Part shown: piece after piece, positions 1 through 64,000 of the stretch
Layout: each line of letters starts with the position of its first letter
Numbering within the stretch: position 1 is the stretch's first letter
Assembly: GCF_000197735.1 (NCBI RefSeq)
Contig: NC_014550.1
Location: forward strand, 1,488,001-1,552,000
DNA: 64,000 bases
Origin: Glutamicibacter arilaitensis Re117
Lineage (GTDB): Bacteria > Actinomycetota > Actinomycetes > Actinomycetales > Micrococcaceae
Direction of reading: 5' to 3'
The notes under the pieces: generated by a model
The model's input: only the letters and a program-made list of their open reading frames with translations
The model's database searches: none
Told to the model about the DNA's origin: nothing
Translations under genes and position numbers: made by a program

Positions 1-360
1 CCAGGAACCCGGATCTATTTGCGGGCCGAGCCGTTGCATCCCGGCGCGAAAGCGACCTTGTTCGATACGGACGGGAATAGGGTGACTGCGTTCTTGACCA
101 ATAGCCCGCGGTTCAACGTGGCGTTCCTCGATGCCCGGCATCGTGCGCGTGGCCGGTGCGAAAACAGGATCAAAACCCTGAAGAGCGCAGGGTTGGGCAA
201 GCTGCCGTATTGGTCTTTTGCCGCGAACCAAGCATGGGCTGATCTGGCGATGTTCGCACTGAATCTGGTGTCGTGGCTGCAGCTGGCCGTGCTACCCGGT
301 GGTCATGACGCTTCGGTGTGGGATTTGAAGCGATGGCGGCACGGATTGCTGGCCGCCTGA
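1..360 (+). pseudogene. IS1380-family transposase, C-terminal part with internal deletion
   Basis: The frame is open from base 1 to the TGA at 358-360 and aligns codon for codon with the C-terminal part of the 478-residue transposase at 10112-11548. It covers the end of the DDE catalytic core, including the segment GRCENRIKTLK. After KRWR the fragment jumps directly to the last few residues. The full copy has 46 more residues between KRWR and QRWR, so 138 nt appear lost in frame between two similar TGG-containing stretches. The 5' part of the gene is beyond the window. I infer an inactive copy, because the full-length relative keeps the missing segment. Confidence 0.8.
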
Positions 361-545
361 ACTGGTGATTGTCCTGTTGTTTCTTTGGTTGCGAATGGTC
401 ATCACAATCCAGGCAAGTGGAGCCTGGCCCCCAGCGCCGGTGCGTCAAGGCGCTATTTGGCATGGGCGGAATCAGTAACGGCCGCCGGGAATCCTGGGTA
501 TCGGAATTCGGCGGCCGTCAGAGTCCTCATGAAAAATTTGGGCTA
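1..545 (+). mobile_element. IS1380-family insertion sequence remnant (right part only)
   Basis: This is the 3' part of an IS closely related to the complete element at 9988-11728, at roughly 87% identity over the first 60 bases by eye. The transposase tail is followed by the same non-coding right end, and the terminus at about 530-545 (GATGAAAAAT-like sequence, then TGGGCTA) matches the right terminus of the full copy. The left part lies outside the window. The host sequence resumes at about 546, inside a cell-wall-binding repeat coding sequence, so the element interrupted a surface-protein gene. Confidence 0.85.
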
Positions 546-3500
546 ACGCTAACTATCCGGACGCATTGTCCATCGCATCAGTTGCAGGTGCTAAGGGAGC
601 CCCGATTATCCTTGTTCCACGCAACGGTACCCTGCCTGCGGTGGTCGCAGATGAGCTGAGAAGGTTGCAGCCAGCCAGCATAGTGATTCTCGGTGGCAAC
701 TCGGCTGTGGCTACGTCCCTGGATCCGCTGGTGAATCCACTAGTTGCCAACGGCACATACGTGATTCCGGATATCGCCACAGATGAGGGGCTTTCGGCAT
801 CAGCCACCAGCCTATTCACCATCTTTGGCCAGTTCTTCGATCACGGGTTGGATCTAGTGTCCAAAGGCGGAAACGGCACAGTTGTTATTCCGCTGAAGGA
901 AGATGATCCGCTATTTGTCCCAGGGGCGAGGACCAACTTCCTGACCCTAACCCGTGCCACCATTGATGACACCGACGGGCAGCGAGAACACGTCAATCGG
1001 ACCACTCCATTTGTGGACCAGAACCAAACCTATGGTTCGCACGCATCACATCAGGCATTCATGCGAGAGTACGCGCTTGATGACAGCGGTACGCCGATAC
1101 CGACCGGGCGAATCCTCAACGGAGCAGACGGAGAAGGCCTGCCCACATAGAAGGACGTTAAAGACCAGGCCCGCAACGTTCTCGGCATTGCGATGGACGA
1201 TTTCGACGTGCTGGATGTTCCCCTGCTTGCTACCGATCCATACGGAGCACTGATACTCAGCGGCGGCGGACAAGCCCAGCTGGCCTTTGCCGACGGATTG
1301 CGCTCCGGCGACCGGAACAATCCGCTGTCTACTGACGACGTGCTCACCGCCAATGCGTCCTTCCTGGACGACATTGCACACGGTGCCACGCCGCTACCAG
1401 ATACGCAGAGTCCTGACGGGACGGTCATCCCGGGCTACGACAACGCCGCCCTGGAAGCTCATTACATCACCGGTGATGGCCACGGAAACGAGAACATCGG
1501 TTTGACTGCGGTTCACCATGTATTCCACGCGGAGCACAACCGAGTGATGGAACAGATCAAGGACGAGCTGGAGAACAATTTGCCAGCATCGTTGCTGGAA
1601 CGGTACCAGAAAGACAGCTTCTGGAACTACGGCGAACGGCTCTTCCAAGCGGCTCGATTCTTCACCGAAATGCAGTACCAGCACTTGGTGTTTGAGGAGT
1701 TCGCCCGTCGAGTTGCCCCATCCATCGATCCAACGGTATTGAACGAGAACTCGTACCAGCCGAATGTGAACTCGTCCATCAGGGCAGAATTCGCCCACGC
1801 TGTCTACCGTTTCGGCCACTCCATGTTGCGGGAAACCGTTCCACGCGAGTACAACGGTGAAATCACCGAAGTGCCGTTGCTGGACGCATTCCTGAATCCA
1901 ACGGCCTTTGCCACTGCTCCTGACGGGACAGCGCTCAGTGCTGCCGACTCGGCCGGCGGTATTCTCAAGGGCCTGGCGAATCAAACCGCGAACGGCATTG
2001 ATGAGTTCGTGACCGATACGCTGCGCAACCAGCTGCTCGGCCTGCCGCTCGACTTGGCCGCGATCAACTTGGCTCGCGCTCGCGATACCGGTGTGCCTTC
2101 ACTGCAGACCGCGCGCGAGACGTTCTACAACGATTCCGGTGATTCCCAGCTGGAGCCATATAGCAGTTGGGAAGACTTCCGGCTGTCCATGAAGAACCCC
2201 GAGTCCATCGGGAACTTCTTGGCTGCCTACGCCAACCATGCATCCGTGACCGACGCAACCACGTTGGACGCCAAGCGGAACGCAGGACAGGCGCTGGCAC
2301 AAGATGCGGCATTCATGGCGGCGCCTGCCGCTGAAACGGGTGTCAATGACATCGATCTCTGGATGGGCGGTCTAGCGGAGAAGCCGTATATCTTCGGCGG
2401 AATGCTCGGATCCACGTTTAACCACGTGTTCGAGATTCAGCTCGAAGACCTCCAGAACGGTGATCGCTTCTACTACCTGACCCGCAACCTGGGCAACACC
2501 CTCTTCCACTCGCTGGAAGGCAACTCGCTGTCCCAGATTGTCCTGCGCAACACCACTGCGGATCGTGTCCCGCATGACGTGTTTGCCTCGCCGCAGCTGA
2601 CATTCAACCTTGATACGCCTCAGGCGGAACTGAACGCAGCCGGCCTCACCGGATCTGCGGCAGGCGGTTGGAGGTTCACCGGAGCCGAGCACATCGTCAT
2701 TCAAGACAATGACCAAGCCAGCACCATTCGGGGCGGTCTAGGCGATGACTCCATCTGGGGCAAGGGCGGCAACGATCGGATCGAAGGTGACGACGGCAAT
2801 GACGCCCTGATGGGTGGCGATGGCGATGACATCATTACCGATCTCTTCGGTGACGCAGACCGGCTCCAAGGAGAAGCCGGCAACGACGTGCTGAACCCGG
2901 GGCCTGGAGTCGGCGACCTGACCTTTGGCGGTTCGGGCAACGACTACATGCTCGGAGGCCAGGACAGGGTGACCGCCCACGGCGGCCTAGGCGATGATTT
3001 CCTCTTCGGTTCAACCGGGCCTGATGTCCTCTATGGAGATGAAGGCAACGATTGGCTCGAGGGCGGCGGCGGTGCCGACCTCGTCCAAGGCGACATGGGC
3101 AACACCATGTTCAACGACCCGAATCTGTACCATGGCGGTCACGATGTGCTGATCGGCAACGGCGGCAACAATGACCTTGACGCCGAAGGCGGCGATGACA
3201 TCATGGTCGCTGGCCCCGGGACCGATAGGTATTCCGGAGTCCTCGGCTTCGACTGGGTGACCCATAAGGGCCATAACAACCCGGTCAATGCCGATATGGG
3301 ATTCATCGTCGGCATGCCGCAGGATCTGACCAGCATTCGGGACCGGTTCTTGCAGACCGAGGCGTTGAGTGGATGGAATGGCGATGACATCCTGCGTGGT
3401 TCACGTGGGGGCATCGACCTGACCTTCGACCCAACCGGCGGGCAGCTGGGCTACGGCCATAAGCTGACGCAAGATCACCTGGATCGGGTGGACAACTTGC

Positions 3501-4672
3501 GTGAGCTGCTCGGTGGCGGAGACGTCCCACAGTATGCTCGTCCGTTCCTTGAAAATGACCCGGTGGTCTATGACGGAGACTTCAATAACAATCTCCTGAT
3601 GGGGGGCTCCGGATCGGATCTGATTGAACCCCGCGACGGCCGAAACTTCGTTGACGGCGATGCGTGGTTGAATGTCCGGCTCGAGTATCGGCCTGCGAAT
3701 GGGGATCCCGAATCGCGTGATTCGATGTCCTTCTTCAACACCAGGCTGCTCAACGGCACCATCAACCCAAGCGAGCTCCATGTGGTCCGTGAAGTGCTCC
3801 AGCTGGAGAACGAAGCGAACAATATCGACACAGTGGTCTTCGAAGGCATCGCTGAAGACTACACCGTGACGGAGCTCGAAGCGGGCGTGGTCAAGGTCGT
3901 GAATGTCCTTGAGGGCGAGGAAATGTCAAATGTTCTTCGGAACATTGAACGGATCCAATTCAATGACCAGGTTGTTTGCCTGCCGCTGGGCACCGAGCAA
4001 AATTGTGGCCAAGCCAGCGGTGAAGTAGTGCTGAACTACGAGGATCCAATCAGTGAGGACAATGAAATCACCACCGACGCCAGTGGGGTCGAAGACCTCG
4101 ACGGCATCGATTCTGGATTCACTTACTCGCTGCAGTCCTTCGTTGAAGCCGGAACTGACCCGTTCACCAACTCCTGGGTTACCACCCAGACTAATGAAAC
4201 GGGTACCTTCACCCTCACCGACGCAGAAGTCGGCGCACCGGTCAGGGTTCTGGTGACCTACATCGATGGCAATGGAACGCATGAGCAGATTGCCTCGGCC
4301 GGAACACCGGCCGTAGCAAATGTGAATGATGCACCAGTTGGGCCAGTGATCGCTCCGCAGGCTACAACAGTCGGGGACGTCCTGCGCATCGTGACCCATA
4401 TGTCGGATGAGGACGGAGCCGAATCAGTGCTCGAAGAACCAGGTGGAGTGTACACCTGGCAGCAGAGTGCCGATGGCCAGTCGTGGACAGACATCGACGG
4501 CGCAACCGGCGACGGATCGAATATGGTCAGCTTCATGGTGACCGCAGGGCAGCAGAACCACCACGTTCGCTTGTCCATCGCGTACACCGACGATCAGGGC
4601 CAGGATGAAGTTGCCTATTCGAACGCTACGGATTTGATCCCTAGCCCACAGAATCCGGCCCCGGCTCCATAA
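546..4672 (+). pseudogene. RTX-repeat animal-type haem peroxidase with cell-wall-binding repeat, interrupted
   Basis: One frame runs from the IS remnant to the TAA at 4670-4672, broken only by an in-frame TAG at 1148-1150. Downstream coding resumes in the same frame, and the longest intact piece starts at ATG 1193 (1159 codons). The first about 55 codons match a cell-wall-binding repeat 2 (ANYPDALS, then VILGGNSAV). Next comes an animal-type haem peroxidase with the distal motif FGQFFDHGLDLV, TPFVDQNQTY, and a proximal-His-like YRFGHSM. Glycine/aspartate-rich calcium-binding repeats follow (about residues 510-690 of the second piece), then Ig-like repeats at the C-terminus. The distal histidine lies before the stop, so the downstream piece alone should not form an active peroxidase. 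The normal N-terminus is missing, replaced or deleted, and the 5' end is cut by the IS. If it ever worked, it was a secreted surface enzyme. Confidence 0.82.
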
Positions 4673-4730
4673 TTACCGTCAGGAAGGAGAGCCCCCCACT
4701 CCGACCCGCGAGGCGTCGGAACCGGACAAG

Positions 4731-4773
4731 GCGGGTGCCGCTAGAAGCCATTCAGGCTGAAAGCGGCACCCGC
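4731..4773. terminator. Hairpin between convergent genes
   Basis: A perfect 12-bp stem pairs GCGGGTGCCGCT (4731-4742) with AGCGGCACCCGC (4762-4773) across a 19-nt loop. It lies between the convergent peroxidase remnant and the glycosyltransferase. No clear T-run follows, so termination strength is uncertain. Confidence 0.5.
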
Positions 4774-4793
4774 TGCTACGTGCGCCGAGTCTG

Positions 4794-6641
4794 CTACTTC
4801 AGGCTGAGATTTCCATACACGGTGAAGTACGGGAGAGAAATATTCTTCTGGCGGACCCCGAGCCTCAGCAAAATCGAAGATTGACCTGAGCCCATCCGCA
4901 CGTAAATATCCAGCGGGCCGTCAATCTGCCCGCTCTCAATTGCGGCAGCTGGAATGGCGAACGTCGCTTCGCCCGTAGAGCTGCTTGAAGGATCTAGCCG
5001 GAACACATGTTCAGAAGCAACCTCACCGCGGGGCGTGATTTCCAGTTGGATGCTATCCAAATCAAGATCGTCGGCATTCCAACCGATCCGTAGGTCTATG
5101 CCGCCATCGTCCTGGAACTCGATGCGTTTGGTTGTGGGTTTCAAAGTGGCAAGCACACCGAGAATCAGTCTGTCGTTGCGTACCCTCTTCAGCCATTGCG
5201 CCCAATTATTGAAGACAGCTTCTTCAGAATACGACGCGGACGCTGAGAAAGCTTTCGACGAAATTCTCGAACTCAAATTTTCATCGCTAAGCAATCGGAT
5301 GACGATGCCAACTAAGGCCTGCACATCGCCACGGGCAGAAAGGAACCCGGTTTCGCCGTGCTCGATTACATCACGTGGGCCGAAATTCACATCGTAGGCA
5401 ACAGGAATGCAACCATTGGCTTGTGCCTCTAATAATGCCAGGGGTTGACCTTCGAACGCGCTGCACAGAAGAAGGACATTAGCTCGTTGGAGATGTTCGC
5501 GCACATTATCTACGTGTCCGTGAAATTGAACTATAGGGTCCAAGCCCAATTCGCGAACCAACCGCTCAAGATTTTCGCGCTCAGGCCCCTCGCCCACAAT
5601 ATCCAACGAAACTGGCTGTCCAGATTTGGCGACCGCATGAACAATCCGGATAACATCTCCGACGCCTTTGGCTTCAGTCAACCGGCCAACGTGGATAACC
5701 TTTGAGAGATCGCGGAGAGATCGGTCGGGCAAGTTTCCGACTCCTCGTGAGGGATTGCTCAATACATGGGTTTTGCCGTCATCGCCGAAACGTCGGATAA
5801 AGGCGTCTTTCTGGGATTTCGTGAGAAACACCAGCCCATCCCAGTTGGAACGGGCATTGATTATCGGCAGGTGGGCTTTGGATAATTTCCCGGACAACGT
5901 GTCTTCGCCCGCAGCGACATGCGTGCTATGAAAGTTATAGATCTTGATAGCCAAGGGGTGCTGCCAGTTATTGAGAAACGCTGCAGCATACTTGCTGTCA
6001 ACGATAACGTCAGTAGTTTTCTCGCCCACAATAGTCGAAAGCCAATGGCGATACAGGCTAGCCGCCGTAGAAAACTCCTGGACGAATAAGTTGCCCCGTC
6101 GAAAAAGCTGCAACCGCCGTAGCGTTTTCGATTCATCCTTCGGATCCGGATAGCTGAAATCCACCAAATACTTGGTGCCGTCGCGGCGGAAATATTCGCG
6201 ACGATTCAACAACGAGTGGGAAGCCGATTTGTAGTCGCGGAAGAAGAGCGAATTGTCTCGCGTGCGATACGTTTCAGTTGGCTTGCCCCAAACAACGTCC
6301 GGTAACGGTGTCGGTTTAGTATCGTCGGTCATTCTCGCAGGTGCTTCATGATCGTAATATTCATGCAGGTTAACGATGGGGACTGCACTATGCAACCGTC
6401 CGGAAGAAAGTAGCGTTTCACTAATCTGTTCAAAGTTTGGTTCGGGTGCGAAGGTCACAACGGCGGACGGTACTCCTTGTTCATGGAATATTCCTGCGCG
6501 GTTTAAACACATGGCAGTCATGCCGCCGAAAGAATCCTTAACTTGCCACGTAACCATCAATGCGCGGCAAGCATTCTCGAGTCGATTCTTCGGCTCGCTA
6601 ATCAATTTAAAAGAGGTTCCGCCGATGGTAGGATGTGACAT
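4794..6641 (-). CDS. Family 4 glycosyltransferase, probable wall teichoic acid modification (TagE/TarM-like)
   Basis: The product has 615 residues from ATG at 6641. The N-terminal region has WQVKDSFGGMTAMCLNRA, typical of poly(glycerol-phosphate) glucosyltransferases. The C-terminal half is a GT-B fold with HVGRLTEAKG, then VGEGPERE, and an EX7E-type motif in FEGQPLALLEAQ. A further 100 or so residues follow that I cannot assign. The predicted role is cytoplasmic transfer of a sugar to a teichoic-acid chain, supported by the divergent CDP-glycerol glycerophosphotransferase at 8480. The IS481-like element abuts the start: the first base of the ATG is the first base of the IS. The frame stays open into the IS up to a TTG at 6722, so a 27-residue N-terminal extension is possible. 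The insertion separates the gene from its former upstream region. Confidence 0.82.
   Translation of the reverse strand: MSHPTIGGTSFKLISEPKNRLENACRALMVTWQVKDSFGGMTAMCLNRAGIFHEQGVPSAVVTFAPEPNFEQISETLLSSGRLHSAVPIVNLHEYYDHEAPARMTDDTKPTPLPDVVWGKPTETYRTRDNSLFFRDYKSASHSLLNRREYFRRDGTKYLVDFSYPDPKDESKTLRRLQLFRRGNLFVQEFSTAASLYRHWLSTIVGEKTTDVIVDSKYAAAFLNNWQHPLAIKIYNFHSTHVAAGEDTLSGKLSKAHLPIINARSNWDGLVFLTKSQKDAFIRRFGDDGKTHVLSNPSRGVGNLPDRSLRDLSKVIHVGRLTEAKGVGDVIRIVHAVAKSGQPVSLDIVGEGPERENLERLVRELGLDPIVQFHGHVDNVREHLQRANVLLLCSAFEGQPLALLEAQANGCIPVAYDVNFGPRDVIEHGETGFLSARGDVQALVGIVIRLLSDENLSSRISSKAFSASASYSEEAVFNNWAQWLKRVRNDRLILGVLATLKPTTKRIEFQDDGGIDLRIGWNADDLDLDSIQLEITPRGEVASEHVFRLDPSSSSTGEATFAIPAAAIESGQIDGPLDIYVRMGSGQSSILLRLGVRQKNISLPYFTVYGNLSLK
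6626..6640. repeat. Left 15-bp target-site duplication of IS481-like copy 1
   Basis: TGGTAGGATGTGACA immediately precedes the IS start at 6641. The right copy, TGGTAGAATGTGACA at 8363-8377, differs at one base. The pair defines the insertion point next to the glycosyltransferase start. Confidence 0.88.
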
Positions 6642-6648
6642 GTCCTCT

Positions 6649-6720
6649 CTCAGAACATCGCTTACACCCTGACTCACAACATCGCTTACAGGATGTATCA
6701 GCACATCGCTGACAGGTAGC
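6649..6720 (+). repeat. Left-end array: three 24-bp direct repeats, IS copy 1
   Basis: The units start at 6649, 6673 and 6697. Each contains a core close to ACATCGCTTACA, with the A of ACATCG at 6655, 6679 and 6703, exactly 24 bp apart. They follow an 8-bp tip (TGTCCTCT). They probably act as transposase-binding sites. Twenty-four bp is also eight codons, so a minus-strand frame reads through with a VSDV motif repeated every eight residues. Confidence 0.85.
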
Positions 6721-6771
6721 AAGACATGCTGGCAGGCCCCTTCTGGTCAGCGATCAATTTGATAATTAAAC

Positions 6772-8217
6772 GTGTCAAATTCATTATCGGCGTCGATACG
6801 CCGCCAAATCATCGAGTTCGATCCGGGCCTGCCAGACTCCTTGAGTATCTCGCAGTTCTGCAAGGAACTGGGAATCAGCAGACCCTCCTACTACAAAGTC
6901 AAAGAGCGATTCGTTGCCGAAGGGAACAAAGCACTCAACCCGCACTCCAGAGCCCCGAAAACAGACCGGCGCATCTACAGCGACCAAACCAAAACCACGG
7001 TCCTACGCATCCGCAAGCGACTGGCCAAGGACGGGTGGGACAACGGGCCCTTATCTATCTGGTTCGAAAGCCTTGATACTCAGGAGTTCGGTGAGCTACG
7101 CCCCTCGGTGGCCACGATCGGCAGGATCCTTGCCGAGGCCGGAGCTACCAAGCGAAACCCGCGCAAACGCCCCCGTAAATCATGGCTGCGCTTCGCCCGT
7201 TCGCATCCGATGGAAATGTGGCAGATCGACGGACTGGAATATCGATTGTTCGACCAGGACGCGACCAAGGCGATGATCTATCAGCTCATTGATGACGGCT
7301 CCCGATTCGACGTGGGTACGCGGTGCTTTGAGCAAATGGAGAACGCGCAAGATGCGATGGAAACGCTCAAGGCAGCGTTCGCGGAGTATGGGGTGCCGCA
7401 ACAACTTCTCAGCGACAATGGTGGTGCTTTCAATCTTTCTCGGCAGGGCCTGGTGAACCAGACTGAAATATTCTTGGCTAGCGTGGGCTGCGAAGCGATT
7501 ACGGGCCGGTTCAGTCATCCGCAAACGCAAGGCAAGAACGAACGCAGCCATAATACGTTGACCCGGTTCCTCGACGCGCATGCACCACATAACCTGGCGG
7601 AGCTTTCCACGTTGTTGGAGCAGTATCGGAATCACTATAACCACCGTCGGCGCCACCAGGCGCTGAAAGTGGGGCACACGTATCTGACGCCTGCTCAAGC
7701 GTGGGAAGCCGGTGATCATCGTGGTTCGGATGGCGTGGCCATCGATATTGCCAGGATACAGGCCAAAGCCCAGTCGTACTTGGACAAGGCTCTGGCCGTG
7801 AAAGCCGATTTGGTTCCGGAGGGCGTAGTGGATGATGGGCTTCAGGTGTTGGGACGTACGAAGGTTGAAAACTACACCGGTAGCCCCAGCGTACTGACGG
7901 ATCAACGCGATGATGTGATCCAGATTCGACGGACGAATCCGCAGATCTATTTTCGTGGCCGTGTTTTCAAGGTGCCAGCTCACCTGATCGGTGAATACCA
8001 GCTGGTCTTGAGCAAGGATGCTTATACGCTTTACAGCACTGTTGATGGTGAGCAATCACTGTCATTTCCGTTACCGGTCAGGCTGCATTCCAGTGCGCGT
8101 TTGGTGCCGTTGTGGCAGGTGTATGGAGCCCGGATCAGGGATCCGAAGCCGGCCTGGACTCAGAAGCGGATCGAGTATGAGGACATCTACTATTCGTCTG
8201 ACGTCGCCGTTTCCTAG
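6772..8217 (+). CDS. IS481-like DDE transposase, copy 1
   Basis: The product has 481 residues and starts with GTG. An N-terminal helix-turn-helix region (about residues 20-60, FCKELGISRPSYYKVKERF) precedes an rve integrase core with catalytic acidic residues in WQIDGLEY, LLSDNGGAF and PQTQGKNERSH. The region after about residue 340 is an extra C-terminal domain, probably beta-rich. At 481 residues it is longer than typical IS481 transposases (about 300-350). It differs from copy 2 by only a few residues near positions 371-376 and 421, so both copies are recent and probably functional. Confidence 0.9.
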   Translation: MSNSLSASIRRQIIEFDPGLPDSLSISQFCKELGISRPSYYKVKERFVAEGNKALNPHSRAPKTDRRIYSDQTKTTVLRIRKRLAKDGWDNGPLSIWFESLDTQEFGELRPSVATIGRILAEAGATKRNPRKRPRKSWLRFARSHPMEMWQIDGLEYRLFDQDATKAMIYQLIDDGSRFDVGTRCFEQMENAQDAMETLKAAFAEYGVPQQLLSDNGGAFNLSRQGLVNQTEIFLASVGCEAITGRFSHPQTQGKNERSHNTLTRFLDAHAPHNLAELSTLLEQYRNHYNHRRRHQALKVGHTYLTPAQAWEAGDHRGSDGVAIDIARIQAKAQSYLDKALAVKADLVPEGVVDDGLQVLGRTKVENYTGSPSVLTDQRDDVIQIRRTNPQIYFRGRVFKVPAHLIGEYQLVLSKDAYTLYSTVDGEQSLSFPLPVRLHSSARLVPLWQVYGARIRDPKPAWTQKRIEYEDIYYSSDVAVS

Positions 8218-8240
8218 CTAAGGAGATTCGTTGCGCACGG

Positions 8241-8362
8241 TGTCAGCGATGTTGTGAGTTTGGTTGTCAGCGATGTGCTGATGCCGCGTGTCTACGATGT
8301 CCTGAGTTTGGTTGTAAGCGATGTGGTGAGTTCGTGTGTAAACAAACTACCGAGTGATTACA
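8241..8362 (-). repeat. Right-end array: five 24-bp repeats, IS copy 1
   Basis: The units begin at 8241, 8265, 8289, 8313 and, in degenerate form, 8337. Each reads close to TGTAAGCGATGTGGTGAG, the inverse of the left-end units. The CGATGT cores are at 8247, 8271, 8295 and 8319, exactly 24 bp apart. The last unit is followed by an 8-bp tip, so both ends share the plan of tip plus first unit. They probably bind transposase. Confidence 0.85.
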
Positions 8363-8377
8363 TGGTAGAATGTGACA
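8363..8377. repeat. Right 15-bp target-site duplication of IS481-like copy 1
   Basis: TGGTAGAATGTGACA directly follows the element. It matches 14 of 15 bases of the left copy at 6626-6640. Confidence 0.88.
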
Positions 8378-8479
8378 TCGTATACTACTTTCGTTGATGA
8401 AGCGCTGCTGTTTCCTGTGGCCAATCGTAGCTAAGAATAGGCCGGAATCTTGCTTCAATCGACCATTTAGGGGAAATGA

Positions 8480-9772
8480 ATGATTGGATTCTTGCTAGAA
8501 CTTGGTACCTCTCTCAAATCAGAGACCAGACAGCTTCTCAGTTCATTGGGGCGAAGCATTAAAATCCAAGAAACTCTGGGATGGATCGGTATTGAGAATG
8601 GTAGGACTTTCAACCATGAAATTGAAAATTTGCCAGTCCCGGCTACGGTTGTCGTGTACTTCGGCGATGAACCGGATAAGACTTATCAGCTAATACAGTG
8701 GTTGCCGGTGTTAGAGCAGTTGAATCAGAAGCATCCTGTGGTGCTGCTTTTTAGGCGTGTTGAGTCGTTCCGGATGATGCAGCGGCATACTGATCTACCT
8801 AGAATCTTCGTCAGAAGGTTCTCCAGCCTCATGGATCTTTACGAGGACAACCGCTACCAGCTCGTCATTTATGTAAATAATAGCCGCACTAACTTTCAGT
8901 CTCTTGAGCATCCTCGACCGGTTCATGTTCACGTAAACCATGGAGAAAGTGACAAAGTTTCCATGGTTTCCAATAAGGCGAAGGCCTACGATCGAGTATT
9001 TGTTGCGGGGCCAGCGGCGATTGACAGGCATCGGCAACGACTTATTGATTTTGGGCTGGATAAGTTATTGGTCACCGGACGACCGCAGTTAGATATTGAA
9101 TTCGATCCCTTGGTTGAACCTAGCAATAGAAAAACGGTGATGTACGCGCCCACCTGGCAAGGCGAGAATGAGGACAATAACTATACTTCGATGGACCTTT
9201 ATGGCCGGGAGATCGTGCAGGCTCTCTTGGCGGATCCCGGCAACAGAGTGATCTACAAGCCGCATCCTCGAATTCTGGATACCAGAGATCTAGAAGTGAA
9301 GGCAGCGCACGAGGCGATTTGTAGTCTAATAGCTAAGGCAAATTCAGTTGGTGCCGATCATGAATTTTTTGATTCGGGGAACATCCTTGCCATGTTTGAC
9401 AGCGTGGATGCCATGATCACAGATGTTTCGAGTGTTGGCTTGGACTTCCTTTACCTGTGCCCAGAAAAGCCGCTAATCCTTACTGACAGGCGCCAAAATG
9501 AAGATCAACTCGCGATCGACGCGCCTATATCCCGTTCTTGCCCAATCATCAATCTGGTGACCAAGGAGTCGCTGGGAAGCCTGCTGCCGGTATGGATCGA
9601 GGATGACGAAATGGCTCGAATGCGCCTTGAATCGCGGGAGTTTTATTTTGGAAATCTGAAACGCGGAGAGTCGACTCGCAAGTTCTTCGAACAGATCTCG
9701 AGCTTGATTGCGGAACGACAGGATAAGATCAGCGGATATCGCGCCTGGCATCCAACGATCGAAAGCGAATGA
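8480..9772 (+). CDS. CDP-glycerol glycerophosphotransferase family protein (TagB/TagF-like)
   Basis: The product has 430 residues, with ATG at 8480 preceded by AGGGGAA. The C-terminal two thirds carry the signature motifs of poly(glycerol-phosphate) polymerases: VNHGESDK (about residue 155), MYAPTWQGE, IYKPHPR and ITDVSSVGLDFLYL. Family members transfer glycerol-phosphate from CDP-glycerol to a membrane-linked acceptor in wall teichoic-acid synthesis. The gene diverges from the glycosyltransferase at 4794, and the two once shared a short intergenic region now split by the IS. It could be a primase (TagB) or polymerase (TagF); the length fits the single-domain TagB type better. No other tag genes are nearby. 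Confidence 0.82.
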   Translation: MIGFLLELGTSLKSETRQLLSSLGRSIKIQETLGWIGIENGRTFNHEIENLPVPATVVVYFGDEPDKTYQLIQWLPVLEQLNQKHPVVLLFRRVESFRMMQRHTDLPRIFVRRFSSLMDLYEDNRYQLVIYVNNSRTNFQSLEHPRPVHVHVNHGESDKVSMVSNKAKAYDRVFVAGPAAIDRHRQRLIDFGLDKLLVTGRPQLDIEFDPLVEPSNRKTVMYAPTWQGENEDNNYTSMDLYGREIVQALLADPGNRVIYKPHPRILDTRDLEVKAAHEAICSLIAKANSVGADHEFFDSGNILAMFDSVDAMITDVSSVGLDFLYLCPEKPLILTDRRQNEDQLAIDAPISRSCPIINLVTKESLGSLLPVWIEDDEMARMRLESREFYFGNLKRGESTRKFFEQISSLIAERQDKISGYRAWHPTIESE

Positions 9773-9987
9773 TGTACCTGGGGTAGTTGAATAGCTCGAG
9801 CGGCTATTGTTCTCTCAATCTCGTCGCTCAGTAACGTTCAATCGAAGTTCGGTTGCTGCTGTGGATTTGGTTATGGACCCCCATACGCCGTTTACTAGGA
9901 TGCTGTGTGCATCGACGAGCTAGGAAAACCTGAGACTATCTTCGTTGATCTGAATCCAAATGTTCTGTGTTCAGATTTAGCCTGAGC
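9773..9987. other. Intergenic region before IS1380-family element
   Basis: No gene is visible. A small dyad, AATAGC at 9790-9795 with GCTATT at 9803-9808, follows the stop of the upstream gene and may be a weak terminator. The rest has no recognisable signal. Confidence 0.4.
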
Positions 9988-10038
9988 TAGCCCGGGTATT
10001 TCATGAAGGCCGGTAGTCATTAACTGACTTAAAAGATG

Positions 10039-10109
10039 AAAAGGTGATCTGAACTGGGAAAATGGGAGTGTCTAAGCTTCCAAAATACCCGTTCGAAGGA
10101 TCACCTTTT
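10039..10109 (+). promoter_or_regulatory. Inverted repeat in the transposase 5' leader
   Basis: AAAAGGTGATC (10039-10049) is perfectly complementary to GATCACCTTTT (10099-10109), which ends 2 bp before the GTG start and overlaps the ribosome-binding region. A transcript entering from outside the IS would contain both arms and could fold to hide the start. This is a known way in which IS elements limit expression from impinging transcription. The function here is inferred. Confidence 0.5.
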
Positions 10110-10111
10110 CT

Positions 10112-11548
10112 GTGAACCATTCTACCCAAGTTTTCCCTGCCATCCCGACCCAACTCACCGGCCAAACCTTGGTCTCTCACGCAGGGTTATCTGTACTGAC
10201 CAGTTTCCTGAACGCCTTGGACTTCCGCAGCCTCTGCGAGGACCGGTTCAGCCAGTTCGTGCCAGCCTCCGCGACGCACCGTCCAGGCAAGATCCTCGGA
10301 GCATTGGCTCTATCGTTGGCGGCCGGCGGTGAACAAGCCACAGACATCGACCAGCTACGAGCCGCACCAGACCTCTTCGGTCCTGTAGCGTCGGATGCCA
10401 CAATCAGCCGATTCATGGGCCGGATCAAGGAACAACCAGAAGCTTTCTCCTACGGGTTCGCCACCATGACCCGGAGTCTGCGTTCCAAGGTTTGGGCGGC
10501 GGCCGGGCCCCGGAATCCCGCCCGGCTGGCTACGGCAACCAATCCGCTGATTATCGACATCGATGCGTCGCTAGTTCATGTCCATTCCGAGAAAGAATCC
10601 AGCGCAGGAACGTATAAAGGCGGATACGGCTTTTCACCGATGATCGCCATGGCTGACTACGGCAAAGCCCACGGCACCGGAGAAGTCCTCGCCGTGCAGT
10701 TGCGCCCGGGAAACCGGGGCGCAAACTCCGCGAAATCCCATATCGAGGTGCTCGGCCAAGCACTGGCCCAGCTGCCTGATGATTTCTATGACGAGCACGG
10801 AAACCTGGTCGGTGAGAAGATCCTGGTCCGTACCGATAGTGCTGGGTCCTCCCGGGAGTTCTTGCACCACCTGGATTCGTTGGGGATCCAGTTCTCCACC
10901 TCATATTCGCTGCCGGTCATCAAGGAACGGTTCGTCCGGTGGATCGATGAGAAGAAGTACTGGGAACCAGCACTCACCGCTGACGGGCAGCAGCGTGATG
11001 ACGCGTGGGTGATTGACGCGAGCAAAGTCTTGGAGCTGAAGGACTACCCACCAGGAACAAGGATCTATCTGCGCGCTGAGCCGTTGCATCCCGGTGCGAA
11101 AGCAAACTTGTTCGATACCGACGGGAACCGGGTGACAGCGTTCTTGACCAATGCTCCGCGGTTCAACGTGGCGTTCCTCGATGCCCGGCACCGTGCCCGT
11201 GGCCGGTGTGAGAACAGGATCAAAACGTTGAAGAATGCGGGGTTGGGGAAGCTGCCGTATTGGTCTTTTGCTGCGAACCAGGCGTGGGCTGACCTGGCAA
11301 TGTTCGCGGTGAACTTGGTCGCATGGCTGCAACTGGCCGTGCTGCCTGGCGGTCATAAGGCTTCGGTCTGGGATCTTAAGCGATGGAGGTACCGGCTGTT
11401 CTCGATGGCGGGGAAAATCGTCTCTGGTGGGCGGCAACGCCGGCTGTTAATCTCGGCAAGAGCACCAGAAGCGCGGCTGTTACGCCAACTGAACGAGGGT
11501 GTTGACGTGTTGTTCCAGCGGTGGCGGCACGACCAGCTGGCTACCTGA
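10112..11548 (+). CDS. IS1380-family transposase
   Basis: The product has 478 residues and starts with GTG. The order of motifs fits IS1380/IS4-like DDE transposases: an N-terminal DNA-binding region, ATDIDQLRAAPDLFG, then SDATISRFMGRI. The first catalytic aspartate region follows in LIIDIDASLVHVHSEKE. A second lies in KILVRTDSAGSSREF. A glutamate-containing segment ARGRCENRIKTLK follows. The C-terminus includes the 46-residue segment absent from the remnant at 1-360. The gene appears intact. Confidence 0.92.
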   Translation: MNHSTQVFPAIPTQLTGQTLVSHAGLSVLTSFLNALDFRSLCEDRFSQFVPASATHRPGKILGALALSLAAGGEQATDIDQLRAAPDLFGPVASDATISRFMGRIKEQPEAFSYGFATMTRSLRSKVWAAAGPRNPARLATATNPLIIDIDASLVHVHSEKESSAGTYKGGYGFSPMIAMADYGKAHGTGEVLAVQLRPGNRGANSAKSHIEVLGQALAQLPDDFYDEHGNLVGEKILVRTDSAGSSREFLHHLDSLGIQFSTSYSLPVIKERFVRWIDEKKYWEPALTADGQQRDDAWVIDASKVLELKDYPPGTRIYLRAEPLHPGAKANLFDTDGNRVTAFLTNAPRFNVAFLDARHRARGRCENRIKTLKNAGLGKLPYWSFAANQAWADLAMFAVNLVAWLQLAVLPGGHKASVWDLKRWRYRLFSMAGKIVSGGRQRRLLISARAPEARLLRQLNEGVDVLFQRWRHDQLAT

Positions 11549-11836
11549 ATCGGTGGTTTCTTTGTTTCTCTGGTTTGAAAGGTCATTCTGGTCCGGGTCG
11601 GTGGAGCCTGGCATTCAGCGTCGATGGTTCAGGCGCTCTTTGTCGTGGGTGGAATCAGAAACGGCCGCCGGGAATCCTGGGTATCGGATTTCGGCGGCCG
11701 TCAGATAGCTGATGAAAAATCTGGGCTAAACCAAACTTCCGGTGGGCCCACTCAGCGCGCAACACTTTATCGACCGGCAGCAGGAGTGAAAGGGCTACGC
11801 GACAGGGTATGGACAAAACTGCCGGGAATATGGGCA

Positions 11837-11875
11837 AAGCCCGTTTTCCCTGAAGACTTCAGGGAAAACGGGCTT
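11837..11875 (-). terminator. Strong hairpin downstream of ilvD
   Basis: A 19-bp stem pairs AAGCCCGTTTTCCCTGAAG (11837-11855) with its complement at 11857-11875 around a very short loop. It begins 28 bp beyond the ilvD stop on the minus strand. Confidence 0.75.
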
Positions 11876-11902
11876 AGCGCTGTGCGGTAGTGCGCAGCTG
11901 GT

Positions 11903-13831
11903 TTATGCCTTGGCAGATCCTGCAGCGCGCAGAGCCGCTGCAGCGCGTTCATCGGATTCACGCATGGCACGCTCGACACGATCCACATCGCGTACGGCGC
12001 CCTTGTCTGCAGACAAGGCCATGGCTGCGTAGGCACGCAGTGCAGGAGAGACCACGCGCTCGCGGTTCTTCGGACGGTAGCCGGTGGTGGCGATCAAGCG
12101 CTCGCGGCGTTCGTCCAGTACTTCGTCGGAGACGTTCAGGGTCAACTCGCGGGTTGGGATGTCGATGGAGATGATATCGCCATCTTCAACCAGAGCGATC
12201 ATGCCGCCGGAAGCCGCCTCGGGGGAGACGTGTCCGATGGACAGACCCGAGGTGCCGCCCGAGAAGCGGCCATCGGTAATCAAGGCGCAGGCCTTGCCCA
12301 GGCCACGGCCCTTAAGGAACGAGGTTGGGTAGAGCATTTCCTGCATGCCCGGGCCGCCCTTAGGACCTTCGTAGCGGATGACCACCACGTCGCCTTCCTT
12401 CACCTGCTTGTTCAGGATCTTCTCGACGGCTTCATCCTGTGATTCGCAGACCACTGCCGGGCCGGAGAAGGTCCAGATCGATGGGTCAACGCCAGCGGTC
12501 TTGACCACGGCGCCGTCCACGGCGATGTTGCCGCGCAGCACGGCCAGTCCGCCGTCCTTGGAGTAGGCGTTCTCTACCGAGTGGATGCAGCCTTCAGCAT
12601 CATCGGTATCCAGTGCGGCCCAGCGTTCGGACTGCGAGAAGGCGGTGGAGGAACGCACGCCGCCCGGAGCTGCATGCCACAGGTCGAAGGATTCTTCCTT
12701 GGCCTTGCCGCTGCGGATATCCCAGTCATCCAGCCATTCGCCCAGGGTTGCCGAGTGGACGGTGTGCACGGTTTCATCCAGCAGGCCGCCGCGGCGCAAT
12801 TCGCCCAGGATTGCCGGAATGCCACCGGCGCGGTGGACATCTTCCATGTAATAGATGGTGCCGTTGCCGGCAGCGTTCGGAGCAACCTTGGCCAGGCAAG
12901 GTACGCGGCGCGAAACTTCATCGATCTCGTCCAGGCCGAAGTCCACGCCGGCTTCGCTGGCAGCAGCCAGCAGGTGCAAGATGGTGTTGGTGGAACCGCC
13001 CATGGCGATATCCAAGGCCATGGCGTTGCCGAAGGCCTTCTTGGTGGCGATGCTGCGTGGCAGCACCGTCTCGTCGTCTTCGCCGTAGTAGCGGTTGGCG
13101 ATATCGACAACCAGCTTGCCGGCGTTCTGGTACAGGTCCTTGCGAGCCGTGTGGGTGGCCAAGGTGGAACCGTTGCCTGGCAGGGACAAGCCCATGGCTT
13201 CGGTCAGGCAGTTCATCGAGTTGGCGGTGAACATGCCCGAGCAGGAACCACAAGTAGGGCAAGCCGACTCTTCGATGCGCAGCAAGTCTGCATCCGAGAC
13301 GTTCTCGTTCACTGCCTCGGAGATGGCGTCAACCAGGTCCAAGGTGCGCACAGTGCCATCGACCAAGGTGGCACGGCCCGATTCCATTGGGCCGCCGGAA
13401 ACGAAGACGGTAGGGATGTTCAGGCGCAGTGCGGCCATGAGCATGCCGGGGGTGATCTTGTCGCAGTTGGAGATGCAGATCAGCGCGTCAGCACAGTGCG
13501 CATTGACCATGTACTCCACCGAGTCCGCAATCAGATCGCGCGAAGGCAGGGAGTAGAGCATGCCGCCGTGGCCCATGGCGATGCCGTCATCTACGGCAAT
13601 GGTGTTGAATTCGCGAGGAATGCCGCCAGCTGCGGTGATGGCCTCGGAAACAATGCGGCCTACCGGCTGCAGGTGGGTGTGTCCGGGGACAAACTCGGTG
13701 AAGCTGTTGGAGACAGCGATAATCGGCTTGCGCCCGAGGTCAGCGCCGTTCACGCCGGCTGCGCGGAACAGTGCGCGAGCGCCGGCCATATTGCGGCCAT
13801 GGGTGACAGTGTGTGAACGAAGTGTGGTCAT
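11903..13831 (-). CDS. ilvD: Dihydroxy-acid dehydratase
   Basis: The product has 642 residues, slightly longer than the usual 560-620. It dehydrates 2,3-dihydroxy-isovalerate and 2,3-dihydroxy-3-methylvalerate to the 2-keto acids of valine and isoleucine synthesis. Family motifs include [15 protein letters not shown] near the N-terminus, [12 protein letters not shown] and [16 protein letters not shown], with cysteines that ligate the Fe-S cluster. Near the C-terminus is [20 protein letters not shown]. The partner genes ilvBNC lie 45 kb away at 56.9-60.4 kb. The gene is monocistronic, with a strong hairpin downstream and a divergent regulator gene upstream. Confidence 0.95.
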
Positions 13832-13881
13832 ACATAAAATCTCACCATATTTTTGCCCTCAAACCCAGACGGTGACGATAC

Positions 13882-13895
13882 TAGTAGTACTACTA
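13882..13895. promoter_or_regulatory. 14-bp palindrome in the ilvD / XRE-regulator intergenic region
   Basis: TAGTAGTACTACTA is a perfect palindrome in the 85-bp gap between the two divergent starts, 21 bp upstream of the regulator ATG. It is a candidate autoregulatory operator for the neighbouring helix-turn-helix protein. No experimental motif is known to me for comparison. Confidence 0.4.
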
Positions 13896-13916
13896 CCATG
13901 CAACAAGGTGATTCCA

Positions 13917-14696
13917 ATGAAACCAAGTCAACGACGCCGTGAAGAACTCGCAGCCTTCCTCAAGGACCGCAGAGCTCGGGCAGATAGGTCTTCGCACGGA
14001 CTGCCGGAGATCGGACGCAGTAGGGTGCGTGGTTTGCGCCGCGAAGAGGTGGCCACCTTGGCCGGTGTTTCTGTTACCTGGTACACCTGGCTGGAGCAGG
14101 CCCGCGACATCAATCCCTCGCGCCAAGTTCTGCAGTCTCTGGCCAGACTGTTCCGGCTCACTTCGGTGGAATCCTCGTATCTGTTTTCGCTGGCCGGGCA
14201 TGGTGAGCTTGAGCCCATCGGAAACGGCGGCATGACCCCAGCCCTGCAACGCCTGCTCGACGCCTTGCAGTTCCCGGCCTTCCTGCTTTCGGCTGACTGG
14301 ACCATCTTGGGTTGGAACACCGCCTACGAAGAGCTGTACCCGCGCGTGGCTTCGCTGGAGCGCGAAGACCGGAACCTCTTGTGGCTGGTTTTCACCGATG
14401 CGCAACTGCGTGAGATGCTCCCGGACTGGGAGGTGCAGAGCCGAGGTTTCGTTGGAAGCTTCCGTGCGGAAACCCGCGGGTGGCTGAGCCCTTCGGGGGA
14501 GAGTGGCATCGTTGCCCGAGTCTCCGCGGCTTCCGCGGAGTTCGCTGCCATTTGGAATGAGCGGGACGTTGCAGGATTCCAAACCGGTGAGCGGGTATTC
14601 CGTCATCCAACCAAGGGCCTGACCCGCTATGAACAGCACAATCTGACTCCTACGGAAGCCACGGACCTGACCTTGCTGATGTACACGCCGCGGTAG
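13917..14696 (+). CDS. XRE-family transcriptional regulator with MmyB-like ligand-binding domain
   Basis: The product has 259 residues. ATG at 13917 is chosen because it follows AAGGTG and starts a normal N-terminus. The N-terminal third is a helix-turn-helix of the XRE type (RRARADRSSHGLPEI, RGLRREEVATLAGVSVTWYT, WLEQARDINPS). The C-terminal part resembles the MmyB/PAS-like ligand-binding domain, with DWTILGWNTAYEELYP, then LLWLVFTD and FRHPTKGLTRYEQHNLTP. Such proteins usually repress a divergent oxidoreductase gene, but here the divergent gene is ilvD. Control of ilvD is possible but unproven. The palindrome at 13882 is a candidate binding site. Confidence 0.82.
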   Translation: MKPSQRRREELAAFLKDRRARADRSSHGLPEIGRSRVRGLRREEVATLAGVSVTWYTWLEQARDINPSRQVLQSLARLFRLTSVESSYLFSLAGHGELEPIGNGGMTPALQRLLDALQFPAFLLSADWTILGWNTAYEELYPRVASLEREDRNLLWLVFTDAQLREMLPDWEVQSRGFVGSFRAETRGWLSPSGESGIVARVSAASAEFAAIWNERDVAGFQTGERVFRHPTKGLTRYEQHNLTPTEATDLTLLMYTPR

Positions 14697-14859
14697 AGGC
14701 AGATTGCAGTCGAAAACAATCTTGAGCGAGCTAGAGATGTTACACAGATGTATTCATGAACAGAGGCAAAGTGCGTTGATGGGGCACACTTCGTGATTCA
14801 GTCGCTGGTAAGCATCAAGTCCTTCGAAAGCTAGCTATCCAAAACTATGTTCGGGCGGG

Positions 14860-15552
14860 CTAATCAAGATCCAGTGTGAACTCCGTGCCTGAACTGCGGG
14901 GGAAGCTGATCTTTCCGAGATCGCTAGCCGTTTTTGCTTCCATGGCAACGGAGACCAGCCCGAAATCGGTGGCCGCGAATTCCACTAGCGGACGCAAGTC
15001 TTCGTGATTTCCTTCGATTTTCAGCAGCTCGGTACGCACCGTTTCTTCGGTGAGGTCAGGTGGAAGCAGGTAGAGCTCCACGCCAGGGGTGCTGCTGGTG
15101 GCGTCAACGTCCAGATGCAAACCTTCCTCTTTGACCTCTGCGGGATCCTCGCATTCAACTTCTTCCTCGCTCATTGTGCCGTTGGCGTCTTGCGATCCGT
15201 CGTAGGCCCATGCAATCAGGCACAGTTCGCCAGAATCGTTCACGGCAGCGTATTGCTTCGCGTAGCTCATCTGGGCCAATGCTCGGATGCTGTCTTGATC
15301 GATTTCAGGATCAGTGACAGGTTCCGGAGTCTTGTCTTGATCCGTGGCGGCATTTTCCAGAGTCGGAACAATGTCAGCTGCCTGGACCGATGCCGGTGAG
15401 GAAGGTTGTGCGGAAGAAGATTCTGCTGCGGCGGGTGAGGATTGGGAAGGTGCTGGGGAGGTTCCCGGTGCCGGGTCTTCTGTTGCGGCGCACGCGGTAG
15501 CCAGCAGTGCGATAGTACCGAGTGCGAGTGCTGCAGAGGCTTTGCGGTTCAT
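14860..15552 (-). CDS. Putative lipoprotein of unknown function
   Basis: The product has 230 residues. It starts MNRKASAALALGTIALLATAC, a signal peptide ending in a lipobox (LLATAC), so it is probably a lipid-anchored exported protein. A Ser/Pro/Ala-rich linker of about 35 residues follows. The rest is acidic, ends in FTLDLD, and matches no family I recognise. Neighbouring genes give no functional hint. Confidence 0.7.
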   Translation of the reverse strand: MNRKASAALALGTIALLATACAATEDPAPGTSPAPSQSSPAAAESSSAQPSSPASVQAADIVPTLENAATDQDKTPEPVTDPEIDQDSIRALAQMSYAKQYAAVNDSGELCLIAWAYDGSQDANGTMSEEEVECEDPAEVKEEGLHLDVDATSSTPGVELYLLPPDLTEETVRTELLKIEGNHEDLRPLVEFAATDFGLVSVAMEAKTASDLGKISFPRSSGTEFTLDLD

Positions 15553-15762
15553 TTTCTACCTTCGTTTACGTGGGCAGTCGCCATGATTCGATTGATGGAG
15601 GTGATACACCGTGCCATAAATCATCAGAGCAGATATCGAGGAGCTAGCTTGCTATTCCGACCTTAACGATTCCGAAGCGCGGAGGGCAACAGGAAAGTGA
15701 AACTAACAGCGCGAATTAACGAAATCGTTATGATGAAAAGTCGGATTGCCGATTAACTGCAC

Positions 15763-15806
15763 AGCTGGCGGCACCTGTGCGTTGATTCGCGCAGGTGCCG
15801 CCAGCT
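15763..15806 (-). terminator. Hairpin downstream of the alpha/beta hydrolase
   Basis: Arms at 15763-15781 and 15788-15806 form a 19-bp stem (AGCTGGCGGCACCTG with CAGGTGCCGCCAGCT, one G-U-type pair) with a 6-nt loop. It starts 10 bp beyond the hydrolase stop on the minus strand. Confidence 0.7.
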
Positions 15807-15816
15807 TGGTGATCGG

Positions 15817-16566
15817 CTAGATGGAGAAGAACTCCACAGCTTTTTCCTTGAACTCACGGCTTGTGACCGCGTTCGCGTGATTGCGTCCTGGCAGCCAATG
15901 AATTGATGAGTCGGTTCCGGCCTCCCTGAGCAAGCGGCGCAGCTCGGGCATGGTGGTCGCCAAGTCATCGTGGTCCCCGGCGACCAGCAGAACCGGGCAT
16001 GCGGGGATCTTGGATGCCGGGACGTACGGATCGGTTTTAATTGCTTCGATCAGGCGGAAAAGCGCTTCGAAATCGTTGCTGCCCTCTGCCTTGGCAATAG
16101 TGATGACCTTGGCGGTGTATTCGTCATGCACCTCTTCGCCGTGGTCAATGAATGCGCGGGCCTGGTCGAGTTCGAAGGCTGCCAATGGATCGATGCTGGC
16201 AGCTCCGCCCATGACCAGTTTGTTGACCAGCTCGGGGAAGTGCGCAGCGAATTCCCATCCCAGGCGTGCACCCAAGGAGTAGCCCAAGACATCGACCTTG
16301 CTGATGCCATGCTCTGCCAATGCGGAGGCGATCGATTCGCGGATCCGGGTCGGAGTCCACGATCCGTCGTTTCGGTAGGGATCGGTGCCGTGGCCTGGCA
16401 GGTCTAGCAAGATGGCATCGCGCCCGTGGGTAGTGAAGTGCTGGACCCAGCGTGAGCGCATCCAGTTCATATCAGCCGACGAGGCGAAGCCGTGGATGAG
16501 AAGCACCGGAGGTGCGCCGGTCTCGGTATCCGTTGAAATCACACGTAGGTTCAGATCCAGAGTCAT
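15817..16566 (-). CDS. Alpha/beta-fold hydrolase
   Basis: The product has 249 residues. It shows the standard fold: an oxyanion segment LLIHGFASSADMNW, the nucleophile elbow GYSLGAR, an acid region VAGDHDDL, and a late histidine in PGRNHANAV. These give a plausible Ser-Asp-His triad. The substrate is unknown. The start lies 4 bp after the stop of the upstream gene at 16570, so the two probably form one transcript. Confidence 0.8.
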   Translation of the reverse strand: MTLDLNLRVISTDTETGAPPVLLIHGFASSADMNWMRSRWVQHFTTHGRDAILLDLPGHGTDPYRNDGSWTPTRIRESIASALAEHGISKVDVLGYSLGARLGWEFAAHFPELVNKLVMGGAASIDPLAAFELDQARAFIDHGEEVHDEYTAKVITIAKAEGSNDFEALFRLIEAIKTDPYVPASKIPACPVLLVAGDHDDLATTMPELRRLLREAGTDSSIHWLPGRNHANAVTSREFKEKAVEFFSI

Positions 16567-16569
16567 GCT

Positions 16570-17151
16570 CTAGATCCTAGGCGACTTCAGGCTTTCGCGC
16601 CTGTCATCGCGGCATTGGCAGATGAATGCGCTCAAAGAGCGGTTGAAACCGTGCTGGCGTAGACAAAATGTCACTTCCATCCCGGCTGCGGGAGCGCTCT
16701 GCCTGATCCATTGATACCAGATTCCAGCGTTTGGACTCTGCCGATCCTTGAGGGTCTTGGATGCGCTGCCCAGCTCCAGGATTTGGGCCTTGGCGAGACC
16801 TGCATCAGGGTTATCGGACAAAACCGATACGTCTTCGATCAGGCTGGCAAGGCAATTCTTGGCATCCTGAACCGAGCTGATAAGCAACTTGTCGGCTTCA
16901 GATTCGATCTCCAAGTAGGCGAATTCTGAGGTGGCAATGTCCAATACCCACCGGGCAATGAGCGGTTTGGCCAGTGCCGGTGCGGACTGAACCCACAATT
17001 TGGCGAAGTCCCAATATGGCTGCGCATCATCAGAGATCCGGTGGAAGTCGAAGTTCTCGTAAATCGCTTCCGGGTCAAGGCACAAGGCCAGGGAGGCCAC
17101 CTCGGTCGGCTGTCCTGCCTCAATGGCATCTTGAATCTGTGAAACCGTCAA
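16570..17151 (-). CDS. Hypothetical protein
   Basis: The product has 193 residues from a TTG start, with no obvious ribosome-binding site. It is largely helical and acidic in its first two thirds, with no signal peptide or membrane segment. I recognise no domain. It directly precedes the hydrolase with 3 bp between stop and start, suggesting co-expression. The C-terminal 30 residues are arginine- and cysteine-rich and look less protein-like, so a downstream shift in frame or a sequence error cannot be excluded. Confidence 0.5.
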   Translation of the reverse strand: MTVSQIQDAIEAGQPTEVASLALCLDPEAIYENFDFHRISDDAQPYWDFAKLWVQSAPALAKPLIARWVLDIATSEFAYLEIESEADKLLISSVQDAKNCLASLIEDVSVLSDNPDAGLAKAQILELGSASKTLKDRQSPNAGIWYQWIRQSAPAAGMEVTFCLRQHGFNRSLSAFICQCRDDRRESLKSPRI

Positions 17152-17297
17152 GTTTATTCACTCATCCGTCCGTTTGCAGAAGTTTAGGCCTTTTGAGCGA
17201 GGGGATATGCCTCAACCAGCGAGTGTGTCGTTGGGTGCATCGCGGTTTGATAAGCATGTTTTGGATTTTCTGGTCTACATGTAGCAGTGCAGGCCTT

Positions 17298-17320
17298 GTT
17301 AATGTCAGAATGACTTTAAC
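17298..17320. promoter_or_regulatory. Candidate NrtR/NdnR operator
   Basis: The half sites GTTAATGTCA (17298-17307) and TGACTTTAAC (17311-17320) are inverted with a 3-bp spacer, and 9 of 10 positions match. The dyad sits just upstream of the Nudix-regulator gene that heads the NAD operon. In Corynebacterium glutamicum, NdnR binds a palindrome in front of ndnR-nadA-nadC-nadS, so autoregulation of the whole operon by NAD status is the natural inference. Confidence 0.7.
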
Positions 17321-17357
17321 AAAATTTGAAAATATCGCATCGGAGAGCACGCGCAAG

Positions 17358-18086
17358 ATGTCATCGGTACCAGGATGGGCGAACGTCAACGAACGCCGGA
17401 ACCTGCCACCAGCCCTAGCCGTATCCACCGTGATTCTAGGAATCCGGGAAGGGAAAGACGGCGGTCCGGATAAGCTCTGCTTGCCGCTGGTACGTCGCAT
17501 CCGCCAGCCACACGCCGGCATGTGGGCGTTGCCCGGAGGCCCGGTAGAAACCCGTGAATCCTTGGGCCAGGCGGCCAGCCGCAACCTAGCCGAAACCACG
17601 GGCCTGCGTCCGAGCTATCTGGAGCAGCTTTATACCTTCGGGGATATCGACCGCTCGCCAACCCACCGGCTGGTCACCATCGCCTACTTTGCGCTGCTGA
17701 ACGCAGATCAAGTGGGCGCCACCGTCCAATACGAAAACGTGGCCTGGTTCGATATCGATGATCCGCAGATTGCCCAGATGGCTTTCGACCACCGGAAAAT
17801 AGTCGACTACGCGCTCTGGCGATTGCGCAACAAGACCGAATACGGCCAGATTGCGCACCGGTTGCTCGGTGAACGCTTCACCCTGGCAGCCCTGCGCGGA
17901 GTCTACGAAGCGATCCTGGGACGCCGGCTAGACCCAGCGAACTTCCGCCGCACCCTCAAGAGCACGGCCTCCATTGAGGAAACCGATGAGTATCTGGCCG
18001 GAGGAAAGCACCGGCCGCCACGGCTCTACCGCTATGCCGGACACGGACGCGACCCGCTGCAGGTCGACACCGAACAGAACAACTAG
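17358..18086 (+). CDS. nrtR: NrtR/NdnR-type Nudix regulator of NAD biosynthesis
   Basis: The product has 242 residues from ATG 17358. An earlier ATG at 17310 lies inside the palindromic operator, so the later start is preferred, with GGAG upstream. The N-terminal Nudix domain (MWALPGGPVETRESLGQAA and following) has a degenerate Nudix box, as expected for a ligand-sensing rather than hydrolytic domain. The C-terminal about 80 residues form the winged-helix DNA-binding part (FTLAALRGVYEAILGR, then NFRRTL). NrtR proteins are ADP-ribose/NAD-responsive repressors. The gene is 51 bp upstream of nadA. Confidence 0.88.
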   Translation: MSSVPGWANVNERRNLPPALAVSTVILGIREGKDGGPDKLCLPLVRRIRQPHAGMWALPGGPVETRESLGQAASRNLAETTGLRPSYLEQLYTFGDIDRSPTHRLVTIAYFALLNADQVGATVQYENVAWFDIDDPQIAQMAFDHRKIVDYALWRLRNKTEYGQIAHRLLGERFTLAALRGVYEAILGRRLDPANFRRTLKSTASIEETDEYLAGGKHRPPRLYRYAGHGRDPLQVDTEQNN

Positions 18087-18137
18087 GCAACACCAACCAC
18101 GCCAAGCACGCTGAACAACCCCGCGAAAGGGGACCTC

Positions 18138-19427
18138 ATGAACTCGCATCACATCCAAACCGCTGAAGCCACCGGCTCGGTCGCCCAGAACATTGCCCAG
18201 CTGAACCTGCTGGCACCGGAGTCCACCTGTTCCACAGACCTCGCGGCCAGCCCGTGGGACACACCAGCCGGATACGGTCCGGGCGCATCCCAAGAAGACC
18301 AGATTCCTTCCGGCTACCCGGTGCAAAGTTCGATTCCCGAGGAATACCTGAAGGCCAGCGACGAGGAATTGGACGCGCGGATCGTGGCCGCCAAGGCAAC
18401 ACTGGGGGATAAGGCCGTGATCCTCGGCCACTTCTACCAGCGCGATGAAGTGGTCAAGTACGCCGACTTCGTGGGAGATTCCTTCCAGCTGGCCAATGCG
18501 GCATTGACCCGAGACAAGGCAGAAGCCATTGTCTTCTGCGGAGTGCACTTCATGGCCGAAACCGCCGATATCCTCAGCCGTGAGGACCAAGCGGTCATCC
18601 TGCCCAACCTGGCAGCCGGCTGTTCCATGGCGGATATGGCCGATGGCCCCAGCGTCCAGCAGTGCTGGGAAGAACTCACCGCGCTGTACAAGGATGAAGA
18701 AGACGATGGTCGGATGCCGGTCATTCCGGTGACTTACATGAACTGCTCGGCTGAACTCAAGGCTTTCGTTGGACGCAACGGGGGACTGGTGTGCACTTCC
18801 TCGAATGCCGCCACCGTACTGGAGTGGGCCTTTGAACGTGGACGCCGAGTCTTGTTCTTCCCCGACCAGCACCTGGGACGCAACACCGCCAAGGCCATGG
18901 GCATTGCGCTGGAGCAGATGCCCATGTGGACCCCGCGCAAGGCTCTGGGCGGCAATGATGAAGCCATCATGCACGATGCCAAAGTCATTTTGTGGCACGG
19001 CTTCTGCTCGGTGCACAAGCGCTTCAACCCTGCCCAGATCGCCAAGGCCCGTCAGGAATTCCCGGGCGTACGCGTCATTGTGCACCCAGAGTGCCCCATG
19101 GAAGTAGTGGATGCAGCAGATGAAGCCGGATCCACCGACTACATCCAGAAGGCCATCGCAGGCGCGACCGAGCCGACAACCTTTGCCATCGGCACCGAAA
19201 TCAACATGGTCAACCGCTTGGCCGCGCAGTACCCGCAGCACACCATCTTCTGCCTGGACCCGGTGATCTGCCCGTGCTCCACCATGTACCGCATCCACCC
19301 CGGCTACCTCGCCTGGGTGCTGGAAGAACTCGTGGCCGGGCGAGTGGTCAATCAGATCACCGTTCCGAAAGATCAGCAGGGTGATGCAAAGATCGCTCTG
19401 GAGCGCATGCTGGCCGCCAAGCCATGA
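18138..19427 (+). CDS. nadA: Quinolinate synthase
   Basis: The product has 429 residues with ATG after GAAAGGGGA. It condenses iminoaspartate with dihydroxyacetone phosphate to quinolinate using a [4Fe-4S] cluster. Motifs seen include VILGHFYQRDEVVKYADFVG, VFCGVHFMAETA, TYMNCSAELKA, FFPDQHLGRNTA, VHPECP and CLDPVICPCSTMYRIHP. These contain the conserved cysteines. An about 75-residue N-terminal extension precedes the core. The stop overlaps nadB by 4 bp, so translation is probably coupled. Confidence 0.95.
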   Translation: MNSHHIQTAEATGSVAQNIAQLNLLAPESTCSTDLAASPWDTPAGYGPGASQEDQIPSGYPVQSSIPEEYLKASDEELDARIVAAKATLGDKAVILGHFYQRDEVVKYADFVGDSFQLANAALTRDKAEAIVFCGVHFMAETADILSREDQAVILPNLAAGCSMADMADGPSVQQCWEELTALYKDEEDDGRMPVIPVTYMNCSAELKAFVGRNGGLVCTSSNAATVLEWAFERGRRVLFFPDQHLGRNTAKAMGIALEQMPMWTPRKALGGNDEAIMHDAKVILWHGFCSVHKRFNPAQIAKARQEFPGVRVIVHPECPMEVVDAADEAGSTDYIQKAIAGATEPTTFAIGTEINMVNRLAAQYPQHTIFCLDPVICPCSTMYRIHPGYLAWVLEELVAGRVVNQITVPKDQQGDAKIALERMLAAKP

Positions 19428-21067
19428 ACCGGGAAGAGAACTCATCACCGCAACTGGTGATCGTAGGTTCCGGGGTGGCCGGTTTATGCGCGGCGCTGCA
19501 AGGCGTTGAACTGGGTCTGAACCCCATCGTGCTGAGCAAGGACAAGCTGGGAGACTCGAACTCCAAGCTCGCCCAGGGCGGACTCTCTGCTGTCACCGCA
19601 GCTTCGATTTCCCACGGAGACTCCGTTGCCAAGCACGTGGCCGATACGCTCAGCGCTGGCGCAGGGCACTGCGGGGTGGGCCCGGTGCAATACATGTGTT
19701 CGGCAAGCGACGAGCTGGTCCAGGCCTTGGAATCATATGCGGTGAACTTTGACCGTGATGAAGCCGGCACCTATGAGCTGGGTCTTGAAGCGGCGCACAG
19801 TGCACACCGTATTTTGCATATCGAGGGAGATGCCACCGGCGCCATGATGGTGCACGCCTTGGTTCGCGCCGTACGTGCGTTGGAAGCAGAGCATAAGCTG
19901 CGCATCGTTGAAGATGCTGTTGTCACCGACCTGGAACTGCAAGATGGAAAAGTCACCGGGGTGAAGTACCTGCACCACGATGGCGAGCAAAGCCTGCCTG
20001 CCCCCGCAGTGCTTCTGGCCACCGGGGGTCTGGGCCAGCTCTATGCTGCTAGCACCAACCCGCAGGGAGCAACTGCCGACGGCATTGGCCTTGCAGTCAG
20101 AGCCGGTGCAGTGATTGCTGATGCCGAATTCATCCAGTTCCATCCGACCTTGGTTGACCCGGCCCAATATCCAACAGCAGGCATGGTCTCCGAAGCCGTC
20201 CGCGGAGAAGGGGCCATCTTGGTCAATGAAACCGGGCAGCGCTTCATGAAAGAGATCCACCCGGACGCCGAACTGGCACCACGCGACGTCGTAGCTCGCG
20301 GCATCCATGGACAAATCCAAGCAGGGCACCGGGTCTACCTCGATGCCCGGGTGGTAGAAGAATCCCGGGGAGCGGGATTCCTAGCCAAACGATTCCCCTC
20401 CATCACCGCCAGGCTAGCCGCCTGCGCCAAGGACGGAACCGGGCTGGATATGGCACACGACCTGATCCCAGTAGTTGCCGCCCAGCACTACTTCATGGGT
20501 GGAATCTATACCGACACCGCAGGGCGAACCTCAGTGCCCGGGCTCTACGCGGCCGGCGAATGCGCCAACACGACAGTTCACGGGGCCAATCGCCTGGCCA
20601 GCAACTCCTTGCTGGAAGCGATGGTGTTTGCCCGAGGTGCCGTAACCGCCATGCGCGGCGATTCGCCAGCTGCCAGCTGCGAGGTCGATCCACTGAGCAT
20701 CCAGCAGATCGATACGCCCAACCCAGCAGCACCATTAGGCCTTGAACAGCTGCAAACGGCCGCCAGCGCCAAACTCGGGGTCCATCGAACCGCAAACGAT
20801 CTCGAAGAAATGGCGCAGCTGCTGGCAAAGGGCGCACCGGTAGCCGCAACCGCGCGCGAACAAGCTGAACTGCGCAATCTATGGATCACCGCGCGGATCA
20901 TCACCGCAGGCGCCATTGCACGTACCGAAAGCCTGGGCGCACACCACCGTGTGGACGCACCGGAGAACCTGTCCGGCAACGCTGGCGCAGGGATTCGCTA
21001 TGGCTGGACCCTGCACCCCAGCGAGCTGAACAATGAGAACCTTTTGAGCAAGGAAATGAACGCGTGA
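19424..21067 (+). CDS. nadB: L-aspartate oxidase
   Basis: The product has 547 residues. This FAD enzyme oxidises L-aspartate to iminoaspartate, the substrate of NadA. The N-terminal dinucleotide fold reads VIVGSGVAGLCAAL. Succinate dehydrogenase/fumarate reductase-type motifs follow: SKLAQGGLSAV, EFIQFHPTLV, and AGECANTTVHGANRLASNS near residue 365. It overlaps nadA by ATGA and nadC by GTGA. The C. glutamicum operon lacks nadB, so this is the fuller Arthrobacter-type arrangement. Confidence 0.93.
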   Translation: MNREENSSPQLVIVGSGVAGLCAALQGVELGLNPIVLSKDKLGDSNSKLAQGGLSAVTAASISHGDSVAKHVADTLSAGAGHCGVGPVQYMCSASDELVQALESYAVNFDRDEAGTYELGLEAAHSAHRILHIEGDATGAMMVHALVRAVRALEAEHKLRIVEDAVVTDLELQDGKVTGVKYLHHDGEQSLPAPAVLLATGGLGQLYAASTNPQGATADGIGLAVRAGAVIADAEFIQFHPTLVDPAQYPTAGMVSEAVRGEGAILVNETGQRFMKEIHPDAELAPRDVVARGIHGQIQAGHRVYLDARVVEESRGAGFLAKRFPSITARLAACAKDGTGLDMAHDLIPVVAAQHYFMGGIYTDTAGRTSVPGLYAAGECANTTVHGANRLASNSLLEAMVFARGAVTAMRGDSPAASCEVDPLSIQQIDTPNPAAPLGLEQLQTAASAKLGVHRTANDLEEMAQLLAKGAPVAATAREQAELRNLWITARIITAGAIARTESLGAHHRVDAPENLSGNAGAGIRYGWTLHPSELNNENLLSKEMNA

Positions 21068-21930
21068 ACACTTTGATCCACCCGGTACCCGTAGCGGCTA
21101 TGGACCGCATCATCGAGCTGGCGCTCGCCGAGGATAACCCGCGTGGCGATATCACCGCACTGACTATCGTTGCGCAAGATGCCCGAGCTACCGCAGTGGT
21201 TAAGGCGCGCCAGCCCGGCGTGCTGTCCGGCGGAGATGTATTCACCCGGACCATGCACCTGGTTGATGCCCAGCTGGAAGTTGAGCAACTGATTCCCGAG
21301 GGGGAAAAGTTCGAGGCAGGGGACGATTTGCTCAAGGTAACCGGTCCGGCAGCCAGCCTGCTGACCGCAGAACGCGTGGGACTGAACCTGCTGCAGCGCA
21401 TGAGCGCTATCGCCACCGCAACGGCGCAGCTTGTGGACCTCGTGGCACATACCAAAGCCCGAATTGTCGATACCCGCAAAACTACTCCGGGCCTGCGCGT
21501 CCTTGAACGCTATGCGGTGCGATGCGGTGGCGGGGTGAACCACCGAGACAACCTCTCTGATGCTTTCATGGCTAAAGACAACCACCTGGCCTTGTTGGAC
21601 AACGGAGAACAACTCACCGCGGCGCTGAAATCAGTTCGCGCACGGCTAGGACACACCACCTCGATGGAAGTTGAAGTAGATTCCATCGAACAGATTCCGC
21701 CGGTGCTCGCCGCCGGAGTAGACATCATCATGCTGGATAACTTTGATCCTGCAGATATCCCGGCAGCCATTGAACTGATCGATGGGCAGGCAGTGGTGGA
21801 AGCCAGCGGAAACATCAACGCGTCAACCGTCGTGGCTGTTGCTGAAGCCGGCGTTGATGTCATCTCCTCGGGCGCTATTACCCACTCGGTGAAAGCAATT
21901 GACCTTGGACTGGATATGGTTATTGCATGA
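21064..21930 (+). CDS. nadC: Quinolinate phosphoribosyltransferase (carboxylating)
   Basis: The product has 288 residues with a GTG start overlapping the nadB stop. It converts quinolinate and PRPP to nicotinate mononucleotide. Motifs include ALAEDNPRGDITA at the N-terminus, DTRKTTPGLRVLERYAV, GGGVNHRDNLSD, KDNHL and IMLDNFDP, then a glycine-rich C-terminal segment EASGNINAST. The 4-bp overlap with the next gene continues the coupled operon. Confidence 0.95.
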   Translation: MNTLIHPVPVAAMDRIIELALAEDNPRGDITALTIVAQDARATAVVKARQPGVLSGGDVFTRTMHLVDAQLEVEQLIPEGEKFEAGDDLLKVTGPAASLLTAERVGLNLLQRMSAIATATAQLVDLVAHTKARIVDTRKTTPGLRVLERYAVRCGGGVNHRDNLSDAFMAKDNHLALLDNGEQLTAALKSVRARLGHTTSMEVEVDSIEQIPPVLAAGVDIIMLDNFDPADIPAAIELIDGQAVVEASGNINASTVVAVAEAGVDVISSGAITHSVKAIDLGLDMVIA

Positions 21931-23069
21931 TTTACATGGATGCCGCAGCTACTGCGCCACCTCGGCAAAACGTTCTGGACGTGATCAATCCGTTATTGAC
22001 CAGGGACTTCGGTAACCCGGCATCTTTGCACGAATCCGGGCAGCAGGCCAAACGAGCCAACGACTGGGCCCGCACGCAGGTAGCCGGCCAATTAGGCGTG
22101 GCAGCTCAGGAAGTCTATTTTACTTCCGGCGGCACCGAAGGAGCCAATGCAGCGGTCATCGGGGCGGCCTTGGCCAACCCCCGGGGACGAGTGGTGGTGT
22201 GCAGCTCGGTGGAGCATCCAGCAGTAATGGAAGCCTGCAAGTATCTTGTTGAATTCCATGGATTTGAACACCGGATCATCCCGGTCACTGGCACGGGCCT
22301 TGTTGATCTGAAAGCAGCGGGCGAACTCATTGACACCGATGTTGCAGTGGTATCGGTGATGGCCGTGAACAATGAAGTGGGGACCATCCAGCCGGTGGCT
22401 GCAGTTGCCGAACTGGTCCATGAGGCCGGAGCCCTGATGCACACCGACGCAGTGCAAGGTGCCGGGTGGATTGATCTGAAGCCATTGTGTGCCGCCGTGG
22501 ATGCGCTGAGCATCTCGGGACACAAAATCGGAGGTCTCAAGGGCAGCGGGGCAATGTACCTATCTGCCAAGCATCGCTTTGTGCCACTGCTGCAAGGTGG
22601 CGGGCAGCAAGGGGGAATGCGGTCTGGAACCGAAAATCCGGCGGCCGCTGTAGGCATCGCCGTGGCTCTGCAAGCAGCGACCTCACAGCGTGAAGGTGGC
22701 CTTGGCGCAAATTTCGGCCCATACCTGATCGAACGGATCCTCAAAGAACTCAACGCCAAGCACCCAGGAAGCGTGCAGCTCACGGGGGACCCAGTCCATC
22801 GAGTGGGCGGCATCGTTTCCTTTGTCTTCCCGCAGACCGCCGGTGAAACGGTGCTCATCGAGCTGGCACGCAAGGGAATCCTCTGCTCATCGGGTTCGGC
22901 GTGCGCGGCTGGCTCAACCGAACCGTCAGCGGTGCTGACCGCCATGGGGTATGACGAACAGCTGGCGCACACGGCCCTGCGACTGTCGTTCACCCGCACA
23001 ACGAAAGAAAACGAGATCAGCCAGGTCGCTTCGGCGGTTGTCTCCTGCGTTTCGGGGTTGTTGGGCTGA
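21927..23069 (+). CDS. nadS: Cysteine desulfurase-like protein of the NAD operon
   Basis: The product has 380 residues and is a PLP-dependent class V aminotransferase of the NifS/IscS type. It starts MIYMDAAATAPP. The cofactor lysine is in SISGHKIGGLKG, and the catalytic cysteine is in CSSGSACAAGS. Its place as last gene of the nad operon, overlapping nadC by 4 bp, points to supply of sulfur for the NadA Fe-S cluster, the role proposed for NadS in C. glutamicum. A general Fe-S role is possible too. Confidence 0.9.
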   Translation: MIYMDAAATAPPRQNVLDVINPLLTRDFGNPASLHESGQQAKRANDWARTQVAGQLGVAAQEVYFTSGGTEGANAAVIGAALANPRGRVVVCSSVEHPAVMEACKYLVEFHGFEHRIIPVTGTGLVDLKAAGELIDTDVAVVSVMAVNNEVGTIQPVAAVAELVHEAGALMHTDAVQGAGWIDLKPLCAAVDALSISGHKIGGLKGSGAMYLSAKHRFVPLLQGGGQQGGMRSGTENPAAAVGIAVALQAATSQREGGLGANFGPYLIERILKELNAKHPGSVQLTGDPVHRVGGIVSFVFPQTAGETVLIELARKGILCSSGSACAAGSTEPSAVLTAMGYDEQLAHTALRLSFTRTTKENEISQVASAVVSCVSGLLG

Positions 23070-23314
23070 ACGCACTGAAGGCGTAATCCTACTCACTTAT
23101 GGACCGGCTCAAGAGACTGACTTTGGCATCGAGGATGCTTGACGGCCTCGAATGTGGCAAAGTTGCCTTGAAAATATTCTCTTGGAGTTTCAAGTAACCG
23201 GGATTTCCTGGAGAAAATGCACTGCCATTTCCATCCTGCACCAACCACTCAGTCCACTGCTGTGCTGAGTGGCGCGCAGGAAATCTGGCTTCCGAGGATG
23301 AAGTTGAAGGGCGT

Positions 23315-24789
23315 ATGAAGATTCCTGGACGCGCCGCTGCACTGGCACTGGCCATGACCATGACCGTCGGAACCGGCGGGCAAGCGTATGCCGCACCCGT
23401 TGCGGCTTCCCAAGTGCCCAGCGCGCTGCCGGCAACCGGGCCTGCAATCAAGTCCGTGAAGTCTTCGGTGGCCAAGCGGACCACCGCAAACCTGCGCTTG
23501 CGAGCCAAGTCCACGTTGCAATCAAGCACCCTGCGAGTCATTCCCAATGGCGCCAAAGTAGCCGTGCTCGATACCAAAGGATCCTGGGATAAAGTCCGCT
23601 ACTCCGGGATGACCGGCTGGTCCCACAACTCCTACCTCCATGCTCTGGCCAGTGCATCGAAAACTCCGAGCCAAACGGCTCGCTACACCACAGCCAATTT
23701 GAACCTGCGCGCTGGAGCTGGCACCAATCACCGTTCCCTAGGAGTAATTCCCCAGGGTGGGAAGGTCACGTTGCACCGGGTATCGGGCAACTGGGCCCAG
23801 GTGACTTCTTCCAAGGGCAGTGGATGGGTCAGCCGCCTGTACCTGAGCAGCAATGCGCAGCCAAGCATTCCGAAGAAACAAGAAAAGCCTTCGGCCCCGA
23901 AGCAGAGCCAGAAGTACGCATACGCTTCAGCTTTCCTTAACCTGCGTGCCGGAGCTGGTACCAGCCACCGTTCGATCGGCGTGATCTCGAAGGGCGAGAA
24001 AGTCGCCGTCCTGGCAACCTCCAGAGGCTGGTCCAAGGTCCGCTCCAGCAAGGGCACAGGTGGTCCAGCAGCGCTTATCTGGTTTCCAAGGCCCCCGATT
24101 CGAACAAGCATGAGACGACCCCGGTAGAGCGCGACAAGCCGCAGTCGGAACATCGGATTAGCCCCACAGGCGGCAGCGCCCGCTACGCCAAGACAAATTT
24201 GAACTTGCGTTCCGGGGCTGGCGTCAACCACCGTTCCCTGGGCGTCATCTCTAAGGGCGAGAAGCTCACCGTACACCTGAGCACCTCAGGGTGGTCCAAA
24301 GTCACTTCTTCCAAAGGCACCGGTTACGTCAGTTCCACGTACCTTTCTGTTGGCAAGCCAACCGCCGAGATCAAGAGCGTGCGCCCTGACACCCAGCGGG
24401 TCATGGACACCGTCCGGCGGCTGTTCAGCGGAGACTACACGTCTTTCGGAACCATTCGTCCAGGCTCGGTAGGGCACAGCTCGGGATGGGCCGTGGATGT
24501 GATGATTTCCCGCTACAACAGCGCTGGCGGCGTCCAAGCTGGCGACCGCATCGCCCGATTCCTGATCGATAACCGCAGTCAGCTCGGCGTCAGCTACCTG
24601 ATCTGGCAGGACCAGATCTGGCTTGGTGCGCAAAAGGGCTGGGAACCGTACTCGACTTCGGGCAAGTACGGCACGCACCTGTCCAAGAACTGGAACGACA
24701 CCAGCCGGCACATGGACCACATCCACGTGGAAACCCACGGTTCCTCGGCCCGAGGCGGAGCGCTGGATTACAGCGCCTTGAACGACTAG
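23315..24789 (+). pseudogene. Secreted SH3b-repeat protein with peptidase-like C-terminal domain, frameshifted
   Basis: A signal peptide at the start (MKIPGRAAALALAM and following) is followed by SH3b repeats of about 65 residues with the motif NLR(A/S)GAGxxHRS. The first frame breaks at about 24060 and ends at 24127. Inserting one base between 24060 and 24061 restores GTGWSSSAYLVSK and continues in the frame that runs to 24789. The joined product would be about 490 residues with four SH3b repeats. Its C-terminal domain has VGHSSGWAVDVM and HMDHIHVE, resembling secreted M15-like or ARB_07466-type domains. The SH3b repeats suggest cell-wall binding. A one-base sequencing error is an alternative to true decay. 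Confidence 0.8.
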
Positions 24790-24823
24790 GCCGAAGCAAC
24801 TGTTCGCTGGGAATTAAAGCAAA

Positions 24824-24860
24824 ATGCCTGGCCTTGGAATGGAATTCCAAGGCCAGGCAT
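24824..24860. terminator. Bidirectional terminator between convergent SH3b genes
   Basis: ATGCCTGGCCTTGGAAT (24824-24840) pairs perfectly with ATTCCAAGGCCAGGCAT (24844-24860). The 17-bp stem is preceded by AAA, and the two genes converge on it. Confidence 0.75.
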
Positions 24861-24872
24861 TCATGCAGGAGA

Positions 24873-26300
24873 TCAACGCAGGTATTTGCCTGACACCCAG
24901 CCGTTCTTGCCTGCGTACTTCACTGGGTACCAGCCGGACTTCTTCGCCCCGCGGATGCTCACCTTCTTGCCCTTGGGAATAGTGAGGATCACTCGCTTGC
25001 TCGTTCCGGCGCCACTGCGCATGTTCAAGTTCGCGATGGTCTTCTTGGAAGCAGAGCTCGAGGACTTGGGGTCGGAGGACTTCGGAGAATAAGTCGAAGA
25101 GGAGAAGCTTCGCAGGTAGGTACCTGAGACCCAGCCGTTCTTGCCTGCGTACTTCACTGGGTACCAGCCGGACTTCTTTGCCCCGCGAATGGCGACCTTC
25201 TTGCCTTGCGGGATAGTCAGGACAACGCGATGGCTGGTGCCCACCCCGGTGCGCATGTTCAAGTTTGCGCTGGTCTTTGCAGACTTGGCATTGCTGGTGT
25301 TTTGCTTCGGGGTGCTCTTCTTCGATTCCTTCTTTGGCTTCGAAGGCATTGAAATGCTGCTCAGGTACTTGCCTGAAACCCAACCGGTGCGGGAGCTGTA
25401 ACGCACCTGGTACCAGCCGGACTTCTTCGAACCGGTCAGCTGCACGCTCTTGCCCCGTGGGATGGTCAGCAGCACGCGATTGCCGGTGCCTGCCCCGGTG
25501 CGCATATTCAGATTCGCGGTGGTCTGTGCAGTGCCCTTGGAATTCTTCGGAGCGCTGTCAGACTTCTTGCCGGAAACCCCGTAGTAGGCCTCGAGGCTCT
25601 TGGCCCCTGAATTCTTGACGCTCTTGGCCAGCGAGGTGCCCAAGTAGCGGAAGTGCCATGGTTCGTAGGAGTAGCCGGTAACGGATTCCTGGCCCTTCTG
25701 GTAGCGCATGATGAAGCCGTACTTGTGCGCATTCTTGCCAACCCACTTGCCCACTGGAGTGTTGGCGAAGCAGGCTTGCAATCCGCAAGCGCCGTTGGCA
25801 TTTCCAACGTCAATGGCCAGACCGGTCTGGTGCTCGCTGGTGCCTGGTACAGCAGAGATGCGCGAAGCGTAGCTCTTGCCGTAAATGCGGGTGTAGTAGT
25901 TGAACAGTTCGGCCTGGCGGTTATACGAACGGTAGCCGCTCACTGCACGGATCTTCACGCCATCCTTGGCAGCGGCCTTGGCCATCTTGTTGTAGGCTTT
26001 CGCCGCCGAAGAGCGAAGCCGTACGTTGGAGCCCTGGATCGCTACCGTCTTGGGAGCATACTTCTTGGGACTCAGCGGGTACTTCTTGTTGACGAAGACA
26101 TCATCCTTCGCCGGGTTGCGCTGGATCTTCTTGGCAGCGATCTGAACTGATGCGTCGACGCTCAACGCTGGGGCCTGAACCTGGATGCTCACGGGCGCAG
26201 GTGCCGCAGCAGCCGCTGGCGTAGCCGGTAGCAGAGTGGCGAACAGTGCAGCTGACAGCGTGGCAGTAAGGGAAAGTTTGAAAGCACTAGGCTTCGTCAT
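24873..26300 (-). CDS. Secreted D-Ala-D-Ala carboxypeptidase (VanY/M15B) with three SH3b repeats
   Basis: The product has 475 residues. The ATG at 26300 is preceded by GGAGAA and begins a clear signal peptide (KLSLTATLSAALFATLLPA, then AAAAAP). The catalytic domain, about residues 85-230, has VSGYRSYNRQAELF, then SEHQTGLAIDVG (the SxHxxGxAxD zinc motif), and EPWHFRYLG with the third zinc ligand. Three SH3b repeats follow, each ending GWVSGKYL or a close variant. The role is trimming of peptidoglycan stem peptides outside the cell. It faces the frameshifted SH3b gene, whose repeats are similar, so the pair may descend from a local domain exchange. Confidence 0.9.
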   Translation of the reverse strand: MTKPSAFKLSLTATLSAALFATLLPATPAAAAAPAPVSIQVQAPALSVDASVQIAAKKIQRNPAKDDVFVNKKYPLSPKKYAPKTVAIQGSNVRLRSSAAKAYNKMAKAAAKDGVKIRAVSGYRSYNRQAELFNYYTRIYGKSYASRISAVPGTSEHQTGLAIDVGNANGACGLQACFANTPVGKWVGKNAHKYGFIMRYQKGQESVTGYSYEPWHFRYLGTSLAKSVKNSGAKSLEAYYGVSGKKSDSAPKNSKGTAQTTANLNMRTGAGTGNRVLLTIPRGKSVQLTGSKKSGWYQVRYSSRTGWVSGKYLSSISMPSKPKKESKKSTPKQNTSNAKSAKTSANLNMRTGVGTSHRVVLTIPQGKKVAIRGAKKSGWYPVKYAGKNGWVSGTYLRSFSSSTYSPKSSDPKSSSSASKKTIANLNMRSGAGTSKRVILTIPKGKKVSIRGAKKSGWYPVKYAGKNGWVSGKYLR

Positions 26301-26738
26301 GGAATTCTCCGTGATAGGTGTCAAGCGATGCGACCCCTATTCCATCATTGATAGCTACTTGCTTCAAGACGTTAGTGCATTCGGTAGAGAATGGGTAGGT
26401 AGATGGGCAGGTGATTATTCGCCGCATACCGGCCAACGTATTTCGCGGTGAAACCCTGTGATCACTCCGGATTCCCGAAATTGATGGCACTCCGAATTTC
26501 CGGTGCCACTTGTACCCATGTAGCCTTGCGCCGCAGGTTCAAGCTGAATCTCATGCAATGCCCGTGCCTTGGATGCGCGGATAGCACTGGAACTAAAAGT
26601 GAGTCAATGATTGAACTGAAGTACGTCACTAAGTCAGCGTAATCTTTGCTTCTAGTGGGGGTGGAAGCGGGTCAAATTGGTTGATGAACGCGAGGAATCA
26701 ATTTTCCTAGACTCGCGAGATTTGGTAGGTTTGCGTGC
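26301..26738. other. Divergent intergenic region, no gene seen
   Basis: These 438 bp separate the carboxypeptidase gene (minus) from the acetyltransferase (plus). They hold the promoters of both, but I see no convincing -35/-10 pair, riboswitch consensus or conserved small ORF. Confidence 0.5.
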
Positions 26739-27254
26739 ATGCGTATCCGTCCAGAAGTCTTCGATGACCGAGCCGCGGTGTATGCATTGACGCATGCAGC
26801 GTTTGCTGGGATTGATCCGATGGTCGAGCCAGAAGAAGTCGGGCTGCTGCAGAACCTGTTCAACTGCGAGCAATATGATTCACGCTTTTCCATCGTGGCA
26901 TTAGATGACACGGCCGTGATTGGACACGTCATTGCAACCTGGGGTGAAGTTGAAGGCGAAGCCCTCTTGGGCCTGGGGCCACTGGCCGTGGCACCGGAAT
27001 ACCAGCATCGTGGCGTCGGCTCGATTCTGATGCAAGAAATTCACGACAAGGCCGAGGAAGAACGCGTTAGCGGCATTGTCTTACTTGGGGCACCGGCTTA
27101 CTATCGCCGTTTTGGATACGGCCCAGCACAAGCGCAGGGAATCATTCCTACCCAGAGCATGTGGGGCGAACACTTCATGGTTCGCGTTTTCGACGAGGCC
27201 CGTCTGCCACGGGGAACATTCCACTATGCCAAGCCTTTTCGCTCCGACCGCTAA
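26739..27254 (+). CDS. GNAT-family N-acetyltransferase
   Basis: The product has 171 residues. The acetyl-CoA-binding motif A is visible as LGPLAVAPEYQHRGVGSILM (residues about 80-100), followed by GIVLLGAPAYYRRFGYGPA, typical of the YhbS-like subgroup. The acceptor substrate is unknown. It lies 64 bp upstream of an SRPBCC-domain gene on the same strand, and may share its transcript. Confidence 0.82.
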   Translation: MRIRPEVFDDRAAVYALTHAAFAGIDPMVEPEEVGLLQNLFNCEQYDSRFSIVALDDTAVIGHVIATWGEVEGEALLGLGPLAVAPEYQHRGVGSILMQEIHDKAEEERVSGIVLLGAPAYYRRFGYGPAQAQGIIPTQSMWGEHFMVRVFDEARLPRGTFHYAKPFRSDR

Positions 27255-27318
27255 AATTTCACTTTGAAAATTTGCAGAAGCATTGCCTGTGCGGGGCATC
27301 AGGCGTAAACCATAAAGT

Positions 27319-27795
27319 ATGGAACCGCTCGAAGAACTCAATGAACTGTCATTTAGCGTGAAAGGCTTTATTTCAAAGTCTGTCAGGCAGGTCTACGACG
27401 CTGTTGCCGATCCCGAACAGCTCTCGCATTACTTCACCACCGGTGGAGCCCAAGGATATCTGGCAACTGGTGCTACGGTGACGTGGGATTTCCATGATTA
27501 TCCCGGCGCTTTTCCGGTGCATGTTCTTGAAGCCGAAGTGGGGAAGAGGATCATATTGCGGTGGGGCGGTCAGGAAACGCTCGCGTCCGATGGGATGAAC
27601 ACCGTCACCTTCGAATTCACCTCCGAGTCCGAGAGTTCACGTACCAAGGTCGTGATTACCGAATCGGGTTGGAAACCTACTGCCGCCGGTATCCAAGCGG
27701 CCTTTGGGAACTGCGAAGGATGGACCGGAATGCTTGCCGCCATGAAAGCCTGGCTGGAGCATGGGATCAACCTGCGCGAGGATTTCTACAAATAA
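27319..27795 (+). CDS. SRPBCC (AHSA1-like) domain protein
   Basis: The product has 158 residues. It has the Aha1/START-like pattern: SVKGFISKSVRQVYDAVADP, then LSHYFTTGGAQG, RIILRWGG and TKVVITESGW, and a C-terminal helix with GWTGMLAAMKAWLEHG. The fold binds hydrophobic ligands; the function here is unknown. Confidence 0.75.
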   Translation: MEPLEELNELSFSVKGFISKSVRQVYDAVADPEQLSHYFTTGGAQGYLATGATVTWDFHDYPGAFPVHVLEAEVGKRIILRWGGQETLASDGMNTVTFEFTSESESSRTKVVITESGWKPTAAGIQAAFGNCEGWTGMLAAMKAWLEHGINLREDFYK

Positions 27796-27807
27796 CGCAA
27801 TCGGCAC

Positions 27808-28401
27808 TTAGCGCCGGCGCTGATAGTAGACATGCGTTGCCAGAGTGGTCTCGCGATGATTCGTGCGGTCCATATGCATTTCGATGTCTTCAACGGTAAT
27901 TGCCTCACCTTGCCCCAAACGGATTGGTGCAATATGAAGGCGGAGTTCGTCAATCAGCCCAGCGCGCAGGAACTGCACGATCGTTTGTGCTCCGCCGGCG
28001 ATGGCCACAGGACGCTCGCCAGCGGCATCCTGCGCCTGGCAGAGCGCTTCTTCGATTCCCTGGGTGATGAATTGGAAGGAAGTTCCGCCTTCCAAGCATA
28101 GGGTCGGCTTGTGATGATGGGTCAAAACGAAAACCGGCGAATGATACGGCGGGTTATCACCCCACCAGCCAATCCAGTCGGCCTGTTCGTCGCCCGACGG
28201 TGGGCCGAACATGTTTTGTCCCATGACGAACGCCGAAGCCTCGGTGATGGCCGCGATCTCGGTCGCGTTCTCTTCGGTTTGCTCGAACTGCCAGCGGTGC
28301 AAGTCTTCGCCACCGTCACCGAGCGGGTGCTGCATGCTTTGTCTTGCGCCGGCACAGAATCCGTCGAGGGAAACGGTGACATCGCAATGAACTGGTCCCA
28401 T
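27808..28401 (-). CDS. Dihydrofolate reductase family (RibD C-terminal-like) protein
   Basis: The product has 197 residues. The start is CDVTVSLDGFCAGARQ, the typical first strand and SLDG motif of DHFR-like reductases of the YwjB/YyaP group. AFVMGQNMFGPP and VAIAGGAQTIVQFLRAGLID mark the NADPH-binding parts. Such proteins are distinct from folA. The substrate is unknown. It is the last gene of a minus-strand series. Confidence 0.78.
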   Translation of the reverse strand: MGPVHCDVTVSLDGFCAGARQSMQHPLGDGGEDLHRWQFEQTEENATEIAAITEASAFVMGQNMFGPPSGDEQADWIGWWGDNPPYHSPVFVLTHHHKPTLCLEGGTSFQFITQGIEEALCQAQDAAGERPVAIAGGAQTIVQFLRAGLIDELRLHIAPIRLGQGEAITVEDIEMHMDRTNHRETTLATHVYYQRRR

Positions 28402-28512
28402 GGCAAGAGCCTCGATTCAACCTGTGTGCTGGTGGCCGGATGGCTACTTCAACAGTGAACCCGCTGGCAGGCAGATGCAAGAGTACTGAGGGAAGGTAAT
28501 AATTCTGTTGGG

Positions 28513-29202
28513 CTAGGCTTGGGCATCCTTGGGAATACCGGCCGTGTTCCATAGAGAGGCGTGGTGCTTCTGGATCAAGGCGGCTTCCAGCAGCAGCGCG
28601 GCCTTGCGGTGGATGCAGATCACCCAGCGCCCCTCAAGATTCAACCGGTCGATGGCCTGGCGTGCCACCTGCTGAATGGTGCGCGGTTCACCGCGCTCGG
28701 CTTCGTCGAGAAGTCCGCGCAGCCATTGGGGATCAGCCAAGCCTAGGTCAAAGGCGTACTTGCCCATTCCAGAGGTAGCGCCCTTGCCGCTGGAGTAGAT
28801 CTTCAGCCGGCCCTTGATTCCTTTGCCGCTGCGCTCACCGGCCTGGCCTACGTAGATTGGTTCTTGTCCGCGTTCGCACTCACCGGCGAAACGGAACATA
28901 TACACGCCGGGAGCAACCGGAGCAGAATCAACTGTCTGTTCAAAAGAATTCCACTCTGACCATTCCAAAGATTCAATGGTTTGCTCATCAATGGCTTTGA
29001 GCTCGATGTTCAGCCCTGGCGCGCCGGCAAATTGAAGCTGTGTCAGCAATGATTCGGACACATGCCAGTTTCCTCCGGGCTGTGGTGGTTTTTGCACGGC
29101 ACCCTTGGGGCGATGCTGGCGGAGGTAACTGCGCAAATCCTTGGTTTCTACGCCCAGGGTGCTGGCAGCTTCGTCCAAGCCCAGTAGCTTTTCGTCCTTC
29201 AA
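28513..29202 (-). CDS. GIY-YIG nuclease-like protein with N-terminal DNA-binding-like segment
   Basis: The product has 229 residues from TTG 29202, preceded by GAAGG. The first about 50 residues (LGLDEAASTLGVETKDLRSY) look like a helix-turn-helix of excisionase type. Residues about 95-215 contain APGVYMFRFAGE and EPIYVGQAGER, the GIY and YIG strands. A conserved arginine lies in KGRLKIY, and a late glutamate in LLLEAALIQKHH. This matches a GIY-YIG single-strand nicking domain. The role could be repair, restriction or mobility. No partner gene is adjacent. Confidence 0.65.
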   Translation of the reverse strand: MKDEKLLGLDEAASTLGVETKDLRSYLRQHRPKGAVQKPPQPGGNWHVSESLLTQLQFAGAPGLNIELKAIDEQTIESLEWSEWNSFEQTVDSAPVAPGVYMFRFAGECERGQEPIYVGQAGERSGKGIKGRLKIYSSGKGATSGMGKYAFDLGLADPQWLRGLLDEAERGEPRTIQQVARQAIDRLNLEGRWVICIHRKAALLLEAALIQKHHASLWNTAGIPKDAQA

Positions 29203-29276
29203 GAGTGTTCTGCCTTCTATGCGCCGAGATCGATCAGTTTCCGCTGATTCAATTTAATCCCATGAGATGCCCAAGA

Positions 29277-29314
29277 GCTCGGAAGGAGCAGCCCTATGGC
29301 ATGTCCTTCCGAGC
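29277..29314 (-). terminator. Hairpin downstream of the MarR/LLM pair
   Basis: GCTCGGAAGGA (29277-29287) pairs with TCCTTCCGAGC (29304-29314) across a 16-nt loop, 13 bp beyond the MarR stop on the minus strand. Confidence 0.6.
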
Positions 29315-29326
29315 CGCGTGGAATGC

Positions 29327-29785
29327 TTACTGCACTGCTTGCCGCAGTTTATTACTCAAGCGTTCCAACTCATGGAATTCGTCTTCACTTAGTGCACAGC
29401 CTAGTAGCTTGTGCAGATGCTTCACATGCTCCCTGCCGATGTCCTGCTGGAGCTTGCGGCCCTTCGCAGTTAGCGAGAGCTGCATGGCGCGGTGATCATC
29501 AGGATCTGCCTCGCGTACCACCAGCTCCTGGTCTTCCAAGCGGTTGACCATGCGGCTCAGGCTCGGCTGCGAAATGAGCAGCTGCTTATTCAAATCCACC
29601 ATCCGGCTCTTGCCGCCCGGGCAGGTCCGCAAATTGAAAAGCACGTCATACTCGCGCATGGACAGCTTGCCGAACTCGGGCATTGCGGTGATTTCACGCA
29701 TGACCGCCACCTGCGCCCGGAAAAGTGCTTCCCAGGCGTCGGTGGTGACCTTCAATGAGGCTGCTGGATTACTGGTCCCGGTCAC
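29327..29785 (-). CDS. MarR-family transcriptional regulator
   Basis: The product has 152 residues. The winged helix shows LSMREYDVLFNLRTCPGG, LISQPSLSRMVNRLEDQELV and READPDDHRAMQLSLTAKG. The last is the usual wing with DxRxxxLxLT. It overlaps the upstream oxidoreductase gene by 17 bp, so they are co-transcribed and translation is probably coupled. It likely controls this two-gene operon. Confidence 0.85.
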   Translation of the reverse strand: MTGTSNPAASLKVTTDAWEALFRAQVAVMREITAMPEFGKLSMREYDVLFNLRTCPGGKSRMVDLNKQLLISQPSLSRMVNRLEDQELVVREADPDDHRAMQLSLTAKGRKLQQDIGREHVKHLHKLLGCALSEDEFHELERLSNKLRQAVQ

Positions 29786-30902
29786 TGACTTCAGGCTCCT
29801 TGGTGTTTGCTTGCTCAGCTTCTAGTTTAGCGTTGCGAGCAGCAACCAATCCCTGGTGGGTAGGAGCTGGCGTCAGGTCCTTTGGTGCGCGGGATTCCAT
29901 TTCCTTGCGCAGCTCAGGCAGGACGTACTCGCCAAACATATCCAGCTGGTTCAGCACAGTCTTCAGCGGCAGGCCTGCGTGGTCGATCAGGAACAGCTGG
30001 CGCTGGTAGCTGCCGAAGTACTCCTGGAAGGTCAGGGTCTTTTCCAGCACCTGCTGCGGGGATCCGACGGTCAGCGGGGTCTGGGCGGTGAAGTCTTCCA
30101 ACGATGGGCCATGGCCGTAGACCGGGGCGTTATCGAAGTACGGGCGGAACTCCTTGACTGCCTGCTGGGAATCCTTGGCCATGTAGAACTGTCCGCCAAG
30201 TCCCACGACTGCCTGATCTGCCCGGCCATGTCCGTAGTGCTCGTAGCGCTCGCGGTACAGGTTGATCAGCTGCTGGTAGTGCTCCTTTGGCCAGAAGATG
30301 TTGTTGGCGAAGAAGCCGTCACCGTAGTATGCGGCGATTTCGGCAACCTGCGGGGTGCGGATCGAGCCGTGCCACACGAATGGTGCCACATCGTCCAGCG
30401 GGCGCGGGGTGGAAGTGAAGTTCTGCAGGGGAGTGCGGAACTTTCCTTCCCAGTTCACTACATCCTCATCCCACAGGCGGCGCAGCAGATGGTAGTTCTC
30501 CACAGTCAGGTTCACCGAGTCCTGCATGTTCTTGCCGAACCATGGGTAGACAGGGCCGGTGTTGCCGCGGCCGAGCACCAGATCCACGCGGCCGTCGGCC
30601 AGGTGCTGGAGCATGGCGAAGTCCTCGGCGATCTTCACCGGGTCATTGGTGGTGATCAGCGTGGTGGTGGTTGAAAGGATGATGCGCTTAGTCTGCGCAG
30701 CGATGTAGGCCAGCGTGGTGGTGGGGGATGAAGAGAAGAATGGACGGTTATGGTGCTCGCCGATGGCATAGACATCCATGCCGATTTCTTCGACCTTCTT
30801 GGCGATGGCTACCTGGGCGTCGATGCGCTCTTTTTCGGTAGGGATGCGGCCGGTGGTGGGGTCGCGGGTGATGTCGCTGACTGAGAATACTCCGAATTGC
30901 AT
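29769..30902 (-). CDS. LLM-class flavin-dependent oxidoreductase
   Basis: The product has 377 residues from ATG 30902. A longer frame upstream begins with atypical residues and is not used. The F420/FMN luciferase-like TIM barrel is recognisable from MQFGVFSVSDI, GEHHNRPFFSSSP, LGRGNTGPVYPWFG and WHGSIRTPQVAEIAAYYGDG. Members oxidise diverse small organic substrates with reduced flavin. An MarR gene follows with a 17-bp overlap, suggesting induction by a small aromatic or toxic molecule. Confidence 0.85.
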   Translation of the reverse strand: MQFGVFSVSDITRDPTTGRIPTEKERIDAQVAIAKKVEEIGMDVYAIGEHHNRPFFSSSPTTTLAYIAAQTKRIILSTTTTLITTNDPVKIAEDFAMLQHLADGRVDLVLGRGNTGPVYPWFGKNMQDSVNLTVENYHLLRRLWDEDVVNWEGKFRTPLQNFTSTPRPLDDVAPFVWHGSIRTPQVAEIAAYYGDGFFANNIFWPKEHYQQLINLYRERYEHYGHGRADQAVVGLGGQFYMAKDSQQAVKEFRPYFDNAPVYGHGPSLEDFTAQTPLTVGSPQQVLEKTLTFQEYFGSYQRQLFLIDHAGLPLKTVLNQLDMFGEYVLPELRKEMESRAPKDLTPAPTHQGLVAARNAKLEAEQANTKEPEVSDRDQ

Positions 30903-30950
30903 GTCCACTCCTGTTGCTACGGTGCAAGTGCTTTGTCCTGCTACCAATTT

Positions 30951-30966
30951 ATATGCGTATGCATGT
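30951..30966. promoter_or_regulatory. Candidate MarR operator upstream of the LLM oxidoreductase
   Basis: ATATGCGTATGCATGT is an imperfect palindrome (ATATGC, 4-bp spacer, GCATGT) about 50 bp upstream of the start, in AT-rich sequence. Its size and position suit a MarR dimer. Binding is inferred. Confidence 0.4.
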
Positions 30967-31018
30967 AATAACAAGTTGATGCGTCAAATATTTCCTCTGG
31001 AACCAGGCACCCTGGAAC

Positions 31019-31687
31019 CTAGGCGTCGACGATCCCTGCCCGGTAGGCAATCAGCGCTGCATCCACACGGTTCCTGGCATTAATCTTGAGCATGATGCTG
31101 GTCATGTGTCCCTTGACTGTGGCCTCGGTAAGAAAGAGCCGACCGGCAATCTCCGAGTTGGTCAAGCTTGCTCCCACCAAAGCCAGTACGTCATGTTCCC
31201 GCGCGGTCAGTTTCCTGACCAGCGTTTGCGCGTCGGATTGCCCAGAGGAATCGAGATTCCGCACCTTTTCGATGACTCGTTGGGCGATGCGCGGAGAAAG
31301 AGCTGCGGCGCCTTCGGCAACAGCTAAAACCGCGCTAATGAGCTCATCTGGCCCGGAGCTCTTGAGCATGAATCCAGCTGCGCCACCGGATAAGGCGCGG
31401 TCAATGTAGCTCTCGTCTCCGAAAGTCGTCAGGATCATGACCTTGGCATCCGGTTTCTGATCCAGGATGGATTCCATGGCACTTAGGCCATCCAGCTGCG
31501 GCATGCGGATATCCATCAGGATGACCGCTGGATCCAAGCGCTGGGATAGTTCGATTGCCCGGTGGCCGTTTTCAGCTTCGCCAACAATGCAGATGCGTTG
31601 ATCGCTGCCCAAGATAGCGCCTAGGCCGGCACGAATCAGCGAGTCATCGTCAACGAGCAGAACTGTCACGGGGGAATCAATGTTCAT
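31019..31687 (-). CDS. Orphan NarL/LuxR-type response regulator
   Basis: The product has 222 residues from ATG 31687. The receiver domain has the acidic pair in VLLVDDDSLIRAG and the phosphoacceptor aspartate in VILMDIRMPQLDG. A threonine follows in LTTFGDE and a lysine in FMLKSSG. The C-terminal LuxR helix-turn-helix shows LTAREHDVLALVGASLTNSE and LFLTEATVKGHM. No histidine kinase is adjacent; the next gene, divergent at 31834, is a membrane protein of unrelated type. It probably acts with a kinase encoded elsewhere. Confidence 0.9.
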   Translation of the reverse strand: MNIDSPVTVLLVDDDSLIRAGLGAILGSDQRICIVGEAENGHRAIELSQRLDPAVILMDIRMPQLDGLSAMESILDQKPDAKVMILTTFGDESYIDRALSGGAAGFMLKSSGPDELISAVLAVAEGAAALSPRIAQRVIEKVRNLDSSGQSDAQTLVRKLTAREHDVLALVGASLTNSEIAGRLFLTEATVKGHMTSIMLKINARNRVDAALIAYRAGIVDA

Positions 31688-31833
31688 GGCGAAACGTGAT
31701 CCTAGTAGGTCGGGTATGCATCGCGACATCAGAACAGAGCCTCTGTGGATTTGGCCGAAATGCAACTGCTCCGTGTCACTGCGCGGGTTGGAAAGAATAT
31801 CTGCATTCAAAGCAATGAGGATAAGCTACCACT

Positions 31834-32568
31834 ATGAATGCCGAGCCTGCAGTACCTGAGTTTGACCCATCATCCGGTCTTCCTGATGATCCTGCCAAGG
31901 CGCCGTCACTATGGGAAAACTACCTGCGCAACGGGCTGCTCATCGCTGTATTCCTGCTCATGGTCTGGCTGGCATTCAATGTACACCTGCCATCCATCGA
32001 GGAGATCAGGTCAAGGGTTGATGGGACCAGCTGGAGTGCCCGGTTCGGCTTCATCATCCTCTACGCATTGGTAGCCATCACGCCCATTCCGATATCGGTC
32101 ATGGCCATCTGCGGTGGCCTGCTCTTCGGCGTATTCCAAGGTACCGCGTTCTCGCTGATCGGCGTGCTGCTAGGCAGCTGGGCTGCTTACTGGCTCGCCC
32201 GGGCTCTGGGACGCGCTACGGTCCGCAAGCTGATGGGCAAGCACGCGGTGCGCATCGAACAGCGGCTTGAGTCCCGAGGCCTGCTAGCGGTCTTCATGCT
32301 GCGTCTGATGCCGGGCATTCCGTACTGGCCAGTGAACTACGGCAGCGGAGCCTTTGGTGTCTCGCAACGCGACTATTTGGTGGCCAGCGCACTGTCGGTC
32401 ATCCCGGGGCAGCTGTCTTTGGTGGCCATTGGTTCCTTTATTGCCGTACCGAATGTTTTCAACGGCGTGGTGATAGGCATTTCGTGGATCGTGGTGGGCG
32501 TGCTGACCATTTGGGCCTATCTGAGGTGGCGGCGCCAACCCGTGCCGGCTGCCCCTGTCGCTTCCTGA
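31834..32568 (+). CDS. TVP38/TMEM64 (DedA-like) membrane protein
   Basis: The product has 244 residues. A short acidic N-terminus is followed by several membrane segments, the first being LLIAVFLLMVWLAFNV. The VTT-domain signatures are PIPISVMAICGGLLFG, then GSWAAYWLARALGR, and RLMPGIPYWPVNYGSGAFG. Relatives are lipid scramblase-like or undecaprenyl-phosphate carrier proteins. The precise role here is unknown. Confidence 0.82.
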   Translation: MNAEPAVPEFDPSSGLPDDPAKAPSLWENYLRNGLLIAVFLLMVWLAFNVHLPSIEEIRSRVDGTSWSARFGFIILYALVAITPIPISVMAICGGLLFGVFQGTAFSLIGVLLGSWAAYWLARALGRATVRKLMGKHAVRIEQRLESRGLLAVFMLRLMPGIPYWPVNYGSGAFGVSQRDYLVASALSVIPGQLSLVAIGSFIAVPNVFNGVVIGISWIVVGVLTIWAYLRWRRQPVPAAPVAS

Positions 32569-32581
32569 ATTTCACAGCTTT

Positions 32582-32642
32582 AACGACTTCGCCCCACATG
32601 ATTCCCAACTAATTGCTGGGTTTCATGCGGGGCGAAGTCGTT
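32582..32642. terminator. Bidirectional terminator
   Basis: AACGACTTCGCCCC (from 32582) pairs with GGGGCGAAGTCGTT (to 32642), with CATGA/TCATG extending the stem and an inner CCCA/TGGG. It lies between the convergent TVP38 and RND genes. Confidence 0.75.
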
Positions 32643-32652
32643 GCTTGCTGGA

Positions 32653-35600
32653 CTATGCTTCAGGCTTCTCGTTTGAGGCCTTCTTCATCATTTCCTCGAA
32701 CTCCCTGCGTTCCTTGCGGGAGACCGGGATTTGTCCGGTCAGGGGATTGACCACTGCATCGGACGCAACGGCTGGCGCCGAGCGCTTGGCAGCAGGCTTG
32801 CCGCTGGCGGATGCTTTTTCATCCGCCCGGAGCTTGCCTGGTTTCGGTGATTGCTGCTCGGGGGCCACAGATGCTGCTGGGGCCGTGATCTTGGCGTGGG
32901 CGCTATTCATGGCACGGGTCAGATCCTGTGTCGCGGTGTGCTGCTGGGCTGAATGCTTGCGCGCTGCACGTGCGTTAGCGTTCTTCTCCTTGCGGGACTC
33001 GACCAAACGGTAAAGTACCGGCACCAGGATCAGGGTGAGCAAGGTAGAGGAAACCAAACCGCCGATAACCACGACCGCCAGCGGCTGGGAGATGAAACCG
33101 GACTGGCCTGTCAGGCCCAAGCCCATCGGAACCAACGCGAAGATGGTTGCCAAAGCGGTCATCAGAATCGGACGCAGACGCTGGCGGGCACCTTGCATGA
33201 TCGCTTCTTCCAGAGCCATTGCCGGGCGTTCTGGCGTATCCTCACGGTACTGGTTGATCAGGTCAATGAGCACAATCGCGTTGGTCACCACGATACCCAC
33301 CAGCATCAGCATGCCGATCAGCGATGGCAAGCCCAGCGGGATGCCTGAGATCAGCAGCAAGCCGATGGCTCCGGTTGCCGCAAATGGAATCGAGACCAAC
33401 AAGACCAGCGGCTGGATCAGCGACTTGAAGGTCGCCACCATGATGACGTAAACAATCGCGATTGCCGCCAGCAACGCCAGGTACAGCTGGTTGAATGACT
33501 CAGCCTGCTCGGTAGCAGCGCCACCGAGTTCAGCGGTTGCACCCTCGGGCAGCTGCACCGATTCCAGGCGTTCGGTGACCGAAGCGGAGACCGCTCCGAG
33601 CATATTCTCTGCCGGGGTCAGCGTGAGCGTGGCGATACGTTCGCCGTTGGAGGTGGTGACCTGCTGGACAACATTGGCACGCTCAACGGTGGCCAGATCC
33701 TGCAGTTCCTTGACGCCGGTTGCGGTAGGGATCTTCAGCTCGCGCAGCTTGTCCATGCTGTTCAGATCCAAGCCCTGGCCAATCTGCACGGTCATATCCG
33801 TGTAGTCCAGGCGCAAGGTGCCTGCTGGCACAGGGGAGACCTGGGAAGCAACCATGCCAGCGAGCTGGGTCTCGGTCAGACCAGCTTCGGCAGCCTTTTC
33901 GGCATCAATATCGATTGATACCTGCTCGCGCTTGGCCGAGAGGTTATCGGAGAGCTCGGTAACGTGCTCGGTACCTTCCAGGGCTTCACGCATCTTGGAG
34001 GTCGCCTCACGCAAGATATCCTCGTCCGGAGCCTTGACCTCTACCGTGACATCGCTGGACATCATGGCCGAGGAGTTCGAACCGAAGCTCAAATTCAGAT
34101 CCTTGGCCAGATCCAAGCCTTCGACCTGTTCCCGTACGGTGTTGGTCAGTGATTCCTGATCTTCATCGGCGTTGGTGATCACGGTGAAACTGGCAGTATC
34201 GGAACCCGAGGAGAACATTGCGGCCATGCCGCTGGCACTGCCCACGGTCATCTGGACATCTTCAATTCCGTCGATTTCAGCCAGCTTGGCTTCAATCTTC
34301 GCCGCTTCTTTCTCAGTGGTTTCCATGGCAGTGCCAGATGGCATTTCTGCGGTGATGGAAATCGAGTTCTCTCCGGTGGAGCCAAGGAGGTTGGTGTTCA
34401 GCAGTGGAGTCATCGCTACGGTGCCGGCAAGAATCAGCACCGAGGCGAGCAAGGTGATGACCGGGTGCTTCTGGGTCTTCTTCAGCACTGGAACGTAGGC
34501 ACGCTGCAACCAGGACTTGTCTTCAGCCACATGGACGGTTTTGGTTTCGCCGCTGCCTGGGCGATGAGGCAAGAACCAGTAAGCCAATACCGGAACGATA
34601 GTCAGCGAGACCAGCAGCGAAGCGAGCAAGGCGATGGTCATGGTCAGTGCGAACGGACTGAATAGTTCTCCGGCCATGCCTCCAACCAGCGCGATTGGCA
34701 AGAAGACTGCCACGGTGGTCAGGGTTGCTGCGGTAATTGCCCCGGCAACTTCCTTGACCGCCAGCAAGATGGACTGGGCCTTGGACTCGCCATGGGCCAG
34801 GTGGCGCTTGATATTTTCAATGACCACAATCGAGTCATCCACCACGCGGCCAATAGAGATGGTCAACGCGCCCAACGTCAGCATGTTCAGCGTGTATCCG
34901 AAGACATTCATGCCGATGAAGGTTGCCATCAGCGAGAGCGGAATGGAGATCGCGGTAACCAGGGTTGAGCGGACCGAGAAGAGGAACACCAAGATGATGA
35001 TCACTGCGAAACCAAGACCCAATGCGCCTTCCAAGGCCAGGTGCTTGATGGAGTCCTCGATGAACGGGGCCTGGTCAAAGACCGTGGTGATGGTGGCCTT
35101 ATGGCCCAATTCAGCTTCCAAGTCGGCAATCATGGCGGTTACCGCATGCGAGATGGCTACGGTATCGCCATCAGGAGTCTTGGTGACCTGGATGGAAAGC
35201 GTCTCTTCACCATTGGTTCGGGTAATGCTAGTTGCCTCATCGGCCTGCACCGAAACCTTGGCAACGTCCTGGAGCAGCACTGGGCCGTTGTCGGTGATCA
35301 GCGGGATCTGCTTGATGGCATCCAGGGTATCGGGAGTGGAACCGGCAATAACTGGCAGTTCCAAGCCGTCGACATCCATGTTGCCAATTGGCATGGGGGA
35401 GCCGGCATTTTCAATGCCGTCCTTCAGATCCGCGACACTCAAACCAGCGTTCTGCATCTGGTCATCTTCCGGGATCACCGCAATGTGCTGGGAGGAACCG
35501 CCGGAGACCGATGCCTCACGCACGCCATCGATCTTCTGCAGCTTTGGCAAGGTGATGCGTTCTACCGCATCGTTGAGCTGTTCCAGCGACTGGTCAGAAG

Positions 35601-36030
35601 AGACGGCCAGGGCCAGTACCGGGAAGTCGGCGATGGAGCCGGCAAATGCGGTCGGTTCCACATCTTCAGGCAACTGGGCCTTGGAATTGGCAATGGCACG
35701 CTCAACCTGGGTGCGGGCGCGGTCCATGTCCGTCCCGTATTCAAAGGTCAGGGCTATGCGGGTGAAGCCGGCCTGCGAGACGGCGCTGGAGGATTCCAGC
35801 CCTTCGACGGCCTGCAATGCGGTTTCCAGCGGCTCAGCCACTTGCTCATCGATGACCTCGGGGCTGGAACCCATTTGGGTTGCCATGACGGAGATTTGCG
35901 GAAATTCCAAAGCGGGAATCAACTCTTGTTTGAGCGATCCCATGGAAATCACGCCGAAAATGGCGGCGAAAACCGTGATGAGCGCGATCAGCGCCCGGTT
36001 TTTCAATGACAATGTGGCCAAGCGCTGCAT
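32653..36030 (-). CDS. RND-superfamily efflux transporter (HAE1/SwrC-like)
   Basis: The product has 1125 residues. It starts with a membrane segment (NRALIALITVFAAIFGVIS), has a large extracytoplasmic loop, then helices 2-6 around residues 330-480. A second repeat of the same plan follows. The proton-relay aspartates are in GRVVDDSIVVIENIKRH. The last about 110 residues form a cytoplasmic tail rich in Ala, Lys and Ser. No membrane-fusion or outer-membrane partner is nearby, as expected for a Gram-positive of this kind. It probably exports lipids, peptides or drugs. The second IS481-like element is inserted 140 bp upstream of its start and may alter expression. Confidence 0.88.
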   Translation of the reverse strand: MQRLATLSLKNRALIALITVFAAIFGVISMGSLKQELIPALEFPQISVMATQMGSSPEVIDEQVAEPLETALQAVEGLESSSAVSQAGFTRIALTFEYGTDMDRARTQVERAIANSKAQLPEDVEPTAFAGSIADFPVLALAVSSDQSLEQLNDAVERITLPKLQKIDGVREASVSGGSSQHIAVIPEDDQMQNAGLSVADLKDGIENAGSPMPIGNMDVDGLELPVIAGSTPDTLDAIKQIPLITDNGPVLLQDVAKVSVQADEATSITRTNGEETLSIQVTKTPDGDTVAISHAVTAMIADLEAELGHKATITTVFDQAPFIEDSIKHLALEGALGLGFAVIIILVFLFSVRSTLVTAISIPLSLMATFIGMNVFGYTLNMLTLGALTISIGRVVDDSIVVIENIKRHLAHGESKAQSILLAVKEVAGAITAATLTTVAVFLPIALVGGMAGELFSPFALTMTIALLASLLVSLTIVPVLAYWFLPHRPGSGETKTVHVAEDKSWLQRAYVPVLKKTQKHPVITLLASVLILAGTVAMTPLLNTNLLGSTGENSISITAEMPSGTAMETTEKEAAKIEAKLAEIDGIEDVQMTVGSASGMAAMFSSGSDTASFTVITNADEDQESLTNTVREQVEGLDLAKDLNLSFGSNSSAMMSSDVTVEVKAPDEDILREATSKMREALEGTEHVTELSDNLSAKREQVSIDIDAEKAAEAGLTETQLAGMVASQVSPVPAGTLRLDYTDMTVQIGQGLDLNSMDKLRELKIPTATGVKELQDLATVERANVVQQVTTSNGERIATLTLTPAENMLGAVSASVTERLESVQLPEGATAELGGAATEQAESFNQLYLALLAAIAIVYVIMVATFKSLIQPLVLLVSIPFAATGAIGLLLISGIPLGLPSLIGMLMLVGIVVTNAIVLIDLINQYREDTPERPAMALEEAIMQGARQRLRPILMTALATIFALVPMGLGLTGQSGFISQPLAVVVIGGLVSSTLLTLILVPVLYRLVESRKEKNANARAARKHSAQQHTATQDLTRAMNSAHAKITAPAASVAPEQQSPKPGKLRADEKASASGKPAAKRSAPAVASDAVVNPLTGQIPVSRKERREFEEMMKKASNEKPEA

Positions 36031-36155
36031 GCGGGTGAGTTCCTAGCGGTGTCCTGGGTGAATGGGGTTTGCCTATAACTCTAGTTGGTTGCAAATGTTC
36101 ATCGGACGCCAGGTGGGGTAAAGCACGCAAAATCATCCCAACGGAGTACCCGTTA

Positions 36156-36170
36156 TTGCTCGGAACGCTG
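36156..36170. repeat. Left 15-bp target-site duplication of IS481-like copy 2
   Basis: TTGCTCGGAACGCTG directly precedes the element and is repeated exactly at 37893-37907. Confidence 0.95.
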
Positions 36171-36178
36171 TGTCCTCT

Positions 36179-36250
36179 CTCAGAACATCGCTTACACCCT
36201 GACTCACAACATCGCTTACAGGATGTATCAGCACATCGCTGACAGGTAGC
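36179..36250 (+). repeat. Left-end 24-bp repeat array, IS copy 2
   Basis: Three units with the same sequence as the array at 6649-6720 are kept at exactly 24-bp spacing after the 8-bp tip. Confidence 0.85.
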
Positions 36251-36301
36251 AAGACATGCTGGCAGGCCCCTTCTGGTCAGCGATCAATTTGATAATTAAA
36301 C

Positions 36302-37747
36302 GTGTCAAATTCATTATCGGCGTCGATACGCCGCCAAATCATCGAGTTCGATCCGGGCCTGCCAGACTCCTTGAGTATCTCGCAGTTCTGCAAGGAACTG
36401 GGAATCAGCAGACCCTCCTACTACAAAGTCAAAGAGCGATTCGTTGCCGAAGGGAACAAAGCACTCAACCCGCACTCCAGAGCCCCGAAAACAGACCGGC
36501 GCATCTACAGCGACCAAACCAAAACCACGGTCCTACGCATCCGCAAGCGACTGGCCAAGGACGGGTGGGACAACGGGCCCTTATCTATCTGGTTCGAAAG
36601 CCTTGATACTCAGGAGTTCGGTGAGCTACGCCCCTCGGTGGCCACGATCGGCAGGATCCTTGCCGAGGCCGGAGCTACCAAGCGAAACCCGCGCAAACGC
36701 CCCCGTAAATCATGGCTGCGCTTCGCCCGTTCGCATCCGATGGAAATGTGGCAGATCGACGGACTGGAATATCGATTGTTCGACCAGGACGCGACCAAGG
36801 CGATGATCTATCAGCTCATTGATGACGGCTCCCGATTCGACGTGGGTACGCGGTGCTTTGAGCAAATGGAGAACGCGCAAGATGCGATGGAAACGCTCAA
36901 GGCAGCGTTCGCGGAGTATGGGGTGCCGCAACAACTTCTCAGCGACAATGGTGGTGCTTTCAATCTTTCTCGGCAGGGCCTGGTGAACCAGACTGAAATA
37001 TTCTTGGCTAGCGTGGGCTGCGAAGCGATTACGGGCCGGTTCAGTCATCCGCAAACGCAAGGCAAGAACGAACGCAGCCATAATACGTTGACCCGGTTCC
37101 TCGACGCGCATGCACCACATAACCTGGCGGAGCTTTCCACGTTGTTGGAGCAGTATCGGAATCACTATAACCACCGTCGGCGCCACCAGGCGCTGAAAGT
37201 GGGGCACACGTATCTGACGCCTGCTCAAGCGTGGGAAGCCGGTGATCATCGTGGTTCGGATGGCGTGGCCATCGATATTGCCCGGATACAGGCCAAAGCC
37301 CAGTCGTACTTGGACAAGGCTCTGGCCGTGAAGGCCGATTTGGTTCCGGAGGGCGTAGTGGATGATGGGCTTCAGGTGTTGGGGCGTACGAAGGTTGAAA
37401 ACTACACCGGTAGCCCCCGCGTTCTGGCGGATCAACGCGATGATGTGATCCAGATTCGACGGACGAATCCGCAGATCTATTTTCGTGGCCGTGTTTTCAA
37501 GGTGCCAGCTCACCTGATCGGTGAATACCAGCTGGTCTTGAGCAAGGATGCTTATGCGCTTTACAGCACTGTTGATGGTGAGCAATCACTGTCATTTCCG
37601 TTACCGGTCAGGCTGCATTCCAGTGCGCGTTTGGTGCCGTTGTGGCAGGTGTATGGAGCCCGGATCAGGGATCCGAAGCCGGCCTGGACTCAGAAGCGGA
37701 TCGAGTATGAGGACATCTACTATTCGTCTGACGTCGCCGTTTCCTAG
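36302..37747 (+). CDS. IS481-like DDE transposase, copy 2
   Basis: The product has 481 residues and a GTG start. It has the same domain order as the copy at 6772: helix-turn-helix, rve core (WQIDGLEY, LLSDNGGAF, PQTQGKNERSH) and long C-terminal domain. Differences are confined to the C-terminal domain, for example SPRVLADQ in place of SPSVLTDQ, and AYALY in place of AYTLY. The frame is intact. Confidence 0.9.
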   Translation: MSNSLSASIRRQIIEFDPGLPDSLSISQFCKELGISRPSYYKVKERFVAEGNKALNPHSRAPKTDRRIYSDQTKTTVLRIRKRLAKDGWDNGPLSIWFESLDTQEFGELRPSVATIGRILAEAGATKRNPRKRPRKSWLRFARSHPMEMWQIDGLEYRLFDQDATKAMIYQLIDDGSRFDVGTRCFEQMENAQDAMETLKAAFAEYGVPQQLLSDNGGAFNLSRQGLVNQTEIFLASVGCEAITGRFSHPQTQGKNERSHNTLTRFLDAHAPHNLAELSTLLEQYRNHYNHRRRHQALKVGHTYLTPAQAWEAGDHRGSDGVAIDIARIQAKAQSYLDKALAVKADLVPEGVVDDGLQVLGRTKVENYTGSPRVLADQRDDVIQIRRTNPQIYFRGRVFKVPAHLIGEYQLVLSKDAYALYSTVDGEQSLSFPLPVRLHSSARLVPLWQVYGARIRDPKPAWTQKRIEYEDIYYSSDVAVS

Positions 37748-37770
37748 CTAAGGAGATTCGTTGCGCACGG

Positions 37771-37892
37771 TGTCAGCGATGTTGTGAGTTTGGTTGTCAG
37801 CGATGTGCTGATGCCGCGTGTCTACGATGTCCTGAGTTTGGTTGTAAGCGATGTGGTGAGTTCGTGTGTAAACAAACTACCGAGTGATTACA
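37771..37892 (-). repeat. Right-end 24-bp repeat array, IS copy 2
   Basis: Five units correspond to those at 8241-8362, with the same spacing and the same degenerate last unit before the ACA tip. Confidence 0.85.
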
Positions 37893-37907
37893 TTGCTCGG
37901 AACGCTG
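37893..37907. repeat. Right 15-bp target-site duplication of IS481-like copy 2
   Basis: TTGCTCGGAACGCTG is identical to the left copy at 36156-36170. Confidence 0.95.
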
Positions 37908-38151
37908 GATCCGGTCGCGGCAACTGGTACTCGGTAGCGCCAGCTCTTCAGCGAACCCTGACCGTGCGTCCTGCAGTCAGGTAATTAGCCCCGGAATTCC
38001 GGGGAACACCCGATGGTGATCTCCTCAGGGGGAATGAGTGGTTAACCATGTAGCAAATCCTCGTCGACTGCCAGGATCTTTCGGCCCGGTGCGCGCGCAT
38101 ACTCGGTATATGGGAAAGTCCCACGGTAGTTGACAGGTGAGAAGGGCAGTC

Positions 38152-38658
38152 ATGGATCGGGAAATCCTGCGTAGCGTGCAACGGCCATTGAAACAGCTGT
38201 ACCGCGAGAAGCCGCAGGCCGGAAGAATTCTATTGGAAGCCAGCGGAAGGCTCGGGGAAGAGGGGCTTTCCTGCTCGGTGCAAACAGGCCAGGCCTTGGT
38301 GAGCGCCGGCCTGCACCCATCCACCGGCGGGGACGGGACGCTGGCCTGTTCCGGGGAGATGCTCCTGCAGGCGCTGGTTGCCTGTGCCGGAGTCACCATG
38401 GCGGCAGTCGCGGCCAACAGGTCGCTGGGCGTTGCCGGCAGCGTCCACGCGAGCGGTGTGCTTGATGTACGCGGCACCTTGGGCATGAATCCCGAAGTCC
38501 CGGTGGGATTCAGCTCGATCAAGCTCACTTTCAAGCTGTAAACCGACGCCAGCGAGCAGGACTTGGCGCAGCTCATCGAGACCACGGAAAAGTATTGCGT
38601 GGTGCTGCAGACCTTGCATTGCCCGCCGGATATCGAAATCATCGCTACTAGGCTCTGA
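38152..38658 (+). pseudogene. OsmC-family peroxiredoxin-like gene with in-frame stop
   Basis: The frame starts at ATG 38152 after GAAGGG and reads an OsmC-like protein to TAA at 38539-38541. It then continues in the same frame through DLAQLIETTEKYCVVLQTL to TGA at 38656. OsmC proteins use two cysteines for peroxide reduction. One is present before the stop (LACSGEMLLQALVACAG) and the other after it (KYCVV). The stop removes the second active-site cysteine, so the short product should be inactive. A single base change such as GAA to TAA would explain it. Sequencing error is possible. Confidence 0.78.
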
Positions 38659-38693
38659 GCAAACGGCCGCTGGAAGCATGGAAGACTGGAGTA

Positions 38694-38972
38694 ATGACTG
38701 CACAGATGCCGATAGCGGTGCAAGCCACCGCGCAGCAGGGGATAAGGCGGCTGACCAGGATCCGCTACCGCTATTTCAGCTACGCCCTGCGTTTCGCCGA
38801 TGGGCGGGAAGTCCACGGATTGGGCTGGGCCGAGGCGGACAAGCTGCTGCAAGGCTACCGGTATCCTGCCGATGCCTCGTGCACGCACCACGGCGCTGAG
38901 CGGCATTGCCCCGCATTCGGTGCCGGAGCCTGGGTGGACTACCCCTACGGGCGGCCGCTGGCGCAGCAGTAG
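38694..38972 (+). CDS. Hypothetical small protein
   Basis: The product has 92 residues, starting 35 bp after the end of the OsmC frame on the same strand, so it is probably co-transcribed. Codon use is GC-rich at third positions, like real genes here. It contains RIRYRYFSYALRFADGREV and two cysteine/histidine clusters (CTHHGAERHC), which could bind metal. I know no family for it. A strong terminator follows. Confidence 0.55.
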   Translation: MTAQMPIAVQATAQQGIRRLTRIRYRYFSYALRFADGREVHGLGWAEADKLLQGYRYPADASCTHHGAERHCPAFGAGAWVDYPYGRPLAQQ

Positions 38973-38990
38973 CCCGGCACTGCCCGGATA

Positions 38991-39030
38991 CGCGAGAACC
39001 GCCCACCAGCACTGGTGGGCGGTTCTCGCG
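38991..39030. terminator. Bidirectional terminator
   Basis: Arms at 38991-39009 and 39012-39030 form a perfect 19-bp stem (CGCGAGAACCGCCCACCAG and its complement) with a 2-nt spacer. It separates the small plus-strand gene from the convergent mqo. Confidence 0.8.
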
Positions 39031-39041
39031 TTGCTTGGTGC

Positions 39042-40529
39042 TTACAGGCCCAGAGTCTTATCGGTGGCTGCCTTGACCTCAGCGTAGAGCGCTGGGTTTT
39101 CGTTCAGCTTCTGGCCGTAGGAAGGAACCATGTCCTTGAGCTTGGTCTCCCAGCCAGCGAACTGCTTGGGGAAGCAGCGCGAGAGCAGGCCGATCATGAT
39201 CGGGGTTGCCGTGGATGCACCTGGCGAAGCGCCGAGCAGACCGGAGATCGAGCCATCCGAGGAAGTGATGACCTCGGTGCCGAACTGCAGTACGCCGCCC
39301 TTCTTGGCATCCTTCTTGATGACCTGGACACGCTGGCCAGCGGTGATCAGTTCCCACTTGGAGCCATCGGCTTCAGGGAAGTACTCCGCCAGCGACTCGT
39401 CCTTCTTGGCGCGGGACTTGAGAACTTCCTTGATCAGGTAAGTGGTCAGATCCAAGTTGTCCTTGCCAACAGCCAGCATCGGTATGATGTTGTGCGGACG
39501 CAGGGACAGCGGCAGATCCAGCTGGCCGGTGGACTTCAGGAAGTTCATCGAGAAGCCGGCGTATGGGCCGAACATCAGCGAGCGCTTGCCATCGACAAAG
39601 CGGGTGTCCAGGTGTGGAACCGACATTGGAGGTGCGCCGACCGAAGCCTGGCCGTAGACCTTGGCGTGGTGCTGGTTGATGATGTTCTCATCGGTGCAGC
39701 GCAGGAACTGTCCGGAGACCGGGAAGCCGCCGAAGCCCTTGATCTCATCGATGCCTGCCTTCTGCAGCAGTGGCAGTGCGCCGCCGCCGGCACCAACGAA
39801 CACGAACTTGGCCTTGACGTTCTTCAGTGCGCCCGAAGCTTTGTCCTTGACGGTCAGCTCCCAGCCGGCACCCGAGCGTTTGATGCCCTGGACCTTGTGG
39901 CCGAAGTTCACCGAGGCGCCAGCGGCACCCAGCGAATCGGTCAGCTCGCTAGTCAGGCGTCCGAAGTCGACGTCGGTACCGGAGACCACGCGCGAAGCGG
40001 CGACCTTCTGCGAGGCGTCGCGGCCCTTGGCAACAAGCGGGGTCCACTCGTTGATGGTGTCCAGGTCGTTGGTGATTTCCAGTTCCTCGAACAGCGCGTT
40101 CGGCTTCAGTGCCTCATAGCGGGTCTGCAGGTACTTGGAGTGGTCATCGCCGATGACGAATGACATATGCGGCAGGGCATTGATGAAGCTGTTGTCAGCG
40201 ACGCGCTTGTTCTCAACAGCCCATGAGTAGAACTGGCGGGAAAGCTGGAACTGCTCGTTGATGCCAATGGCCTTGGCTGGATCTACCGATCCATCAGCCT
40301 TGGCGGCGGTGTAGTTCAGTTCGCATAGTGCCGAGTGACCGGTACCTGCGTTGTTCCATGGGGAGGAAGATTCCTGCCCAGCCTTGTCCAGGTTCTCAAA
40401 GAGACCGATAGACCAGGTTGGTTCCAGCTGGTTGATCATGGTGCCAAGGGTGGCACTCATGATGCCGGCACCGATTAGTACTACGTCAAAAGATTCGGTT
40501 GACGTTTCAGAAGGCACGAGGATCTCCAT
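39042..40529 (-). CDS. mqo: Malate:quinone oxidoreductase
   Basis: The product has 495 residues. This membrane-associated FAD enzyme oxidises malate to oxaloacetate and passes electrons to quinone. The N-terminal FAD fold is [20 protein letters not shown]. Further family signatures are [38 protein letters not shown] and [13 protein letters not shown]. Near the C-terminus is [19 protein letters not shown]. It replaces or complements NAD-malate dehydrogenase in the citric-acid cycle. Confidence 0.95.
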
Positions 40530-40607
40530 CGACAGTGATACTTTGCTCTCTCCCAGAGTAGACCTATATAGCCGGGGGTTAGAAATCGTTAGCTGGGTTA
40601 ACGGTCG

Positions 40608-42452
40608 CTAACTTGAGATAGACGGTGAATTTGTCATTTGCACATCGGCGTAGCACTCATTGAGCATTGGTGAGGGCGGGTAGAAAGTGACATTTCCGTT
40701 AAACGCCAACGCAGAGATGGGGAAGACCAGTGGGAGTACTGGCAGATCAGCATTCAAGATGGTGAGAATATCCGCGTAGGCAGCTGTTTGCGCTTCGCCA
40801 GCAGGGATAGAACGAGCCAGCATGACCTGTGAGTCAAGTAACGGCGAGGTGTAGCCGAACTCATTCTCCTTGGAGGACAAGATGCCGGAAAGGAAGTCAT
40901 CTGCCGAGCGGTAGCCGCCGGAGAAGCCCAGCAGGTGCAGTCCGTTGAAGTCCTTGGACTGCACGGTCTGGACATAACCATCGGTCCAGGCGATGGGACG
41001 GGGCTTAACCCGGATCCCCGCGGCTGCCAGGTCATCTGCGATCTGGGCGAAAGTGCGTTCAGGAAGCGGCAGGTAGTTGCGCGAGACCCGCAGCGGATAG
41101 GCGAATTCGATTTCTTCGCCGTTGTAGCCCAAATCGGCCAGCAAGGTCTTGGCCTTGGTGGTGTCGTGGTTGGGGGTTTCATCGGGAGCGGGGATGCTCA
41201 AGGCAGAGGGCAGCAGGGTTGAAGCATTCTTGGAGCCTTGCAGGAACAATTTTTCGGCCAGTGAGGTGCGGTTGACCGCATGGGCAATGGCCATGCGGAA
41301 TTCCGGCTTGGCCAGCCACTTATTTCGCTGGTCCATTCCCAGGTACAGCACGGAGAAAGGATCGCGCTGGACAACAACCTTGGCGTTGCGTACCAGCGTG
41401 CGCATGGTGTCAACGGAGACCATGTCGAAGCCATCGATTTCATCGGCCAGCAAGGCGCCTTCACGGTTATAAGGCGACGGAACCGAAGAGATCAGGGCAA
41501 CTTCAGGATGCGTCTTGTTTTCGGCCAGCCGGGACTGATTCCAATAATCCTTGAAGATCTCCAAGCGCACCACACCGTCCTTATTGGATACGAAGGTGTA
41601 TGGGCCGGTTCCCACAGGCTTGGTGGAAAGCGACTGGGCTGGATTCTCCTTGGGCCCGCCGGTCAACGCGCTTGGGGCGGCGATGGCCATGCCCGGCAAG
41701 GTCAAGGCTTCAATCAGCCCTGGCAGGCGGCGGCGCAGATTCAAGGTGACCAGATAGGTATCGGTGGCTTTGACGGACTCGAAGTAGCTTGCCGTTCCAC
41801 CCTTGGACTTGCCTTCAAAGAGGTCGGTCTTGTACTGCGTGGCCAGCTCTTCGAGCTGCTTGAGGCGCAACTGCTGGGCAGCGAGTTCTGCCTCGGTTGG
41901 GCCTTCAACGCCTTGGAACTCCTTTTCGAGGTCCTTTACGGTGGGAAGCTTGGGAATATCGGAGCCGAAGTGGAAAACATCCGTAAAGCCCTGGGTGGAG
42001 TCTGCGCGCAGCGTAGCTGACAAGTTCTCCCAGCGGTTGAAGTTCGCGACGACGGCCTTGGCATTCAATTCGGTACCGTCATGGAAGAGGACGCCCTGGC
42101 GCAGGGTAAAGGTGTAGCGCAATCCGTCGGGGCTTTCGGTCCAAGCCTCAGCCAGGCCGGCTACCGCGCCACCGGTATCGGGATCGATGTCGATCAGAGT
42201 CTCGTAAACCTGGCGGGTGACGCGGAAAGATTCGTTATCTGCCACAATGGCCGGATCAAACTTGACCGGGGGAGCGGCGGCTGCCAGACGCAAGGTCCGT
42301 GGAACTGGAGTGGCGCTGGCGGAAGCGGCTGGCGAGGCGGAACCAGCGGTTCCCGAATTGCCGGTGCAGGCGGCCAGGGTCAGTGCGGTCGTCGCCAAAG
42401 TACCGGTCAGCAATGCGCGTCGTGATACGAGATTCAATGGCGTTTCGGGCAC
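40608..42452 (-). CDS. Peptide/nickel-type ABC transporter substrate-binding lipoprotein
   Basis: The product has 614 residues with a GTG start. The N-terminus combines a twin-arginine motif (SRRALLTG) with a lipobox (LTLAAC), so it may be exported by Tat and lipid-anchored. The SBP family 5 domain shows DNESFRVTRQVYETLIDID, YTFTLRQGVLFHDGTELNAK and STKPVGTGPYTFVSNKDG. An insert of about 60 charged residues near position 175 is unusual. No permease or ATPase genes are adjacent, so it is an orphan binding protein. Confidence 0.85.
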   Translation of the reverse strand: MPETPLNLVSRRALLTGTLATTALTLAACTGNSGTAGSASPAASASATPVPRTLRLAAAAPPVKFDPAIVADNESFRVTRQVYETLIDIDPDTGGAVAGLAEAWTESPDGLRYTFTLRQGVLFHDGTELNAKAVVANFNRWENLSATLRADSTQGFTDVFHFGSDIPKLPTVKDLEKEFQGVEGPTEAELAAQQLRLKQLEELATQYKTDLFEGKSKGGTASYFESVKATDTYLVTLNLRRRLPGLIEALTLPGMAIAAPSALTGGPKENPAQSLSTKPVGTGPYTFVSNKDGVVRLEIFKDYWNQSRLAENKTHPEVALISSVPSPYNREGALLADEIDGFDMVSVDTMRTLVRNAKVVVQRDPFSVLYLGMDQRNKWLAKPEFRMAIAHAVNRTSLAEKLFLQGSKNASTLLPSALSIPAPDETPNHDTTKAKTLLADLGYNGEEIEFAYPLRVSRNYLPLPERTFAQIADDLAAAGIRVKPRPIAWTDGYVQTVQSKDFNGLHLLGFSGGYRSADDFLSGILSSKENEFGYTSPLLDSQVMLARSIPAGEAQTAAYADILTILNADLPVLPLVFPISALAFNGNVTFYPPSPMLNECYADVQMTNSPSISS

Positions 42453-42553
42453 TGGGATAACTCATCTTCCTTTGGGCAAGTATTGCTGCTTTGCGCAGGG
42501 AACAAGCAAGGAACTTTGCGCAAAGGTATTTATCAAAGATAGCGCACTAAAGC

Positions 42554-42587
42554 GATGGCTCCGGGAGCCAAAACTCCCGGAGCCATC
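42554..42587 (-). terminator. Terminator downstream of the D-2-hydroxyacid dehydrogenase
   Basis: GATGGCTCCGGGAG (42554-42567) pairs with CTCCCGGAGCCATC (42574-42587) with a 6-nt loop, 17 bp beyond the stop on the minus strand. Confidence 0.7.
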
Positions 42588-42603
42588 AACTGAGATGAAA
42601 TCG

Positions 42604-43536
42604 TTAGCTGCGGTGCACGAGGTTCTCGCCGTCGTGCCCAGCTGCCCAGGATTGGACCTGCTTCTTGAGAAGCTTCACCATGCGAGGGAAGAATGCCTTG
42701 GTGTTGCCTCCGTTATGCGGAATGACCAGGGCGTTGGGGTGCTGCCACAATGGATGATCGGCCGGTAGCGGCTCTGGATCAAAGACATCCGAGGCCATGT
42801 TCAAGCGACCTGAAGCAACTTCTGCCACTATCGCCTCGGTCTGCACTACCGGGCCGCGTGCAACGTTGACTACTGTCGCACCGTCTGGAAGCTGGGCCAG
42901 CAGTTCTGCATCCACCAGGTGATGGGTCGATTCGTTGAGCGGAACGATCAGGATCAGCACTTCGATCTCGGCGGCACGCGCTGCAAGATCTGCGGTGGCG
43001 AAAACCTGTCCGTGATCATCGGTTCGAGCAGTAGAGCCGAAGCGAAGCAGATTCACTTCAAAGGGTTCCAGGCGCTTGCGGATTTCTTCTCCGATGCCGC
43101 CAACGCCTACCAATGCCACGGTGCGGTCAGCCAAGCCAGGCCACTGCTGTGGATTCCAATGCCCGGATTGCTGGTCGCGAACAGCCTGGGGGTAGCCGCG
43201 CAAGGAAGCGATGGCCAAGCCGATGGCCATCTCGGCGGTAGCTGCCGCATGGACGCCGGCAGCCGTGTTGATGTCGGCGCGATCACCGATCAAGTCAACC
43301 ATTCCGTCGTAGCCGGTGTTTTGGGTCTGAACGATCTTCAGGTTTGGCGCCTGGCGGATGTTCTTGAGCCGTTGCGGGGATGCCATATACGGAAGGACTG
43401 CAATCTCAATATCCTCCAGTGGGGTCCGGGGTTCGTTCTCCAAGTCCCAGAGCACAGCTTTGAGGTTTTCTGGAATGGGACCGACTGCGTCGATGAGTTC
43501 TTGGGTCGGGAATGAAATTGTTCGTTGGCTGCTCAT
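42604..43536 (-). CDS. D-2-hydroxyacid dehydrogenase family protein
   Basis: The product has 310 residues from ATG 43536. A TTG at 43551 has a better-placed AAAGGTG and would add five residues. The NAD-binding domain has VALVGVGGIGEEIRKRL. The catalytic arginine region is NVARGPVVQTEAI. Glutamate and histidine regions follow in DVFDPEPLPADHPL and VIPHNGG. The last has asparagine next to the histidine position. The substrate is likely a 2-keto acid or phosphoglycerate-like compound. Confidence 0.82.
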   Translation of the reverse strand: MSSQRTISFPTQELIDAVGPIPENLKAVLWDLENEPRTPLEDIEIAVLPYMASPQRLKNIRQAPNLKIVQTQNTGYDGMVDLIGDRADINTAAGVHAAATAEMAIGLAIASLRGYPQAVRDQQSGHWNPQQWPGLADRTVALVGVGGIGEEIRKRLEPFEVNLLRFGSTARTDDHGQVFATADLAARAAEIEVLILIVPLNESTHHLVDAELLAQLPDGATVVNVARGPVVQTEAIVAEVASGRLNMASDVFDPEPLPADHPLWQHPNALVIPHNGGNTKAFFPRMVKLLKKQVQSWAAGHDGENLVHRS

Positions 43537-43709
43537 GGAATCACTGTACAAACACCTTTCATGCTTTGGTAGTAACCCCTAGTCATCTCCTGTAATGAAG
43601 GTCACCGCTGAATGCCGGCCCTCGAATTTGCGCTGAGGGAAATTGCTGGTAAAGTTTTATCTCGTTGCGAAAGCGCGAAGCCCAAAAAGCTTCTAGAACA
43701 TCGCAGCGG

Positions 43710-43782
43710 GCGCCTCTAGCTCAATTGGCAGAGCAAATGACTCTTAATCATTAGGTTCCGGGTTCAAGTCCCGGGGGGCGCA
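43710..43782 (+). tRNA. tRNA-Lys(CTT), copy 1
   Basis: A 73-nt cloverleaf: acceptor GCGCCTC pairs with GGGGCGC, anticodon stem AATGA/TCATT with loop CTCTTAA giving anticodon CTT, and T stem CCGGG/CCCGG. CCA is not encoded. It differs from copies 2 and 3 in the acceptor, D loop and T loop. Confidence 0.95.
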
Positions 43783-43831
43783 CGAACAAATTGTTCGGCT
43801 TGCCAGACAACTTGTTTGCATAAATAAATAC

Positions 43832-43904
43832 GCGCTTTTAGCTCAATTGGTAGAGCAAATGACTCTTAATCATTAGGTTCCGGGTTCGAGTCCCGGAGGG
43901 CGCA
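43832..43904 (+). tRNA. tRNA-Lys(CTT), copy 2
   Basis: The cloverleaf is the same as copy 3 except for the 5' acceptor strand GCGCTTT against AGGGCGC, which leaves two adjacent T-G wobble pairs. Anticodon CTT. A rho-independent terminator follows at 43911. Confidence 0.93.
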
Positions 43905-43910
43905 CAAAAC

Positions 43911-43945
43911 AAAGGCCAGACTTCCATCTGGCCTTTTTTGTTTTT
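43911..43945 (+). terminator. Rho-independent terminator after tRNA-Lys copies 1-2
   Basis: AAAGGCCAGA (43911-43920) pairs with TCTGGCCTTT (43927-43936), followed by a T-rich run. Confidence 0.85.
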
Positions 43946-44291
43946 CCTAGAGAGGCAAGGCGAGCCGAAGGCAGGGTAGATGTGCTGGGGCTCTGACTCA
44001 TCGCCTTGCGACCCGGGAGCCGCATTTGCGGTGCCAAAGGCCGCGGCGATCAGCGGTGGAGCCCACGGCATTGATGGGCCGCTAAGGGGGAGAGTGATTG
44101 CGAGCCGGGAAAGAAGTTATTTGTGTTTTAGATTACTTTGAAGTCGGATCGATGATGCTATCATAGATTTGACTAGGTCTTTTGTGGATCGAGATCGACT
44201 ACTGGGCAATTTTTGATTTCATGCAACTTCTGCCTATGATTGTCTACGTCGCAAAGACGAGTTCGCAAAAAGAACTAGTCAGAGCGAATAA
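43946..44291. other. Spacer between tRNA-Lys copies 2 and 3, no gene seen
   Basis: This stretch of 346 bp has a GC-rich first half with no convincing reading frame or structured RNA. The AT-rich second half (TTGACTAGG near 44169) probably carries the promoter for the third tRNA gene. Confidence 0.5.
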
Positions 44292-44364
44292 GCGCCTTTA
44301 GCTCAATTGGTAGAGCAAATGACTCTTAATCATTAGGTTCCGGGTTCGAGTCCCGGAGGGCGCA
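44292..44364 (+). tRNA. tRNA-Lys(CTT), copy 3
   Basis: A 73-nt cloverleaf with acceptor GCGCCTT/AGGGCGC, anticodon CTT, T stem CCGGG/CCCGG and no encoded CCA. It has the canonical form among the three copies. Confidence 0.96.
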
Positions 44365-44370
44365 CAGTAG

Positions 44371-44401
44371 ATCCGATCTGATTCATCAGGTCGGATTTTT
44401 T
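44371..44401 (+). terminator. Rho-independent terminator after tRNA-Lys copy 3
   Basis: ATCCGATCTGA pairs with TCAGGTCGGAT (one wobble) around TTCA, followed by TTTTT. Confidence 0.85.
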
Positions 44402-44430
44402 GTATACCGCAAAGAAAAGAGGATCAGCTC

Positions 44431-44922
44431 ATGAGTACTCCCGAGAAGACTAGCCGTCTAACCGCCGGTGACCAGGCCCCTGATTTCACCTTGCAGGACG
44501 CTGCCGGCAATTCGGTAGCCCCGGCAGATTACCGCGGCAAGAAGACCATCGTGTACTTCTACCCAGCAGCATCCACCCCGGGCTGCACCAAGCAGGCCTG
44601 CGACTTCCGTGATTCGCTCGAATCCTTGCAAGGCTTGGGCTATGCAGTAGTGGGAATTTCCCCAGACAAGATCGCCAAGCTGGAAAAGTTTGTCGCCAAG
44701 GAAGAGTTGAACTTCCCGCTGCTCTCCGATGAAGACCATTCCGTAGCTGAGGCTTACGGAGCATGGGGAGAAAAGAAGAATTACGGCAAGGTATACGAGG
44801 GCTTGATTCGCTCCACCATCGTGGTGGACGAAGAGGGCAAGGTTGCATTGGCTCAATACAACGTGCGTGCCACCGGGCACGTAGCCAAGCTGCGCCGTGA
44901 CTTGGGTATTGACCCCAAGTAG
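44431..44922 (+). CDS. bcp: Thioredoxin-dependent thiol peroxidase (BCP-type peroxiredoxin)
   Basis: The product has 163 residues. The peroxidatic cysteine is in YFYPAASTPGCTKQACDFRD, with the resolving cysteine five positions later, the atypical 2-Cys BCP pattern. GDQAPDFTLQD starts the fold. It reduces hydrogen and organic peroxides with thioredoxin. The start follows AAAAGAGGA. Confidence 0.95.
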   Translation: MSTPEKTSRLTAGDQAPDFTLQDAAGNSVAPADYRGKKTIVYFYPAASTPGCTKQACDFRDSLESLQGLGYAVVGISPDKIAKLEKFVAKEELNFPLLSDEDHSVAEAYGAWGEKKNYGKVYEGLIRSTIVVDEEGKVALAQYNVRATGHVAKLRRDLGIDPK

Positions 44923-45014
44923 AGTTTGCCCTTATCTGATTTCATATCAGGCAAGAGTTCCGCTACACTAAATGAGGTCGCCTTCAAGGAAACGCTGTTT
45001 CCGGTGTAGCGCTA

Positions 45015-45099
<85 letters not shown>

Positions 45100-45102
45100 A
45101 CA

Positions 45103-45140
45103 AAACCCTGCGGTCTGCTTCCATGAGCCGCAGGGTTTTT
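45103..45140 (+). terminator. Rho-independent terminator after tRNA-Leu
   Basis: AAACCCTGCGG (45103-45113) pairs with CCGCAGGGTTT (45128-45138) and is followed by TT. Confidence 0.8.
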
Positions 45141-45216
45141 GCATGCATTCGCATGCCGGCCATGAGGCGTAGGATCCAGGTAGGCCAGCGGCCGCGTTCT
45201 GAACAGGAGAAGCACT

Positions 45217-45777
45217 ATGGCAGCGAAGGATCTGTCCACCATGTATGGGCTTTCCGAATCCGACCCCGAGCAGAAGCTGATCAACCGGGCGGGCATGTCC
45301 GCGTCGGATCTGGAGCAAATCGACCGGATTATGGCTGAAATGGGCCGGATGCGCCAGATTGAGCGCCGGATCATGCGCAGCTCCCAGGAATTCATGAAGC
45401 TCAACGAGACTGATATGCGCGCACTCCGCAAGATCATCTCTGCCAAGCACGCAGGAAGATCGGTCACCCCAGGCGAACTGAGCCAGTATCTGGGAATTTC
45501 CAGCGCCTCGGTCACCAAGATGATTGACCGCTTGGAGGCCCATGGCCATGTGCTGCGCACCAAGCATCCTACCGACCGCCGTTCCCAGTGCGTCGAGGTG
45601 ACTGAGGAAACCCACTTGGCGGCTCGCGATCAAGTCGGACGCCATCATGCCAAGAGGTTCGAAGCTGCCAGTAGGCTCAGCAGTGAAGAACGCGATGTGG
45701 TGATCAAGTTCCTTGCCGGCACCTCGGATGCCATGGAAAGCAGCCTTGGTTCTCCTTTGGATGATGACGCCCGCTAA
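45217..45777 (+). CDS. MarR-family transcriptional regulator
   Basis: The product has 186 residues, with a start after AGGAG. A long N-terminal helix (IDRIMAEMGRMRQIERRIMR) precedes the winged helix: LNETDMRALRKIISAKHAGR, GELSQYLGISSASVTKMIDR and TKHPTDRRSQCVEVTEE. The target is unknown. It converges on the SDR gene at 45802 with 24 bp between stops. Confidence 0.85.
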   Translation: MAAKDLSTMYGLSESDPEQKLINRAGMSASDLEQIDRIMAEMGRMRQIERRIMRSSQEFMKLNETDMRALRKIISAKHAGRSVTPGELSQYLGISSASVTKMIDRLEAHGHVLRTKHPTDRRSQCVEVTEETHLAARDQVGRHHAKRFEAASRLSSEERDVVIKFLAGTSDAMESSLGSPLDDDAR

Positions 45778-45801
45778 GTGAAATCCGCGGGGCGACGATA
45801 A

Positions 45802-47265
45802 TCAGTCGGCCTCGTGCTTTTGCGCCGCGCGGACGATGTTCGCGATGGTAGCCGGGAAGATAGCTGCATGGAAGGGGTATACCGCCCACCAGTAGCAGCG
45901 TCCGGCAAGGCCTCGTGGGAAGAACACGGCCCGCTGGATCAATTCGGTTTGCCCATCGGTGCCCTTCTGGATTCTGTAATCCAGCCATGCCCGTCCAGGT
46001 GCCCGCATTTCCGCGCGCAAGCGCAGCAAACTGTTCTCCTCCAAGGCTTCCACGCGCCACCAGTCCAGCACATCTCCCAGCGCCAGGGTGCTGTGCGAGC
46101 GCCTGCCACGCCGGGAGCCTACTCCGCCGGCCAGCTTGTCCAGCAGGCCGCGCAGCTTCCACAGGCCGGGGAAAGCGAAATACGTTGATTCTCCGCCGAG
46201 CCGTTGCAGCACGCTGAACAGCTGTGCCTCGGTTGCGGTCGTGGTGGCCCGGCGGATATCGGTATAGGCCTTGTGTCCGGACCAATCCGGATCCGAGGGC
46301 AGCGGCTCTGCCGGAGCGGTCACCGGATGCGCAGTAGCCCAGCTGGTTGGCACCGCGTCCGCATCCATCTTCTCCAATGCCAGCTGCACGGCCCTGCGGT
46401 AGTCGCATAATCCTTCGGCGGGCGGGGCAATGAGTTCATCGATCTCCCGGGAACCCATTACGCAATCATGCTGCAGGGACTGGACCAGCGCCGAAGCAAG
46501 GGTGCGGGGCAAGGGGGTGACCAGGTTGACCCAGTGCGAGGCCAGCCGCGGGGTGAGCAGGGGAAGCGCCCAGATTTTCGGTTCGCGCAACCCGGCAACC
46601 TGCGCGTAGATCTTCATCAGCTGGGCGTAGGTGTAACTGGAAGGGCCTCCAATGTCATAGGTTTTATGGACCGGGCGCGGCAAGTCTGCGCAGGCGGCCA
46701 GATAGTGCAGGGCGTCGCGGATGGCTATGGGCTGGACCCGATTCAACACCCAGCGCGGGGCTGGCATCACCGGCAGGACCTCGCTCAGATGCCTGACCAT
46801 CTCGAAGCTGGCTGATCCGGAGCCAATCACCAGCCCGGCCTGGAGCACCAGGGTATTAGCCGAAGTCGAGAGGATCTCGCCCACGGCCACGCGCGATGCC
46901 AAATGCTCGCTGAGCGCCCCGGCCGGATGCAAGCCCGAGAGGTAGACCAGCTGGCTAACTCCTTGTTCGCGCGCTGCTTGGGCCATGACCTGCGCGCAGG
47001 CTTTCTCCTGTGCTGTGAACTGGCGGGTTGAAGACATTGAATGCACCAGGTAGTAGACCAGGTCCGCATCCTTGCACAGCTTCGCCACTGCGGCGGGATC
47101 CTGCAGATCGCCTTCCACGACTTCAACTTGGCCGCGCCAGGGCACATCGCGCAGCCGCTGCGCATCGCGGGTGAAAACCCTGACCTGATGCCCCTTGCCC
47201 AACAGCAGCGGCACCAGGCGTCCGCCGATATATCCGCTTGCTCCGGTGACAGCTACCAGGCTCAT
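45802..47265 (-). CDS. NAD(P)H-binding SDR protein with DUF2867-type C-terminal domain
   Basis: The product has 487 residues from ATG 47265, overlapping the TspO-like gene by 4 bp. The N-terminal Rossmann fold reads VAVTGASGYIGGRLVPLLLG, followed by an atypical SDR core (LVYYLVHSMSS, VYLSGLHP). From about residue 300 there is a second domain ending in WLDYRIQ, AVFFPRGLAGRCYWWAVYPF, characteristic of DUF2867 proteins. Related gene pairs occur next to carotenoid clusters in actinobacteria. The function is unknown. Confidence 0.78.
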   Translation of the reverse strand: MSLVAVTGASGYIGGRLVPLLLGKGHQVRVFTRDAQRLRDVPWRGQVEVVEGDLQDPAAVAKLCKDADLVYYLVHSMSSTRQFTAQEKACAQVMAQAAREQGVSQLVYLSGLHPAGALSEHLASRVAVGEILSTSANTLVLQAGLVIGSGSASFEMVRHLSEVLPVMPAPRWVLNRVQPIAIRDALHYLAACADLPRPVHKTYDIGGPSSYTYAQLMKIYAQVAGLREPKIWALPLLTPRLASHWVNLVTPLPRTLASALVQSLQHDCVMGSREIDELIAPPAEGLCDYRRAVQLALEKMDADAVPTSWATAHPVTAPAEPLPSDPDWSGHKAYTDIRRATTTATEAQLFSVLQRLGGESTYFAFPGLWKLRGLLDKLAGGVGSRRGRRSHSTLALGDVLDWWRVEALEENSLLRLRAEMRAPGRAWLDYRIQKGTDGQTELIQRAVFFPRGLAGRCYWWAVYPFHAAIFPATIANIVRAAQKHEAD

Positions 47266-48092
47266 GGCGCTGGCACCCCGCGCTTGCGCCAGGCGATGGC
47301 GATGGACCCGAGCAGCAAAAGCGCGGCGCATGCCAGCGCTGCGTACCCGACCAATTCAGACTGGTTGCTGCCGGCCAGCCGGCTCTGGCCAATCCAAGCC
47401 AATCCCCAGGCCATGGCCAAGGCAGTGAAGATCCTGCCCGAGTAGGCGCTGGTGCCAAGCCCGATTGCTACTGCCACTGCCAACAAGGCTACGGCCAGCC
47501 CTGGCGCCCAGGATGCGTTCTCGCCGAAACCCAGTGAGAGCAGCCAGGCAGAGGTGTTGGCGATGCTGGCCACGCAGACCCAGCCCAAGTAGATGCCAAA
47601 GGTCAACCACATGATCCAGTATTCGGTGCGCGAGCTCGGGGTTCGGGACACCATGATGGTCAGCATCCAGGCCAGGTATGCCACGAGGATGAAGATCACC
47701 GCGAAGCTCATACCTAGCAGGCCCAGCTGGACCACGGTAATCCAAGCCGCGTTCAGCAATGCGGAAAGCAATGCCGGGACGCGCAGGCTGGCTGCCCAGT
47801 CCGAGCGCCGTCCCGCGGCAGTGAGCTGGAAGATTCCGTAGACGGCCAGCCCTGTGTAGATCACGCTCCAGATCGAGAAGGCTGGTCCGGCGGGAGCCAA
47901 GAGCGTTGAATCGGCGCCCAGGTATCCTCCGGCTGCTTGCTGGATCGGGGTGCCGCCCAGTGCGCCGCTTCCGATGAAGGAGACTGCGATGGCCAGCACC
48001 AAGGCAATTGCGGTGATCACCGGCAGCGTCCAGGACACTGAAGGTGCGCGGGTTGGAGGGGAGGTGCTTGGGTAATCCGGAGAACTGCTCAT
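47262..48092 (-). CDS. TspO/MBR-like tryptophan-rich membrane protein
   Basis: The product has 276 residues with ATG after AGGAG. There are about seven to eight hydrophobic segments, with the signature AGPAFSIWSVIYTGLAVYGI and later NAAWITVVQLGLLGMSF, WLTFGIYLGWVCVASIANTS. TspO relatives bind porphyrins or isoprenoid-like ligands and sense oxygen and light in phototrophs. It is coupled to the SDR gene by a 4-bp overlap and diverges from the carotenoid operon's regulator, hinting at a link to pigment or light stress. Confidence 0.78.
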   Translation of the reverse strand: MSSSPDYPSTSPPTRAPSVSWTLPVITAIALVLAIAVSFIGSGALGGTPIQQAAGGYLGADSTLLAPAGPAFSIWSVIYTGLAVYGIFQLTAAGRRSDWAASLRVPALLSALLNAAWITVVQLGLLGMSFAVIFILVAYLAWMLTIMVSRTPSSRTEYWIMWLTFGIYLGWVCVASIANTSAWLLSLGFGENASWAPGLAVALLAVAVAIGLGTSAYSGRIFTALAMAWGLAWIGQSRLAGSNQSELVGYAALACAALLLLGSIAIAWRKRGVPAP

Positions 48093-48207
48093 GGGGTGCT
48101 CCTGAGGTCGGTGGAAAAGTTTTTCCCGTTTCGAGTCGACAAAACGAGATAGTTAAACCATGATGTATCTAGACAAGCTAAATATCAACTTAGCGAGAGA
48201 AGTAATC

Positions 48208-48693
48208 ATGGAATGTTCACCTCCGCTGAACAGCTCGGAAGTCTTCCGGATGCTGCTCAGCCTCCACCGGTCCTATGAACTGTGTGAAACGCGCCTGCGC
48301 CACCGGCTTGACCTGAACGATACAGACCTGCGCGCGGTGAACCTGCTGCGTTCCATGCAAACACCCAGCTCCGGTCAGCTGGCACGTGAACTGGGCGTTT
48401 CCTCGGCAGGAATCACCTCGGTGCTGGACCGGCTCGAGGCCCGAGGGCTAATAGAGAGAAAGCACCATCCAGCGGACAGGCGGCGCACGATGGTGGCCGC
48501 AGGGCCCCGATTCCCGGAAGCCACCGGCCCAGGGCAAGTGCTGCTGCGCGGCGTGCACAAGTTCTACGCGCAACTGGATCCCCCTGGGCGCAGGAATCTG
48601 GCAGAGCTGCTGCAACAGGCCCGCACAGAGCTGGATCAGAGTGGAACGACCAGCGATGAAAACCAAGCAACCCCCGACAAATCCTTTCAGTAG
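48208..48693 (+). CDS. MarR-family regulator at the head of the carotenoid operon (CrtR-like)
   Basis: The product has 161 residues from ATG 48208, preceded by GAGAAG; an upstream in-frame ATG at 48160 has a poorer context. The winged helix shows LNDTDLRAVNLLRSM, LARELGVSSAGITSVLDRLE and ERKHHPADRRRTMV. In C. glutamicum the MarR-type CrtR represses the carotenoid operon and responds to GGPP. Here the gene lies 6 bp before crtE on the same strand, so it is probably co-transcribed and autoregulated. Confidence 0.82.
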   Translation: MECSPPLNSSEVFRMLLSLHRSYELCETRLRHRLDLNDTDLRAVNLLRSMQTPSSGQLARELGVSSAGITSVLDRLEARGLIERKHHPADRRRTMVAAGPRFPEATGPGQVLLRGVHKFYAQLDPPGRRNLAELLQQARTELDQSGTTSDENQATPDKSFQ

Positions 48694-48699
48694 GGAACC

Positions 48700-49809
48700 A
48701 TGACCATGCATACCGCAACACACTTGGCTCAGCCGGCCACAGCCATCAGCGCGGCAATCGGCTCCGGGCTCATCGATGGACCTACCCGGCAAAAAATCAG
48801 CGACCGGCTGGAGGAGATCGCTATCCAGGCCCAGCGGCGCAGCGCCGCCTACTCGGCGCAGACCGCACTGCTCTGGTCCCGCATTTCCAAAAGCCTGGCT
48901 ACCGGCAAGCTCATGCGACCTTCGCTGGTGATGCTCGGCTACCGGGCGTTTGGCGGCGGCAATGAGGCGCGCGCCATCGACCTGGGCTGCGCTTTTGAGC
49001 TGCTGCACGCGGCACTGCTGATCCATGACGACGTGGTGGACCGGGACTTCATGCGCCGTGGGAAAGCGACAATCTCAGCGCTGTACCGCGACCAGGCATC
49101 AGCCTCCGGCCGCAGCTTGGCCGATGCCGAGCATGCGGGAAATTCCGTCGGGATCATCGCCGGAGACCTGCTGATCAGCGAAGCGATCAAGCTCGCTGCC
49201 CGGGCCGCGGCCGGAAGCGACAGCGAAGCGGGTGTGGAGCAGGCCTTCTTCGAAGCCATCGAGCAAGCAGGAGCCGGAGAACTAGAGGACCTGCTCTACT
49301 CGCTGGGATCAGCCGCCGCCACGACCAGCCAGGTGCTGCGCATGGAGCAGATGAAAACGGCGGCCTACTCCTTCCAGCTACCCCTGCAGGCAGGAGCCCT
49401 GCTGGCCGGTGCCCATCCCGGGCAGGCAGAGGCCATCGGCGCAGTGGGCTGCCAGCTGGGAGTCGCCTACCAGATCATCGATGACGTGCTGGGCACCTTC
49501 GGTGATCCGGCGCAAACCGGGAAGTCAATTGAATCGGACCTGCGCGAATTCAAGAGCACCATCTTGCTGGCCCTGGCCAGCGAGGACAAGGAATTTGCCG
49601 CGCTGCTGAGCGGATTCCGCGAAGGGAAAGTGGACGCAGGCCGGATCCGCCATGAGCTGGCCGCCCACGGCACCGAGCGCTTCGCCAGGCAGCTGGCAAA
49701 GCAGCTGTGTTCCAGGGCCACCGGATCCTCGGCCTTCCTGGATCTGCCCGAAGAAGCACGGACGCTCTTGCACCAATGCAGCGCCCTGATCCTGGAACGG
49801 AGCAGCTGA
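48700..49809 (+). CDS. crtE: Geranylgeranyl diphosphate synthase
   Basis: The product has 369 residues with ATG after AGTAGGGA. The first aspartate-rich motif is in AALLIHDDVVDRD and the second in VAYQIIDDVLGTFGD. KLMRPSLVMLGY contains the conserved arginine. It makes the C20 precursor GGPP for carotenoids. The position as first enzyme gene before crtB supports crtE (also called idsA-like). Confidence 0.92.
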   Translation: MTMHTATHLAQPATAISAAIGSGLIDGPTRQKISDRLEEIAIQAQRRSAAYSAQTALLWSRISKSLATGKLMRPSLVMLGYRAFGGGNEARAIDLGCAFELLHAALLIHDDVVDRDFMRRGKATISALYRDQASASGRSLADAEHAGNSVGIIAGDLLISEAIKLAARAAAGSDSEAGVEQAFFEAIEQAGAGELEDLLYSLGSAAATTSQVLRMEQMKTAAYSFQLPLQAGALLAGAHPGQAEAIGAVGCQLGVAYQIIDDVLGTFGDPAQTGKSIESDLREFKSTILLALASEDKEFAALLSGFREGKVDAGRIRHELAAHGTERFARQLAKQLCSRATGSSAFLDLPEEARTLLHQCSALILERSS

Positions 49810-49814
49810 TAGCC

Positions 49815-50759
49815 ATGACCCGGGAATTCTCGAGTACCGATACCACCGGCACCGCCGCCTTGGAGCACTACTCGCGTGCCGCCTCGCGCAGCGCAAGGGT
49901 AGTGCTGGGCGAATACTCCACCTCCTTCTCGCTGGCCTGCAGGCTACTGGATGCCTCCAGCGCCGGGCATATCGCCAACATCTATGCGCTGGTGCGCCTA
50001 GCCGATGAGATTGTGGACGGAGTGGCCTTCCAAGCCGGCCTGGATGATCCTGCCATCGGTGCGTGCCTCGACGAGCTGGAAGCAGAAACCCTGCGCGCCA
50101 TGGACCGCGGATACAGCACCAACATGGTGGTCCACGCTTTTGCCATCACGGCCCGGGCCACCGGCATCAAAGCCGAGCTCACCACCCCGTTCTTCGCCTC
50201 CATGCGCGCGGACCTGTCTACAGGGGAGCATGATGCGCGCAGCTTGCAGGAGTACATCTACGGCTCGGCTGAAGTCATCGGGCTGATGTGCCTGCAGGTC
50301 TTCGCGGCAATGCCCGGCGCCCCGCAGTTGAACCGCGCCGAAGAACAACGCACCAAACTCGCTGCCCGCAGCCTGGGCGCGGCCTTCCAGAAGGTCAACT
50401 TCCTGCGCGATTTGGCGCAAGACAGCCAAGAACTGGGCAGGACCTATTTCCCGGGCATGGACCCGGAAGGCTTCGATGAGCAGGGCAAGGCCCTGCTGGT
50501 AGCCCAGATCAACCAAGACCTCGCCGCGGCCCGCGCCGGGTTGCCCTACCTGGCCCCGCAGGCAGCCCGCGCGGTGTGCCTGGCCCATGACCTGTTCCAG
50601 GAGCTGAACGTTCAGCTGGAGAAGGTTCCGGCCGCCGCTTTGCTGCGTACCCGCATTTCGGTCTCTGCGCCGCGCAAGGCGATGATCGCCCTGCGCGTGC
50701 TGCTGGGCGCCGGCACCCCCTCGCACCACAAGCTAAGAATGGAAGTATCAAGCAGATGA
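49815..50759 (+). CDS. crtB: Phytoene synthase
   Basis: The product has 314 residues from ATG 49815, 5 bp after the crtE stop. Squalene/phytoene synthase motifs include SFSLACRLLDA, YALVRLADEIVDG (first Asp motif), EYIYGSAEVIGLM and FQKVNFLRDLAQDSQELGR (second Asp motif). It condenses two GGPP to phytoene. The stop overlaps crtI by ATGA. Confidence 0.94.
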   Translation: MTREFSSTDTTGTAALEHYSRAASRSARVVLGEYSTSFSLACRLLDASSAGHIANIYALVRLADEIVDGVAFQAGLDDPAIGACLDELEAETLRAMDRGYSTNMVVHAFAITARATGIKAELTTPFFASMRADLSTGEHDARSLQEYIYGSAEVIGLMCLQVFAAMPGAPQLNRAEEQRTKLAARSLGAAFQKVNFLRDLAQDSQELGRTYFPGMDPEGFDEQGKALLVAQINQDLAAARAGLPYLAPQAARAVCLAHDLFQELNVQLEKVPAAALLRTRISVSAPRKAMIALRVLLGAGTPSHHKLRMEVSSR

Positions 50760-52348
50760 ACCACCAAGACCAAGAGGTCGTTGTCATTGGCGGCGGGTTC
50801 TCCGGCCTGGCCAGTGCCGGGCTGCTGGCGGCCCGGGGCTGCAAGGTCACCTTGATTGAACAGCAGGAGCATCCTGGCGGGCGCTCCGGGCGCCTGGAGC
50901 GCGAGGGATTCCGCTTCGATACCGGGCCTTCCTGGTACCTGATGCCCGAGGTCTTCGATCACTGGTTCAGGCTCATGGGCACCAGCACCGCCGAACAGCT
51001 TGATCTGCGCGAACTGCCCACCGGCTACCGCGTCTTCTTCCAGAACCGCCAAGCACCAGCGGACTTCGGAATCGGCGCTGCAGCCAGCGACCTGTTCGAA
51101 ACCCTGGAGCCAGGCAGCGCACCGGCACTGGAGAGATATCTGCGCACCGCCAAGGAAGGCTATGAACTGGCCTTGGAGCATTTTCTCTACGACGATTTCC
51201 ATTCGCTGAAATCGCTGCTTGATCCAAGGATCCTGCGCCGGGCTCCGCAGCTGGCAAAGCTGCTGTCCACCAGCCTGCAGAGCCACGTGGCGCGCCGCTT
51301 CGCCAGCAATGAAATCCGCCAGGTGCTCGGCTACCCGGCAGTGTTCCTGGGATCAAGCCCGGAGAAAACCCCGGCCCTCTACCAGCTGATGAGCCACCTG
51401 GACCTGGCCGACGGGGTGAAATACCCGATGGGCGGCTTCGCCGCCGTAGCCGATGCCATGGCGCAACTGGCACGAAAGCACGGGGCGCAAATCCAGCTGG
51501 GCGCCACCGCAACAGCCATTGAAACCAGTACGGGGAAGAACCTGGCGGTCAGCGCGGTGCGCTGGATCGACGCAAACGGCACGCTGCACCGCACACCGGC
51601 AACCAAGGTCATCGGTGCGGCCGATGTCCGCCACCTGGAAGGCGAGCTGCTGCCCGAATCGCTGCAGACCCATACCGCAAAGAGCTTCGCGCGCAAGGAC
51701 CCTGGACCCAGCGCGGTGCTGCTCTGCCTGGGAATCAAGGGCAAGCTGCCGCAGCTGGAACACCACAACTTGCTGTTCACCGAAGACTGGTCGGAGAATT
51801 TTTCGCGCATCCGCCAAGGAAGGGAACTGGAGCCGGAAACCAGCATCTATGTCTGCAAGCCCAGCGCCACCGACCCGGGCACCGCACCGGAAGGCTGCGA
51901 GAACCTGTTCATCCTGGTTCCAGCTCCGGCATTGCCAGAATGGGGGATTGGTGCGGCAGATGGCCAAGGCGATGCGGCCGTCGAAGCGGTCGCGGAGGCG
52001 GCCATCGACCAGCTCTCGGCCTGGGCACGCATCGATGATCTTCGCGAGCGGATCGTGGTGCGCCAGAGCATCGGACCGGGCGACTTCGCACAGCAGTACG
52101 GCGCCTATCGCGGAGGCGCGCTGGGCCTGGCCCACACCCTGGGGCAAAGCGCGATGCTGCGCCCGGGCAACCGCAGCGCCAAGGTGGAAGGGCTGTACTA
52201 TGCCGGCAGCACCGTGCGCCCGGGAATCGGCGTGCCGATGTGCCTGATCAGCGGGGAGCTGGCCGCGAAAGCGGTGCTGGGGATCAAGGACGCCGGCCCG
52301 ATGCCTGAAAACCGGTCTGTCATGCGCGCGCAGGAGGCAGGAGCATGA
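50756..52348 (+). CDS. crtI: Phytoene desaturase
   Basis: The product has 530 residues. The FAD-binding N-terminus is VVVIGGGFSGLASAGLL, followed by HPGGRSGRLEREGFRFDTGP, as in bacterial CrtI. The C-terminal signature is LYYAGSTVRPGIGVPMCLIS. It introduces four double bonds to yield lycopene. It overlaps crtB and crtYe by 4 bp each. Confidence 0.94.
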   Translation: MNHQDQEVVVIGGGFSGLASAGLLAARGCKVTLIEQQEHPGGRSGRLEREGFRFDTGPSWYLMPEVFDHWFRLMGTSTAEQLDLRELPTGYRVFFQNRQAPADFGIGAAASDLFETLEPGSAPALERYLRTAKEGYELALEHFLYDDFHSLKSLLDPRILRRAPQLAKLLSTSLQSHVARRFASNEIRQVLGYPAVFLGSSPEKTPALYQLMSHLDLADGVKYPMGGFAAVADAMAQLARKHGAQIQLGATATAIETSTGKNLAVSAVRWIDANGTLHRTPATKVIGAADVRHLEGELLPESLQTHTAKSFARKDPGPSAVLLCLGIKGKLPQLEHHNLLFTEDWSENFSRIRQGRELEPETSIYVCKPSATDPGTAPEGCENLFILVPAPALPEWGIGAADGQGDAAVEAVAEAAIDQLSAWARIDDLRERIVVRQSIGPGDFAQQYGAYRGGALGLAHTLGQSAMLRPGNRSAKVEGLYYAGSTVRPGIGVPMCLISGELAAKAVLGIKDAGPMPENRSVMRAQEAGA

Positions 52349-52707
52349 TCTACCTGGGCACCTTGGTATTCCTGCTCGTCTGCATGGGACTGCTGGACGC
52401 AAAGGGCAAGCTCTTCATCTTCCGGCATCCGCTGCGCGGGTTCCTGGCCTTGGCGCTGGGTACCGGTTTCTTCGTGTTCTGGGACGTGCTGGCAATCAGG
52501 GCAGGAATTTTCCTGCACAAGGAATCACAGTTCATGACCGGGATCATGGTTGGCGAGCAATTTCCGCTGGAGGAAGTCTTCTTCCTGGTGTTCCTGTGCT
52601 ATTGCTCCATGATCGCCTTTACCGGGTTGCCTGTGGCGGCCCGGGCACTGCGCAATCGGCGCCTGGATACCGTGGGGCGCAGGCAGGGAGGAAGCCATGT
52701 TTCTTGA
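52345..52707 (+). CDS. crtYe: C50 carotenoid epsilon-cyclase subunit CrtYe
   Basis: The product has 120 residues with three membrane segments. The lycopene-cyclase-domain motif is FFVFWDVLAIRAGIF and, near the end, EQFPLEEVFFLVFLCY (the EE pair). It is one half of the heterodimeric cyclase that closes rings on C50 carotenoids such as decaprenoxanthin. It overlaps crtYf by 11 bp. Confidence 0.9.
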   Translation: MIYLGTLVFLLVCMGLLDAKGKLFIFRHPLRGFLALALGTGFFVFWDVLAIRAGIFLHKESQFMTGIMVGEQFPLEEVFFLVFLCYCSMIAFTGLPVAARALRNRRLDTVGRRQGGSHVS

Positions 52708-53053
52708 AATGAGCTTGATCTTCCTGATCGTCGCGGCAGCCGTATTTGCCGCCGGGATGGCGGTGGGCAAGCAGAGCCTGCGCTCGGTGGCCAAGCCGTT
52801 GGGTGCCGCAATGGCGCTGATGCTTGCGCTCACCGCGGTATTCGACAATCTGATGATTGCCGCAGGGCTTTTCGGCTACGGCAGCGGCACGCTGACCGGC
52901 TGGCGCATCGGCCTGGCCCCGATTGAGGATTTCTTGTACGCCGCCTGCGCGGTCCTGCTGATACCGGGACTGTGGTGGCTGCTGGGCTTTGGCCGTACCG
53001 GTTCCACTACTAGCGCTTCAGAAGGAAGCACAAGCAGAAAGGATGGCTCATGA
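52697..53053 (+). CDS. crtYf: C50 carotenoid epsilon-cyclase subunit CrtYf
   Basis: The product has 118 residues with three membrane segments. It has VFDNLMIAAGLFGYG and APIEDFLYAACAVLLIPGLW, the paralogous cyclase half. It needs CrtYe for activity. The stop overlaps the crtEb start. Confidence 0.9.
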   Translation: MFLEMSLIFLIVAAAVFAAGMAVGKQSLRSVAKPLGAAMALMLALTAVFDNLMIAAGLFGYGSGTLTGWRIGLAPIEDFLYAACAVLLIPGLWWLLGFGRTGSTTSASEGSTSRKDGS

Positions 53054-53913
53054 TCCGCGGAATTGTGGCCAGCTCCCGGCCGATCTCCTGGGTGAATACC
53101 GCTTACCCCTTTGCGGCGGCCTATCTGCTGGCTGGCGGGGGAGTCGACTGGAAATTCATTCTCGGCACGGTATTCTTCCTGTTTCCCTACAACCTGCTGA
53201 TGTACGGGGTGAACGATGTCTTCGACTACGAGTCGGATATGCGCAATCCGCGCAAGGGAGGAATCGAGGGGGCGGTGCTTTCCAAGCAGAGTCACAAGGC
53301 GCTGCTCATCGCATGCACGGTGTGCTCGCTGCCTTTCCTCATCGTGCTTGCTGCCGGCGGCGATGCAGCATCCAATATCACGCTGGCAGTTTCCATCTTC
53401 GCAGTGCTGGCTTATTCGGCACCGAGGCTGCGTTTCAAGGAGCGGCCGGGCCTGGACTCGCTGACCAGCGCTGTGCACTTTGTCTCGCCGGCTGTCTACG
53501 GGTGGGTGCTGGCCGGTTCGGCCGTGCAGGCGGAGCAATGGATGGTTTTCTTGGCGTTCTTGCTGTGGGGGATGGCAAGCCATGCTCTGGGGGCCATCCA
53601 GGATATTATTCCGGACCGCCAAGGCGGGCTGGGCTCGATTGCCACCGTGTTGTCGGCTCGCAAGACCATCTACCTGGTTCTGGCCTGCTACCTGCTGGCC
53701 GGCGGGCTGGTGGCTGTGGGTGTTTCGGGGATTGGCCGCTGGGCGGCAGTGCTGTCGCTGCCCTATGTGCTCAACGTCCTACCGCATCTTGGAATCAGCG
53801 ACGCAAGCTCGGGTACGGTTAATCGAGGTTGGAAGAGATTCCTCTGGATCAATTACCTGTGCGGTTTCCTGCTGACCATGCTCCTGATCTTTTCAGCGTT
53901 TTTCACCTACTAG
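53050..53913 (+). CDS. crtEb: Lycopene elongase (UbiA-type prenyltransferase)
   Basis: The product has 287 residues with about eight membrane segments. The Asp-rich substrate motif is GVNDVFDYESDMRNPRKGG and a second acidic motif is ALGAIQDIIPDRQGG. It adds two C5 units to lycopene (C40 to C50, flavuxanthin). With CrtYe/CrtYf the predicted end product is a decaprenoxanthin-type pigment. Confidence 0.92.
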   Translation: MIRGIVASSRPISWVNTAYPFAAAYLLAGGGVDWKFILGTVFFLFPYNLLMYGVNDVFDYESDMRNPRKGGIEGAVLSKQSHKALLIACTVCSLPFLIVLAAGGDAASNITLAVSIFAVLAYSAPRLRFKERPGLDSLTSAVHFVSPAVYGWVLAGSAVQAEQWMVFLAFLLWGMASHALGAIQDIIPDRQGGLGSIATVLSARKTIYLVLACYLLAGGLVAVGVSGIGRWAAVLSLPYVLNVLPHLGISDASSGTVNRGWKRFLWINYLCGFLLTMLLIFSAFFTY

Positions 53914-53939
53914 TCCCGGATGGGGATACAAGGAATTCA

Positions 53940-54455
53940 ATGGACGTCATTTTGCTTTCGGAGGAAGGCCAGCGGATTGGCACCTGCCCGAAAGAATTGG
54001 TTCACACCACCGATACCGTGCTGCATCAGGCATTCTCCTGCCATGTGCGCAATGAAGCAGGCGAAGTACTGGTGACGCGCCGTGCGCTGTCCAAGGTGAC
54101 CTGGCCAGGAGTTTGGACGAACTCCTTCTGCGGGCATCCGCAGCCCGGTGAAAGCTTTGAAGAGGCCATTGCGCGCCATGCGATGCACGAACTCGGTTTC
54201 AAGGTCTCGACTATCGAGCCGGCGTTGCCGGACTTCCGCTATCGGGCCGTGGATGCCTCGGGAATCGTGGAAAACGAAATCTGCCCGGTTTTCACTGCAG
54301 TTATCGACAGCGAAATCACCGCAAACCCGGATGAAGTCATGGACTACTGCTGGGTGGATCCGGCAAAGCTCGGCCAAGCCCTGCGCGCCACTCCGTGGGC
54401 CTTCAGCCCGTGGCTGGTCATGCAGGCAAAGGGCATCGCACTCTACGCCGCGTAG
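53940..54455 (+). CDS. idi: Isopentenyl-diphosphate delta-isomerase, type I
   Basis: The product has 171 residues from ATG 53940 after AAGGA. The Nudix-like isomerase shows the catalytic cysteine in WTNSFCGHPQPGES and the glutamate region in GIVENEICPVF. It interconverts IPP and DMAPP, supplying the precursors used by CrtE and CrtEb. It is the last gene of the crt operon, 26 bp after crtEb, with a strong terminator behind it. Confidence 0.94.
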   Translation: MDVILLSEEGQRIGTCPKELVHTTDTVLHQAFSCHVRNEAGEVLVTRRALSKVTWPGVWTNSFCGHPQPGESFEEAIARHAMHELGFKVSTIEPALPDFRYRAVDASGIVENEICPVFTAVIDSEITANPDEVMDYCWVDPAKLGQALRATPWAFSPWLVMQAKGIALYAA

Positions 54456-54536
54456 CTAGGCCGGCCCGGCCCGGAAACTGCCAGTTCTGCCGGAGCGTGC
54501 TGGTGCCGGGGCAGGCGCCGGAAGTGCTGTGCGCAA

Positions 54537-54592
54537 AAAAGGTCCTCTGGCCACCAGGTTCAAATATGAACCTGGTGGCCAGAGGACCTTTT
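54537..54592. terminator. Strong terminator ending the carotenoid operon
   Basis: A 22-bp perfect stem (GGTCCTCTGGCCACCAGG at the 5' side, arms 54541-54562 and 54567-54588) with loop AATA, flanked by AAAA and TTTT. It serves both idi and the convergent gene at 54616. Confidence 0.88.
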
Positions 54593-54615
54593 GCTTTTGG
54601 AAAGTCGTTTATTGG

Positions 54616-55077
54616 CTAGACGAAGTTTTCAGTGCCTTCGATGGTGTTCATGAAGTGATCCATGAAATCAGCGAAGTCTTCTGCATCCGACTTCTGGTCG
54701 ATAGTGGCGCCGATGCTGACCGCGTCGTCTACGTGGAAGTCCACACTTGGCGCTTCGGGGATGTTGAAGCGGAACACGCGGCCCGAAGAAATTGCTACTT
54801 CATAGCCGCCATCGCTGAGCTCGGCCAGCTGGTTCACGTTCGTGTTGTTGATATTGATGGCGTCTTCAGATGATTCCAAGCTGTTTGCGTTGACTGGCGC
54901 AATGATCAGTTCAGCTGGTTGGCGTCGATATCCAATGACCTTGAGCCCTCCGGAACCGGCGACGCCGGTGCCTGCCACGAGGTTGTAGCTGGCGAAGTTG
55001 GGGATCTGCGAGTCGAAGGCCGCATGGAGGCGGGCCTTGATCTGCTCGGTTGGATTTTCGTCTGGGCGGTTGTCCAT
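54616..55077 (-). CDS. Hypothetical protein
   Basis: The product has 153 residues from ATG 55077, where GGAGGT lies almost on top of the start. An ATG at 55125 would add 16 residues but lacks a ribosome-binding site, and the IS1595 element now abuts it. No signal peptide or membrane segment is seen. Residues about 40-70 contain AGTGVAGSGGLKVIGYRRQP; the rest is acidic. No family is recognised. The IS has probably cut off its native promoter. Confidence 0.6.
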   Translation of the reverse strand: MDNRPDENPTEQIKARLHAAFDSQIPNFASYNLVAGTGVAGSGGLKVIGYRRQPAELIIAPVNANSLESSEDAININNTNVNQLAELSDGGYEVAISSGRVFRFNIPEAPSVDFHVDDAVSIGATIDQKSDAEDFADFMDHFMNTIEGTENFV

Positions 55078-55125
55078 ACCTCCTATTCTACCGATAACTT
55101 TGGACAATTTGATCAGTCGCATCAT

Positions 55126-55133
55126 TTATCGAA
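55126..55133. repeat. Left 8-bp target-site duplication of the IS1595-family element
   Basis: TTATCGAA lies directly before the element and is repeated exactly at 56351-56358. Confidence 0.9.
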
Positions 55134-56350
55134 AAGGGGTATCCATTTAGTGGCCGATATCAGGAGTACGATCAGAAGCTAAGAAACTCCCGCGCTGCGT
55201 CAACAGCCGGGAGCATGGACTACACACCGTGGAGGGGTGTTCGTCATGACTCAGCCTACCCCTGAATCGACAGGAAACCGACCGCTGGCCGGGCGGGACT
55301 ACCCGGCAGATCTTGCCCAGCTGCTTGCTTGGTTTTCCGACGATGAATCCTGCGTGGACTACTTGCAGTGGCTACGCTGGCCGGAGGGGATCTGTTGCCC
55401 TCGATGCCTTAGCGCGTTCGTGAACAACGAGCCTGATAATCGCTTTCGCTGCAAGAAGTGCTGGTACCGCTTCTCTGCTACCGCTGGCACCATCTTCGAC
55501 AAGACCCGCACGCCGCTGACCGTGTGGTTCCAAACCGCGTGGTTGATGACCGCAGGAAAAAGCGGAGTCTGCGCGGCGCATCTGCACCGTGTGCTGCCAA
55601 TATCTTCGTATCAGACTGCCTGGAGCATGCTGGGCAAGTTGCGTAGTGTCATGAGCACGCAAGACAGCTCGTTGCTCTCTGGGCGGGTCGAAGTCGATGA
55701 AAGTTTCTTCGGTGGCCATCGCCCTGGTCGCACAGGACGTGGTGCGGCAGGAAAGACTCTGGTGGCGGGCGCGATTGAAATTGCAGATGATGGGTGGGGG
55801 CGAGCGCGGCTGGCGATCATCCCTGATGCCTCGGCAGCATCGTTGCGTGAGTTCATCACCGCGAATATTGCTCCTGGCTCCACGATTGTTTCTGACGGGT
55901 GGAGGGGATATCGAAACGCGGTGGAAGGGTATGCGCATGAACCGGTGAGTGTCTGGAAATCAGGGCTTGAAGCGCATGCTTCCCTCCCGGCAGTGCACCG
56001 ATTGTTTGCGTTGGTGAAAAGGATGATCGAAGGGACCTACCAGGGGTCGGGCAGCGTGGGGCACTTGCAGGAGTATCTGGATGAGTTCGTTTTTCGGTTC
56101 AACCGTAGGCACAGTACCCATCGGGGACTTGTGTTCATGCGCTTGCTCGAGCGCGCAGTGAAGCGAGGTCCAGTAACCTATCGGAACCTGGTGCGTAAGC
56201 CGGAGCCGAAGGCGGTTCATCCTCGCGGTGTTTCCGGACCGCATGCCCTGCCCGGGTCGATGGAGCGGGAGGCCTCGGAGCGGCCGTGGCGATCACCTCG
56301 GGCAACGCTAGAATAGCGTTTTTCCTTCGGCCACTAAATGGATACCCCTT
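55134..56350 (+). mobile_element. IS1595-family insertion sequence (1217 bp)
   Basis: The terminal inverted repeats are perfect over 24 bp: they begin AAGGGGTATCCATTTAG on the left (from 55134) and end with the complement on the right (to 56350). The 8-bp target duplication TTATCGAA fits the family. The element carries one transposase gene. Confidence 0.93.
55246..56316 (+). CDS. IS1595-family transposase
   Basis: The product has 356 residues from ATG 55246, spaced 9 bp from GGAGGGG; a GTG at 55237 is too close to that site. An N-terminal zinc ribbon (CCPRC, then CKKCWYRFS) precedes the ISXO2-like DDE domain: EVDESFFGGHRPG, IVSDGWRGYRN, and a C-terminal FVFRFNRRHSTHRG. The frame is intact. 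Confidence 0.92.
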   Translation: MTQPTPESTGNRPLAGRDYPADLAQLLAWFSDDESCVDYLQWLRWPEGICCPRCLSAFVNNEPDNRFRCKKCWYRFSATAGTIFDKTRTPLTVWFQTAWLMTAGKSGVCAAHLHRVLPISSYQTAWSMLGKLRSVMSTQDSSLLSGRVEVDESFFGGHRPGRTGRGAAGKTLVAGAIEIADDGWGRARLAIIPDASAASLREFITANIAPGSTIVSDGWRGYRNAVEGYAHEPVSVWKSGLEAHASLPAVHRLFALVKRMIEGTYQGSGSVGHLQEYLDEFVFRFNRRHSTHRGLVFMRLLERAVKRGPVTYRNLVRKPEPKAVHPRGVSGPHALPGSMEREASERPWRSPRATLE

Positions 56351-56358
56351 TTATCGAA
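56351..56358. repeat. Right 8-bp target-site duplication of the IS1595-family element
   Basis: TTATCGAA is identical to the left copy. Confidence 0.9.
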
Positions 56359-56612
56359 ATATGTCATCGACACGTCATGGGTTATCTGATTGGTCATATT
56401 GACTCCTAGAATGGAAATTATGAGCCAGGATGCTAATCCATGCTTCATGCCATGATCCCGTGTGGTCATTGGTGCGATTCATGCATCTCTTGGATCAACG
56501 CTGTAAGCGAAGCGGCCTGGACGATAGGCGGCTTCCGCGCGGCAACTGGTGCTGGTCGCCGGTAAACCTCGTTTCGACTGGTGCGTTTAGGGCCAGTTGA
56601 ACGAAAATGCTG

Positions 56613-56642
56613 AAGGTTGAACGTATTACTACGTCCAACCTT
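56613..56642. promoter_or_regulatory. Inverted repeat upstream of the ilvB promoter
   Basis: Arms of 13 bp, AAGGTTGAACGTA (56613-56625) and TACGTCCAACCTT (56630-56642), differ from perfect symmetry at one base. It covers the expected -35 region of the ilvB promoter, so it may be an operator. It could also be a terminator from upstream. Confidence 0.4.
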
Positions 56643-56650
56643 TGGACATC

Positions 56651-56669
56651 TATCTCATATAATGAGATA
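56651..56669 (+). promoter_or_regulatory. ilvB promoter -10 region overlapping a perfect inverted repeat
   Basis: TATCTCAT and ATGAGATA are inverted around ATA, and TATAAT (56658-56663) lies across the centre as the best -10 box. A dimeric regulator bound here would block the promoter. The leader peptide starts 50 bp further on. Confidence 0.5.
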
Positions 56670-56718
56670 AACAGGGTGTCTAGTTGCTCTTTGCCGTGAG
56701 GTGGAGAAAACTAGAGGC

Positions 56719-56766
56719 ATGCAAACAAGCACCGATGTACTACTAGTTATCAGGCGCGGAGCCTGA
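56719..56766 (+). CDS. ilvB operon leader peptide
   Basis: A 15-codon frame reads MQTSTDVLLVIRRGA and ends TGA. The run Val-Leu-Leu-Val-Ile is what a branched-chain amino acid attenuator needs: ribosomes stall when charged tRNAs are scarce. ACCGATG inside the leader (56731-56737) is complementary to CATCGGT at 56793-56799, and a terminator hairpin with six T follows. Its place 120 bp before ilvB supports the call. Confidence 0.8.
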   Translation: MQTSTDVLLVIRRGA

Positions 56767-56808
56767 GCCGCTATCCAAGAGAACGGATAGTGCATCGGTA
56801 ACGCGCAA

Positions 56809-56848
56809 GCCCCCTTTCGTCAATCGTGACGGCCGCGGGGCGTTTTTT
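56809..56848 (+). terminator. ilvB attenuator terminator
   Basis: Outer arms GCCCC/GGGGC and inner arms CGTCA/TGACG are followed by TTTTTT (56843-56848), upstream of ilvB. A preceding hairpin CTATCC/GGATAG at 56771-56790 may take part in the switch. Confidence 0.65.
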
Positions 56849-56885
56849 ATGCGTAAACGAAGAGATAGAAATGGAAAGGATCCCG

Positions 56886-58769
56886 ATGAGCAACTCAACA
56901 CCCGCCAATCCGGCGTCGGTTGCGAAGTCAATCAATCGAACCAAGGATGCCCCCGCCGCTGTCTCTTCCGTTGTGGAGGCTTCGAACCCGGTACAGGGTC
57001 CGAATAATATCGTTGCTCCCACACAGATGACGGGCTCACAAGCCATCGTCCGCTCGCTGGAAGAACTGGGCGTCAAAGACGTCTTCGGATTACCAGGTGG
57101 GGCCATCCTTCCCACCTATGATCCACTGATGGATTCGACCAAGATCAACCACGTCTTGGTCCGCCACGAACAGGGTGCCGGCCATGCCGCACAGGGTTAC
57201 GCTATGGTGAGCGGGGAAGTGGGCGTCTGCATCGCCACTTCCGGTCCAGGCGCAACCAACCTCGTCACCGCACTGGCCGATGCCAATATGGACTCGGTGC
57301 CAATGGTGGCAATCACCGGTCAGGTCAATAGCGCATTCATTGGCTCTGACGCGTTCCAGGAAGCAGACATTGTCGGCATTACGATGCCGATTACCAAGCA
57401 CGCTTTCTTGGTCACCAACCCAGAAGATATTCCGCAGACGCTGGCAGCCGCTTTCTACCTGGCACAGACCGGTCGTCCCGGTCCGGTGCTGGTGGATATC
57501 ACCAAGGATGCCCAGACTGCGGACATGACCTTCTCATGGCCGCCAAAGGTCGACCTGCCTGGCTACCGCGTGGTCACCCGCGGACACAACAAGCAGCTGC
57601 GTGAAGCTACAAGGCTCATCGCTTCGGCAACCCGCCCGGTGCTGTACGTCGGGGGCGGCGTGATCAAGGCCAATGCCCATGAGCAGCTGAAGGAATTCGC
57701 AGAATTCATCAACGCTCCAGTGGTCACCACGCTGACCGCACGCGGCGCCTTCCCGGACTCGCACCAGCAGCACGTAGGCATGCCAGGCATGCACGGGGCC
57801 GTTTCTGCAGTGACCGCACTGCAGCAGTCGGACCTGCTGATTACCCTCGGTGCCCGCTTCGATGACCGCGTCACCGGCGTGCTCTCGTCCTTCGCGCCAA
57901 ACGCCAAGGTAATCCACGCCGATATCGACCCTGCTGAAATCTCGAAGAACCGCGTGGCCGATGTGCCTATCGTGGGCTCGCTGGATGAAATCATCCCGCA
58001 GCTGCATGAAGCCTGCGCCACCCGCTTTGAAAATGAAGCCCCGCAGGATCTGACCGGCTGGTGGGGACTGCTCAACCGCCTGCGCGAAACCTACCCAATC
58101 GGCTACACCGAAACCCATGATGGACTCTCGGCTCCGCAGAACGTCATCGGGCGCATCGGCGAGCTGACCGGTCCTGAAGGCGTTTATGTGGCAGGCGTAG
58201 GCCAGCACCAGATGTGGGCCGCGCAGTTCGTCAAGTACGAGCGCCCGCGCTCATGGCTGAACTCCGCAGGCCTGGGCACCATGGGCTACTCGGTACCCGC
58301 AGCAATGGGTGCCAAGGTAGCGCAGCCGGACCGCGTGGTGTGGGCTATTGACGGTGATGGTTGCTTCCAGATGACCAACCAAGAGCTGGCCACCTGCGTG
58401 ATCAACCAGATCCCGATCAAGGTTGCCATCATCAACAACTCTTCGCTGGGCATGGTACGCCAGTGGCAGACCCTGTTCTACGATGGCCGCTACTCGAACA
58501 CCGATTTGAACACTGGACACGGCACCGCCCGCATCCCGGACTTCGTGAAGCTGGCAGATGCCTACGGTTGCGTGGGCCTGCGTTGCGAACGCGATGAGGA
58601 TATCGATGCCACCATCCAGCAGGCACTTCAGATCAATGACCGCCCGGTAGTCATCGACTTCGTGGTCTCGGCCGATTCCATGGTGTGGCCAATGGTCCCA
58701 TCGGGTGTCAGCAATGACCAGATCCAGATTGCCCGCGGCATGACCCCTGAATGGGAAGATGAGGACTAG
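56886..58769 (+). CDS. ilvB: Acetolactate synthase large subunit
   Basis: The product has 627 residues from ATG 56886 after AAAGGA. An about 50-residue Ser/Ala/Pro-rich extension precedes the core. ThDP-enzyme motifs include [28 protein letters not shown] (catalytic glutamate), SGPGATN, and the cofactor motif [18 protein letters not shown] ending IINN. It condenses pyruvate with pyruvate or 2-ketobutyrate. The small subunit gene follows after 3 bp. Confidence 0.95.
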
Positions 58770-58772
58770 AAC

Positions 58773-59291
58773 ATGGCAAAGCATACGCTTTCGGTACTGG
58801 TAGAAGACGTTCCTGGCGTGCTGACCCGCGTCGCCAGCCTTTTTGCCCGCCGTGCCTTCAACATCCACTCGCTGGCTGTAGGCCCCACGGAAATTCCCGG
58901 CATCAGCCGCATGACCGTGGTGGTGGACGTCGAGGGGGATTCCCTGGAGCAGGTGACCAAGCAGCTGAACAAGCTGGTCAACGTCATCAAGATCGTGGAA
59001 CTGCTGCCGGAAACCTCGGTACAGCGCGACCACATCATGATCAAGGTGCGCGCTGATGCGGCTACGCGCCTGCAGGTGACCCAGGCCGCGGAACTCTTCC
59101 GTGCCTCGGTGATCGACGTTTCCACCGATTCGCTGGTGGTTGAGGCCACCGGCAACGCAGCGAAGATCGATGCGCTGCTGGCAGTACTTGAGCCATTTGG
59201 CATTCGTGAAATCGTCCAGGCCGGCACGCTGGCTGTGGGACGCGGATCGAAGTCTATGAGCGACCGTGCCTTGAAGACGCTGTCCGCCTAA
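58773..59291 (+). CDS. ilvN: Acetolactate synthase small subunit
   Basis: The product has 172 residues. The N-terminal ACT domain reads LSVLVEDVPGVLTRVASLFA, with RRAFNIHSLAVGPTE, the valine-feedback site. A C-terminal domain (from about residue 80) holds the rest of the regulatory subunit. It also bears the name ilvH in some genomes. Confidence 0.94.
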   Translation: MAKHTLSVLVEDVPGVLTRVASLFARRAFNIHSLAVGPTEIPGISRMTVVVDVEGDSLEQVTKQLNKLVNVIKIVELLPETSVQRDHIMIKVRADAATRLQVTQAAELFRASVIDVSTDSLVVEATGNAAKIDALLAVLEPFGIREIVQAGTLAVGRGSKSMSDRALKTLSA

Positions 59292-59346
59292 GCGCACCAC
59301 GACTTCAAGAGACACGAACTACAAAATTTAGATACTTGGCACCTAG

Positions 59347-60447
<1,101 letters not shown>

Positions 60448-60477
60448 TCGCGAGCTGAGAACTAGCTTTATTATCTG

Positions 60478-60527
60478 AAAGCAGCTGGCTCCAAACGATA
60501 GGAATATCGTTTGGAGCCAGCTGCTTT
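60478..60527 (+). terminator. Terminator of the ilvBNC operon
   Basis: A 23-bp perfect stem (arms 60478-60500 and 60505-60527, AAAGCAGCTGGCTCC and complement) with loop GGAA. Confidence 0.85.
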
Positions 60528-60557
60528 CGCGTAAGGGAAACTTGCGTCATGTTCAAG

Positions 60558-60605
60558 AAATCGACCTCGGCTGATTCCCATGCGGGAATCAGCCGAGGTC
60601 GATTT
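60558..60605. terminator. Second hairpin, serving the convergent secreted-protein gene
   Basis: Arms 60558-60579 and 60584-60605 form a 22-bp stem (AAATCGACCTCGGCTG and complement) with loop ATGC, 31 bp beyond the stop of the minus-strand gene. Confidence 0.75.
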
Positions 60606-60636
60606 TCAGCTAGTTGGATGACTCTGGCTAGGTAGC

Positions 60637-61245
60637 TTAGATCTTCGAAGCCCGGTAGCCGGCCTTGCGTGCATCGGATCCAGTCTTGAAGCATTCTTCA
60701 GGCTTGGTGATGTCGTAGAAGCGCTGGCCCTTGACGTGGTACTTCCATTCTTTCTGGCTGCCTGTGCGATTGCCCTTGACCGGGTATCCCGCAGGGCAGT
60801 TCTTTGCCTTGCCGTTCATCTTCACGGAACGTTTGGCCGCCGCTTTCTTTACCAGCAAGGTTTGCGTCTTCTTGACCGTCGAGGTCTTGCCCTTGAGCTG
60901 GTACTTGACCGTGGTGGTTACCTTGTAGGTGCCAGCTGCAAGCTTAACGGACTTCTTTTTGCTTGCGATGGTCTTCTTGCCCTTGACCACCTTCAGCAAT
61001 GCTGATTTGATCTTGACGTTCTTTGCCTTGGAATAGCTTGGCTTGATCGTCGCTTTGGCCGAACCCTTGACAGTTTTCGTACCAATTTTCTTGATGGTTA
61101 CCGCCGGAGCCTTTTTCTTTGCAGCAACGACGCTGGCGGATGAAATGCTGGCTGGCAATGGAGCGGCCGCAGCCGCGGAGACACCTGAGAATACAAGGGC
61201 TCCCGAAGCGATTACTGCGAGCGAACGCTGAACTAGTTTATTCAA
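60637..61245 (-). CDS. Secreted lysine-rich protein with C-terminal cysteine-containing domain
   Basis: The product has 202 residues from TTG 61245, with GGGGAG just upstream. A signal peptide (VQRSLAVIASGALVFSGVSA) is followed by a repetitive Lys/Thr/Val-rich region of about 110 residues that looks like a beta-sandwich repeat. The last 55 residues contain NCPAGYPVKGN and YDITKPEECFKTGSDARKAG. That ending resembles small extracellular domains often found at the ends of actinobacterial secreted nucleases and wall proteins. The function is unknown; surface association is likely from the basic charge. Confidence 0.7.
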   Translation of the reverse strand: MNKLVQRSLAVIASGALVFSGVSAAAAAPLPASISSASVVAAKKKAPAVTIKKIGTKTVKGSAKATIKPSYSKAKNVKIKSALLKVVKGKKTIASKKKSVKLAAGTYKVTTTVKYQLKGKTSTVKKTQTLLVKKAAAKRSVKMNGKAKNCPAGYPVKGNRTGSQKEWKYHVKGQRFYDITKPEECFKTGSDARKAGYRASKI

Positions 61246-61492
61246 TTTCTCCCCATGGAAATTCGAGCGAGCATGGGCACCGAATCGGCCCATACGCTGA
61301 TTCTAAACCGAATGCTGAATAAAACGAATCACTTGCTGTAATGGAGTTCTCCAGTGCTTGAATGGACAATGCCGAATGCGGCACGCTGCGGTGGTTTGGC
61401 TCCGGAACGATACCCGATCAGATGCGTGTATTCCCAATGGTTGGTTGAAATCATCTGTAGGCTAGGGCAAAACCCTACGAAGGAGAATTCCG

Positions 61493-62194
61493 GTGCCGCA
61501 GGAAAGCAACTACGACGATTTCGCCAAGGACTATGCCGACGAGAACGAATTCAGCATGCTTAACGCCTACTATGAGCGTCCAGCAACGTTGGAACTTGCC
61601 GGAGATGTCGCTGGCCGCAAAATCCTGGACATCGGATGCGGCGCAGGGCCCCTGGCGGAACAACTGACCAGCCGCGGAGCCACCGTCTCAGGATTCGACA
61701 CCAGCCAGGAGATGGTGGAACTGGCGCGCCAACGGCTGGGCGGCGGATCAGACATCAAAGTAGCGACCTTGGGCGAGCAGCTTCCATATGAAGATGACAG
61801 CTTCGATGATGCCATTGCCTCGCTAGTGTTCCACTACCTGCCGGACTGGAGCTATGCCTTGGAAGAAGTCCGCCGCGTGCTCAAGCCTGGCGGCCGGTTG
61901 ATCATGTCGGTGAACCACCCAATCCTCTATCCGTTCAACCACCGCGGCCAGGACTACTTCCAGCTCACCCGGTACACCGATGAAGTGACTTTCAACGGGA
62001 AGCCCGCCGAACTGACCTATTGGCATCGTCCGTTGCATGACACCATGACGGCGCTGATCTCCGCCGGGTTCGCCATTGCGCGCGTCTGGGAGCCACCGTA
62101 TGCCAAGGATGCGCCTGAAGGCGTGATTCCTGAGGCTTTGCGCGAACGCGACGCTTTCTTGAGCTTCCTGTTCTTCTCACTGCGCGCTAATTAG
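61493..62194 (+). CDS. Class I SAM-dependent methyltransferase
   Basis: The product has 233 residues with GTG after AAGGAG. Motif I is ILDIGCGAGPLAEQLTSRGA, then FDTSQEMVELARQRL and, for motif IV/VI, SFDDAIASLVFHYLPDW and LKPGGRLIMSVNHP. It is a type 11 methyltransferase of the UbiE/small-molecule sort. The substrate is unknown. Confidence 0.85.
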   Translation: MPQESNYDDFAKDYADENEFSMLNAYYERPATLELAGDVAGRKILDIGCGAGPLAEQLTSRGATVSGFDTSQEMVELARQRLGGGSDIKVATLGEQLPYEDDSFDDAIASLVFHYLPDWSYALEEVRRVLKPGGRLIMSVNHPILYPFNHRGQDYFQLTRYTDEVTFNGKPAELTYWHRPLHDTMTALISAGFAIARVWEPPYAKDAPEGVIPEALRERDAFLSFLFFSLRAN

Positions 62195-62672
62195 GTTGTG
62201 GATCATCATTCCCAGTTCGCACATCTAAATCGCAATTGACGGGTGTAGGGGAGTGCTGATGCTGCCTGTACTACTTGCCGTTTTCGCGCAGGCAAAGTAA
62301 CAGGAACGAGAGTCAACGGAAGGTTTGCGATGCCTTGCCGAGGGTGACAATCGTGGAACAAGTGAATTTCGAGTATGAAACAAGTTGCCTGCGCTAAGCC
62401 TATGCTTGTTTGGAGTGCCGCACTTCGCGCTAATTCGAAAGCTAATTTGTTCCAAGTCAAATCGAAACCTAGGGTGCTCTGCTCATAGGTGTATACCAAC
62501 CCCCTAAAATGTGTCTGTCAGATGAATATTCTGAGAAGTGACTGAGGATCATTTTCTGGCGCTGAACCCGTGATTTCTAGATCGATTCGTTCTAGGATGA
62601 TCAATTACGCAGGTGGAACAAAGTGGTCAACCTGTAATTTGGGGGACTTGAACCGAATGGGGCGGTTTGAAA
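62195..62672. other. Long intergenic region, no gene seen
   Basis: These 478 bp lie between the methyltransferase stop and the next start on the same strand. They are more AT-rich than the genes. I see no credible frame, tRNA or riboswitch. The promoter of the next gene must be here. Confidence 0.5.
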
Positions 62673-64000
62673 ATGGAGTATTCACGTTTTTCGTCGTTTA
62701 ACGATGCCAGCTTGGGGCTAGGGCATTGGAGCGAACTAAACTATTTGAAGGAATTGTCGAGGATTCCTGAATTGACGATGGAGAAGATCCTCTCCAATCA
62801 ACACGTCATGGGAGCAGTGATTTCCGGGCCCCCGGGCAGCGGCAGACGTGCCTGGGTAGAAGCCGGAATGGAAAAACTCGAAAATCCACCGCAGCTGATC
62901 CGCTTGAATGGCAGCAACTTCGGTACCAAGGTTCCGTTGGGAGCGTTGTCATACCTTCTTGCCCGGCTGGATCTGGACGACTACACCTCGCGGCATGAAC
63001 TGGTCCACGGGCTGGGACGTATCTTATGCAGTGAAAACCGGCCGGCCGCCGTTATGCTCGGCCGCCCCGAGCTGATCGACGAGGAATCCAGCTCGCTGCT
63101 GGCCCAACTGGCCACCATGGGCAAAATCAAGCTCTTCGTGATTTGCGAGCAAATTCAAGACCTGCCTGGAGACCTTTTCGCGCTGTACCGTTCCGGGCGT
63201 ATCAAGCACCGGCTGATCCATCGCATGGACAATGCGGAAACACACCAGTTTGTGGAATCCGAGCTGGGCGGACCAGCTTCAACCTTCAGCTCGGCAGTGC
63301 TTCGCTACCTCACCAGTGGCAGCCGGGAACTCATGTCCAAGTTAATCCAGTGCTGGCGGGACGACGGGCAGCTGTTGCAGCGCAATGGCAGCTGGATCCT
63401 GAAATTATCAGGGTTCGGCACAGGATCTGCCACCCATGGGCTTTATTCGCTAATGACTCGCGGCTTGGACTCCCGCGAATATGATCTAATGTTGGCTATT
63501 GCCTTGGGCGGACCGGTGACGCTGGAACGAATACACCTCTGCGAGCTGACTGAATCACTGGATGTGCTGCTGAACCGGGGCCAGGTCAGGTACCTGCCCG
63601 GGGCAAGCCGCCGAGTTGGTCTCTGCAACCCGTTGCTTGCGCTTCTAGTGCGCACCGATGAGCAAGAAAACAAAAAGGAATCGGTGAAAGCACTGCTCAA
63701 ACAGCTTCACGCCGACCCGTTGGCGGCCCAGGTGCTGGCTCAAGTACAGGCGCTGAGCGACATGAACGACCATCAAGCGCAAATTGCTGTGGCTAAGAGA
63801 TACCAAGCTACTGGCTACGGACCTGACGCATGGCCAGCTGATCCCAAGACACGGATGAAGATCGTGGACATGCACGTCAAGGCCTTGGCCATGACCTCGC
63901 AATTCCAGCCGGCTTTCGAAGTTATCGAAGTGGCTCGGACTGGGGCTATGGCAGCGCGTGATAAGAATGCTCCAGATGAGGCCTTGGATGCTGCACTTCA
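62673..64000 (+). CDS. Large P-loop regulator-like protein (5' part, runs off the window)
   Basis: The frame is open from ATG 62673 to the end of the window (442 codons). The ribosome-binding site is weak. Residues about 50-60 contain AVISGPPGSGRRAW, a Walker-A-like loop in which the usual Lys-Thr/Ser is Arg-Arg. A Walker-B-like strand may be PAAVMLGRPELIDEES, and a sensor-like strand IKLFVICEQIQDLPGDL. The size, P-loop position and later helical part suit LuxR-type STAND regulators, whose DNA-binding domain would lie beyond the window. This remains an inference. Confidence 0.6.
   Translation, partial: MEYSRFSSFNDASLGLGHWSELNYLKELSRIPELTMEKILSNQHVMGAVISGPPGSGRRAWVEAGMEKLENPPQLIRLNGSNFGTKVPLGALSYLLARLDLDDYTSRHELVHGLGRILCSENRPAAVMLGRPELIDEESSSLLAQLATMGKIKLFVICEQIQDLPGDLFALYRSGRIKHRLIHRMDNAETHQFVESELGGPASTFSSAVLRYLTSGSRELMSKLIQCWRDDGQLLQRNGSWILKLSGFGTGSATHGLYSLMTRGLDSREYDLMLAIALGGPVTLERIHLCELTESLDVLLNRGQVRYLPGASRRVGLCNPLLALLVRTDEQENKKESVKALLKQLHADPLAAQVLAQVQALSDMNDHQAQIAVAKRYQATGYGPDAWPADPKTRMKIVDMHVKALAMTSQFQPAFEVIEVARTGAMAARDKNAPDEALDAAL

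Follow-up and report, generated by a model that had tools for sequence, protein, structure and literature searches.

Two copies of a compact insertion sequence lie in the 64,000-nucleotide stretch of DNA analysed here (the window), which comes from the cheese-rind bacterium Glutamicibacter arilaitensis Re117 (Table 1). Their positions, their shared length and their 8-bp TGT...ACA tips are as given in a preliminary description made from the sequence alone. The copies are near-identical, so the element has recently been active. Other open reading frames inside it, taken from a mechanical ORF list and called by position and not by homology, overlap the transposase gene. The names ISAar15-18 are used in PMC2991359, whose text points to Table S6, and an ISAar name for the Re117 element may exist.

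Table 1. Coordinates of the two element copies, their terminal arrays and their target sites in the window.
Feature	Position	Strand	Description
Target motif position, copy A	6616..6620	+	GTTCC, 10 bp outside the duplication; the sole one of seven own-genome copies without TA
Left target duplication, copy A	6626..6640	.	15 bp, one mismatch against the right one
Element copy A	6641..8362	+	1722 bp, TGT...ACA
Left array, copy A	6649..6714	+	Three 18-bp cores at 6649, 6673, 6697
Transposase, copy A	6772..8217	+	481 aa, GTG start, IS481 family (NF033577)
Right array, copy A	8241..8354	-	Five 18-bp cores at 8241, 8265, 8289, 8313, 8337; inverted; outermost degenerate
Right target duplication, copy A	8363..8377	.	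15 bp
Target motif, copy B	36146..36150	+	GTACC, 10 bp outside the duplication
Left target duplication, copy B	36156..36170	.	15 bp, exact
Element copy B	36171..37892	+	1722 bp
Left array, copy B	36179..36244	+	Three cores; end sequence identical to copy A
Transposase, copy B	36302..37747	+	99% identical to that of copy A
Right array, copy B	37771..37884	-	Five cores; end sequence identical to copy A
Right target duplication, copy B	37893..37907	.	

The ends of the element are built from 18-bp cores in an exact 24-bp register, the first core starting 8 bp from each tip, with three on the left and five on the right. A register test, in which cores were read at 8+24k from the tip and a unit had to match the element's consensus at 10 of 18 positions, was run on copy A; the arrays of copy B rest on its identical end sequence. 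The left units match the consensus at 17, 16, 15 and then 6 of 18 positions, and the right units at 12, 16, 14, 15, 16 and then 6. Since the scores stay above the threshold and then drop to 6, the counts of three and five are correct, in agreement with the preliminary description, and the one right unit described there as degenerate is the outermost (12/18). Against dinucleotide shuffles, the 24-bp period has z = 7.1 at the left end and 8.2 at the right; at neither end was the best period reached in any of 200 shuffles. The motif ACATCGCTTACA, allowing up to two mismatches, has 16 matches in the window (3.5 expected; 0 of 100 shuffles reached 16), 12 of which fall inside the two elements. Chance or simple repeats as the source of the arrays are ruled out by the shuffles together with the register test.

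The arrays are a trait of a clade in an IS481 branch of actinobacteria. The preliminary description had proposed aligning the ends of relatives, and all 18 long-transposase relatives tested carry arrays, with at least three cores per end in exact 24-bp register and an 8-bp tip offset; matches to the core drop sharply to background beyond 3-5 units. Of the 35 loci whose duplications are clean and at least 12 bp long, 19 went into the register test, the other 16 being copies of the same elements (L002-L005, L013, L014, L038, L041, L045, L070, L071, L075-L077, L079, and L084). About two thirds of L001-L110, loci that are truncated or split or lack a clean long duplication, lie outside the array counts. 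The best period was 24 or 48 at 35 of 36 long-clade ends (z at least 4.2), the exception being the misplaced right tip of L065, and 24 was the best period at both ends of four further clade loci that came from a separate search (L133, L134, L136, and L137). The preliminary view of a compact single-gene element with multi-site, asymmetric ends holds for the single gene and the multiple sites. The asymmetry is not a defining feature: it is confined to part of the clade, 3+3 being the commonest arrangement (10/18 elements), and core counts led us to reject it as a family-wide property. The right array is no shorter than the left in 17 of the 18 elements (all but L088).

The core is bipartite. In a comparison of 15 of the 18 elements, cores were 76% identical within an element (308 pairs) and 54% identical between clades (4028 pairs), and the 6-bp linkers reached 52%. 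Such co-drift of the cores fits recognition by the element's own protein. We regard it as very improbable that the arrays are kept by coding constraint (eight codons in an outward frame, giving PVSDVL-like peptides) or are functionless tandem duplications. Although 24 is a multiple of 3 and the outward frame at the left end of copy A is open into the neighbouring gene (a 642-aa ORF), the 23-26 bp spacings (by eye) of relatives with 15-bp duplications outside the clade break the frame. The inverted arrays at the two ends, linkers that are less conserved than the cores, and the fixed 8-bp tip offset also count against this reading.

The internal repeats might instead be operators. On this view, binding of the left array by the transposase or by some host regulator would repress the element's own promoter, and transposition would depend on the terminal sites alone. 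The left array does lie in the leader, the 131 bp that precede the start codon, but the right array is found past the stop codon in the same register, where an operator is not needed, and we consider this reading unlikely. Autoregulation by the same protein is compatible with a role of the arrays in transposition, and the repeats could also act in this way.

The target duplication at copy B is TTGCTCGGAACGCTG, exact, while that at copy A is TGGTAGGATGTGACA / TGGTAGAATGTGACA, with 1 mismatch in 15. All seven own-genome copies with pairable flanks have a 15-bp duplication, the length reported in the preliminary description. That description called the length unusual. For "not a few" IS481 members, however, duplications of ~15 bp have been published, and the 15 bp of the Re117 element fall in the printed IS481 range of 2-15 bp, with 6 bp typical (PMC10045372). 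Duplications of 13-14 bp were found in 6 of the 18 long-clade elements (L009, L031, L043, L049, L057, and L110); they may be 15 bp with a shared or changed base, and were kept as measured. A 29-bp duplication at L065 proved on inspection to be a host-repeat artefact, the tip TGTTATGTCC giving a 15-bp duplication, GCGTTAGCTCCATTT. A 17-bp duplication at L013 was rejected in favour of 15 bp, also by inspection. L133 has no direct duplication, its flanks being inverted copies of each other.

The element has the IS481 family traits of TGT...ACA tips and a DDE core, the catalytic residues D153, D215, and E257 being assigned from an alignment in which they are invariant in 38 sequences. The transposase scores 243 bits against the NCBI IS481 model (cut-off 224), 33 bits against the IS21 model (cut-off 160), and 83.5, far below the cut-off of 250, against the ISNCY model NF033594. 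Membership of the IS1202 family, described with Tn7-like ends, has a low probability in our view. Common TGT/ACA tips, a large transposase, extra sites and long duplications speak for it (PMC10132070), as does the placement of IS1202 inside an IS481 tree (PMC10045372). Against it stand the IS481 score above the cut-off, indirectly the ISNCY score far under its own cut-off, and T264, the seventh residue after the catalytic E, in place of the Q of IS1202, a residue that some aligned relatives do have.

An AlphaFold model (pTM only 0.57) has the layout HTH-HTH-RNaseH-linker-barrel-helix. The extra C-terminal domain that the preliminary description had recognised in the 481-residue transposase is thus predicted to be a beta-barrel, and the predicted fold is most like that of IS21 IstA. 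In the structural listing, IstA 8b4h aligns over model residues 4-449, with an rmsd of 19.7 Å because domain orientations differ. A second listed IstA chain, 8q4d, aligns over residues 4-323 and the TnsB chains over residues 2-317, both ending before the barrel. After the catalytic E motif there are 228 residues, compared with about 60-80 in canonical IS481 elements (L111, L116, L118, L119, L120, and L127). L138 is an exception to the link of the C-terminal domain with multi-site ends: it has a 15-bp duplication and several cores, yet its open frame ends 74 residues after the E motif. Its gene may be broken.

The preliminary suggestion of a branch of its own, intermediate between IS481 and the Tn7-like transposases, is not supported, the protein scoring above the IS481 cut-off. 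A first tree (49 rows, including misread frames of L113 and L129) groups the Re117 protein with other 15-bp IS481 elements with support 88/97. A second tree, from which L113, L121, L124, L128, L129, and L131 were dropped and to which a very long-branched IS21 outgroup was added, gives no resolution of the basal order, including the node joining all 15-bp elements.

Preferred target motifs were found at fixed places, the positions being picked after viewing the sites. In own-type copies a TA lies 23-24 bp outside the left tip in 6 of 7 cases (controls 0/20,000, each scored by its best column anywhere within 60 bases), as part of an RTAY motif one turn outside the duplication. In Corynebacterium the motif is nTAG inside the duplication (13/14; controls 0/5,000 at one fixed position), a count made without L065, which fits by eye, and L088 (GCAGGTGGGTCTGCA), which does not fit; with both it is 14/16. 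A single genome-wide repeat, TCCGGCnAGTC, as the site of the own copies was rejected (9 matches, of which the L003 site accounts for three, versus 5 for the reversed sequence).

Sequence resembling IS21 ends occurs in 21 of 118 flanks (15 loci), which is no random sample, since part of the flanks were chosen for their arm-like look, one arm is common to L033 and L036, and the L025 genome supplied the reference IS21 end. In 8 of 16 copies of one subgroup, a 70-bp right end lies inverted outside the left tip. Outer repeats of 5-8 bp, found by a search over many end pairs and weak alone, are supported by 6-8 of 8 matching outer tips. A speculative and rather doubtful reading would make the element a one-protein, ATPase-free counterpart of Tn7. 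Its rigid arrays would serve to wrap the ends into a larger transposase assembly, which would fix the stagger at 15 bp (5 bp plus one helical turn) and recognise the motif one turn outside. Through its choice of such motifs the clade would home on the transposase-binding ends of IS21. In several genomes it would lie with an IS21 end on either side and a copied right end, and could then be carried by the IS21 transposase, one IS parasitising the ends of another.

We think it very probable that this IS481 branch turned the canonical single site into rigid arrays that dock transposase protomers for end pairing. Each 18-bp core would most likely be the docking site of one protomer, bound via its two N-terminal HTH domains. 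The bound protomers, as an oligomer, would pair both ends in the manner of IstA, TnsB, and MuA, by contacts of the RNase H domain and the C-terminal beta-barrel. This complex would cut beside CA-3' at the 8-bp tips and link the cut ends to target phosphates spaced by 15 bp, with a preference for its target motif in a fixed position (RTAY in the own type, nTAG in Corynebacterium). Array, barrel and long duplication co-occur, probably from few events, so that a causal order among them is not separable.

A one-gene clade inside the common IS481 family has an end design usually tied to more complex transposons. A description of such 24-bp arrays was not found among open-licence PubMed Central papers; long duplications in IS481 and extra sites in IS1202 and IS21 are already in print. 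The elements form a natural series, from one site with 6 bp, through two or three irregular sites with 15 bp, to rigid arrays with 15 bp. This series lets the role of site number be tested, and also how duplications came to fall into discrete classes of ~4/15/25 bp, a question raised in PMC10045372. The system is one small protein with, on present evidence, no ATPase, and the target motifs offer direct handles on target choice.

Canonical IS481 elements (L111, L113, L120, L127, and L129) share the IS481 transposase model, the TGT...ACA tips and a terminal repeat made of an 8-bp tip and a ~18-bp core (by eye). They differ in having a single site per end, a length of 1071-1169 bp and 6-bp CTAG duplications; the single terminal repeat and the 6-bp nCTAGn duplication are absent in the Re117 element. 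These five came from a search of 30 loci, three without a frame and many without clear ends; 24 is not the best period in any of them (no shuffles), ranking third at one L113 end. CTAG targeting is in print for TnRErm46/ISRe46 (PMC6794481). IS481 elements with irregular ends (L012-L014, L130, L132, and L138) share the 15-bp duplication (by inspection in L013) and two or three cores per end, the first 8 bp from the tip (by eye). L012, L130, and L132 also share the longer C-terminus, unlike L138 with its short frame. Their spacings of 23, 25, 26 or 36 bp (by eye) follow no fixed 24, and L012 fails the register test. IS1202 (ISAjo2), as presented in PMC10132070, has a large transposase modelled with a barrel, TGT/ACA tips and, at both ends, an inner repeat that occurs twice, but this makes a single additional site, 7-10 bp away from the terminal repeat, compared with two to four at exactly 24 bp, and its duplications are 3-5, 16-28 or 0 bp.

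IS21 ends carry repeats L1/L2 and R1/R2, 23 bp apart and bound by a tetramer (PMC10122671). IstA shares the predicted HTH-HTH-RNaseH-barrel layout, whereas the Re117 element has a 15-bp duplication, more sites per end, and no IstB-like second gene that we could see. Tn7 makes 5-bp duplications and has TnsA and TnsC as partners. The Re117 element differs from it in its one gene, its regular, non-overlapping 24-bp sites and its 15-bp duplication; by gene layout there are no TnsA/TnsC partner genes, the 481-aa transposase gene filling the element. The likeness to Tn7 lies in the end plan of a tip and a site array, with sites of ~22 bp in Tn7 arrayed behind an 8-bp TGT/ACA tip (PMC11406308), and in the catalytic and HTH folds shared with TnsB.

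An 18-bp core (CTCAGAACATCGCTTACA-like) starts at base 9 from either tip of the element and repeats every 24 bp. In the fixed-register test the left end has three cores and the right end five, with background reached at once by left unit 4 and right unit 6, and period 24 scored z = 7.1 (left) and 8.2 (right), the best period of either end being matched by 0/200 shuffles. The three left and five right repeats at exact 24-bp spacing claimed in the preliminary description are thereby confirmed. Its 15-bp target duplication was likewise recovered in all seven own-genome copies (five intact, with proteins 99–100% identical, and two cut in two), with one mismatch between the two sides in copy A. An additional lone right end in the same genome (L016) has no partner end. 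Both window copies lie inside the second IS cluster of the G. (Arthrobacter) arilaitensis Re117 chromosome, which a passage of PMC2991359 names at 1.47–1.72 Mbp. In the own-genome copy L007/L008 (C3, about 2.016–2.020 Mb), an IS21-model gene (L159) separates the two halves of the split element. The open frame of a minus-strand neighbour gene, glycosyltransferase-like by our own reading, runs into the left array and takes from it an N-terminal string of PVSDVL-like repeats.

Features in the window and inverted right ends among relatives
Feature	Position or loci	Length or strand
Element copy A	6641-8362	1722 bp
Element copy B	36171-37892	1722 bp
Neighbour gene	4794-6722	minus
Inverted right-end copy adjoining left TGTCC tip	L022, L023, L033, L036, L037, L048, L061, L069	

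The array is a trait of the long-transposase clade. Relatives were collected with the transposase protein and a 38-sequence alignment; they are sparse (14/295 genomes sampled from the family with E ≤ 1e-80, and 4/396 from the order with E ≤ 1e-95, own genome counted each time), and the named loci are actinobacterial except L109, a weak match in a Chloroflexi bin. With an end finder, clean duplications of at least 12 bp were obtained at 35 loci. All 18 distinct long-transposase sequences from this set that were placed in fixed register, some of them close kin and four near-identical Corynebacterium types, have at least three cores at each end (left + right: 3+3 in ten, 3+5 in three, 3+4 in two, 4+4 in two, and 4+3 in one). 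Their duplications are 15 bp in 12 cases (L065 by inspection) and 13–14 bp as measured in six. The best period was 24 or 48 (z ≥ 4.2) at 35/36 long-clade ends, the exception being the misplaced right tip of L065. The core sequence drifts across the clade, from ACATCGCTTACA to GACTTTTTGGACA in Corynebacterium, and core copies within one element drift together (76% identity, 308 pairs, versus 54% between clades, 4028 pairs); linkers within one element share 52% identity (147 pairs). Support for the clade was 90/99 in the first tree and 80/99 in the second, which has an IS21 outgroup.

The element is an IS481. The NCBI IS481 model added 30 loci, of which three gave no usable frame, many showed no clear ends, and four are long-clade members. 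Five canonical elements (L111, L113, L120, L127, and L129; 1071–1169 bp) have clear ends and 6-bp duplications containing CTAG, and 24 is not the best period in any of them; six canonical proteins end 60–80 residues past the catalytic E motif. At loci L130, L132, L138, and L012–L014 the duplications measure 15 bp (for L013, by inspection), and the two or three cores are, by eye, unevenly spaced at 23–36 bp, about 25–26 bp in L012–L014. C-terminal extensions are present in L012, L130, and L132, while the L138 frame, contrary to this trend, ends 74 residues past the E motif. The node joining all 15-bp elements scored 88/97 in the first tree and lacked resolution in the second. L012–L014 belong to another IS481-type element of the own genome, 1593 bp long and distant from the first. 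We found no published description of the end design of the long clade among the open-licence PubMed Central papers searched.

Target sites carry motifs. In 6/7 own-genome copies, and in 8/10 once three relatives are added, a TA stands at −24/−23 relative to the left tip, one turn beyond the duplication (consensus RTAY), matched by 0/20,000 random-offset controls. In Corynebacterium, TA falls at bases 5–6 or the mirror 10–11 (nTAG) in 13/14 duplications, matched by 0/5,000 controls; L088, excluded from the count, does not fit. An excerpt of PMC11708052 describes a P. fluorescens IS481-family element that has inverted repeats of 49 bp and targets REP sequences for insertion. By eye in their flanks, L043 and L110 each lie within a near-perfect palindrome of ~56 bp (CTACCTGACGGCGGC...); the palindromes resemble each other across two different actinobacterial families and are perhaps mobile.

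Some clade elements sit in IS21 ends. Four (L009, L025, L049, and L093) lie directly upstream of an istA-like gene, the reference IstA scoring 205 bits on the IS21 model. An uninterrupted IS21 terminus (L154), from the genome of L025, was aligned with 118 flanks, a non-random set in which some were picked as arm-like and L033 and L036 have one arm in common; measured against 3,000 random stretches, 21 flanks (15 loci) reached the 99th percentile and 12 of them also the 99.9th. These IS21-like flanks include those of two own copies, L006 and L003 (the latter only just reaching the 99th percentile), and of the G. protophormiae locus L133, and no Corynebacterium or Brevibacterium copy among the 118 aligned. 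The own-genome flanks L002, L004, L005, and L008 fell below the threshold, yet have the TA. By their arms, L006, L034, L064, L133, and others are placed in the terminal part of IS21-family elements, which is probably transposase-binding.

Outer IS21-like tips with 5–8-bp repeats bound L020, L022, L029, L033, L036, L037, and L064. One genome has two occurrences, L033 and L036, of a unit with such tips; their outer repeats differ (7 versus 5 bp) and by eye their arms are swapped, as if the core had flipped, and the unit probably moved as a whole. An inverted copy of the element's own right end (68–70/70 bp) lies outside the left tip in 8/16 subgroup copies tested, and such array copies occur in at least three genera. 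L064 matches at 47/70 and the remaining seven at 12–22/70; five of these seven (L009, L025, L034, L049, and L054) are likewise located in IS21 ends. For Tn7, part of PMC11406308 reports that two right ends are functional and two left ends are not.

We propose that one transposase protomer would bind each core, the terminal protomers cutting and joining and the internal ones assembling the paired complex; a 15-bp stagger would set the active sites one helical turn farther apart than a 5-bp stagger. The observations of the preliminary description stand and its interpretation holds in part; present evidence does not make the element a link to Tn7 by descent. In the relevant section of PMC11406308, TnsB sites of Tn7 come after 8-bp TGT/ACA tips. 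IS21 ends, according to a portion of PMC10122671, have two repeats separated by 23 bp, and the tetramer that pairs the ends contains tandem HTH domains as well as barrels.
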